Source of the DNA: Candidatus Methanomethylophilaceae archaeon
Lineage (GTDB): Archaea; Thermoplasmatota; Thermoplasmata; Methanomassiliicoccales; Methanomethylophilaceae
Assembly: GCA_017524805.1 (NCBI GenBank)
Contig: JAFXUX010000010.1
Location: 1 to 37,011, forward strand
Direction: 5' to 3'
Length of the DNA stretch: 37,011 nt
The notes under the pieces were generated by a model. The model was not told where the DNA came from, made no database searches, and saw only the letters and a program-made list of their open reading frames with translations. Position numbers and translations under genes: made by a program. This document shows, in pieces, positions 1 to 37,011 of the stretch (positions within the stretch are counted from its first letter, which is position 1; every line of letters begins with the position of its first letter).

Positions 1-1
1 C

Positions 2-787
2 AGCTCCGGCGCGACCGTCGTCATGGGGCAGGGAGGCTACGTCTACGACAGCACCTTCGACCAGAAGGTCAAGGCAGGTTACTCCTCGTTCCCGATCGAC
101 CAGATCAAGCTCCACGAGGCCAGATGGATCAACGGCATCGAGGGAATCGCGGCGACGATCACCATCGGCGCCCTCATGAACTGCTTCGACAACGAGAAGT
201 ATCAGGAGTATCTCGATTACATGGACAACATCAACGAGATTCTCAACAAAGCCACATCAACCATCCCGGCCGGAAGCGAGAAGAGCTACATCCTGCTCAC
301 TTCCCACTCCTGCAAGTCCCCCGCAGACCTCGGAATGGACACCATGTCCTCCGGCCTCGAGAACTACGCCGACGTTGCTACCGTGGTCAACCTCAAGATG
401 ACCAACGCATACCCGATCGGCGAGAGCGGATACATCACCGGCCTTTCCGTCGAGAACATCCTAAGATACAACCCCGACGTCATCTTCGTCGAGGCTGTCA
501 GCGTCAACACCTACGAAGACTACGTATCGACCGTGAACAACATCGCCAAATGGCTGACCAACGCGGGATACACAGGCAAGATAATCGGTACCTCTTTCTC
601 CGTCATGGGCGGGGCATCCAGCATCTCTCTCCTCCCGATTCTGTCCACATACGTGTACGGGACCGACGACTACAGCGAAGAGAGCGCGTGGCAGGATCTT
701 GTCTACTACTACAACAACTTCCTCGGCGGAGACTACACCGTGGAAAGCATCAAGAAGACGATCAACGCCCCGTTCATCGTCGTCTGA
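2..787 (+). CDS. ABC transporter substrate-binding protein, FecB/BtuF type (5' partial)
   Basis: The C-terminal about 261 residues of an extracytoplasmic binding protein for an iron-chelate or cobalamin-type importer; the start, and therefore any signal peptide or lipobox, lies before the window. The frame is open from base 2, so the ATG at 23 is internal. The visible part has the two-lobed class III layout: a lobe with residues such as GIEGIAATITIG, a long linking helix, then a second lobe containing VENILRYNPDVIFVEA, the usual 'which sites do I point at' segment of FecB/TroA-like proteins. It ends in TGA. Permease and ATPase genes follow on the same strand, so this is the capture component of that importer. 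The ligand (Fe chelate, cobalamin, other metal) cannot be read from the sequence; a methanogen rich in corrinoid enzymes makes a corrinoid plausible, but that is inference. Confidence 0.85.
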   Translation, partial: SSGATVVMGQGGYVYDSTFDQKVKAGYSSFPIDQIKLHEARWINGIEGIAATITIGALMNCFDNEKYQEYLDYMDNINEILNKATSTIPAGSEKSYILLTSHSCKSPADLGMDTMSSGLENYADVATVVNLKMTNAYPIGESGYITGLSVENILRYNPDVIFVEAVSVNTYEDYVSTVNNIAKWLTNAGYTGKIIGTSFSVMGGASSISLLPILSTYVYGTDDYSEESAWQDLVYYYNNFLGGDYTVESIKKTINAPFIVV

Positions 788-794
788 ACAAAAA

Positions 795-816
795 TTGCCC
801 CTCTTCAGAGGGGCAA
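795..816 (+). other. Perfect 9-bp hairpin between binding-protein and permease genes
   Basis: TTGCCCCTC, loop TTCA, GAGGGGCAA lies just after the binding-protein stop and 18 bases before the permease ATG. It has no following T tract, so a strong terminator is unlikely. A partial terminator or an mRNA-stabilising hairpin that lets the binding protein be made in excess over the membrane parts is the usual explanation for such a stem in ABC importer operons. Confidence 0.6.
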
Positions 817-833
817 ACCTTTCATTGGGTATC

Positions 834-1979
834 ATGAGATTCATAGAAGAGATCGAAGAAGACCCGCTGATTGCGAAACCGATGTCCAGAATGGTCCGCG
901 AATGGTCCAAGACGGACGAGGATGAATCGGAGGGATACCGCAAGCACATGGCGGACTACCACCGCACCATCCGCAGGCGCCTGTTCTTCATAGTCATATG
1001 CGTGATCATAACCATAATAACGGCTGGTTACGCCATTGCCTATGGACCGCTGGACATAAGCTTCGCGGATACCTACATTACCATCTGGAACCATATCGCT
1101 GGGAACATCCAGAACACAGGATTGGATTTCATAATAGTCAATGTGAGGGCCCCAAGGATAGTCGCCGGAATATTCGGCGGAATCGGATTGGCTATCTGCG
1201 GAGCTGTGCTTCAGTCGGTCCTCCGCAACCCTCTTGCCGATTCGTATACGACGGGAGTCTCCTCGGGAGCGTCTTTCGGAGCCACTCTGGCCATAACCCT
1301 TGGGCTTTCCGTCGTCAACAGCACCCCCACGGTCATAATGGCCTTCATCTTCTCTATGCTCCCCATACTTGCGATAGTATTGCTCTCGAAACACAGATCA
1401 GCCTCATCCCCGACCGTCATGATCATGTTTGGGATAGGATTGATGTACATTTTCAACGCCTTGACGACGGTGTTCATGCTCTGGTCGTCCCCCGAAGACC
1501 TGGCCGCCATCTACCATTGGCAGGTGGGAAGCCTGGCGAAGGTGACATGGGACAACATCCCGTACATGGCCGCCATAGTGATAGTTGGAACTATAGTGAT
1601 ACAATTGCTTTCGGGGAAGCTCAATGTGCTTGCGACCGGCGATGAGAACGCCAAAGCCCTGGGAATCAACCCCCACAGGCTCAGAGTTTTCCTTCTGGCG
1701 ATCACTGGCCTTGTTTGCGCGGGAGTTGTGAGCTTCACCGGAGTCATAGGATTCGTCGGGCTGGTGACCCCCCACATCGTGAGGATATTCATCGGCGCGG
1801 ACAACAGATACCTGATTCCCGCATCGGCCCTTTTCGGAGCCATGCTCATGGTGGTCTGCGACCTTCTTGGAAGAGCCGTGCTGGACCCTGCCGTCATACC
1901 CGTTGGAGTGGTCATGGCGTTCATCGGAGGTCCGACATTCATATGGTTGCTGGTAAGGAAAGGCAACAGCGCGTGGTGA
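834..1979 (+). CDS. FecCD/BtuC-family ABC transporter permease
   Basis: A 381-residue membrane subunit of the importer. After an unusual hydrophilic N-terminal stretch of about 55 residues (acidic, then RTIRRR), the protein has the roughly ten hydrophobic segments of the FecCD family and its hallmarks: VRAPRIVAGIFGGIGLA near residue 105, an LRNPLADSYTTGVSSGASFG-type segment near 130, and FTGVIGFVGLVTPHIVRIF near 305, which contains the loop coupling to the ATPase. Upstream ATG choices would run back through the binding-protein gene, so ATG 834 is the sensible start, although its ribosome-binding site is weak. It is followed after 4 bases by the ATPase gene. It would work as a homodimer in the cytoplasmic membrane. 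Confidence 0.9.
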   Translation: MRFIEEIEEDPLIAKPMSRMVREWSKTDEDESEGYRKHMADYHRTIRRRLFFIVICVIITIITAGYAIAYGPLDISFADTYITIWNHIAGNIQNTGLDFIIVNVRAPRIVAGIFGGIGLAICGAVLQSVLRNPLADSYTTGVSSGASFGATLAITLGLSVVNSTPTVIMAFIFSMLPILAIVLLSKHRSASSPTVMIMFGIGLMYIFNALTTVFMLWSSPEDLAAIYHWQVGSLAKVTWDNIPYMAAIVIVGTIVIQLLSGKLNVLATGDENAKALGINPHRLRVFLLAITGLVCAGVVSFTGVIGFVGLVTPHIVRIFIGADNRYLIPASALFGAMLMVVCDLLGRAVLDPAVIPVGVVMAFIGGPTFIWLLVRKGNSAW

Positions 1980-1983
1980 TGTC

Positions 1984-2865
1984 ATGGGAAGCATCTCAGA
2001 TCTGAAAAAGGACATGAAAGAGGCGCTGATGGGCGATGACGATTCTGATGCCGACAACATCGGGGACGTCACGATTGAGATGAAAGACGTCACATTCGGA
2101 TACCGCTCCGGAGAGACGATCATCAGAGACATCAACCTGAAGATAGACCGCCCAGGCCTCTACTGCGTAATAGGGCCTAACGGGGTAGGAAAATCCACCC
2201 TCATCAAATGCATGAGCAAAATCGAAAACCTGACTTCCGGTGACATACTGATCAACGGACGCAGCATCAAGACAATGAGACACAAGGACGTCGCCAAATT
2301 CATTGGCTATGTGCCCGTCGTCTCCAAAGACGTCTTTTCGATGTCCGTCCTGGAGACCATCCTCATCGGATGCCAAAACCGCAGATCAGGAGATTCGGAA
2401 GAATCGAAGATGATGGCGGTTTACAAAGTGATGGTCCTGCTGAATATACAGGACCTGAGCGAGAAACTGTTCAGCGAGCTCTCTGCTGGTCAGCACCAAA
2501 AGGTCGCCATTGCGAGAGGGCTCGTCCAGAAGCCGAAAGTTCTGATCCTCGACGAGCCGACCGCCAATCTTGACGTGAAATACCAGGTCTACGTGGTCGA
2601 GCTTCTGAGGGCTCTGGCGGAGAGCGAGGGGATGATCGTGATAATGATCAGCCATGACCTGAATATCTCCGCGAAATATGCGCATGAAGTGGTGATGATG
2701 TCTCCCCCGGGAGTCATTTACAAAGTGGGAACACCCGAAGAAGTCATCACAAAAGAGAATATAGAAGAAGTCTACGGTGTGCATTGCAAAGTCATAGAGG
2801 ACGAAGGGGCCCCGGTAGTCATATTGGGCCAATCCATGATGGACGAATTCGGCAATATAGACTGA
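1984..2865 (+). CDS. FecE/BtuD-type ABC transporter ATP-binding protein
   Basis: A 293-residue ATPase of the importer. Walker A is GPNGVGKSTL at about residue 65, the signature is LSAGQHQKVAIARG (the C-loop has A in place of the usual second G), and Walker B is VLILDEPTANLD at about residue 185, followed by an H-loop in ISHDLN. Roughly 25 residues of acidic leader (DDDSDAD) precede the ATPase fold, echoing the extended N-terminus of the permease. The start has a good archaeal ribosome-binding site (GGTGAT three bases before ATG). The C-terminal 60 residues continue past the core with the HCKVIE-type tail seen in FecE proteins. It energises uptake together with the two upstream genes. Confidence 0.92.
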   Translation: MGSISDLKKDMKEALMGDDDSDADNIGDVTIEMKDVTFGYRSGETIIRDINLKIDRPGLYCVIGPNGVGKSTLIKCMSKIENLTSGDILINGRSIKTMRHKDVAKFIGYVPVVSKDVFSMSVLETILIGCQNRRSGDSEESKMMAVYKVMVLLNIQDLSEKLFSELSAGQHQKVAIARGLVQKPKVLILDEPTANLDVKYQVYVVELLRALAESEGMIVIMISHDLNISAKYAHEVVMMSPPGVIYKVGTPEEVITKENIEEVYGVHCKVIEDEGAPVVILGQSMMDEFGNID

Positions 2866-2880
2866 AATGGATGTGATATT

Positions 2881-4356
2881 ATAGCGAAAGAAGCAGGAAA
2901 AGAGACGCTGAAGTTCTGGGGCGAGTCCGCCAGAGGATACAAAGAAGGGGTCAAAAAAGAGCTCAAGAACAGAGAGACCAGCGATCGCTGGATCAAACTG
3001 ATCCTGGACAACGCCCCCGAAAAAGATGTATTGAAAATTCTGGACATAGGGACGGGACCCGGATTCTTCACGATAAACCTAACCAAAATGGGCCACAAGG
3101 CCATCGGAATCGATGTGACCAAAGAGATGGTCCAAGTAGCTGAGGAGAACGCTCAGGAGCAGGGCGTAGAGTGCGAGTTCCGCGTCATGAACGCCAACAG
3201 CCTCGATTTCCCCGACAACACATTCGACCTGATCATCAACAGGGTGGTCACATGGACGCTGCCCGACACGTACGAATGCTACAGGGAATGGAGAAGAGTG
3301 CTGGCGCCCAACGGCAGGATCCTCGTATTCGATGCCAACCACTACGCCAACCTCTTCGACGAAGAGAAGGCGAGAACCATGCGCTCGGCCATGCGCGAGC
3401 ACGTGAAAGCGGGATTGGAACCGTTCACAGACCATTATGACTTCCATGTACGCTGGACGTACTGGGAGAATTGCCCCATGATAGGCACGCCCAGGCCCGA
3501 ATGGGACAGAAACATGATGTTCAAGCTCAGATTCGTGGACATCATCGTGGACGACAACCTGTTCCCAGATAAGGACTACGACAGAGGCACATCCGGGCCC
3601 ATGTTCATGGTCAGAGCGGAGAAACCCAACCCAGACCAGGAGAACGAGTGCATCGTCAACGAGTACTGGAACGGCATCGCAGGAGTGGTCAGCGGCCGCG
3701 CTTCGATCATGCTTTCCAACGGAAAAGCACAGACTTGCGCGGAAGAGATCGCCAAACGCATACCGGCCGGATCGAAAGTGCTGGACCTCGGCACCGGATC
3801 CGGGAACGTGGCCATTCCTCTGTCGAAGATGGGATACTCCGTAGTCGGAGCCGACAGGGCTTTCGGCATGATAGAGATGGCCGAGATTACCGCCGAAGAA
3901 TGCGGGGCTCCCGCGGAGTTCGCCGTCGCAGACGCTTACGACCTCCCGTTCGATGACGGAAGCTTCGATGCGGTAGTCATGCGCAACGTCGTCTGGAACC
4001 TTTTCAAACCTGGGAAGGCCCTCAAAGAAGCCGCGCGCGTCCTGAAAAAGGGCGGGAAACTGATCATCCTGGACGGCAACTGGCAGGCGAACATTGCGAA
4101 ATGGAAGGGATCCGGATCCGACCCGGAAATCTTCCCCAACTATAAGAGCCGCGACCTTGGGCTGGGCGCCTACGACGTCATCGAGAAATACTATGCCAAA
4201 CTCCCGCTGAACTCAGTCAGCAGGCCGGCATGGGATAAGGATGTCTTAGGGCGCTGCATGGCCTTGGAAGAATGCTCTCCATTCGAAGACCCGATGATAA
4301 CCGACGATCTCAAACCGGTCTTGGGGAAAGGTTTCATATTGGTCTTCAAGAAATAA
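2881..4356 (+). CDS. Two-domain SAM-dependent methyltransferase linked to the importer
   Basis: About 491 residues holding two class I methyltransferase domains in tandem. Domain 1 has motif I ILDIGTGPGFF at about residue 55 and an NRVVTWTLPD motif IV/post region; domain 2 has VLDLGTGSGNVAIPL at about 300 and MRNVVWNLFKPGKALKEA. Both copies keep the glycine-rich SAM loop. Conserved methyltransferase sequence (ETLKFWGESARGY) lies upstream of the first ordinary start (TTG 3031), so the true start is near 2881. No ATG, GTG or TTG exists there; ATA 2881 sits three bases after GTGAT, exactly the spacing seen for the ATPase ATG. The gene follows the ABC genes by 15 bases and is probably co-transcribed, which suggests modification of the imported ligand or of a metallophore; the substrate is unknown. 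The stop is TAA. Confidence 0.8.
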   Translation: MAKEAGKETLKFWGESARGYKEGVKKELKNRETSDRWIKLILDNAPEKDVLKILDIGTGPGFFTINLTKMGHKAIGIDVTKEMVQVAEENAQEQGVECEFRVMNANSLDFPDNTFDLIINRVVTWTLPDTYECYREWRRVLAPNGRILVFDANHYANLFDEEKARTMRSAMREHVKAGLEPFTDHYDFHVRWTYWENCPMIGTPRPEWDRNMMFKLRFVDIIVDDNLFPDKDYDRGTSGPMFMVRAEKPNPDQENECIVNEYWNGIAGVVSGRASIMLSNGKAQTCAEEIAKRIPAGSKVLDLGTGSGNVAIPLSKMGYSVVGADRAFGMIEMAEITAEECGAPAEFAVADAYDLPFDDGSFDAVVMRNVVWNLFKPGKALKEAARVLKKGGKLIILDGNWQANIAKWKGSGSDPEIFPNYKSRDLGLGAYDVIEKYYAKLPLNSVSRPAWDKDVLGRCMALEECSPFEDPMITDDLKPVLGKGFILVFKK

Positions 4357-4358
4357 AC

Positions 4359-4382
4359 AGGTATGGGGCTCTGCCCCTGCCT
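4359..4382 (+). other. GC-rich hairpin after the methyltransferase gene
   Basis: GGGGC, loop TCT, GCCCC, extended outward by AGG/CCT after a small internal loop, starts three bases after the TAA stop. There is no long T run, so it is at best a weak terminator or processing site between the importer operon and the MATE gene. Confidence 0.45.
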
Positions 4383-4430
4383 ACCATTAAAGGGGTTGTC
4401 TGTCTGGAAGAGACTGAGCGCATAGCGCTG

Positions 4431-5855
4431 ATGGGGAAGAATCCGCCGAAGGCGATCAGGGTAATGGCTATCCCTCTGATCTTCGCCTTCCTTCTGTCGA
4501 GCGTCCAGATTTACATAGATTCGTTCTGGTGCGCCGGGCTCGGCCCTGACGCCAACTCCGCCATCACATTGGCTGGACCGGTATATTGGGTGCTCCTTGA
4601 CATAGGCGCCGGCCTTGGAGTGGGAGCCTCTACCGCGATATCCAGATCTCTGGGAGCTAAGGACTATGGCCGCTCCGACAGCCTCGCATCCCAGTCCCTG
4701 GTGCTTATAGCCTTGGTTTCGGTATGCCTCTCCATCCTGCTGTACGCATGCTCCCGCAGCATGATTTCGTTCATGAGCGGAGGAGAGAACGTAGACCTCA
4801 GCATGGAATACCTGATGCCTTTCCTCCTGTTCAGCCCGTTCCTGACTCTCAACGGAGTTATACTGGGGATGCTCAGGTCCGAAGGCGAGGCGAGGAAATC
4901 CTCCGGCCTCTCCATTGCTGCATCCCTGATCAACATCGTCCTCGATCCGATACTCATCTATGTCTTAGGCTTGGGGCTTCTGGGAGCGTCTCTCGCCACC
5001 GCGATTTCCTTCATCGCGACTACCGCGGTGGGTCTGTATTGGTATTCGTCAGGAAAGATGTTCATCAAACCGAAGCTCAGAGGATTCAGATTCATCAGAG
5101 AGCAGATATGGGACATCTGCAAAGTCGGCATCCCCCACTCCCTGGAACTGGCGCTGATTCCGCTAATGATGATGCCTCAGAATGCTTTGGTAGTGAAGGT
5201 CGGCGGCACGGACGGCATGATCACGTACAGCCTTCCGTATCGCTACATCACGCTGGCCATGGTCCCGGTACAAGCCATCGCGGCTTCCATGATCCCCGTG
5301 GTCTCCTACGCCATCGGAATGAGGAACAACGACAACGTCATGGCCGGGATCAGATATGCCCTCAAAGCTTCCATCATAATCTCGCTGGCGCTGACCGTGG
5401 TGCTCATCGTTCTGGCGGAACCGTTCTCGTACGCATTCACCTATTCCGATGATATGGCCAGATTCAGATCGGAGATAGCTATGGTCATCAGGATTTATGC
5501 CCTAGCCTTGCTTTCCATTTGCCTGACGCATCTTTGCTCTTCGATCCTTCAGGCACTGTGCTTCTCGCAGCTGGCCACCATCACCATGTTCATACGCGAG
5601 ATCCTGTTCATCCTGTTCTACTACGTATCCACATTCTTCAGCATGACCGCTATCTATTGGTCTTTGGATGCCGCCGAATATTTGGGCCTGGCGATGATGC
5701 TGCTCTGCGTCTGGTATGCCCTGAAGAAAAAATACCCCGATGATCGGCTGTTCGGAAAGCCGAGGCCGGCTGGCGCGCGACGAATGGGGATTGTGAGATG
5801 GTCCGGCATAAACTGTGTTATAATGCCATTGCGCTTCGATCTGAGAAGCTGTTAA
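4431..5855 (+). CDS. MATE family multidrug/toxic compound exporter
   Basis: From ATG 4431 this gives 474 residues with about 12 hydrophobic segments in two halves, the size and layout of MATE cation-driven exporters. Recognisable pieces are PPKAIRVMAIPLIFAFLL at the start of helix 1, AGLGPDANSAITLAGPVYW, GAGLGVGASTAISRSLGAKD at about residue 60, and the equivalent second-half helices. The family pattern ERIxLMG-PxKAI continues upstream of ATG 4431 in the same open frame (codons EETERIAL), so translation may begin at CTG 4404, eight bases after GGGG; neither choice has a strong ribosome-binding site. The last 30 residues after KKKYPDDR are not typical of the family. It exports cationic drugs, bile-type compounds or metabolites; the substrate cannot be assigned. 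Confidence 0.85.
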   Translation: MGKNPPKAIRVMAIPLIFAFLLSSVQIYIDSFWCAGLGPDANSAITLAGPVYWVLLDIGAGLGVGASTAISRSLGAKDYGRSDSLASQSLVLIALVSVCLSILLYACSRSMISFMSGGENVDLSMEYLMPFLLFSPFLTLNGVILGMLRSEGEARKSSGLSIAASLINIVLDPILIYVLGLGLLGASLATAISFIATTAVGLYWYSSGKMFIKPKLRGFRFIREQIWDICKVGIPHSLELALIPLMMMPQNALVVKVGGTDGMITYSLPYRYITLAMVPVQAIAASMIPVVSYAIGMRNNDNVMAGIRYALKASIIISLALTVVLIVLAEPFSYAFTYSDDMARFRSEIAMVIRIYALALLSICLTHLCSSILQALCFSQLATITMFIREILFILFYYVSTFFSMTAIYWSLDAAEYLGLAMMLLCVWYALKKKYPDDRLFGKPRPAGARRMGIVRWSGINCVIMPLRFDLRSC

Positions 5856-5971
5856 CTAATACATCACTATTCTAAGCTCAAGGTGGGTCACCTACGAACC
5901 GCAAAAACGCCAAAAGAAGCCTCAATAAAAAGCTGGACCGTGCCGCGATAGCGCTCGGAGGGTTCGAAACC

Positions 5972-7012
5972 GTGAACCATCAATCCGACAGGAGAGATGC
6001 CGCTGCGGTGCGCATGCTTCCATGGCTGATCGTGGCTTGCTTGGTGGCGACATTCGCGCTGACGATCTTCAGGCAGAACTATGATTTCTGGATGTTCATA
6101 AACCGCCTCTGCACCATTTTCGCCATAGGTTTCGCTGTCTTAGGGGCCTGGGCAGTGCCCTATCTGAACAAAGGGCCATTCCCATTATGGCTGCTGACCG
6201 GCGTGTTCGTGATAGCGCTGGTGGTCGCATGGGCTTTGTTCACAGGTTCCGACGACGTCCTATATTTGGGAGGATTGGATGCCTATCAGACCTACGGATC
6301 CGAATACCTGACGGTTTTCCGCGCCCTCGATCTCATACTGACCCTGTTCATTATGGTGATGGCTCCGATAGGCATCCTGACCACCATATCTGCGATGCTC
6401 AGGAAATACATCCCCAGATTGCTTCTTTCCGTAGAGAGAGGAACGGATAAGGGAAAGAATCCCGCCGCGAAATTCTTCGGAGTGCCCGACGTGCTGGACA
6501 TCGAAGAGGTAGAGGTCGATCCTGAAGACGAGGGCAACGCGGTCGATCTGGATTCGTTCATCTGGCTGGGGACTTACACGTTCTCGCTGGGGATTCTGGT
6601 ATGCTCGATGCTGTTTCTCAACCCCATCATACTTGAGACGGTATCGAAAGACATCATAATCAGGGCCATGATCACCTTGACGCTGTTCCTCCCCGCCCTC
6701 GTGACCCCGTGGCTCTGCATCAAGAGCGTCGGCGCGAAAGCAATATCGGTGGCGCCCAGACCATATTATCTGTGGAAAGGCGCAAGGAAAAAGCTGTTCC
6801 TAGGGTTCGTAACATTGGGTCTGTTTTTCTTCAGCTTCCTGATATCCGTATACTATGGCAACACCGTCTGGACCATAGTAAGCTATTATCTGGAATATCT
6901 GATTCCAGCGGCCGCCATAACGTTCGTGACCTCGCTGGTCTATGCGAACTACTTCTCCAAGACTCTCAGAGATGGCGTCTGCGAAGATTTCCTCTATAAG
7001 AAAAGGCTCTGA
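5972..7012 (+). CDS. Polytopic membrane protein of unknown function
   Basis: 346 residues from GTG 5972, which has a GGAGGG ribosome-binding site nine bases upstream. About eight hydrophobic segments are visible: near residues 13-30, 38-60, 68-87, 108-135, 190-215, 225-248, 270-290 and 300-325. A charged cytoplasmic-looking loop with IEEVEVDPEDEG lies in the middle. I do not recognise a family. The same frame stays open upstream to a TAA at 5873 and reads like protein (codons NRKNAKRSLNKKLDRAA), with GGTG just before ACG 5894, so a 372-residue form starting at ACG is possible. It stands alone; no neighbour indicates its role. Confidence 0.7.
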   Translation: MNHQSDRRDAAAVRMLPWLIVACLVATFALTIFRQNYDFWMFINRLCTIFAIGFAVLGAWAVPYLNKGPFPLWLLTGVFVIALVVAWALFTGSDDVLYLGGLDAYQTYGSEYLTVFRALDLILTLFIMVMAPIGILTTISAMLRKYIPRLLLSVERGTDKGKNPAAKFFGVPDVLDIEEVEVDPEDEGNAVDLDSFIWLGTYTFSLGILVCSMLFLNPIILETVSKDIIIRAMITLTLFLPALVTPWLCIKSVGAKAISVAPRPYYLWKGARKKLFLGFVTLGLFFFSFLISVYYGNTVWTIVSYYLEYLIPAAAITFVTSLVYANYFSKTLRDGVCEDFLYKKRL

Positions 7013-7124
7013 GGTCCGGCGCCGATTGCGCTTCCTGTCCGCTTTCAATCTGGACAAGTCGTGAATCACAACGAAACATAGATAGTTTATCGCAAAAAAA
7101 TCGTTTTGGCGCCGTTTTTGGATA

Positions 7125-7136
7125 AGTATTTTAATC
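7125..7136 (+). promoter_or_regulatory. TATA box for the first XRE-cupin/acyl-CoA synthetase operon
   Basis: AGTATTTTAATC lies about 38 bases before ATG 7168, giving a predicted transcript start near 7157 and a leader of about 11 bases holding GAGGTTA as ribosome-binding site. The preceding A/T-rich stretch (7065-7110) has no other clear site. Confidence 0.5.
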
Positions 7137-7167
7137 ATCCTCACATCAGCCAATCTGAGGTTACCAA

Positions 7168-7719
7168 ATGGCCGAAAACAAGCTTGGTAAGAGAGTAAGC
7201 AAGTACAGGGAACAGCTCGAACTGTCGCAGGAACAGCTCGCAATCAACTCTGGACTTGATCTCGCTCTAATCAAGGACATAGAGGAGGGACGCACGTACC
7301 CGCCGGTCGGCCAGCTCATCAAGATCTCCCGCGCTCTGGGCCAAAGGCTCGGCACATTCATGGACGACCAGTTCCAACCGGACCCCATAGTCGTGAGGAA
7401 ATCCGGCAGAGAATCCGAGGCATCCTCCAGAAGCGATTTCGGGGATTACCAGTATTTCCCGCTGGGAAAGGGGAAGACCGACAGGCATATGGAGCCCCTC
7501 TTCATAAAAATGGAAGAGGAGAAGATCCAGGAGATGTCCATCCACGAAGGCGAAGAATTCATAATCGTCGTCTCCGGCAAGGTGCTTCTGAGATACGGCA
7601 AGGAAGAGAGGATCCTCGAGGAGGGCGACAGCGCCTATTACAACTCGGTGGTCCCCCACTACGTCGGCTGCATCGGCGGGCCCGCGTCCATATATGCGGT
7701 CCTGTACACGCCCATATGA
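7168..7719 (+). CDS. XRE-family regulator with C-terminal cupin sensor domain
   Basis: A 183-residue transcription regulator. Residues about 6-62 form an XRE-type helix-turn-helix (KYREQLELSQEQLAINSG, then LALIKDIEEGRTYPPV). Residues about 110-180 form a cupin_2 barrel with HEGEEFIIVVSGKVLLRYG and EEGDSAYYNSVVPHYV, whose His and Glu could bind a metal or small ligand. This MerR-free XRE-cupin design senses a metabolite and controls the adjacent gene. The acyl-CoA synthetase starts 10 bases after its TGA, so the pair is one operon; the same pairing recurs at 15388-13158 on the other strand, which supports control of acid activation, with an acyl-CoA or free acid as effector (inference). Confidence 0.88.
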   Translation: MAENKLGKRVSKYREQLELSQEQLAINSGLDLALIKDIEEGRTYPPVGQLIKISRALGQRLGTFMDDQFQPDPIVVRKSGRESEASSRSDFGDYQYFPLGKGKTDRHMEPLFIKMEEEKIQEMSIHEGEEFIIVVSGKVLLRYGKEERILEEGDSAYYNSVVPHYVGCIGGPASIYAVLYTPI

Positions 7720-7729
7720 GGCGATATCC

Positions 7730-9391
7730 ATGCCTTGCATCCCAAGAAAGAACATAACCAGCGATGAAAGGCTGGGTGATCTCATCGAGAAATGCGCTCG
7801 CGAGCATCCCGACAACGATGCGATCGTCTACGTCGACAGAGAGCTGAGGCTTTCATGGACCCAATGGAACGCGGAAGTCGACCTGGTCGCCAAAGGCCTC
7901 ATGGGCATGGGCGTGAAAAAGGGGGAAAAAGTGGCGATATGGGCCACCAACGTCCCCGACTGGATCACCCTCATGTTCGCCACCGCCAAGATAGGCGCGA
8001 TACTTCTCACCATCAACACCAATTACAGGAGAGCTGAGCTCGATTACGTCCTCAAGCAGTCCGACATGGAATACCTGTTCCTCATCGACGGAGTCAGGGA
8101 CGTGGACTACGTCGACACAGTATACGATCTCATCCCGGAGCTGAGGAAACAGCCGAGAGAGACCTTCCACAGCGAGACCTACCCGTACCTCAAGAAAGTC
8201 GTGTTCCTCGGGCCCCAGAAGCACCGCGGGATGTACACGATGAATGAGGTGAAATCACTGGCCGTGAGCGTCAGCGACAGCGAGTATCAGGAGAGGAAGG
8301 ATTCCGTCGATGTGCACGACGTCACTATGATGCAGTACACGTCCGGAACCACGGGATTCCCCAAGGGAGTCATGCTCACCCACTTCAACATCGCCAACGA
8401 TGGATACTGGCTCGGCGCGAACATGAACTATTGCTCGGACGACCGCCTGTGCATCAACGTCCCGCTGTTCCATTGCTTCGGATGCGTGCTCGGAGTCATG
8501 GCGTGCATAAACCACTGCGTCACCATGGTCTTCTGCGAGGTGTTCGACCCGGTGAAGGTGATGACGTCCATCGAGACCGAGCGCTGCACCTCCGTGTACG
8601 GCGTCCCCACGATGTACATCAACATCCTGAACCACAAGCTGTTCAATAAATTCGATTTCTCATCCCTCAGAACCGGGATAATGGCCGGATCTCCATGCCC
8701 GATCAAAGCTATGGAACAGGTTGTCGACAAGATGAACATGAAGGAGATCACTATAGTCTACGGCCTGACCGAAGCTTCCCCGGGAATGACGCAGACGACC
8801 TACGACGAGCCTTCGATGGAGAAGAAATGCTCCTCCGTCGGGAAGAAGCTTCAGGGAATCGACACGGTCATCCTCGATCCAGAGACCTACGAGCCCTGCC
8901 CGGACGGCGTGATCGGCGAGTTCTGCTGCAAAGGCTACAACGTCATGAAAGGGTACTACAAGATGCCCGAGGAGACCGCCAAAGTCATCGACAAGAACGG
9001 ATACCTCCATTCCGGAGATCTGGGATACAGGGATTCGGACGGATACTTCTATGTTACAGGAAGGATAAAGGACATGATCATCCGCGGCGGGGAAAACGTC
9101 TACCCCAAAGAGATAGAGGATTTCCTCTACCACTGCCCCGGGATCAGGGATGTGCAGGTCGTCGGAGTCCCCAGCCAGAAATATGGCGAGCAGGTCGGAG
9201 CATTCATCATAAAGGAGCCTGGATCCGATCTTACCGAGCAGGACGTCTTCGACTACTGCAAAGGCCAGATCGCCTGGTACAAATCCCCGAAGTTCGTCCA
9301 GTTCGTGGATGCGTTCCCGGAGAACGCCGCCGGAAAGATCAAGAAATACAAGCTCCGCGAGATGGCCCACGAAATCTGGCCGGATGCTTGA
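7730..9391 (+). CDS. AMP-forming acyl-CoA synthetase (fatty-acid-CoA ligase type)
   Basis: A 553-residue adenylate-forming enzyme that activates a carboxylic acid with ATP and joins it to CoA. Motifs are in order: YTSGTTGFPKGVMLTH (P-loop-like A3) at about 208, YGLTEASPGMTQT (A5) at about 343, SGDLGYRDSDGYFYVTGR (A7) at about 430, IKDMIIRGGENVYPKEIE (A8 hinge), and the catalytic lysine in NAAGKIKKYKL (A10) near the C-terminus. The sequence is of the FadD/FadK-like branch, different from the two synthetases at 11290 and 13158. ATG 7730 follows the regulator stop by 10 bases with GAGGCGAT as ribosome-binding site. The length is normal. The substrate is probably a short, medium or branched acid; it is not predictable from sequence alone. 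Confidence 0.9.
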   Translation: MPCIPRKNITSDERLGDLIEKCAREHPDNDAIVYVDRELRLSWTQWNAEVDLVAKGLMGMGVKKGEKVAIWATNVPDWITLMFATAKIGAILLTINTNYRRAELDYVLKQSDMEYLFLIDGVRDVDYVDTVYDLIPELRKQPRETFHSETYPYLKKVVFLGPQKHRGMYTMNEVKSLAVSVSDSEYQERKDSVDVHDVTMMQYTSGTTGFPKGVMLTHFNIANDGYWLGANMNYCSDDRLCINVPLFHCFGCVLGVMACINHCVTMVFCEVFDPVKVMTSIETERCTSVYGVPTMYINILNHKLFNKFDFSSLRTGIMAGSPCPIKAMEQVVDKMNMKEITIVYGLTEASPGMTQTTYDEPSMEKKCSSVGKKLQGIDTVILDPETYEPCPDGVIGEFCCKGYNVMKGYYKMPEETAKVIDKNGYLHSGDLGYRDSDGYFYVTGRIKDMIIRGGENVYPKEIEDFLYHCPGIRDVQVVGVPSQKYGEQVGAFIIKEPGSDLTEQDVFDYCKGQIAWYKSPKFVQFVDAFPENAAGKIKKYKLREMAHEIWPDA

Positions 9392-9400
9392 ACCTTTTAA

Positions 9401-9430
9401 GGGGGCAGCTGTCCCCGCTTTTTTTATACC
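9401..9430 (+). terminator. Hairpin plus T7 tract, doubling as the next gene's TATA box
   Basis: GGGGGC, loop AGCT, GTCCCC (9401-9416) is followed by GC and seven T, a textbook intrinsic terminator ten bases after the synthetase stop. The T run continues into ATACC, giving TTTTTTTATACC, centred about 25 bases before ATG 9451 of the CbiX gene, so the same bases probably terminate one transcript and start the next. Confidence 0.65.
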
Positions 9431-9450
9431 CACCGATAGATTCCGAAACC

Positions 9451-10224
9451 ATGCCATTCTCAGTTCTCATCGTGGCCTATGGAACGGATCGCCCCGAAGG
9501 AAACGCGGCGGAGATCCAAGCGGACGAACTCACGGAGATCATCGGCACCGAGGTCCATACCGCGTACCTCCATGTGGGCGATCCGAAGATGGATGAGGCC
9601 CTGGCGGAGATCGCCCAGGAAAAGACGGATTCGTTGGTCGTGCTGCCTCTGTTCATGGCATCTGGAAGCCGCACCGACTCGCCGATCTTCGAGATATTCG
9701 ACGTCAACGAGGACACCCGCAGAGGAAGCATAGAGCTGGAAGGGCGCCGCGTAGAGGTCTACGTCGCCGATACGTTCACCATGAGCCCAGAATATCCCGA
9801 TGCGGTCCGCGATGCGGTCGGCAGAATGGCCGGGACAAAGGACGCAGGAATCATCGCGGTAGGGCATGGCTCAAGAGAAGGCAGGAATCTGAACGTCGTG
9901 AAGAATGGAGCCAGAGCGCTGAAGAACGCGGGATATGACGTCGTCTGCTGCAGCAACGAATTCAACGAGCCCTCGGTTGAGAAAGCGCTGGCCGAGACCG
10001 CTAAGAAACACGATTCGATATTCGTCCTGCCGATGTTCATCTCAGCGTCCAAGCATTCCAGGAAGGACGTTCCGATCAAGCTCGGCCTCGCAGAGAACGT
10101 CTCCGACGGCATGGTGAATGTCGGAGGCAAGAATGTTCATGTAAAGATAATGCAAGAGATCGGGTTGTGCCCCGAGATCACCGGCATCCTATGCGAATCG
10201 ATCAGGGCATCAGGGTTCCGTTGA
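9451..10224 (+). CDS. cbiX: Long-form sirohydrochlorin cobalto/nickel chelatase (CbiX type)
   Basis: A 257-residue protein made of two homologous halves, as in the long CbiX class of chelatases that insert Co (cobalamin path) or Ni (coenzyme F430 path) into sirohydrochlorin. The second half keeps both metal-binding histidines: His139 in VGHGSREGRN and His202 in ISASKHSRKDVP. In the first half the matching places are AYGT (Tyr for His) and ASGSRTDSP (Arg for His), so that half looks catalytically degenerate. The gene is probably leaderless, with the TATA box 25 bases upstream. It stands alone, though corrinoid and F430 demand in a methylotrophic methanogen explains its presence. Co versus Ni use cannot be decided from sequence. 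Confidence 0.85.
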   Translation: MPFSVLIVAYGTDRPEGNAAEIQADELTEIIGTEVHTAYLHVGDPKMDEALAEIAQEKTDSLVVLPLFMASGSRTDSPIFEIFDVNEDTRRGSIELEGRRVEVYVADTFTMSPEYPDAVRDAVGRMAGTKDAGIIAVGHGSREGRNLNVVKNGARALKNAGYDVVCCSNEFNEPSVEKALAETAKKHDSIFVLPMFISASKHSRKDVPIKLGLAENVSDGMVNVGGKNVHVKIMQEIGLCPEITGILCESIRASGFR

Positions 10225-10257
10225 TCCCGATCAAATAGGGCACCCTGCCCTGATCAA
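10221..10257 (+). terminator. Inverted repeats at the end of the CbiX gene
   Basis: AGGGC, five-base loop, GCCCT (10237-10251) is flanked by TTGATC (10221-10226, overlapping the TGA stop) and GATCAA (10252-10257), which can extend the stem across a bulge. TTT follows. It is a plausible terminator for the plus-strand gene in a convergent gap. Confidence 0.5.
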
Positions 10258-10327
10258 TTTCACAGAATAATCTGGGGGCAGATAATATGTCCCCAAGCTC
10301 TTGCACTATAATTTAATCTCAGAAAAT

Positions 10328-10345
10328 GGGAGGGGATTCCCTCCC
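10328..10345 (-). terminator. Perfect 7-bp hairpin ending the minus-strand TerB-like gene
   Basis: GGGAGGG, loop GATT, CCCTCCC begins nine bases past the TGA of the minus-strand gene; on that strand it is followed by ATTTTCTG. Together with the structure at 10221-10257 it insulates the two convergent genes. Confidence 0.55.
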
Positions 10346-10353
10346 GATAAGTT

Positions 10354-11214
10354 TCAGAAGAGAACGGTCTTGTCGGTGACGCCAACGATTTCCGCGCTGC
10401 CGCCCTCGAGGGTGAAGAACGCGATCTCAAGGTTGTTCTTGAGGTACATGCTGGCGATTTCGGGCAGAGCGGATCCGAAGGCCATGGAGAGCCTCTTGTC
10501 GTCGCAGAACACGGCTTTCCCATCCCAGCGGACGAATTCCTCCCCGTTGAAAGCGAGAATCTCGCAGTTGGGATTCTTCTGGATCTGGGCGTACACATCT
10601 TTGAAGGTCCCGATTCCGAAGTAGATCTTGCCGTCAAGAACAGTCTTGAATCCGAGCACCCTCATCCTGGGCTGGCCGTCGCGGTTGGTGGCGAGGACGA
10701 AGGCCCCTGCCTCATCGAGATAGCTGTCGATGAGCTCCATGGGGGTTGGCGGCTCAAGAGGCTCGATGAGCTGGGCTATCCATTTCTTCTCGTCGTCCGT
10801 GACTTTGCCGTCTATGGCGCAGATCATCAGGCAGAGCATGACGATCTTATCCTTGGTCTCGGGAGAGACGAGCTCGATGATATCGACCATAAGATCGGCG
10901 GCGTTCTTCACATTGTCAGGCTTGTCGAGGCCCATGTCCTTGAACATTTGGACCGCTTCCTCGTAGCTGACATCTTTCCCGGCGGATTTGTCGAAGAGAG
11001 GCTTTATGACGACGAACTCTTTCTCGGAGAGCTCCCCATCGGCGGCGACCGCGGCAAGAACGAAACTGAGGTAATCGGTGTAAGCGTCCATACCATCGGC
11101 GTTGATGATGCTGAGGTCATCGAGGACGCTGACGGAAAGCTGATTGAATTTCTGGTTGAAAGTGATGGGATCCATCTCTTCCAATGCTTTGCAGAGCTCT
11201 TCAAAACTGCTCAT
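10354..11214 (-). CDS. TerB-like helical domain fused to NimC/NimA-type split-barrel flavoprotein domain
   Basis: 286 residues in two parts. Residues about 1-150 are all-helical and hold two copies of the TerB-type acidic motif: AAVAADGELSEKEFVVI at about 54 and CAIDGKVTDDEKKWIAQLI at about 131. Residues about 160-286 match the pyridoxamine-phosphate-oxidase-like split barrel of the NimC/NimA group: EAGAFVLATNRDGQPRMRVL, then GKIYFGIGTFKDVYAQIQ, NPNCEILAFNGEEFVRWDG and a C-terminal strand. Such barrels bind FMN or haem and often reduce or sense small molecules. I do not know this fusion as a named family; a metal or redox stress role is a guess from the TerB half. The start is ATG 11214, and the gene is alone between terminators. 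Confidence 0.75.
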   Translation of the reverse strand: MSSFEELCKALEEMDPITFNQKFNQLSVSVLDDLSIINADGMDAYTDYLSFVLAAVAADGELSEKEFVVIKPLFDKSAGKDVSYEEAVQMFKDMGLDKPDNVKNAADLMVDIIELVSPETKDKIVMLCLMICAIDGKVTDDEKKWIAQLIEPLEPPTPMELIDSYLDEAGAFVLATNRDGQPRMRVLGFKTVLDGKIYFGIGTFKDVYAQIQKNPNCEILAFNGEEFVRWDGKAVFCDDKRLSMAFGSALPEIASMYLKNNLEIAFFTLEGGSAEIVGVTDKTVLF

Positions 11215-11289
11215 GAAGGTACGAATCGCATGGCTTTCTTATAATTATTACGCGCACGAGCGCAATAACACCGAGTTAGCGCATTATGA

Positions 11290-12939
11290 TCAGACGTGCT
11301 TTCCGTGGTCTTTCCTGCGAATATCGACCCTCTTGATCTTTCCGCTGATGGATTTCGGGAGTTCGGAAACAAAATCGATGACCCTCGGATACTTGTAGGG
11401 AGCGGTGTTATGCTTCACGTAATCCTGGATCTCTTTTTTGAGCTCGTCGGATGGCTGGTACTTGTCCCTCAGAACGATCGTGGCTTTGACGAGGTTGCCT
11501 CTCACCGGGTCTGGGACAGAAGTCACGGCGCATTCTAGGACTGCGGGATGCTCCAGCACGCAGCTCTCGACCTCGAAGGGGCTGATCCTGTATCCGGAGG
11601 ATTTGATTATATCGTCGTTCCTGCCGGAATACCAGAAATAACCGTCCTCGTCCTTCCATGCCACGTCGCCTGTGTGGTGCCACCCGCCGCGGAGCGTCTG
11701 CGCGGTCTTCTCCGGGTCTTTGTAATATTCTTTGAATATCCCGGGGACTCTGGGCTCGATGCTGACGACTATCTCCCCCTCCTCGCCGACATCGCATGGA
11801 TTGCCGTCGTCATCGATGATCTCCACGCGATACTGCGGCGAAGGCTTTCCCATGGACCCAGGCTTGGGGATCATTCCTTTGAGAGTGCCGACGATGACGG
11901 ACGATTCGGTCTGCCCGAACGCTTCCATCAGCCTCAGGCCGGTCGCCTCGTACCATTTGTTGTATGTGTCCGGATTCAGAGCTTCGCCTGCTATGCAGCA
12001 GTTCTTCAGCGAAGACAGATCATAGCCTTCGACGCCAGCGTTCAGATAGAGCCTGAACATCGTTGGCGGACAGCAGAACGTCGTGATCCTGTATTTCTCG
12101 ATCATGCCGAGGATTCTGTGGGGATCGAACCTATCGAACTCGTAGACGAAGGTGCACCCTTCCATAATCCAGACCGAATAGATGCGTCCCCAAGCGGTCT
12201 TTGCCCACCCTGTGTCGGCGACCGTCCAATGGATGCCGTCGGGATCGACCTGGTGCCAGTGCTTCCCCAGAAGGGTATGGCCGAGCGGATACGTCTGGTC
12301 GTGGACCGCCATCTTCGGGTTGTCCGAGGTACCCGATGTGAAATACATGAGGAACTTGTCGGTCTTATGGGTGGGGACGCGCTCCCATACATCGGAATAG
12401 GTTTCCACCTCTGAATCGAAATCAAGCCATCCCTCCCTCTGGCCTCCGACTATGAATTTGCATGCCAGTTCTTTAGTGGATTCCGCCGCATCGAAGGAAT
12501 CGGCGGCATCGGTCAGAACCGTGACCACGGCTGCTTTGATTCCGGCCGCTTTGATGCGGTAGTCTATGTCATGGGGTTTGAGCATGAAGGTCGCCGGGAC
12601 CGGTATGGCGCCCATCTTATGGAGGGCGGTGATGATGTACCAGAACTGATAGCTGTCCTTGAGGACCAAGAGAACGAAATCGCCTTTCTTTATTCCTTTG
12701 GCCGCGAAATAATTGCAGGTTTTGTCGCTGAGCCTTTTTATGTCCGCAAAGGTGAATATCTTCTCGTTTCCGAAATCGTCCACCCAAATCATGGCCTTCC
12801 TGTCCGGGTCGTTGATGGCGATGTCATCAACTATGTCATAGGCAAAATTGAAGCTGTCCGGACAGTCTATGTCCATGTGCGTCAGAAGACCGTTTTCATC
12901 GTAGGTCTCCTTGACGTATCTGAGGTTGACGTTTCTCAT
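11290..12939 (-). CDS. AMP-forming acyl-CoA synthetase, medium/short-chain (ACSM-like)
   Basis: 549 residues of the acetyl-CoA-synthetase-like medium-chain branch. Motifs: YFTSGTSDNPKMAVHDQTYP (A3, with the branch-specific N-P-K-M and H-D) at about 195, ADTGWAKTAWG near 245, EAFGQTESSVIVG (A5) at about 340, HTGDVAWKDEDGYFWYSGR (A7), NDDIIKSSGYRISPFEVE (A8) and SISGKIKRVDIRRKD (A10 Lys). It is closely similar along its length to the product of 13158-14816, so the two are paralogues from a local duplication. It has its own promoter with three phased palindromes upstream, unlike its neighbour. The start ATG 12939 has GGACGAAGG upstream. Likely substrates are short, branched or aromatic acids. 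Confidence 0.9.
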   Translation of the reverse strand: MRNVNLRYVKETYDENGLLTHMDIDCPDSFNFAYDIVDDIAINDPDRKAMIWVDDFGNEKIFTFADIKRLSDKTCNYFAAKGIKKGDFVLLVLKDSYQFWYIITALHKMGAIPVPATFMLKPHDIDYRIKAAGIKAAVVTVLTDAADSFDAAESTKELACKFIVGGQREGWLDFDSEVETYSDVWERVPTHKTDKFLMYFTSGTSDNPKMAVHDQTYPLGHTLLGKHWHQVDPDGIHWTVADTGWAKTAWGRIYSVWIMEGCTFVYEFDRFDPHRILGMIEKYRITTFCCPPTMFRLYLNAGVEGYDLSSLKNCCIAGEALNPDTYNKWYEATGLRLMEAFGQTESSVIVGTLKGMIPKPGSMGKPSPQYRVEIIDDDGNPCDVGEEGEIVVSIEPRVPGIFKEYYKDPEKTAQTLRGGWHHTGDVAWKDEDGYFWYSGRNDDIIKSSGYRISPFEVESCVLEHPAVLECAVTSVPDPVRGNLVKATIVLRDKYQPSDELKKEIQDYVKHNTAPYKYPRVIDFVSELPKSISGKIKRVDIRRKDHGKHV

Positions 12940-12975
12940 AGTCCTTCGTCCTGATTGGGCCTATGATTGGATGCT

Positions 12976-12988
12976 CATATTTAATATC
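12976..12988 (-). promoter_or_regulatory. TATA box of the acyl-CoA synthetase gene at 12939
   Basis: On the minus strand this reads GATATTAAATATG, about 43 bases before the ATG, leaving a leader of roughly 18 bases with a GGACGAAGG ribosome-binding site. It is the only good TATA match between the gene and the palindromes further upstream. Confidence 0.5.
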
Positions 12989-13010
12989 AATGAATCATTG
13001 GCCCGATTTT

Positions 13011-13088
13011 TACGAATTTCGTAGATAAAAATTCCATGTCTTTACGAATTTCGTTTTTATGTTTATCAAAATAATACGCTTTTCGTAT
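13011..13088 (-). promoter_or_regulatory. Three palindromic operator-like sites at exact 32-bp spacing
   Basis: Site 1 TACGAATTTCGTA (13011-13023) is a perfect palindrome around a central T. Site 2 (13043-13055) repeats the 11-base core ACGAATTTCGT. Site 3 ATACG-N5-CGTAT (13074-13088) is a looser version. The ACG of the three sites begins at 13012, 13044 and 13076, so they lie 32 bp apart, three helical turns, all on one face of the DNA. They lie 25-110 bp upstream of the TATA box of the minus-strand synthetase gene. This is what a cooperatively bound dimeric regulator would need. The regulator is unknown; the XRE-cupin protein encoded at 15388-14813 is a candidate. Confidence 0.7.
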
Positions 13089-13157
13089 CGAATAATCAAT
13101 CGAAATGTCTGGCGGCAATGAGGATTATAAAGGGGTAAAAAGTTTGGATGGGAACCG

Positions 13158-14816
13158 TCACTGGTTCTTGAGGGCTTCTTCCTCGTTCTTCTTTCTGATT
13201 TCCACCCTGCGTATCTTGCCGCTGATGGTCTTGGGAAGTTCGGGAACGAATTCCACAGCCCTCGGGTACTTGTACGGAGCGGTATTGTGCTTCACGTAAT
13301 CCTGGATCTCTTTCTTCATGGCTTCGGAGGGCTCATACCCTTCCCTGAGGACGATGGTAGCCTTCACGAGCTGCCCTCTTATGGGATCGGGGACACCGGT
13401 CACTGCGCATTCCAGGACGGCAGGGTGCTCCAGCGCGCAGCTCTCGACCTCGAAGGGGCTGATCCTGTAGCCTGAGGATTTGATTATGTCGTCGTTCCTC
13501 CCGGAGAACCAGAAGTATCCGTCCTCATCCTTCCATGCGATATCGCCGGTGTGGTGCCATCCGTTGCGGAGGGTCTCCGCGGTTTTCTCGGGGTTGCGGT
13601 AATATCCCGTCATGATTCCGGGGACTTTGGGCTCTATGCTGACTACGATCTCCCCAGTAGTCCCCGGAGGACAGGAATTGCCGTCCTCATCTATGATGTC
13701 GACCTTGAACTGAGGCGAGGGTTTGCCCATGGATCCGGGCTTCGGGGTCATCCCCCTAATCGTTCCGATGGTCATGGTGGTCTCGGTCTGGCCGTACCCT
13801 TCCATGAGCTTCAATCCGGTCTCCTCATACCATTTCTCGTATGTGTCTGGGTTCAGAGCCTCGCCTGCGATGCAGCAGTTCTTCAGCGATGATAGATCAT
13901 GCCCCTCCAATCCGGCGTTGAGATAGAGCCTGAACATCGTCGGAGGGCAGCAGAACGTAGTGATCCTGTGCTTCTCAATCATGTTCAGTATCTCGGACGG
14001 ATCGAACTTATCGTATTCGTAAACGAAAACGGCGGATTCCATTATCCACTGGCCGTAAAGGGACCCCCATACGGCTTTTCCCCAGCCGGTATCGGCGACG
14101 GTCCAATGGAGCCCTTCAGAATCCACCTGGTGCCAGTGCTTCGCCGTCATTATGTGCCCCAGAGAGTACGTATGGTCGTGGAGGACCATCTTAGGGTTGC
14201 TGGACGTCCCTGAGGTGAAATACATGATCATGGGCTCGACAGCTTTGGTCTCCCTTCTGGCGAATCCTTCGGGAGCCTTCTCGACTTCGGCGTCGAAATC
14301 CAGCCATCCTTCGCGGGGCGCCCCGGAAAGCAGCTTGACCTTCAGGGAGGGGATGTCCTCGGCGGCCTCCACAGCTCCGCTGATGTTGGATTGGTCGGTG
14401 CATATCACGGCTTTGACGTCGGCGGATCTAATCCTGTATTCGATGTCGTGCTTCGTGAGCATATGCGTGGCAGGAGCGACAATGGCCCCAAGCTTGTGCA
14501 ATGCGACTATCGAATACCAGAACTGGAACTTCTGCTTCAGGATGAGCATCACCACGTCGCCTTTCCCGATTCCCAGTGATGCGAGGCAATTCGCGGTCTT
14601 GTCGCTCATCCTCTTCATCTCGGAGAAAGTGAATTTCCTCTCCTCGCCCGTGCAGCTCTCCCATACGAGGGCGGTGCGGTTAGGGTCGTTGACAGCGATG
14701 TCGTCCACTATGTCGTATCCGAAATTGTAATTCTCAGGATACTTGATCCTGTATTCTTTGAGAAGCCCTTCCCCGTCGTAAGTCTCCTCAAGATAGCGGT
14801 TGTTTATGCCCCTCAT
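13158..14816 (-). CDS. AMP-forming acyl-CoA synthetase, medium/short-chain (ACSM-like), operon with regulator
   Basis: 552 residues, close paralogue of the product of 11290-12939 with the same motifs: YFTSGTSSNPKMVLHD (A3), EGYGQTETTMTIG (A5), HTGDIAWKDEDGYFWFSGR (A7), NDDIIKSSGYRISPFEVE (A8) and TISGKIRRVEIRKK (A10 Lys). The ATG at 14816 overlaps the TGA of the upstream regulator gene in ATGA, so the two are translationally coupled; the in-frame ATG at 14855 would lie inside that gene and is rejected. The protein activates an organic acid to its CoA thioester with ATP. The duplicated pair probably differs in substrate range or regulation: this copy is tied to the regulator, the other has phased operators. 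Confidence 0.9.
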   Translation of the reverse strand: MRGINNRYLEETYDGEGLLKEYRIKYPENYNFGYDIVDDIAVNDPNRTALVWESCTGEERKFTFSEMKRMSDKTANCLASLGIGKGDVVMLILKQKFQFWYSIVALHKLGAIVAPATHMLTKHDIEYRIRSADVKAVICTDQSNISGAVEAAEDIPSLKVKLLSGAPREGWLDFDAEVEKAPEGFARRETKAVEPMIMYFTSGTSSNPKMVLHDHTYSLGHIMTAKHWHQVDSEGLHWTVADTGWGKAVWGSLYGQWIMESAVFVYEYDKFDPSEILNMIEKHRITTFCCPPTMFRLYLNAGLEGHDLSSLKNCCIAGEALNPDTYEKWYEETGLKLMEGYGQTETTMTIGTIRGMTPKPGSMGKPSPQFKVDIIDEDGNSCPPGTTGEIVVSIEPKVPGIMTGYYRNPEKTAETLRNGWHHTGDIAWKDEDGYFWFSGRNDDIIKSSGYRISPFEVESCALEHPAVLECAVTGVPDPIRGQLVKATIVLREGYEPSEAMKKEIQDYVKHNTAPYKYPRAVEFVPELPKTISGKIRRVEIRKKNEEEALKNQ

Positions 14817-15388
14817 TTCTCTGCGCCTCTCATGACGACTGCTATGAATTTGCATCCGCTCTTAGACGTGGCGTACATCCCATGGGGCTTGCCGGAGTCA
14901 TAATAGACCGAATCCCCGGGGCTCAGATCCATGATGCGCCCGTCGTGGGAGAATCTGAGAGTACCCTCCAGAATGTAATCGAACTCCTGGCCTTCGTGGG
15001 TAGAAACGCGGATCGGAGCGTTCTGGTCTTCCTCTATGTAAGGCGCGAAGACGACGAAAGGCTCTGATAGCTTGCTCTTGAATGTGGGAGCCAGATGCTG
15101 ATATTGGAAGCCTATCCTCCTCTTCATCGGGAGGCCCTTGCCATTTCTGACCAGAGCGAAGCCTGAAAGATGCGGGTTGTCTCCGGTGAGGAGCTCGACC
15201 ATATCGATGCCGAACCTCTCAGCGCATTTGTACAGGAACGTGAAGGAGAAATCTTTCTTCCCGGTCTCATACTCAAGATACTCCTCTACCGGCTTGCCTA
15301 CGACCTCCGCCATCTCTTCCGCAGAGATGTCGCAGAGTTCCCTCATCGCCACTATGCGTTCCGCCACTTCCGCTATGTTTGGTTCCAT
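14813..15388 (-). CDS. XRE-family regulator with C-terminal cupin domain
   Basis: 191 residues. The N-terminal 60 residues form a helix-turn-helix of XRE type (VAERIVAMRELCDISAEEM, then KPVEEYLEYETGKKDF), followed by a linker and a cupin_2 barrel at about 105-188 with STHEGQEFDYILEGTLRF and LSPGDSVYYDSGKPHGM, which keeps His, Glu and the second His of the ligand or metal site. ATG 15388 is preferred over the longer frame from 15442 because the TATA box lies between them. It overlaps the synthetase gene by four bases. Same architecture and same partner as the gene at 7168 but clearly diverged from it, so the regulator-ligase pair is a recurring cassette rather than a recent copy. Confidence 0.88.
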   Translation of the reverse strand: MEPNIAEVAERIVAMRELCDISAEEMAEVVGKPVEEYLEYETGKKDFSFTFLYKCAERFGIDMVELLTGDNPHLSGFALVRNGKGLPMKRRIGFQYQHLAPTFKSKLSEPFVVFAPYIEEDQNAPIRVSTHEGQEFDYILEGTLRFSHDGRIMDLSPGDSVYYDSGKPHGMYATSKSGCKFIAVVMRGAEK

Positions 15389-15414
15389 AACCGTCACTTG
15401 GCTCGCAATATGAT

Positions 15415-15430
15415 TGATGTATAAAATAGT
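15415..15430 (-). promoter_or_regulatory. TATA box of the regulator/acyl-CoA synthetase operon
   Basis: On the minus strand CACTATTTTATACATC contains ATTTTATA (15420-15427) with a purine/C-rich flank resembling a BRE. It lies about 36 bases before ATG 15388, giving a leader of about 10 bases. Confidence 0.55.
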
Positions 15431-15525
15431 GACACAGCCCACGGATGTATGTTATCGTCCATAATTTCAAGGTTTGATTTCAAGATTAAATATGTTTTAT
15501 ATCAATAGTTTCATAAAAAACAAAC

Positions 15526-15556
15526 GATCCCGACATTATCTCACAACGCCGGGATC
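15526..15556 (-). terminator. Hairpin and T-rich tract ending the 15573-16181 gene
   Basis: GATCCCG (15526-15532) pairs with CGGGATC (15550-15556) around a 17-base loop. On the minus strand it follows the gene's TGA and is itself followed by GTTTGTTTTTTATG, a T-rich release tract. Confidence 0.55.
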
Positions 15557-15572
15557 TGGATGGGGCCCGGAA

Positions 15573-16181
15573 TCAGTTTTTGGCCTTGGGGCTGCGGGTT
15601 TTTATGAAATCAAGAACGAAATCGAAGTCTTCGTCGCAGACATAGACATGGTTGTTGTTAACGTAGATGACGTTCCTGTTCTTCACCGCCCTTATGATTC
15701 TAACATCCTCGAAAGCCGTGTACATGCTGCTGTTGGTTTTGGAGAGGAGGCCTGCCCCGACGGTTGTAGGGTTTCCGGCCACCAATCCTGCCAGGATAGC
15801 TATGTCCGACATTACGCCCGCCTTTTTCACTTGGGCTTCCTGCTGGGCATGGAGCACGCCTTCATCGTCCATCTCGAAGATCACGCAGTACTTCCATTGC
15901 ATCATGGATCCGTAGATAAGGTAGGCCACCAATCCCAGAACCAGGATTATCGCCAGGGCAATCCCGCATACTTCGAGGCCGAAGCCGAGGACTTCTATTA
16001 TATCCGTTCCGTCGATGATTCCCATCACAAGAAAGAAGACGAAGACGATTCCGACTATCAAGAGAGCCACTTTCAGCAGCAAAAGGGGTATCGTGAGATT
16101 CTTGGTAAGGCTCATCTCGAATACCCAGCGATATTTTCCGTCCAAGCATTTGGCGACTCTGCTCCCAAGTTCGTCGTCCAT
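15573..16181 (-). CDS. Small two-helix membrane protein of unknown function
   Basis: 202 residues from ATG 16181. About 35 N-terminal residues (CLDGKYRWVFEMSLTKN) lead into two hydrophobic segments at about 35-60 and 68-98, then a soluble C-terminal domain that alternates short strands: KYCVIFEMDDEGVLH, a Gly-rich helix (ILAGLVAGNPTTVGAG), and FEDVRIIRAVKNRNVIYV, HVYVCDEDFDFVLDFI. This looks like the PH-like 'membrane segment plus bacterial PH domain' layout seen in many short archaeal membrane proteins, but I cannot name a family. The frame is open to 16364, but a TATA box (AAAAGATATAAT, 16203-16214) sits 26 bases before ATG 16181, making that the likely leaderless start. It is transcribed divergently from the gene at 16325. 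Confidence 0.7.
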   Translation of the reverse strand: MDDELGSRVAKCLDGKYRWVFEMSLTKNLTIPLLLLKVALLIVGIVFVFFLVMGIIDGTDIIEVLGFGLEVCGIALAIILVLGLVAYLIYGSMMQWKYCVIFEMDDEGVLHAQQEAQVKKAGVMSDIAILAGLVAGNPTTVGAGLLSKTNSSMYTAFEDVRIIRAVKNRNVIYVNNNHVYVCDEDFDFVLDFIKTRSPKAKN

Positions 16182-16202
16182 GGAAAAACATGGGCCAATC
16201 AG

Positions 16203-16306
16203 ATTATATCTTTTGGCATAGGGCATAATTCGTTGGATCCCCATACCTAATCTCTGTATAGCCGATGAAACGGCATCGCAAACGTTCCAATGACGATTAT
16301 TATATC
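16203..16306. promoter_or_regulatory. Divergent promoter region with two TATA boxes
   Basis: Minus-strand TATA AAAAGATATAAT at 16203-16214 serves ATG 16181; plus-strand TATTATATC at 16298-16306 serves the gene at 16325. Each lies about 25 bases from its start codon, so both transcripts are predicted to be leaderless. The roughly 80 bases between them show no clear palindrome. Confidence 0.5.
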
Positions 16307-16324
16307 TGCAAAACCTGCGATTCG

Positions 16325-16903
16325 ATGCCGATGATGCCGTTCGGGAGGAAAAAAGTGGAATCATTCTCGGAGATCGCGCTTTCCATAACCTATATGGGCG
16401 GGAGAGAAGAGTTCAAAGCGATCTGCGAAGGGCCTTGCGCTAAGGTATCCTTCCAGACTGTATATCCGGGATCGAATGAACCTCCCGAACCTCTCTCTGA
16501 AACCACGTGCGGCACGGAAACTATAATCGGGTTGCTTAATGATTGCAATATTATGAAGTGGGACGGATTCCGCGGGAAGCAGCCCAGGCATCTGTTGGAC
16601 GGAGAGATGTTCGCTTTCGAAGCCACGGTCAACGATGGGCACAAAATCAGTGCGTCTGGTTCCAACAACTTCCCCAAGAGATTCTGGGAACTGAAGGACG
16701 GTCTCAGAAAGATTGTCGATGGAAACAGCCGATGGCCATATTACGGCCAAAGATGCCGACGTTATTATATGACGGAGCCAATCGCGAACCCATGTTCCCG
16801 CTTGAAAGAAGGGTCACCGTCATCTGCGGACACTACGGCGTCGGCAAGACGAACCTCTCGGTCAATCTGGCGTCGGACTATGCCCGCAAGGGAGAAGACG
16901 TGA
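16325..16903 (+). CDS. Conserved hypothetical protein, probably frameshifted at its 3' end
   Basis: An unknown protein with an apparently real globular core: FSEIALSITYMGGREEF, a CEGPCAKVSFQTVYPG segment with two Cys, ETIIGLLNDCNIMKWDGFRG, and SGSNNFPKRFWELKDGLRK. I do not recognise the family. ATG 16325 is chosen because a TATA box lies 23 bases upstream; an in-frame ATG 16265 exists before it. As written the frame runs to TGA 16903 and overlaps the ParA-like gene by 112 bases with an unlikely Arg/Ser-rich tail. After KIVD (about 16720) the next frame reads ETADGHITAKDADVII then TGA at 16770-16772, a far more natural ending 19 bases before the ParA start. One extra G in GATGGAAAC would explain this; it could be a sequencing error or a real mutation. 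Confidence 0.6.
   Translation: MPMMPFGRKKVESFSEIALSITYMGGREEFKAICEGPCAKVSFQTVYPGSNEPPEPLSETTCGTETIIGLLNDCNIMKWDGFRGKQPRHLLDGEMFAFEATVNDGHKISASGSNNFPKRFWELKDGLRKIVDGNSRWPYYGQRCRRYYMTEPIANPCSRLKEGSPSSADTTASARRTSRSIWRRTMPAREKT
16761..16770 (+). promoter_or_regulatory. TATA box for the ParA-like/oxidoreductase operon
   Basis: GTTATTATAT is centred about 26 bases before ATG 16792, placing the predicted transcript start at or next to that ATG (leaderless). It supports ATG 16792 over the in-frame ATG at 16753. Confidence 0.45.
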
Positions 16904-17454
16904 TCCTGATCGATCTGGACGTGGTGAACCCTTATTTCAGATCGGCGGATTACGAAAAGGCTCTCTCGGATTAGGGCATAAGAGTTGTGGGCCCCAACTT
17001 CGCCAACACGAATCTGGATACCCCTTCACTCCCCGGTTCGATACCCAGCCTCATCGAGGACGGCGGGAAAGTCATAATAGACGTCGGAGGGGACGACGCG
17101 GGCGCCACGGCGCTGGGAGTATACTCCTCGACGCTGGCCAGAACCGATCCGGATGTGCTCTACGTGATCAACAGATACAGGTCGATGACGACGCATCCGG
17201 AGGAGGCCGAGGAAATACTCGGGGAAATCGAGCGGGCTTCCCGTCTCAAAGCCACCGGAATCGTCAACAACTCCCATCTGAAGCATAAGACCGACGGTTC
17301 CACGATCCTGGAATCCATAGGATTCGCCGATGAGGTCTCCAAGCTCACGGGCCTGCCGATAAAGTTCACGGCGGTGCCCCGCAACATCAACCTCTTAAAT
17401 AAAATACCAAACATCTACCCAGTCGACGTCTGCGTCAAGGCGCCATGGGAATAA
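16792..17454 (+). CDS. MinD/ParA-like P-loop ATPase with in-frame TAG (predicted Pyl at residue 61)
   Basis: A 220-residue nucleotide-binding protein when the TAG at 16972-16974 is read through. Before it: TVICGHYGVGKTNLSVNLA (deviant Walker A) and IDLDVVNPYFRSADYEKAL. After it, same frame: GIRVVGPNFANTNLDTPSLP, KVIIDVGGDDAGATALG (Walker B region) and VLYVINRYRS. Both parts belong to one CobQ/MinD/ParA-type family, and the join is collinear without gap. A stop at codon 61 would leave no functional ATPase, and the downstream part has no good start of its own. Proteins of this family commonly precede 2-oxoacid oxidoreductase genes in anaerobes, as here, suggesting a role in cluster assembly or maturation (inference). 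It ends in TAA, 12 bases before the ferredoxin gene. Confidence 0.85.
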
Positions 17455-17466
17455 GCAGGTAGTCAG

Positions 17467-17673
17467 ATGCCCGAAGTCAAAGTAAACAACGACAGGTGCA
17501 AAGGCTGCGAGATGTGCGTCATCACGTGCCCTAAGCACTTGCTGGAACTCGACAGGACGATCACTAACAGCAAAGGATACCATCCCGCGCACATAAAAGA
17601 CCAGAAAGCGTGCATCGGGTGCGGATCCTGCGCGATAATGTGCCCCGATGTGGCCATAAGAGTGGAGGTCTGA
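17467..17673 (+). CDS. 2-oxoacid:ferredoxin oxidoreductase delta (ferredoxin) subunit
   Basis: A 68-residue ferredoxin-like subunit with two 4Fe-4S motifs, CKGCEMCVITCP near residue 12 and CIGCGSCAIMCP near residue 48. It passes electrons between the thiamine-diphosphate subunit and free ferredoxin. The length and spacing match the delta (KorD/VorD) subunits. It is separated from the alpha-subunit gene by two bases and is the first of four co-transcribed subunit genes. The start ATG has AGGTAGT upstream. Confidence 0.9.
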   Translation: MPEVKVNNDRCKGCEMCVITCPKHLLELDRTITNSKGYHPAHIKDQKACIGCGSCAIMCPDVAIRVEV

Positions 17674-17675
17674 GC

Positions 17676-18743
17676 ATGGGCGAGAAAGTCCTCATGAAGG
17701 GGAACGAAGCCATCGCGGAAGCGGCCATCGCCGCCGGCTGCAGGCATTTCTTCGGCTACCCTATCACCCCCCAGACCGAGGTCGCGGCTTACATGTCCAA
17801 AAGGATGCCCAAGATAGGCGGCGTCTATCTCCAAGGGGAATCCGAGGTCGCTTCCATCAACATGGTCCTCGGAGCCGGAGCCGCCGGCGTGAGAGTCATG
17901 ACATCAACTTCCTCCCCCGGGATCAGCCTGATGGCCGAGGGAATCTCATACATAGCGGGGTCGGACGTGCCCTGCCTGATAGTCAACGTCCAGCGCGGCG
18001 GCCCCGGGCTGGGAGGGATCCAGCCTTCCCAAGCAGATTACTGCCAGGCGACCAAAGCTTCCGGCCACGGAGACTTCCAGATGCTCGTGTTCGCCCCGTC
18101 CACCGTCCAGGAGATGGTTGACCTCGTCGCGGGAGCTTTCGAGCTGGGAGACAAATACAGGATGCCGACGATGATCCTCTCCGACGGAATGCTCGGACAG
18201 ATGATGGAGCCTGTCGAGCTCCCCGAAGCGAAAGAGAGCACCGTCAGCGACAAACCCTGGGCAGCTTCTGGACATCAGAACAAGAGAGCACACAACGTGG
18301 TCAATTCCCTGTACATCGATCCGCACGAGCTCGAGAGGCTGGTCGTCGAGAGATACAAGAAATACGATATCATCAAAGAGACGGAGCAGAGAGCGGAGGA
18401 ATACCTCGCCGATGACGCCGACATCATAATCGTCGCTTTCGGGGCATCCTCCAGAGTCTCCCGCTCCGCGATCGACATGGCCAGGAAGCAAGGAATAAAA
18501 GCCGGACTGGTCAGGCCTATAACGCTCTGGCCCTTCCCCGAGAAATACCTCGCGAAACATGCCGGCCACGCCAAGGTCTTCCTTTCCGTGGAGATGTCCA
18601 TGGGACAGATGGTGGACGACGTGAAGCTGGCGATAAAATGCAGCAAACCGGTCGAGTTCTTCGGCCGCACAGGAGGCGTGATTCCCACGCCCAAAGAAGT
18701 ATTCGAACAGATCGTCAAGCTCAGCGGAGGCGCTTGCCAATGA
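17676..18743 (+). CDS. 2-oxoacid:ferredoxin oxidoreductase alpha subunit (KorA/VorB type)
   Basis: 355 residues. Family landmarks are KGNEAIAEAAIAAGCRHFFG, the GYPITPQTEV motif that contacts thiamine diphosphate from the alpha side, GESEVASINMVLGAGAAG, TSTSSPGISLMAEG and QRGGPGLGG. The second half holds the pyrimidine-binding and transketolase-C-like domain. With beta, gamma and delta it forms the enzyme that oxidatively decarboxylates a 2-oxoacid, or in methanogens mostly reductively carboxylates an acyl-CoA. The closest branch by eye is the 2-oxoglutarate/2-oxoisovalerate group, and the two cannot be separated without a tree. ATG 17676 has GGAGGTC seven bases upstream; its TGA overlaps the beta-subunit ATG. 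Confidence 0.9.
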   Translation: MGEKVLMKGNEAIAEAAIAAGCRHFFGYPITPQTEVAAYMSKRMPKIGGVYLQGESEVASINMVLGAGAAGVRVMTSTSSPGISLMAEGISYIAGSDVPCLIVNVQRGGPGLGGIQPSQADYCQATKASGHGDFQMLVFAPSTVQEMVDLVAGAFELGDKYRMPTMILSDGMLGQMMEPVELPEAKESTVSDKPWAASGHQNKRAHNVVNSLYIDPHELERLVVERYKKYDIIKETEQRAEEYLADDADIIIVAFGASSRVSRSAIDMARKQGIKAGLVRPITLWPFPEKYLAKHAGHAKVFLSVEMSMGQMVDDVKLAIKCSKPVEFFGRTGGVIPTPKEVFEQIVKLSGGACQ

Positions 18744-19489
18744 CGGTCAAAGGAGAGAGGCCGCACGCGCTTCTGGATGTGCCGCTCCATTACTGCCCCG
18801 GCTGCACCCACGGAATCGTCCACAGGCTCGTGGCCGAAGTGATAGACGAACTTGGAATCGAAGGCAAGACCGTCGGCGTCGCCTCGGTCGGATGCTCGGT
18901 GTTCACTTACAATTACTTCGGATGCGACATGGTCCAGGCGCCCCACGGAAGGGCTCCGGCCGTGGCCACCGGTGTGAAAAGAGCGAGACCCGAAAACGTG
19001 GTCTTCACCTATCAGGGCGACGGGGATCTCGCCGCCATCGGCATGGGAGAGACCGTGCACGCAGCTGCAAGAGGAGAGAACATCGTCGCCATCTTCATCA
19101 ACAACGCCATTTACGGGATGACTGGGGGCCAGATGGCTCCCACCACCCTGCCCGGGCAGATCACTCAGACCACCCCCTACGGAAGGGACGTGAAAGTCGC
19201 CGGGAACCCCATCAGAGTATGCGAACTCCTTTCGTCTCTTGACGGCGTCGCCCTCGCCCAGCGCGTGACGGTCGACTGCGTGAAGAACGTCAACATCGCA
19301 AAGAAAGCGATCAAGAAAGCTTTCGAGTACCAGATGGCAGGCAAAGGCTACTGCATCGTCGAGGTCGTTTCCACCTGCCCGACCAACTGGGGCCTTTCGC
19401 CGAAGGATGCCATCCAGTGGCTCAGGGACAACATGCTCCCGTACTATCCGCTCGGCGTCTACAAAGACATCGAGGAGGCGAAGCAATGA
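18740..19489 (+). CDS. 2-oxoacid:ferredoxin oxidoreductase beta (TPP-binding) subunit
   Basis: 249 residues. It carries the thiamine-diphosphate motif GDGDLAAIGMGETVHAA, ending in NNAIYGMTGGQMAPTTLPG, and an N-terminal YCPGCTHG with the cysteines that hold a proximal 4Fe-4S cluster or substrate loop. The GQMAPTT segment is typical of the KorB/VorA group. The ATG overlaps the alpha stop as ATGA, and its own TGA overlaps the gamma ATG the same way, so subunits are translationally coupled in fixed ratio. Confidence 0.9.
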   Translation: MTVKGERPHALLDVPLHYCPGCTHGIVHRLVAEVIDELGIEGKTVGVASVGCSVFTYNYFGCDMVQAPHGRAPAVATGVKRARPENVVFTYQGDGDLAAIGMGETVHAAARGENIVAIFINNAIYGMTGGQMAPTTLPGQITQTTPYGRDVKVAGNPIRVCELLSSLDGVALAQRVTVDCVKNVNIAKKAIKKAFEYQMAGKGYCIVEVVSTCPTNWGLSPKDAIQWLRDNMLPYYPLGVYKDIEEAKQ

Positions 19490-20022
19490 GCGGCGACCTC
19501 AACATCCTTCTGGCCGGATTCGGAGGGCAGGGAATCCTGTTCACCGGGAAGGTCATCGCCTACGCGGGGATGATCGGGGGCAAAGAGGTCTCCTGGCTCC
19601 CTTCCTATGGGCCCGAGATGCGCGGAGGGACCGCCAACTGCAGCGTGTGCCTCTCCGACAAGACTATAGGATCTCCTCTGGTAACCATGCCGGACGTGCT
19701 CGTGGCTATGAACCTCCCATCGCTGGAGAAGTTCGAGGGAGACGTCGTCCCCGGCGGGATCATCATCGTGGACAGCTCGATCATAAGCAAGAAGGTCTCC
19801 CGCACGGACGTCAAGACCATATACATAGACGCCTCGAACATCGCCGAAGCCAACGGCCTGAAAGGCGCGGCCAACATGATTATCCTGGGAAGGATGTTCA
19901 GAGAGACCGGATTCTGCTCTGAGGAAGCTTTGGATAAGGGCCTCCAAAAATCCATCCCGCCGAAGAAGATCGAGCTTCTCGGAAACAACAGGAAAGCCAT
20001 CAAGCTGGGCATCGACAGCTGA
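19486..20022 (+). CDS. 2-oxoacid:ferredoxin oxidoreductase gamma subunit
   Basis: 178 residues with the gamma-subunit signature LLAGFGGQGILFTGKVIA at the N-terminus, then SWLPSYGPEMRGGTANCSV, which forms part of the CoA-binding site, and VLVAMNLPSLEKF. Length is normal for a stand-alone gamma subunit (KorC/VorC). It is last in the operon; the minus-strand Dus gene converges on it with a gap of about 70 bases that has no strong terminator. Confidence 0.9.
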   Translation: MSGDLNILLAGFGGQGILFTGKVIAYAGMIGGKEVSWLPSYGPEMRGGTANCSVCLSDKTIGSPLVTMPDVLVAMNLPSLEKFEGDVVPGGIIIVDSSIISKKVSRTDVKTIYIDASNIAEANGLKGAANMIILGRMFRETGFCSEEALDKGLQKSIPPKKIELLGNNRKAIKLGIDS

Positions 20023-20093
20023 TTTTGGAGGACAGGTTCCGGGGCTCCTCTTTCCGGAACCGCCTCCGACAAACCCATTTCGCATTCTGGATT

Positions 20094-21143
20094 TCAATCA
20101 TCGTCGTGCGCGCACGCGACATCCCGTTCCGGACGGCCGACTGTCCTGTCCCCGGATTCCTCTTCGATCGCATCCAGCAGCGCGAACAGATCCGCCTTTG
20201 TCTCGGGTTCGGTGGCCAGCCTCTTCCGGCTCACGCTCCATCTGCATCCGGACAGGAATTTCGGGGCTATGCTGCGAAGCTTTTTCACACCGATAGTTTC
20301 CCCTTTCTCCTCGATCACCGCCTCGGACAGCTCCTTGCACCAAGCGATCTGCTGCCTGACGGTAGGGTTCGGAACGCGCTCCCCGGAACGGAACCAAGAA
20401 TCTATCTGCCTCACGAGATTAGGGTTGCCTATGCCTCCGCGCGCAACCATGATTCCGGCCGCGCCTGTGCATCTCTCCGCCTATATGGCGTCCCCCAAGG
20501 AATAGATGTTCCCTGAGATTATCAGAGGGACAGCCAGCTCTTTCTGAAGGCCTTCCACCATATCGTAATGTGGCTGACCGGTATAGCGCTCCTTCACCGT
20601 TCTGGCATGTATCGCGACGGCATCGGCCCCTGCGGATATGGTGGCATCCAAAATCTCGCGGAAATTGATCGATTCCAAGCTCTTGCCGAGACGGGTCTTT
20701 ATCGTCACAGGCATCCCAGTGGCCGCTTTCACAGCGCGCACTATCTCCCCGCATCTCCCGGGATCAGACATCAGAGCGGAGCCGGAGCCGGAACGGAGGA
20801 CCTTCGGCACGGGACAGCCCATGTTTATGTCGAAGAAACTGACGTTAGGATTCATCTTCGAGGCGATGCAGGCGGCCTTGGCGATCTCTTCCGGATTGCT
20901 CCCGAACAATTGGAGCCCTGTGGGATAATTGGGCCCGAAGTCCACGTACATGGAACCGGTTCTCTCGCTGTCGTGGATTATGCCGGCCGAAGAAGTGAGC
21001 TCGGTGATGGAGACTGCCACCCCGAAAGGCTTCATGAAATCCCTGTAGCTTGCGAAGGTGAAACCTGACATAGGCCCCAAAACTGCCTTCCCATCTGCGG
21101 GGACATCTCCGATCTTCCACATCCTGGCTGCCGATGCCGTCAT
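20094..21143 (-). CDS. dus: tRNA-dihydrouridine synthase with in-frame TAG (predicted Pyl at residue 221)
   Basis: 349 residues if the TAG at 20483-20481 is decoded. The flavin TIM barrel shows LGPMSGFTFASYRDF at the N-terminus, the catalytic-Cys motif INMGCPVPKVLRSGSGSAL at about 116, TIKTRLGKS at about 150 and IHARTVKERYTGQP (substrate and FMN contacts) at about 180. The TAG comes right after IISGNIYSLGDAI; beyond it the frame continues with AERCTGAAGIMVARGGIGNP, the FMN-phosphate-binding end of the barrel, and then the helical C-terminal tRNA-binding part. Stopping at the TAG would remove the last barrel strands. It reduces uridine in the D-loop of tRNA using FMN and NAD(P)H. ATG 21143 and ATG 21122 are both possible starts. 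The TGA stop lies at 20094. Confidence 0.87.
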
Positions 21144-22074
21144 CGGTTATCATTCTATGTCCTCGGTCCCGCTGTGCCCCATCCGATTGGCCGGAGTCGC
21201 GGACGCCTTTGTTCAGGATGATTATCGACGCCAATATCATCGCGATCCCGATCAGAGTGTGGGCGGACATGCCCTCATCGAAGAACAGCAGCCCGGCGAC
21301 GGCGGCCATCGCGGTCTCCATGAACATCAGGATGGATACGGTGCCGATGTCCAGCCCGGCAAGACCCTTGGAATACAGATAGTATGGCAAAGCGGTGAAC
21401 GCCAACCCTATGGCCAAGGAAGCGATGAGAGCCTCTGCAGAACTGAATGCCATCCCGACGGTCCCGACGGGATCGGAGAACGGCACCAGCATGATGACGC
21501 TGAAGATGAAGATGTAAAGCAGGACCGTCGATTCGGAATACCCCTTCTCCAAAGAAAGCTTGAAGAATGCCGCATGGAGCGCTCCGCCGAACCCCGCCCC
21601 GAGGCCGATGGATATTCCCAGCAGAGTGTATTCGGCGTTATGCGTGAAAAGACCCACGGCGAAGGCGCATCCTGCGAAACCGATGATTGCGGCCAGGACT
21701 TTCTTCACGGTGATCGGGTCCTTGAAAAATAGGAAAGATATCCCTATGGCGAAATAGCAATTTGTGCTCAGCAGCACTCCGGCCAAGGAGAGATCCATCA
21801 TCGTCTGGGCCTGTATGTACAGCACGTCCATGCCTACGTTTGTGGCTGCGGCCAATACCAGAACCCAAACATCCTTCAGATTGATGCGGAAGGCACCTCT
21901 GTCCGTCGCCAGAAGAGCGATTGCTATCGCGGCCAAGCATACGACGGATTTGACCGCGTTTATCTGGACGGAATCCATCCCCGCATCCGATAGGGATCTT
22001 GTGCATACGCCTATAATACCCCATATCGACGCGCATAAAATCGTACAGGCGGCGGAAACCGTTTTCCCAGGCAT
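20845..22074 (-). CDS. EamA/DMT-family metabolite exporter; 3' end probably frameshifted
   Basis: The first about 290 residues (22074 to about 21205) are a complete ten-helix drug/metabolite transporter: two EamA repeats, with SIWGIIGVCTRSLSDAG in helix 1, the first repeat ending near GFAGCAFAVGLF, and a second repeat ending ILASIIILNK. As written the frame then runs on as hydrophilic nonsense to TAA at 20845, overlapping dus by 299 bases. In the next frame the tail reads NKASATPANRMGHSGTEDIE, then TGA TAA at 21152-21147, four bases before the dus ATG, with better third-position GC. The real gene is therefore probably 21150-22074 with a one-base insertion near 21205. A TATA box 25 bases before ATG 22074 predicts a leaderless transcript. 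Substrate unknown. Confidence 0.75.
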   Translation of the reverse strand: MPGKTVSAACTILCASIWGIIGVCTRSLSDAGMDSVQINAVKSVVCLAAIAIALLATDRGAFRINLKDVWVLVLAAATNVGMDVLYIQAQTMMDLSLAGVLLSTNCYFAIGISFLFFKDPITVKKVLAAIIGFAGCAFAVGLFTHNAEYTLLGISIGLGAGFGGALHAAFFKLSLEKGYSESTVLLYIFIFSVIMLVPFSDPVGTVGMAFSSAEALIASLAIGLAFTALPYYLYSKGLAGLDIGTVSILMFMETAMAAVAGLLFFDEGMSAHTLIGIAMILASIIILNKGVRDSGQSDGAQRDRGHRMITDDGIGSQDVEDRRCPRRWEGSFGAYVRFHLRKLQGFHEAFRGGSLHHRAHFFGRHNPRQRENRFHVRGLRAQLSHRAPIVREQSGRDRQGRLHRLEDES

Positions 22075-22093
22075 AGTGATGCATCGATGATTG

Positions 22094-22150
22094 GGATAAA
22101 AACATTGCTTTAATGTTTCATTTCAAACCATCTACCATAAACGATATATC
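22094..22150. promoter_or_regulatory. Divergent promoters for the EamA and cation-efflux genes
   Basis: Minus-strand AATGTTTTTATCC (22094-22106) lies 25 bases before ATG 22074; plus-strand GATATATC (22143-22150) lies 27 bases before ATG 22174. Both starts are predicted to be leaderless. No obvious shared operator lies in the 37 bases between them. Confidence 0.55.
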
Positions 22151-22173
22151 AAATGCGAGAAGATTGAAGGCCG

Positions 22174-23208
22174 ATGGCAAAAACCGCGGACGCGAACTTT
22201 GAATTCCAAAAGATTGTGGCGATCGTGGGCACCGCGCTCATGGCCATTAAATTCTTGGCATATTTCACCACCCATTCAGTATCCATACTGACGGACGCGT
22301 TGGAATCAATAGTCAACGTCGTGGCTGCATTCATCGGGCTTTTTGCCCTCTACATATCCTCTCGCCCAGCCGACAGGTCCCACCCTTTCGGACATGGAAA
22401 AATCGAGACTGTTTCATCATCGGTTGAAGGGACGCTGATAACGGTCGCCGGATGCATGATCATTCTTGAAGCCATTAACAGGATATTGCATCCCGGCGAG
22501 ATCAGGGAGCTGGACATCGGTCTGGTCCTCATAGCCATCACCGCCATCGTCAATTTCGCTGTCGGGAGGTCTGCGATAAGCCGCGGAACCAAAAGCCGTT
22601 CCCCTGCTCTCGTAGCCAGCGGAAAGCACCTATGCTCTGACACAGTGTCTTCGGTCGGAATCATAATCGGGCTCGCGGCGCTTTATGGGATCCAGGCGCT
22701 GGGATACGAGATCTCCTGGCTGGATGCCGCAATCGCCGGGGCATTCGGATGCGTGATAATCTACACGGGCGTGAAAGTCATCAGAGGATGCCTGAATGAT
22801 TTCATGGACGCCGCAGACACGGATCTCATAGCCGAGGTTACGGAAGCCATCAACGGCGACAGGCATTACCATTGGATCGACGTCTACGGGCTGAGGATAA
22901 TCAAATACGGCCCGAACATGTTCATCAACATGAGCGCGGTGCTCCCCAGGATGATGCCGCTGAGATTGGTCCAAGACGAGTTGTCGGAAGTCGAGACGAC
23001 TCTCAGAGAGAAATATGGGGATTCGGCCGAAGTATCCATCAATCCCGTCCCCTGCACCGACCTGAGCTGCCGCTATTGCAGGTACTCATGCTCCGAAAGG
23101 AAAGAACGCTTCGTATGCGAACTCGCATGGACACCCCAGACGCTCTGCTGCATAAACCCGCACATAGACAAGAAGGCATCCATCATCAATATAGACGCAA
23201 CCGATTAA
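22174..23208 (+). CDS. Cation diffusion facilitator with Cys-rich C-terminal tail
   Basis: 344 residues. The membrane part has six hydrophobic segments with the CDF metal-site motifs: LTDALESIVN in helix 2, SHPFGHGKIETVSS after helix 2, and ASGKHLCSDTVSSVGI in helix 5 (H-x3-D). A cytoplasmic ferredoxin-like domain follows (HWIDVYGLRI). From about residue 294 the protein gains an extension with seven cysteines in a C-x4-C-x2-C-x3-C-x8-C-x9-CC pattern, not part of the ordinary family; it could bind Zn or another soft metal, or an Fe-S cluster, and gate export. The protein exports divalent metal (Zn, Mn, Fe, Co or Ni) against protons; the metal cannot be named from the sequence. It ends in TAA. 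Confidence 0.85.
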   Translation: MAKTADANFEFQKIVAIVGTALMAIKFLAYFTTHSVSILTDALESIVNVVAAFIGLFALYISSRPADRSHPFGHGKIETVSSSVEGTLITVAGCMIILEAINRILHPGEIRELDIGLVLIAITAIVNFAVGRSAISRGTKSRSPALVASGKHLCSDTVSSVGIIIGLAALYGIQALGYEISWLDAAIAGAFGCVIIYTGVKVIRGCLNDFMDAADTDLIAEVTEAINGDRHYHWIDVYGLRIIKYGPNMFINMSAVLPRMMPLRLVQDELSEVETTLREKYGDSAEVSINPVPCTDLSCRYCRYSCSERKERFVCELAWTPQTLCCINPHIDKKASIINIDATD

Positions 23209-23232
23209 AGCAACCTCCAGCATACTCCGGCT

Positions 23233-23814
23233 ATGGAACAGACGGAAATCCCCCAGGAGATAATGAGCGCTGGGCTGTCCGATTGGTACGCAGAGCTCAA
23301 CGACCCCAGCAAAGTCAAAGTGAAAAGATACCTCAAGGGGATAGACACGTCCTCGCCCTCGGCCCTTCTGATCGACTTGATGGTCCGCTCCGAGGAAGAC
23401 CACAACTACAAGCTCTCGGTTACCGCGGGCTCCTACGCGACATCCATGGATTTGGACGATTACCAGCTCTTCAAAGTCAGGGAAGCGTACATCGACGGGC
23501 TGTTCGGTTCAGAGAAATACGACGACGCCAAGGAGCAATGCTGCCTCAACCTGGATCTCTACCCGGCCATTAAAGACAGCTTCCTCGCAGACAACGGCGG
23601 GAACATCCCCAAAGACATCAAATGCCGCAACAGGCTCATTGACATCCTGGTCGGCGTCGAGTGCGCCTACGACGAAGCCACCTCGGTCCTGGAAGATTTC
23701 GCCGCGATAGGGATAATGTATCCGGACGAACTGGAATACAGGAAGCAGAGCCTCAAAATCCACAGGATGCAGAAGACCTTCGACAGCATCTATTCTTATC
23801 GTCCGAAGGAATGA
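23233..23814 (+). CDS. Small helical hypothetical protein
   Basis: 193 residues, acidic, no membrane segment and no signal peptide. Predicted mostly helical, with a repeated pattern reminiscent of helical-repeat proteins: DYQLFKVREAYIDGLFGSEKYDDAKEQ split by short turns, then DIKCRNRLIDILVGVECAYDEATSVLEDF. I do not recognise the family. It starts 24 bases after the efflux gene; an AT-rich GATTAAAGC about 27 bases upstream could be its TATA box, so it may be leaderless. Its 3' end overlaps the minus-strand gene below by 62 bases in antisense. Confidence 0.6.
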   Translation: MEQTEIPQEIMSAGLSDWYAELNDPSKVKVKRYLKGIDTSSPSALLIDLMVRSEEDHNYKLSVTAGSYATSMDLDDYQLFKVREAYIDGLFGSEKYDDAKEQCCLNLDLYPAIKDSFLADNGGNIPKDIKCRNRLIDILVGVECAYDEATSVLEDFAAIGIMYPDELEYRKQSLKIHRMQKTFDSIYSYRPKE

Positions 23815-24148
23815 GGCTTTTCCAGGGGATCATGGGGATGACATCTATAGCCGGCTCTTCGTAGGGATGCACCCTGCGGATCGCCGCGATGGCTTCCCCC
23901 AGGTCCTCCTCCCACACGGCGAATTCCAGCCTCATCTCCTCGGCGACCTCGATCTTCCCGATCTCCCCCTGATAAGGGTGGGAGCCTTCCAGCGGCCTCC
24001 AGGTGCCTGTGACCGGCCAATATGTGAAGCACCTGTCGTATCCCGGATACAGAGGCTCAACCGACGAAGAAATCTCATCCATTAAGCTTCTTAGCAGCTC
24101 TTTCGATGCGTTTGTTGCTAACTTGAAACATCTTCTTTCCGTCGTCAT
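23753..24148 (-). CDS. PII/CutA-like (NIF3 C-terminal type) small protein
   Basis: 131 residues matching the small ferredoxin-like domain that is inserted in, or stands alone from, NIF3/YqfO proteins. The evidence is YDRCFTYWPVTGTWRPLEG at about 37-55, SHPYQGEIGKIEVAEEMRLE, then AAIRRVHPYEEPAIDVIP near 95. The family binds divalent metals or small effectors as a trimer, so a metal-linked role next to the cation exporter is possible. The only good start, ATG 24148, makes it overlap the 3' end of the PHP gene by 74 bases on the same strand in a different frame; the next Met would delete the first strand. The last 20 residues (DDKNRCCRRSSASCG) are atypical, and lie where the gene overlaps the plus-strand gene. 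Confidence 0.7.
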   Translation of the reverse strand: MTTERRCFKLATNASKELLRSLMDEISSSVEPLYPGYDRCFTYWPVTGTWRPLEGSHPYQGEIGKIEVAEEMRLEFAVWEEDLGEAIAAIRRVHPYEEPAIDVIPMIPWKSLIPSDDKNRCCRRSSASCGF

Positions 24149-25097
24149 ATGGGACTCCCGAATCGACTCCCTCTATTATCCTGCCGATCCTCTCGAGGCG
24201 CTCGTCCATAGTCTCCACCATCTTCTTCGAGCCCCTTTTCAGGAATGCCAGGCTGAGGACGGTGGCGAGACAGGTTATGGGCGGGAAAAGATAAGCCGAA
24301 CCGGCGACTATCCCGATTCCGGCGTTGAGGCGGGTTATGCTGTCGATCTTCTGCGCGAGCTGATCCCCCTCGACGATCTCCAGCCTGTTCCTCAGCTTGT
24401 CCGTGAGGAGCTTCTGGCCGCCGATGACGACCTCCATGCTCCATTGCACCTGGGTGAAAGGGTCCGCTGCCTTCCCGCATCCTTTGGTCTTCCTTTTCAA
24501 AATGGAATCCCTGAAATCGTCGGCCGTCGTTCCCTCGAACTCGGTCCAGCAAGTCCCGGAGGTGTACACGGAATGGGCGTCGCTGCCGGCGAGGTCCGCC
24601 CATCTTCCGGGATACGAATCCATCACCTTGCGGGCGAACATGTTGGAATAATAATCTGGATGGCCGCCGTTTATCGTCTCGAAGCCGTCGACACCCAAGG
24701 TGAGGATCTTCTCTTGGAGGCCGGGCACATGGAAGCTGAACGGATGGGGGGCGATCACTATGCCTCCCTGCGACCTGATGATGTCCACCGTCTCCTCGAC
24801 ATTGAGCCCTCTGGGGACCTTCTCGGTGAGGAACAGCCCGATGATCTCGCCTTCCAGGGTGGTGACTTCCTCGCCGACTATCATGTCGATGTCATCGAAT
24901 TTTTTGGCGTATTTTTCGCCTTGGAAAGCGCCGGCTATCGCATCATGATCCGTGATCGCCATGACCTGGTACCCAAGGCGCCTCATCTGATCGACCTGGA
25001 CCTCAGGAGTTATGACGGATTCCGGGAATTTCATCGCATTCCCCAGCTGATTGAATCCGGAGAAATGTGTATGAAGATGGGTGTCCGCTCTTCCCAT
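24075..25097 (-). CDS. PHP-domain metal-dependent phosphoesterase with membrane-helix tail
   Basis: 340 residues from ATG 25097. PHP metal-ligand motifs are in order: ADTHLHTHFSGF at 4, MAITDHDAIAGAF at about 44, IVGEEVTTLEGEIIGLFL near 70, VIAPHPFSFH near 110 and LAGSDAHSVYTS near 165. The part after about 200 contains a strongly hydrophobic stretch (GIGIVAGSAYLFPPITC, about 55 residues before a basic region), which could anchor the protein or form a helical hairpin, and ends with a basic segment NKRIERAAKKLNG. Such proteins hydrolyse phosphoesters such as 5'-3' nucleotides or small metabolites. The frame is open far upstream, but that part is shadow sequence of the ABCE1 gene. A TATA box (TTTATATTATT, 25114-25124) sits 22 bases before ATG 25097. 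Confidence 0.8.
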   Translation of the reverse strand: MGRADTHLHTHFSGFNQLGNAMKFPESVITPEVQVDQMRRLGYQVMAITDHDAIAGAFQGEKYAKKFDDIDMIVGEEVTTLEGEIIGLFLTEKVPRGLNVEETVDIIRSQGGIVIAPHPFSFHVPGLQEKILTLGVDGFETINGGHPDYYSNMFARKVMDSYPGRWADLAGSDAHSVYTSGTCWTEFEGTTADDFRDSILKRKTKGCGKAADPFTQVQWSMEVVIGGQKLLTDKLRNRLEIVEGDQLAQKIDSITRLNAGIGIVAGSAYLFPPITCLATVLSLAFLKRGSKKMVETMDERLERIGRIIEGVDSGVPYDDGKKMFQVSNKRIERAAKKLNG

Positions 25098-25177
25098 AAA
25101 CTTAGGATTTCCTAATAATATAAACCATTGTCGGCGATTGCACCGATAATTAGTTTGACGGGGGAAATCCCCCGCGC

Positions 25178-26944
25178 TCAGGAATAGTAGAATTCCCCGT
25201 TGGACTTCTGCTCCCTGTCGAGCCTGGAATCGGGCTTGTTGATCCTCGGCCTGTGGGTATCGGCATCGCGCCTGAACGTGATGTCCACCGCGGAAAGGAA
25301 GCGGTTCATGCCGTCCCTCATGTCGAACGGACCCTCCCCGATGCCGTGGTTCCCGGGATCTCCGCCGAATACCATCATAGAGTCCGAGACCATGTCCAGG
25401 AAATACACGTCGTGGTCTACGACCATGGCGCTGCGCCCGGTCTTCTCCATCATCCTTCTGATGGTCTTGGCGGCGATCATCCTCTGGTTGGAATCCAGAT
25501 AGGCGGAAGGCTCGTCGAAAAGGTACATGTCGGCCTCCTCTGAGAGGCATATGGCAATGGCGACCCTCTGCAGCTCTCCCCCAGACAGTCTGGAGACCTT
25601 CTTGTCCATGAGGAACTTGATACCCAGCGGCTCGATGACCTCCCCGGAGAAGAATCCGGATGTTATGGTATCGTAATTCTTGGAGAAAAGAAGCTCCTGG
25701 ACGGTCCCATCGAAATCCGCCGAGATGTACTGGGGCTTGTACGAGAGCTTGACCTCGCCTTCCAGGCTCCCGGAATCGGCCTCTATCATCCCGGCCAGGA
25801 TCTTGACGAAAGTGGTCTTGCCGGTTCCGTTGGGCCCCACAATGCCCACGGATTCGCCGACTTTGACGGATCCGCCGGTTATTTCCAGGCTGAACCCGCC
25901 GAAATCCTTCTTCAGACCGTTAAATGATATCACGTCCGCGGTCTGCCAATCTCCTCTCGGAGGGGATGCCTCGAATTCGATAGGACGGTCCCTGAACCTT
26001 ATGTTCTCCTCCGGGAGATAACCGTCCAAATAAGCATTGATAGCAGTCCTTACCTGCCTGGACAGAGTGAAAACACCGTACGCGCCCTCGGATCCGTAGA
26101 CCAGGTTCACATTGTCGGCCAGGAAATCCAGGATCGCCAGGTCGTGCTCTATGACGACGACCTGCTTGTCCTTGCTGAGATCCTTGATTATCCTAGCCAT
26201 CCTCACCCTCTGGTAGATATCCAGATAGGATGTGGGCTCATCGAAGTAGTACACATCGGCGTCCTTCATCACGGTCGCGGCCATCGCCAGCCTCTGGAGC
26301 TCGCCGCCGGAAAGCTTGTCCAATGCCCTGTCCAGCACTCCGGCGAGATCGAACATCTCGGCCGCTTCATCGACCGTCATGCGCTCCTGCACCTTCTCCA
26401 GAAGATCTCTGACCACGCCTTTGACGGACTGCGGGAGCTTGTCGACGTACTGAGGCTTGATGGCAGTCTTGATCTTCCCGTCATAGACGTTCTGAAGGTA
26501 ATCGTGGATCTCCGTCCCGGCGAAATGCTTCAGAACCTCCTCTCTGCTGGGAGGATTCTCATAATTCCCTAGATTCGGCGTCTCCGCGCCCGACAGCATG
26601 CGGATGGCCGTGGTCTTCCCTATCCCGTTCGGCCCGAGGATACCCGTGACAATCCCTTTCTTGGGGACCGGAAGGCGATACAGGCGGAACGCGTTCTCCC
26701 CGTAGCGATGGACGATGTCCTCTTTGAGCTCGTCGGCCAGACCTATGATCTTGACCGCTTTGAACATGCATTTGTTGGTGCATATCCCGCACCCCTGGCA
26801 GAGCGCCTCGGAAATGATCGGCTTCCCCTTTTCTCCGAACGTGACGCACTGCGAGCCGGTGCGATTCAGGGGGCAGAACCTCTCGCATTCCTTGTTGCAC
26901 TTCTTTGGCTGGCATCTGTCTGCCAAGACTGCGGCTATCCTCAT
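25178..26944 (-). CDS. rli: ABCE1/RLI ribosome-recycling ATPase
   Basis: 588 residues, the full length of archaeal RLI. The N-terminus carries the two 4Fe-4S clusters in CQPKKCNKECERFCP and CQGCGICTNKCMF. Nucleotide-binding domain 1 has GPNGIGKTT, LSGGELQRLAMA and YYFDEPTSYLD; domain 2 has GPNGTGKTT, LSGGELQRVAIA and YLFDEPSAYLD. The essential protein splits the ribosome after termination and is universal in Archaea and eukaryotes but absent from Bacteria, so it fixes the domain of this organism. It is read divergently from MetRS; its TATA box CCCTTTTATCG (26965-26975) is 25 bases before the ATG, so it is probably leaderless. The only odd feature is its long list of plus-strand shadow frames, which I ignore. 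Confidence 0.96.
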   Translation of the reverse strand: MRIAAVLADRCQPKKCNKECERFCPLNRTGSQCVTFGEKGKPIISEALCQGCGICTNKCMFKAVKIIGLADELKEDIVHRYGENAFRLYRLPVPKKGIVTGILGPNGIGKTTAIRMLSGAETPNLGNYENPPSREEVLKHFAGTEIHDYLQNVYDGKIKTAIKPQYVDKLPQSVKGVVRDLLEKVQERMTVDEAAEMFDLAGVLDRALDKLSGGELQRLAMAATVMKDADVYYFDEPTSYLDIYQRVRMARIIKDLSKDKQVVVIEHDLAILDFLADNVNLVYGSEGAYGVFTLSRQVRTAINAYLDGYLPEENIRFRDRPIEFEASPPRGDWQTADVISFNGLKKDFGGFSLEITGGSVKVGESVGIVGPNGTGKTTFVKILAGMIEADSGSLEGEVKLSYKPQYISADFDGTVQELLFSKNYDTITSGFFSGEVIEPLGIKFLMDKKVSRLSGGELQRVAIAICLSEEADMYLFDEPSAYLDSNQRMIAAKTIRRMMEKTGRSAMVVDHDVYFLDMVSDSMMVFGGDPGNHGIGEGPFDMRDGMNRFLSAVDITFRRDADTHRPRINKPDSRLDREQKSNGEFYYS

Positions 26945-26964
26945 GGCCCGCGGATTTGCTTATC

Positions 26965-27016
26965 CGATAAAAGGGTTTAGCGTGCGTCGGGCCCCAGTAA
27001 AAACAATATAATATCC
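26965..27016. promoter_or_regulatory. Divergent promoters for ABCE1 and MetRS
   Basis: Minus-strand CCCTTTTATCG (26965-26975) serves ABCE1 at 26944. Plus-strand AATATAATATCC (27005-27016) lies about 33 bases before MetRS ATG 27044, leaving a leader of about 7-10 bases. The pairing of two core translation genes from one gap suggests common growth-rate control. Confidence 0.55.
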
Positions 27017-27043
27017 TTATGCAGTCCCGTCCGCCAGGTTAAC

Positions 27044-29296
27044 ATGTCCAAAATCTGCATAAACATCGCGTGGCCGTATTCCAACGGCGCGATTCACCTC
27101 GGCCATCTGGCCGGATCGCTGCTGCCACCGGACATATTCGGCAGATACAACCGCCTCATCGGCAACGAAGTCCTTGTGGTCGGAGGCTCGGACCAGCACG
27201 GCACCCCAATCACCATCTCCGCGGAGAAGAACCACATGACTCCGGAGGAGTACGCCGACAGGTTCCATGAGATAAACAAGAAAGCGATAGAGGACATGGG
27301 CATCGAATACAGCCTTTACACCAAGACCCACAGCCCAACGCACATCGAGGTCGTTCAGAACATATTCAAGTGCCTCAAATCCAAGGGCTACGTCTACACC
27401 AAAGACACGGACCAATATTTCTGCCCCTCATGCAACCGCTTCCTGCCGGACCGCTACGTAGAAGGGGTATGCCCGAAATGCGGGGCCGAGAAAACCCGCA
27501 GCGATCAGTGCGACAGCTGCGGCACGACTTTCGAGGCCGGAGACCTTCTCAAGCCGTATTGCACCCTCTGCGGAAGCGAACCGGAAGTCAGACAGACCAG
27601 CCATTTCTTCCTGAAGCTGAGCGCGTTCGAGGACGATCTGAAGGATTTCATATCGAAGAAGGAAGGATGGAGATCGAACGTCAAATCCTTCACGCAGAAC
27701 TGGCTCGAAGGCGGCCTCCAGGACAGGGCCATAACCAGGGACATGTCTTGGGGCGTCCCGATTCCGGAGGAAGGGTGGGACGGCAAGGTCATCTACGTTT
27801 GGTTCGACGCCGTCATCGGATATCTCAGCGCTTCCATTGAGTACTCCAGGATGATCGGGAAGCCGGACCTCTGGAAAGAGTTCTGGTGCGACCCCGAGTG
27901 CAAGCACTATTACTTCATCGGCAAAGACAACATACCTTTCCATTCGATCATATGGCCGGCGATTCTGATGGGGATCGGAGGGATGGATCTCCCTTACGAT
28001 ATCCCAGCCAACGAATACCTTATGATCGGGGGCGGCAAGTTCTCCAAGAGCCGCGGAGGAGCCATCGACATACCTTCGGTGCTGAAAGAATATGACGCTG
28101 ACCAGATCAGATACTACATCTCGGCGATAATGCCGGACACCCACGATTCGGAATTCTCCTGGGACGACTTCGCCGTCAAGAACAACAACGAACTCGTGGC
28201 CGATCTGGGCAACTTCTACCACAGATGCCTCAGCTTCACCAAGAAGAACTTCGGCTCCGTGCCGGATCCGGCGGACGACTCCGAGATAAAGGATGTCTTG
28301 GACGCCATCCAATCGGCTGTCGATACGTATTCCGAATGCCTGTCCAACTGCGATTTCAAGAAGGGATTGAAAGCGGTCATGGATCTGGCCCATTTCGGGA
28401 ACAGATACTTCGATTCGATGAAGCCGTGGGCCCTCATAAAAGAGGACAGAGAAGCCTGCGGAAAGGCGATGAACACCAGCCTGCGCATCGCGAAGGCCCT
28501 GGCGATAATGGCTTGGCCGTACATGCCGAAGTCGTCGGAGAAGATCTGGTGCTACCTCGGAATGGACGGGACTCAGGAGAAAGCGGGCCTGAAAGCCGCT
28601 TTGGAACCCATGCCTGCCGGCGCTGAACTTCCCGAGCCAGTCCCCGTATACAAGAAGATCGAGATCAAGAAGGAAGAGAAGCCCGAGAAGAAGCAGGATA
28701 AAAAGGAGGGCCCCGCCCCGGCCCCCAGCGGCCCGTTCGCAGATTTCAGGAAGATGGACATCCGCGTGGGGCAGGTCATATCCGTGGAAGACCATCCCGA
28801 AGCGGAGAAGCTCTTCGTGCTGAAGATCGACCTGGGAGAGGAAGAGCCCAGACAGATCGTCACCAACATGAAGAGCGTATACACGAGGGAGCAGTTCATG
28901 GGCAGGAAGCTCCTGGTCATATCCAACCTCAAACCGGCCAAATTCCGCGGCGTGGTGTCTTCCGGAATGCTAATGGCGGCCGATGACGAACCCTTGGGCG
29001 GGAGCGCGATAGAGCTTCTGAAGCCTTCGAAGGACGTACCCAACGGGACCAGAATCAATTGCGGGCTGGAATGCTCCTCATCGCGCATCGAAGTTAAGCA
29101 CTGCGAGAAGGTCGCGATCAAAGTCGCCCATGTCAAAGGCGGCAGATTCCTCGGAAAGGACATCGAAGTCCCGGCCGATGCCCCAGAAGTCATCGCGGCG
29201 GTCATCGACGGAGATGCGGCGATCCCTCTCGGCGACGGGAAAGGATGCTGCATGACTGTAGAGAAAGAAGTCATGGACGGTGCTGACGTAATATGA
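27044..29296 (+). CDS. metG: Methionyl-tRNA synthetase with C-terminal EMAP/Arc1p-type tRNA-binding domain
   Basis: 750 residues. Class I signatures are WPYSNGAIHLGH at 10-21 (HIGH) and GGKFSKSRGGAID near 332 (KMSKS variant KFSKS). The connective insertion carries two zinc-knuckle sets between about 127 and 175: CPSC...CPKC and CDSC...CTLC. After the anticodon-binding helices and a Lys/Glu linker (EKPEKKQDKKEG), residues from about 565 form the oligonucleotide-binding domain FADFRKMDIRVGQVISVE...GRKLLVISNLKPAKFRGV, which raises tRNA affinity. A further about 100 residues follow. It charges tRNA-Met in the cytoplasm. The TGA overlaps the next ATG by four bases. Confidence 0.97.
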   Translation: MSKICINIAWPYSNGAIHLGHLAGSLLPPDIFGRYNRLIGNEVLVVGGSDQHGTPITISAEKNHMTPEEYADRFHEINKKAIEDMGIEYSLYTKTHSPTHIEVVQNIFKCLKSKGYVYTKDTDQYFCPSCNRFLPDRYVEGVCPKCGAEKTRSDQCDSCGTTFEAGDLLKPYCTLCGSEPEVRQTSHFFLKLSAFEDDLKDFISKKEGWRSNVKSFTQNWLEGGLQDRAITRDMSWGVPIPEEGWDGKVIYVWFDAVIGYLSASIEYSRMIGKPDLWKEFWCDPECKHYYFIGKDNIPFHSIIWPAILMGIGGMDLPYDIPANEYLMIGGGKFSKSRGGAIDIPSVLKEYDADQIRYYISAIMPDTHDSEFSWDDFAVKNNNELVADLGNFYHRCLSFTKKNFGSVPDPADDSEIKDVLDAIQSAVDTYSECLSNCDFKKGLKAVMDLAHFGNRYFDSMKPWALIKEDREACGKAMNTSLRIAKALAIMAWPYMPKSSEKIWCYLGMDGTQEKAGLKAALEPMPAGAELPEPVPVYKKIEIKKEEKPEKKQDKKEGPAPAPSGPFADFRKMDIRVGQVISVEDHPEAEKLFVLKIDLGEEEPRQIVTNMKSVYTREQFMGRKLLVISNLKPAKFRGVVSSGMLMAADDEPLGGSAIELLKPSKDVPNGTRINCGLECSSSRIEVKHCEKVAIKVAHVKGGRFLGKDIEVPADAPEVIAAVIDGDAAIPLGDGKGCCMTVEKEVMDGADVI

Positions 29297-29949
29297 AAGC
29301 GGATCTCCACGTGCATACCGTGTTCTCCAATGACGGCAAGACGACCATGGAAGAATTGGTCAGGTATGCCGTGGAGGCCGGCCTGGGATGCGTGGCCGTC
29401 ACCGACCACAACAGCTTCGAGGCTTATCCCAGGCTCAAAAACGTCAAAGAAATCATTGTGATTCCCGCGGAGGAGGTCTCCTCCAAGGAAGGGCACATTG
29501 TGGCGCTGGGAATCGATACCCTGATACCCAGAGGGATGCCCATACAGGAAACCATAGACGCCATCCATGACGCCGGAGGATACGCTTTCGCGGCGCACCC
29601 GTACAGATGGTGGTCCGGTCTGGGCGAGGAAAACACTTTGAAGTATCCCTTCGACGGGATCGAGGCGAGGAACGGGAGATCCGTCCCCTCCGCCAACGTC
29701 AAATCGGAGGAGTTGGCAGCCAAAATAGGCAAACCCATTTCTGCGGGTAGCGACGCCCATACTCCGCGCCACATAGGCGAAGGGTACGTGGAACTGCCGG
29801 ACGGGGCGGAGACATGGGAGGATGTGATCGAACTCATCATGTCCAAAAGCGCCAGAGCCTTCAGCGGCAGCCGCGGATGGAAAGGGACCATGAAATATGG
29901 GACCAAATCCATAGGGGAATGGATGCTCAGAGGATTCAAGAAGATGTGA
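29293..29949 (+). CDS. PHP-domain phosphoesterase, translationally coupled to MetRS
   Basis: 218 residues forming a minimal PHP domain: MKADLHVHTVFSNDGKTT at the N-terminus, CVAVTDHNSFEAY near 36, IPAEEVSSKEGHIVALGID near 57, YAFAAHPYRWWSGLG near 97, and ISAGSDAHTPRHIGEG near 152. The usual His, Asp and Glu ligands for a three-metal site are present, and the length is that of the stand-alone RNase-AM/phosphoesterase-like type. The start ATG shares ATGA with the MetRS stop. Coupling to an aminoacyl-tRNA synthetase suggests a nucleotide or RNA end-processing job, but this is inference. It is a separate family member from the larger, membrane-tailed PHP gene at 25097. Confidence 0.85.
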   Translation: MKADLHVHTVFSNDGKTTMEELVRYAVEAGLGCVAVTDHNSFEAYPRLKNVKEIIVIPAEEVSSKEGHIVALGIDTLIPRGMPIQETIDAIHDAGGYAFAAHPYRWWSGLGEENTLKYPFDGIEARNGRSVPSANVKSEELAAKIGKPISAGSDAHTPRHIGEGYVELPDGAETWEDVIELIMSKSARAFSGSRGWKGTMKYGTKSIGEWMLRGFKKM

Positions 29950-30021
29950 TTTAGACGTCATTTCTCCGATTTGGAGGAATAAGCTCCGATAATCCTAGTT
30001 GTTTCGGACTTCTAAAAATAT

Positions 30022-30066
30022 ATTGCAACAGATTTTTTCCATAGAACAAGAAAAATCTGTCGCAAT
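30022..30066. terminator. Long A/T-rich hairpin acting as bidirectional terminator
   Basis: The left arm ATTGCAACAGATTTTT (30022-30037) pairs with AAAAATCTGTCGCAAT (30051-30066) over 16 positions with a single mismatch (A30027/C30061) and a loop of about 13 bases. The T runs at the inner end fit release on both strands. It lies between the convergent PHP gene and HNH gene, so it insulates the two. Confidence 0.7.
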
Positions 30067-30088
30067 AGATTATTTGCCAGCCTTCATC

Positions 30089-30889
30089 TCAGTTCAGCAG
30101 TTCGATTTCCAGCCTGTCGTAGAACCGGCCTTTGTTGAAAATGTTGTGCCTGTGATATTCAAGGTATTCCGGATTGGGTGCCAGCTTCTTTTTCGGGATG
30201 TCTATCTCCTTTCCGTCATACTTGCGGAAATAGCTGTCGTAAACGTCTCTGTCCATCGCATCCTCTATCGATGACGAAAGCCGGACACAATAGCTGCCCG
30301 GATCGACGGTGATGAGCCCCACATCGAATGCGACATCATGAAGAGCATTCAGACACAGCCCGTTGCGGACGTCCAGCCTCTCGATTCCGGTGCTTTCGCA
30401 CCAAGGCTTTATGTGGCTCGCTCTCAGCAGACGGGGCTCTTTCATCCCCGTTATGCAGCAGGAGCCGCCATAGGCATCAAGCACAAGATCCCTGAACTAA
30501 TCTTGGTTGACTCTGGTATTCACAAGGCGTTTCTTCGTCAGTCCGAACACCCATCTGTTCGCTTCGATATCGACCGATTCTACGGCTCCGGAGACGATTT
30601 CGTATATCGCGATAAACTGAGGATCCTTATCCAATTCCTCTAAGGCCTCATCCGGAGACATATCCCTGAAGATTCCTTTGAAATCGTCCCCCAAACCGTA
30701 ATGCCTGAGAATCGCCCAGGACTGGTATCCTTTGCTTTTGCCGCTGTCAAGGCCCAATATCTCCTCATCCAATCTGCGGCTGGACAGCCCGTCAAAGAGA
30801 TATCTGATGACGATGCCCTCCCTCAGTTCCCTTCTATAATGTTTGAATTCCCTATCGCGTGAGGATATCGCCAGATCAGGAAGCTGCAT
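30089..30889 (-). CDS. HNH endonuclease (HNH_2 type) with in-frame TAG (predicted Pyl at residue 131)
   Basis: 266 residues if TAG 30499-30497 is decoded. Residues 1 to about 120 are an unrecognised helical domain (EFKHYRRELREGIVIRYLF, then ILGLDSGKSKGYQSWAIL, the kind of segment seen before HNH domains in restriction-like proteins) ending RVNQD. The TAG follows, then FRDLVLDAYGGSCCITGM, LLRASHIKPWCES and NGLCLNALHDVAFDVGLI, the HNH_2 motif with its catalytic histidines. In HNH_2 proteins Q-x-FFR-x2-VL runs straight into the domain, so the join is normal. Terminating at the TAG would remove the nuclease. A TATA box 26 bases before ATG 30889 gives a leaderless start. It probably cuts DNA; a defence role is possible but no partner methylase or defence gene is adjacent. 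Confidence 0.83.
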
Positions 30890-30908
30890 AAGGCATCATT
30901 GGATAATG

Positions 30909-30969
30909 CAGCTTTATAGTTGTCCAAAGAAACTTCAAGAATGGGATAACAGTTGCGACATCTGCAACT
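30909..30969. promoter_or_regulatory. Divergent promoter with inverted repeat
   Basis: The minus-strand CTATAAAG near 30911-30918 is the TATA box of the HNH gene (26 bases before ATG 30889). Downstream on the plus strand, AGTTGC-N7-GCAACT (30951-30969) is a perfect six-base inverted repeat of operator size, located between the HNH promoter and the gene at 30993. Its owner is unknown. Confidence 0.4.
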
Positions 30970-30992
30970 TGTCAGCAGACCCTTAATGAATA

Positions 30993-31508
30993 ATGGAGCC
31001 CAAATACGAAAAGACCAAGCATTTATTCCGTGATGACGATTCTGACAGCGCGCCGGAACGTTCGGCGCCAGGATGTGATCACATGGAAATCGTAGGGATC
31101 TGGGTCATCAAAGAGGCGATTACGTTCGACGAGAACGCCAACAGAGTGTGGAGATCTAAGGAAGACGTCCTCGCCGACGACTCTTTGGACGAAGACTTCA
31201 AAGAAGCTTTCCTCACTAAATTCGCCTTTGAAGACGACGGCTTCATGCGTACGATCATGCCGATACCCGCCGAAATCACGCAGGAAGAGATAGACCAGGC
31301 CCTGGCAGAAGGTGAGATCGAGCTGTACGGCGACGGTTTCATGTCAGTGGAGAAGCACCCGTGGAAGATCGAGGACGGGAAGCTCATGGTAGACACCGGA
31401 ATCAAAGGCGAGGTCTTCGGCGAGAAGATTTCCCCTTGGGCCGAAGCCCCCATTAAAGACGGCGTTATGGAGTACGTCACATACAGGCTGGTGAAGGAGC
31501 GATTCTGA
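30993..31508 (+). CDS. Acidic hypothetical protein
   Basis: 171 residues, acidic and soluble, with no signal or membrane segment. Visible pieces are a charged N-terminus (KHLFRDDDSDSAPE), a beta-rich core (MEIVGIWVIKEAITFDEN), ITQEEIDQALAEGEIEL, and a C-terminal sheet (HPWKIEDGKLMVDTGIKG, then EYVTYRLVKERF). The GIWVIKEA / WKIEDGKLMV arrangement recalls lipocalin-like 'how-to-react' barrels, but I cannot assign a family. A second ATG lies internally at 31083, and the N-terminal 30 residues are low in structure, so the shorter start is possible. The gene faces the HNH gene across their shared promoter region. Confidence 0.6.
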   Translation: MEPKYEKTKHLFRDDDSDSAPERSAPGCDHMEIVGIWVIKEAITFDENANRVWRSKEDVLADDSLDEDFKEAFLTKFAFEDDGFMRTIMPIPAEITQEEIDQALAEGEIELYGDGFMSVEKHPWKIEDGKLMVDTGIKGEVFGEKISPWAEAPIKDGVMEYVTYRLVKERF

Positions 31509-31639
31509 CCCGCGCAATCCGGGGCCCGTCCGGCCTCGGTCTTTGATTTATCACTATAGTCTTATTTTTAGGAACAACACCTCAGCCATTGAGTTTTCTA
31601 TGCAAAAGGATGGACATCAGCTGGATAATCAGTCGGCGC

Positions 31640-31948
31640 TCATTTTCTGATTTCAGCGCCGCAGCCGCCGCAGAACCTCGCGTCGGACCTGTTCTCTCTG
31701 CCGCATGCGGAGCAATAAATGACATCATTATTTATGCTTGAAGAACCGAACCTCGGCGCCTCCAAGAATCTGTAGGGCGTCTCGCAATTCGGACATTTCT
31801 TTGTCAGAGTCAGAACATACACCAGATAGATTACTCCCAACAGTATCCCGAGAATCAAGAGTATGATCAGGATGATTATGCGCCCTGCCGTCCATACGGA
31901 GACGTCCACATTGCGCTTGCAGTTGGGGCAGTACATCATCTCGGCCAT
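31640..31948 (-). CDS. Zinc-ribbon membrane protein
   Basis: 102 residues: an N-terminal half zinc ribbon (YCPNCKRNVD), a hydrophobic helix of about 27 residues (GRIIILIILLILGILLGV), a second cysteine pair (KKCPNCETPYRF), then a full C-terminal zinc ribbon (CSACGRENRSDARFCGGCG). Small archaeal membrane proteins of this kind are common and mostly of unknown function. TATA ATATAAATC lies about 26 bases before ATG 31948, so the transcript is probably leaderless. It converges on the 30993 gene; the gap of about 130 bases holds a T-rich tract (TCTTATTTTTAGG, about 31560) but no strong hairpin. Confidence 0.75.
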   Translation of the reverse strand: MAEMMYCPNCKRNVDVSVWTAGRIIILIILLILGILLGVIYLVYVLTLTKKCPNCETPYRFLEAPRFGSSSINNDVIYCSACGRENRSDARFCGGCGAEIRK

Positions 31949-31969
31949 GAGCCTTGATTCTAAACCAGC

Positions 31970-32166
31970 GATTTATATGTTGTTGGTTGGAAAAGCAACA
32001 GTATTACATGCGGGGTTCTATAAAACGCCTATTGTCTGATGTGATGTAACCGTATATCACAAGACCCATGGATGCAAGGTTTTTATTGGGAACCATTCCC
32101 ACAATGGACGAGAAACTATCGATAAATAAAGCACAGACGTGAATGATTAAGATCGGATCTTTATCC
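31970..32166. other. Intergenic stretch before the recombinase remnant
   Basis: About 200 bases with the zinc-ribbon promoter at its left edge, a TATA-like TTCTATAAAACG near 32018, a spaced inverted repeat TGTGAT-N10-ATCACA (32040-32061), and a 24-codon open frame (32068-32142). None of these is strong. No tRNA or direct repeat that could be an attachment site was found. Confidence 0.4.
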
Positions 32167-32751
32167 CTAAAACACGTCCGAGTGAACTCGAACCGTGAGC
32201 GCAGAATTGGGACAGGCCAGATCGAAGGCGAGAATGGCGGGAAGCGGCACCCTTCCGGAACCCGGACGGTGCTCCTCCTCCCCTTGAGGGAGGCTATCAG
32301 AAAGGGGGTTAAAAAGTTTGGCGGGGCGGGTCAGACGAGGGCCGGCCCCGACGGCCGCGCCCATACTGCGCGGGTTGGCGCGGAAGTAGCGGCGGAGGGT
32401 GGTGTCTATCGACGAGTGGCGCATCATCCTGCGGATGGTGTCGAGGTCCACCCCGGCGTCGCTCATGGTCGTCACTAAGAGGCGCCGAAGGCAGTGGGGG
32501 CTGAATGGCACCCCCGACCGCTCCGCCAGCCTCTCGAGAACAGTCTGGAGGGCCCTGGCCGACATGGGCCTACCGATGCTGCGCTTCCCGGTGCTGATTA
32601 GGAAGTGGCCGCTGGACCTGTCCCCGTACCTGCTCAGTATCCCCTCGTGGTACTCGAGGGCCTGCATGGAGCCGAGGTCGTACTCCCTGATGCCCTTCGG
32701 TCCCTCGTCTGCCAATAAAGGGTCCACGGGGTATGGCTGGGCAGAGACCAT
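32167..32751 (-). pseudogene. Truncated tyrosine recombinase (integrase) remnant
   Basis: Only the C-terminal catalytic part is recognisable: RPMSARALQTVLERLAERSG, PHCLRRLLVTTMSDAG (the H-x-x-R box), and LDTIRRMMRHSSIDTTLRRYF (second His and the nucleophile Tyr). The N-terminal core-binding domain and the first catalytic Arg are missing; upstream the frame reaches a TGA about 70 bases before the first Met, inside the gap to the BspA gene. After the Tyr motif the frame continues as Arg/Pro-rich sequence without family resemblance. It is the only frame here ending in TAG (32169-32167), and TAA follows two codons later. It is probably the remains of an integrated element; its other parts are not visible. 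Confidence 0.75.
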
Positions 32752-32823
32752 GCCTGAAAAAGAGAGCGAGAGCCGGGACCCCTTCGTTGGGCCCCGTTTT
32801 GGTTCTGGCCGGCGGGAATCCCG

Positions 32824-35097
32824 TCAGGCCGCGGAGCGGAACAGCCGGCCGTCGCCGTCTCCCGTGTACAGGTGGCCGGCGAAGGCCTTGGCGGTCCTCG
32901 GAAGCTCGTTCCCGCTCTCGTCGAAGAAGGCGAGCCCGTGGAACGCGCCGGGGCCGATCGACACGACCGAGCTCCCTATGGCCACCGAGGAAATGGAGCC
33001 GCAACCGTAGAACGCGCGGTCCCTGATGGTCTCCACCGAATCGGGGATGACAGCTTCCGCGAGCGACACGCAGAACAGGAACGCGCACTTGCCTATGGAC
33101 ACCGCGGAATCGGGGATTACCACGGATGCCAGGGAATCGCAACCGTAGAACGCGTATCCCCCGACTGACCTCAAAGAACCGCCGAAGTCGATGCTTTCCA
33201 GCGCCGAGCAGCGGGCGAACGCCTTCATGCCTATCCCGGAGACGCTTCCGAGATCCGCCGAGACCAGGGATCCGCATCCGCAGAAGGCCTTGGGGCCGAT
33301 GTCGGAGACGGGATATTCCTTCCCGCCGTATGCTACCGAGGCCGGGACAGACAGGTGCGCCATCGGCTCGGAGTAGCCAATCAAGGTGGCATCCTCGTCG
33401 CCGGACCAGTCCACCTTGAAGACCAAGCCGCCGGAGACGAACTCGAAGCCGTCCGCCACGCGCTGGAGCACGCAGCAGCGCCCCTCGTATGCGTGCCCGC
33501 CCAGGCTGCCGGCCGAGCAGTCCAGGGCGTTCCCTCTCTCGTCGAGGAACCTGATCCCGTAGAACGCGTTCTCCCCGATGGATTCCACGGAGCCCGGTAT
33601 ATCTACGCTGGACAGCGCAGTGCAGCCGCTGAACGCGCTCTTCCCTATGGACACTGCCGAATCCGGGATGGTGACGGAGGCGAGGGAACCGCACCCGAAG
33701 AAAGCGTACGCACCTATCTCCCCGAGGGAACCGCCGAATCCGACGCTTTCCAGCGACCCGCAGCGGGCGAAGGCCTTCATCCCTATATCAGATACGCCGC
33801 CCAGATCGGCGGATATCAGCCCTGAGAGACCATAGAATGCCTTGGGGCCTATGCCGGAGACAGCGTAACTCTTGCCCCCGTAGGACACCTCCGCCGGGAC
33901 CTCCAGGCGCGCCATAGGCTCTGTATAACCGGCCAGGACGGCATCCGCACCGCCGGAGGGATCCAGCATGAACACCAGTCCGTCCGAGACGAATTTGTCC
34001 GTCACACGTTTCAGCACGCCCCCATGCCCTTCGTAATAGAATCCGCTGAGCTTATCCGGAGTATTGGAGAGGACGCTCCCGTTCTCGTCCAGGAACCTGA
34101 CCCCGTGGAACGCGTTTTCCCTGATCGTGTTGACGGAGCCAGGGATGTTTATTGATGCTAGGGAGCGGCAGTAGGCGAACGCATAATTCCCGATATACGT
34201 GACCGAATCGGGTATGGAGACGGAGGTGAGAGAGGTGCAGTACTCGAACGCATACATCCCGATGGTCGTGACCGAATCCGGGATGGTGACGGAGGTGAGG
34301 GAGGAGCAGCCGTAGAACACACCCCCGATGGTCGTGACCGAATTCGAGATGTCTATGGAAGCCAGGGAGCGGCAGTAGGAGAACGCGTAAGCCTTGATTT
34401 CCGTGACCGAATCCGGGATGGTGACGGAGGTGAGGGAGGTGCAGTACTCGAACGCAAATTCCCCGATATACGTGACCGAATCGGGTATGGTGATAGATGA
34501 CAGGGAGGAGCAATTGGCGAACGCGTATCTCCATATCTCAGTAACCGAATCCGGGATGTCCACGGAGACGAGGGAGGAGCAGCCGGAGAACAAACCATTG
34601 ATGGCCGTGACCGAGTCCGGGATGGTCACGCTGGTTAGCGCCTTGCAACCGCTGAACGCTCCTGACCCGATGTCCGTGACCGAGTCCGGGATGTCCACGG
34701 AGGTCAGAGAGTTGCAGTTCCAGAACGCCCTCGCCCCAATGGTCTTGACCGAGTCCGGGATTGTGACGGAGGCCAGGGATGTGCAGCCGGAGAACGCATT
34801 ATTCCCGATGGACGTGACCGGGCCTTCGAAGCGGACAGACATTATCCCAAGGCCGCCCCATGGCCCGTAAGTACCATTATGATTTTTATAGTCATACATC
34901 CCGCCGCTGCCGGAGATAGTCAGGTTGCCGGCATCGTCGAGCTCCCACGTCAGATTGTCCCCGCATTTGCCGGATCCGGCCCCGTCCGAGCCGTCCGGCA
35001 ATGCGGCAATGAGGAACGCCGCCGCGGCCAGGATCACAGCGGCGGCAGCGACCATGCGCCAGGCTCTCATTCCTTTGGATTCGCAGAAGTGTCCCAT
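32824..35097 (-). CDS. BspA-like leucine-rich-repeat surface protein
   Basis: 757 residues from ATG 35097, which is 24 bases after TATA TTATAAATA. The N-terminus (MRAWRMVAAAAVILAAAAF) is a signal peptide, followed by NLTWELDDAGNLTISGSGGM, the usual N-terminal cap of BspA proteins. Then come at least 20 LRR_5 repeats of 23 residues, of type SLTSVTIPDSVTxIGxYAF. Two blocks interrupt them at about 33840-34115 and 33290-33570, each with FLDExGNxL, G-x-YEGxxxVLxR, a GGLVF strand and GY-x-EPMA-x-L-x-VP; these look like a separate beta module. No LPxTG, PGF or other C-terminal anchor is visible. BspA proteins mediate adhesion to host cells or other microbes, so a host-associated life is likely. Confidence 0.9.
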   Translation of the reverse strand: MGHFCESKGMRAWRMVAAAAVILAAAAFLIAALPDGSDGAGSGKCGDNLTWELDDAGNLTISGSGGMYDYKNHNGTYGPWGGLGIMSVRFEGPVTSIGNNAFSGCTSLASVTIPDSVKTIGARAFWNCNSLTSVDIPDSVTDIGSGAFSGCKALTSVTIPDSVTAINGLFSGCSSLVSVDIPDSVTEIWRYAFANCSSLSSITIPDSVTYIGEFAFEYCTSLTSVTIPDSVTEIKAYAFSYCRSLASIDISNSVTTIGGVFYGCSSLTSVTIPDSVTTIGMYAFEYCTSLTSVSIPDSVTYIGNYAFAYCRSLASINIPGSVNTIRENAFHGVRFLDENGSVLSNTPDKLSGFYYEGHGGVLKRVTDKFVSDGLVFMLDPSGGADAVLAGYTEPMARLEVPAEVSYGGKSYAVSGIGPKAFYGLSGLISADLGGVSDIGMKAFARCGSLESVGFGGSLGEIGAYAFFGCGSLASVTIPDSAVSIGKSAFSGCTALSSVDIPGSVESIGENAFYGIRFLDERGNALDCSAGSLGGHAYEGRCCVLQRVADGFEFVSGGLVFKVDWSGDEDATLIGYSEPMAHLSVPASVAYGGKEYPVSDIGPKAFCGCGSLVSADLGSVSGIGMKAFARCSALESIDFGGSLRSVGGYAFYGCDSLASVVIPDSAVSIGKCAFLFCVSLAEAVIPDSVETIRDRAFYGCGSISSVAIGSSVVSIGPGAFHGLAFFDESGNELPRTAKAFAGHLYTGDGDGRLFRSAA

Positions 35098-35114
35098 GGG
35101 ATTCGCATCGTTCT

Positions 35115-35127
35115 GTGTATTTATAAC
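35115..35127 (-). promoter_or_regulatory. TATA box of the first BspA-like gene
   Basis: The minus-strand sequence GGTTATAAATACA is centred 24 bases before ATG 35097, fixing the start at a leaderless ATG 27 bases upstream of the in-frame Met of the signal peptide core (35070). Confidence 0.6.
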
Positions 35128-35230
35128 CGCTCTGCCGAAGGATTGCTGCCGATCGCGGAGCTGAGCGCGCTCACCATTGCGCGGGAAGGCGGGAGCCCCG
35201 GCGGGCGGGGCGGAACAAAAGGAAAGGTGC

Positions 35231-35252
35231 CCGGGGCCCCGGAAGGCCCCGG
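35231..35252 (-). terminator. 8-bp GC hairpin ending the second BspA-like gene
   Basis: CCGGGGCC pairs with GGCCCCGG around a six-base loop, starting seven bases past the TGA at 35259 on the minus strand; pyrimidine-rich sequence (CACCTTTCCTTTTG) follows on that strand. It separates the two BspA-like genes. Confidence 0.55.
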
Positions 35253-35258
35253 CTGTTT

Positions 35259-37011
35259 TCAGGATGCGAGATGCAGCTTCGCGTCCGATCCGGAGAAGGC
35301 GTGCCCGGAAAGAGTTTCCGGGACCGGCTGGAGCCTGGACCCCCCGTCGTAGAACGCCAGGCCGAAGAAGGCGTAGGGCCCGACGGATCCGAGATCCCCG
35401 CCGAACGCGACCTCCTCCAGAGAGACGCAGTTCGCGAAGGCTTTCATGCCTACCGACCTCGCGTTGGTCAGGTCGGCCGATTTCAAGGTGGAGCATCCGT
35501 AGAACGCCTTGTCCGCTACAGCAGTGACCTTCAGGGCCCATCCCTTGTACGAAACTTCGCCGGGCAGAGAAGCCACAGCGCCGGAGAAGCCGACGGCGGT
35601 TACTTCGCGGGAGCCCGCGGAGGACACCGAATAATCGATCCCTCCGGCGGAGAACCGCTCGCCGTCCTCGATGTCCCCGGCCATGCGCAGGACCTTCCCG
35701 GAGCCGAAGTACGCATGCCCGCGGAGCTTCAGCGTCTGGTCCATGGCCTTGCCGTCCAGGTCCAGGAACGTCACGCCGTAGAAGGCGTTCGGGCCTATGT
35801 ACACGAGGGACTTGGGCAGAGACACCATCTCCAGGGCCTTGCACCCGCTGAAGGCACTCCTACCAATCTTCCCGGCCCCGTCCTCCACCGTGACCTCCTT
35901 CAGGCCGGCGCAGCAGAAGAACGCGTATCCGCCGACCCTCTTGAGGGTCCCGGGTATGGAGTTGCTTGCGAGGGACTCGCAGTAGGAGAAAGATTTCAGC
36001 CCCACCGATTCCGCGGAGCCGAGATCTAAAGACTCCAGCGAGGCGCATCTGAAGAACGCGTAGTCTCCGACGGCCCTGACCGTGTCCGGCAGGGAGGCCG
36101 ACCTCAGCCCTGAGCACCCGTAGAACGCCCTGTCCCCTACCGAGACGACCGCATACTCGAAGCCGAAATGCGTCACGGACCCGGGCACCGAGACGGCGGA
36201 CGGGGAGCCTGCGTATCCCGCCAGGGAGACGGACGCTGGGCTCTGGGAGACCACCTCGTAGACGAGCCCGCCGGAGGTGAACCTACCCCCGACGTCCAAC
36301 GGCTTCGGGTCGGCCATCCTTAGTACCCCGTCGCCGGATCCCTCGAAGAGGTGGCCGGATATGGCCTCGGGCGTTTGGTTGAGCGCCTTCCCGTCGGTGC
36401 CGAGGAAGGTCAGGCGGAAGAAAGCCCAGTCCCCGATGGTGGTGACCGAACCGGGAATGAAAATCAATGCGAGGGAGGTGCAGCCGAAGAACGCGCTGTC
36501 GCTGATGGCGGTGACCGAACCGGGTATGTCCACGGAGGCGAGGGAGGTGCAGTCGCAAAACGCGCTGTCGCTGATGGCGGTGACCGAGGCCGGGAGGGCT
36601 ATTGAGTCGAGGGAGGTGCATTCGCGGAACGCCCAGTTGCCGATGCTGGTGACCGAATCGGGGATGTCCACGGAGGCGAGGGAGGTGCAGCCGTAGAACG
36701 CTCTGCTGCCGATGCTGGTGACCGAATCGGGGATGTCCACGGAGGCGAGGGAGGAGCATCCGCGGAACACCCAGTCATCGATGACGGTGACCGAGGCCGG
36801 GATGGCAATGGAAGACAGGGCCTCGCAGTATGTAAAGGCCGATTTGCCGATGCTGGTGACCGAATCGGGGATATTCACGGAGGCGAGGGAGGTGCAGCCG
36901 TGGAACGCGCTGTGACCGATGCTGGTGACCGAATCGGGGATATTCACGGAGGCGAGGGAGGTGCAGCCGTAGAACACCCCCTCGCAGATGGTGGTGACCG
37001 AACCGGGTATG
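35259..37011 (-). CDS. BspA-like leucine-rich-repeat surface protein (5' partial)
   Basis: The C-terminal 583 residues of a second BspA-like protein; the frame is open to the window edge, so the start, signal peptide and further repeats lie beyond. It begins with at least eight LRR_5 repeats of 23 residues (ASVDIPDSVTSIGxWAF type), then the same beta modules as its neighbour at about 36110-36430 and 35490-35790 (FLDLDGKAMDQT, GHAYFGSGKVLRMA, SAGGIDYSVSS), ending in a half-module (FYDGGSRLQPVPETLSGHAF) without an anchor. The neighbouring gene ends in the same kind of half-module, so this may be the family's normal C-terminus. The two genes are parallel duplicates in function but differ in sequence. 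Confidence 0.88.
   Translation of the reverse strand, partial: IPGSVTTICEGVFYGCTSLASVNIPDSVTSIGHSAFHGCTSLASVNIPDSVTSIGKSAFTYCEALSSIAIPASVTVIDDWVFRGCSSLASVDIPDSVTSIGSRAFYGCTSLASVDIPDSVTSIGNWAFRECTSLDSIALPASVTAISDSAFCDCTSLASVDIPGSVTAISDSAFFGCTSLALIFIPGSVTTIGDWAFFRLTFLGTDGKALNQTPEAISGHLFEGSGDGVLRMADPKPLDVGGRFTSGGLVYEVVSQSPASVSLAGYAGSPSAVSVPGSVTHFGFEYAVVSVGDRAFYGCSGLRSASLPDTVRAVGDYAFFRCASLESLDLGSAESVGLKSFSYCESLASNSIPGTLKRVGGYAFFCCAGLKEVTVEDGAGKIGRSAFSGCKALEMVSLPKSLVYIGPNAFYGVTFLDLDGKAMDQTLKLRGHAYFGSGKVLRMAGDIEDGERFSAGGIDYSVSSAGSREVTAVGFSGAVASLPGEVSYKGWALKVTAVADKAFYGCSTLKSADLTNARSVGMKAFANCVSLEEVAFGGDLGSVGPYAFFGLAFYDGGSRLQPVPETLSGHAFSGSDAKLHLAS
36420..37011 (-). repeat. Near-identical 69-bp coding repeats inside the BspA-like gene
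   Basis: The phrase GATGCTGGTGACCGAATCGG starts at 36642, 36711, 36849 and 36918, exact multiples of 69 bases, and the following 30 bases are nearly identical too. Each unit encodes one 23-residue LRR. DNA-level identity, not just protein-level similarity, indicates recent unit duplication or ongoing homogenisation by recombination. Confidence 0.85.

Follow-up and report, generated by a model that had tools for sequence, protein, structure and literature searches.

The window, the whole stretch of 37,011 nucleotides analysed here from a Candidatus Methanomethylophilaceae archaeon, carries on its minus strand an HNH_2 endonuclease gene with a single in-frame TAG at codon 131. The host very probably reads this codon as pyrrolysine (Pyl), as it very probably does the TAG in twelve or more further genes. 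The explanation that we consider highly probable is neutral drift of the lysine-to-pyrrolysine type, with read-through by tRNA-Pyl giving a full-length, probably restriction-type nuclease. We infer Pyl incorporation, together with the activity and the substrate of the enzyme, from sequence and from comparison with relatives.

The HNH_2 gene and its product

On translation, the frame opens with ATG at 30889 and closes with TGA at 30091-30089, with 130 codons before the TAG (30499-30497) and 135 after it, and the TAG is the sole in-frame stop ahead of that TGA (Table 1). Under the standard table the gene is split into two open reading frames, one of 130 aa and the other of 131 aa starting at a GTG. 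An earlier note on this DNA had described a TAG with an open frame on both sides and HNH_2 downstream, which was confirmed by the translation, by the PF13391 profile and by a relative in another genome of the same genus (G084). This single close full-length relative is 77% identical, aligns without gaps across all 266 codons and is free of stops, so the frame is beyond chance.

The PF13391 (HNH_2) profile matches only 3' of the TAG, at residues 144-196, and scores 46-48 bits (cut-off 21), and PADLOC restriction-HNH models match residues 108-256. A Pfam profile search with the N-terminal part of the protein gave no matches. This part is common to two related loci (L006 and L007), and a copy that lacks the HNH domain, free-standing or truncated, forms the last part of a longer ATPase-like frame in a further genome (L019:1501-1830, G038).

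Table 1. Coordinates of the features discussed (window positions unless a locus is named)
Feature	Position	Strand	Remarks and basis
HNH_2 endonuclease gene	30089..30889	-	266 codons plus TGA stop, one in-frame TAG; translation, PF13391, gapless relative
In-frame TAG (codon 131), a probable pyrrolysine codon	30497..30499	-	Sequence, sense codons in 14 homologues, complete pyl set
Codons 1-130: N-terminal part (~1-112) and start of HNH domain	30500..30889	-	N-terminal part without Pfam family
Codons 132-266 plus stop: body of HNH domain with H159, N176, D185, D189	30089..30496	-	PF13391, VcaM4I alignment
GTG, codon 136, closest potential restart 3' of TAG	30482..30484	-	ORF list, conserved columns
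Mrp/ParA-like ATPase gene	16792-17454	+	TAG 16972-16974, codon 61
TAG-containing FeoB, riboflavin synthase, citrate synthase, CobT-like	L047:15960-17861, L068:6619-7086, L068:13319-14668, L074:9698-10807		One in-frame TAG each

Two other features were noted, both on the minus strand. A phage-type integrase is represented by its C-terminal part (32167-32751), which ends in TAG, lies ~1.3 kb from the HNH_2 gene and may be the remnant of a mobile element. Near the window end, two large BspA-type leucine-rich repeat frames (LRR_5, 32824-36977) overlap in different frames and are possibly one or two surface proteins.

The product is probably a modification-dependent (McrA-like) HNH restriction endonuclease or a related defence nuclease. 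Its place among the HNH_2 (PF13391) endonucleases is given by a profile score above the cut-off and by the catalytic H, N and D residues, with H224, N241, D250 and D254 of the VcaM4I active site aligning with H159, N176, D185 and D189. By sequence and fold, the closest solved structures in the PDB are VcaM4I (EVE-HNH, PDB 6yex; PMC7897488) and TagI (SRA-HNH, PDB 6ghs), both modification-dependent enzymes with a C-terminal HNH domain, as here. Profile searches of the N-terminus for an EVE, SRA or sulfur-binding (SBD) domain gave no match. In the structure model of the protein the N-terminal half is poor, mostly below 50 pLDDT; fold comparison of this part is therefore uninformative, and it may contain an unrecognised sensor. 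The model for phosphorothioate-dependent restriction endonucleases (NF045808) reached 56 bits against a cut-off of 180, and matched the HNH part only.

The earlier note had placed the TAG between the N-terminal and nuclease domains. By alignment it lies not at a domain boundary but within the first HNH-domain helix: residue 131 corresponds to I197 of VcaM4I, an ordinary Ile where the present protein has TAG, and the HNH domain construct of VcaM4I spans 179-309. In that alignment the helix around the TAG reads RxNQxxFRxxVLxAY, and the predicted structure puts residue 131 in the first turn of helix 129-139, with local confidence rising to ~90. The motif Q-x-FFR cited in the note is likewise not what homologues have; they show Q-x-x-F-R, with the TAG as the second x. 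Neither R126 nor R133 varies among the 15 sequences compared, and Q129, F132, V136, L137 and Y140 are conserved. The most variable columns of the helix, 131, 134, 135 and 138, share one face by helix geometry, and because of this clustering the face that includes residue 131 is likely to be exposed to solvent.

Homologues and selection around the TAG

An HNH homologue was found in 16 of 147 genomes of the order, this genome counted. Alignment of the homologues, which had been suggested as a check, favoured the earlier note and revealed a sense codon in each of the 14 that cover the TAG column, encoding I, K, F, L, D, M, S or V; the close relative in G084 has AAA (Lys). Among the homologues, TAG occurs at this place in the present genome alone. 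With eight different residues among 14 homologues, the column lacks the conservation expected of a functional Pyl such as those of mtmB, mtbB and mttB.

The gene is accessory, being absent from most genomes of the genus. In G084 it lies elsewhere, flanked by segments that match window positions 5773 and 5842, and conserved synteny was ruled out on this ground. The G084 copy adjoins a Sel1-repeat gene (L105:6586-8640) in a segment missing from the corresponding place in the window; this gene and a Sel1-repeat gene in another genome (L037:4902-6821, G000) each carry an in-frame TAG. A search for related loci over genome contigs found no relatives, and a search with the DNA pattern around the TAG found neither a second copy nor another genome of this species. 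Phage searches returned matches to the HNH domain only, at 30-36% identity over about half of the protein. Internal stops in two other homologous loci (TAA in L009, TGA in L020) were considered as signs of decay and rejected, since each falls where its match ends.

Comparison with G084 for the part 3' of the TAG gave a dN of 0.14, a dS of ~2.1 and a dN/dS of ~0.07; as this dS is close to saturation, the test is unable to date the TAG and is blind to a very recent one. In a three-way comparison of the same part, 3 amino-acid changes were assigned to the window branch and 5 to that of the relative, which gives no indication of relaxed constraint.

Sense-like use of TAG in the host

The pyrrolysine machinery is located on contig C25 of the host genome, where tRNA-Pyl (anticodon CTA) precedes pylS, followed by pylB, pylC and pylD. 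In profile searches PylS, PylB, PylC and PylD each score above the curated cut-off, and pylS does so in all seven genomes tested, namely this one and six with HNH homologues. The genome also has two mtmB genes, mtbB and mttB, all carrying TAG. Together, the pyl operon and the set of methyltransferases point to a member of the Methanomassiliicoccales.

The use of stop codons was surveyed in a sample of 1.0 Mb of the 1.95 Mb genome with our own rough gene caller and a simple codon model, so the counts are approximate. The 913 gene-call ends comprised 748 TGA, 117 TAA and 48 TAG. Coding continued in frame for at least 50 codons beyond 15 of the 48 TAG, compared with 28 of 748 TGA and 3 of 117 TAA (15/48 vs 31/865 for TAA and TGA together; Fisher P 1.1e-9). 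When the three methyltransferases and the HNH_2 gene were left out, the Fisher P was 1.4e-6. Within the sample, genes avoid TAG as their stop, and the codon serves largely as sense. The other 33 of the 48 TAG-ended calls had no clear coding continuation by the test used, and TAG may therefore still terminate some genes.

Similar interruptions are present in genes of known families. In FeoB, RibC (riboflavin synthase), citrate synthase and the CobT-like TIGR00303 protein, one family model spans the TAG in each case. Ten TGA controls gave no family match crossing the stop (0/10), and in 8 of the 10 different families lay on either side of it, as expected for adjacent genes. At least 11 comparable TAG interruptions were counted outside the methyltransferases, with no matching excess for TAA or TGA.

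Some of these codons are shared between species. Three other species of the genus, with 82-84% identity, keep the TAG of the Mrp/ParA-like ATPase gene at the identical codon, and a TAG within this gene is also present in two further genomes. The riboflavin synthase gene ribC has an in-frame TAG both here and in G084, with no other internal stop among the strong matches listed from 133 genomes. Such sharing suggests that in-frame TAGs persist and are decoded in the lineage. Decoding of TAG as pyrrolysine, as the earlier note predicted, is well supported by the pyl set, by the sense-like use of TAG across the genome and by the conserved TAGs elsewhere.

Origin and meaning of codon 131

In the preferred explanation, codon 131 would have drifted to TAG from a sense codon, probably one for Lys, since AAG to TAG is a single step. 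tRNA-Pyl would decode the TAG, and the ribosome would insert pyrrolysine, itself a lysine derivative, at residue 131 on the variable face of the first HNH-domain helix. The full 266-residue enzyme would be produced, while part of the product may end at residue 130 and be an inactive by-product. The TAG would be tolerated without being selected as a switch; at least a dozen other genes carry TAG likewise, which argues that the codon is a harmless substitution. Against this stand the confinement of the TAG to one genome among the homologues, the TAG-ended calls that lack a clear continuation and the near-saturated dS, and a very recent nonsense mutation would equally leave the frame 3' of it intact.

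Such a mutation is the basis of an unlikely alternative, in which an accessory nuclease was recently cut short, its 3' part has not yet decayed, and read-through by tRNA-Pyl is incidental and unimportant. The changed location in the closest relative, the absence of the gene from most genomes of the genus, the lack of any homologue sharing the TAG and the nearby integrase fragment are all compatible with a pseudogene. However, the 266-codon frame is interrupted only once, and by the sole stop codon that the host is able to decode, the part 3' of it is under purifying selection without excess changes, and TAG is broadly sense-like in the genome.

The earlier note had tied nuclease output to methylamine metabolism, with the nuclease made only when Pyl-tRNA is plentiful. 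All catalytic residues lie beyond the TAG, and termination there would leave a nuclease-dead fragment, as such a switch would have it. It would, however, need a TAG that is special to the HNH_2 gene, and this TAG is not: the codon is not conserved among the HNH homologues, its column is variable and tolerant, and unrelated housekeeping genes contain TAG too. Low usage of TAG as a stop was moreover taken as a sign of constitutive Pyl decoding in related work (PMC4153887). The claim is therefore unsupported, and we regard the switch as very unlikely. Slightly less likely still is an elaboration in which read-through follows the supply of Pyl-tRNA, with restriction low when methylamines are scarce and high when they are plentiful, and in which the N-terminal fragment left by termination inhibits by competing for DNA binding. 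Should there be a dependence on Pyl supply, it would be a side effect shared with other genes and not a feature of this one.

We give very little credence to two separate proteins, with the N-terminal one ending at the TAG and a free nuclease restarting at GTG codon 136. The GTG lies five codons 3' of the TAG, the N-terminal domain has a free-standing copy in G038, and the isolated HNH domain of VcaM4I is an active, toxic nuclease (PMC7897488). Yet a restart at this GTG would lose the invariant R126 and R133 as well as Q129, the active VcaM4I fragment starts ~23 residues earlier, and the GTG falls in a column conserved as hydrophobic, with V in 10 of 15 sequences. A one-base sequencing or assembly error in this draft, the one genome of its species covered here, could turn AAG or CAG into TAG, but it is hardly credible: 11 or more comparable TAGs interrupt genes other than the methyltransferases, some of them recur at the same position in other species, and TAA and TGA are not in similar excess.

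The earlier note knew of no description of such a regulatory layout. Amber codons in the nuclease genes cas1 and cas3 of related genomes had already been published. In 'Ca. M. alvus', 16 further Pyl proteins were predicted, cas1 among them, with 1.6% TAG stops, and in-frame ambers were proposed to be stable mutations (PMC4153887). In ISO4-H5, cas3 is one of 46 amber-containing genes (PMC5011839). Both organisms belong to the same order and have the same machinery, and cas1 and cas3 also have TAG-free homologues. DNA-cutting enzymes with a Pyl codon are thus already known from this order, and the HNH_2 gene appears to add one; the table of Pyl proteins of 'Ca. M. alvus' (PMC4153887) contains no HNH_2 endonuclease. 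The neutral explanation has likewise been proposed before for Pyl proteins of the Methanomassiliicoccales ('Ca. M. alvus' and ISO4-H5). Compared with those sets, some of the TAGs described here are conserved between species. Heinemann et al. in 2009 reportedly described a tRNA-His guanylyltransferase with Pyl, by its title a case of neutral evolution in a non-methyltransferase protein; both the protein and the lineage differ from those of the HNH_2 gene. A 2025 paper is also said to describe archaea in which all TAG codons stand for pyrrolysine.

The HNH_2 gene would be one more nuclease that a Pyl-decoding methanogen completes only by reading an amber codon. Standard annotation would split it and miss the join, and organisms without Pyl would truncate such genes. 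The broader conclusion carries more weight than this one gene: in the lineage TAG occurs within core genes, and some of these TAGs are shared between species, so that annotation of such genomes should allow for TAG as a sense codon.
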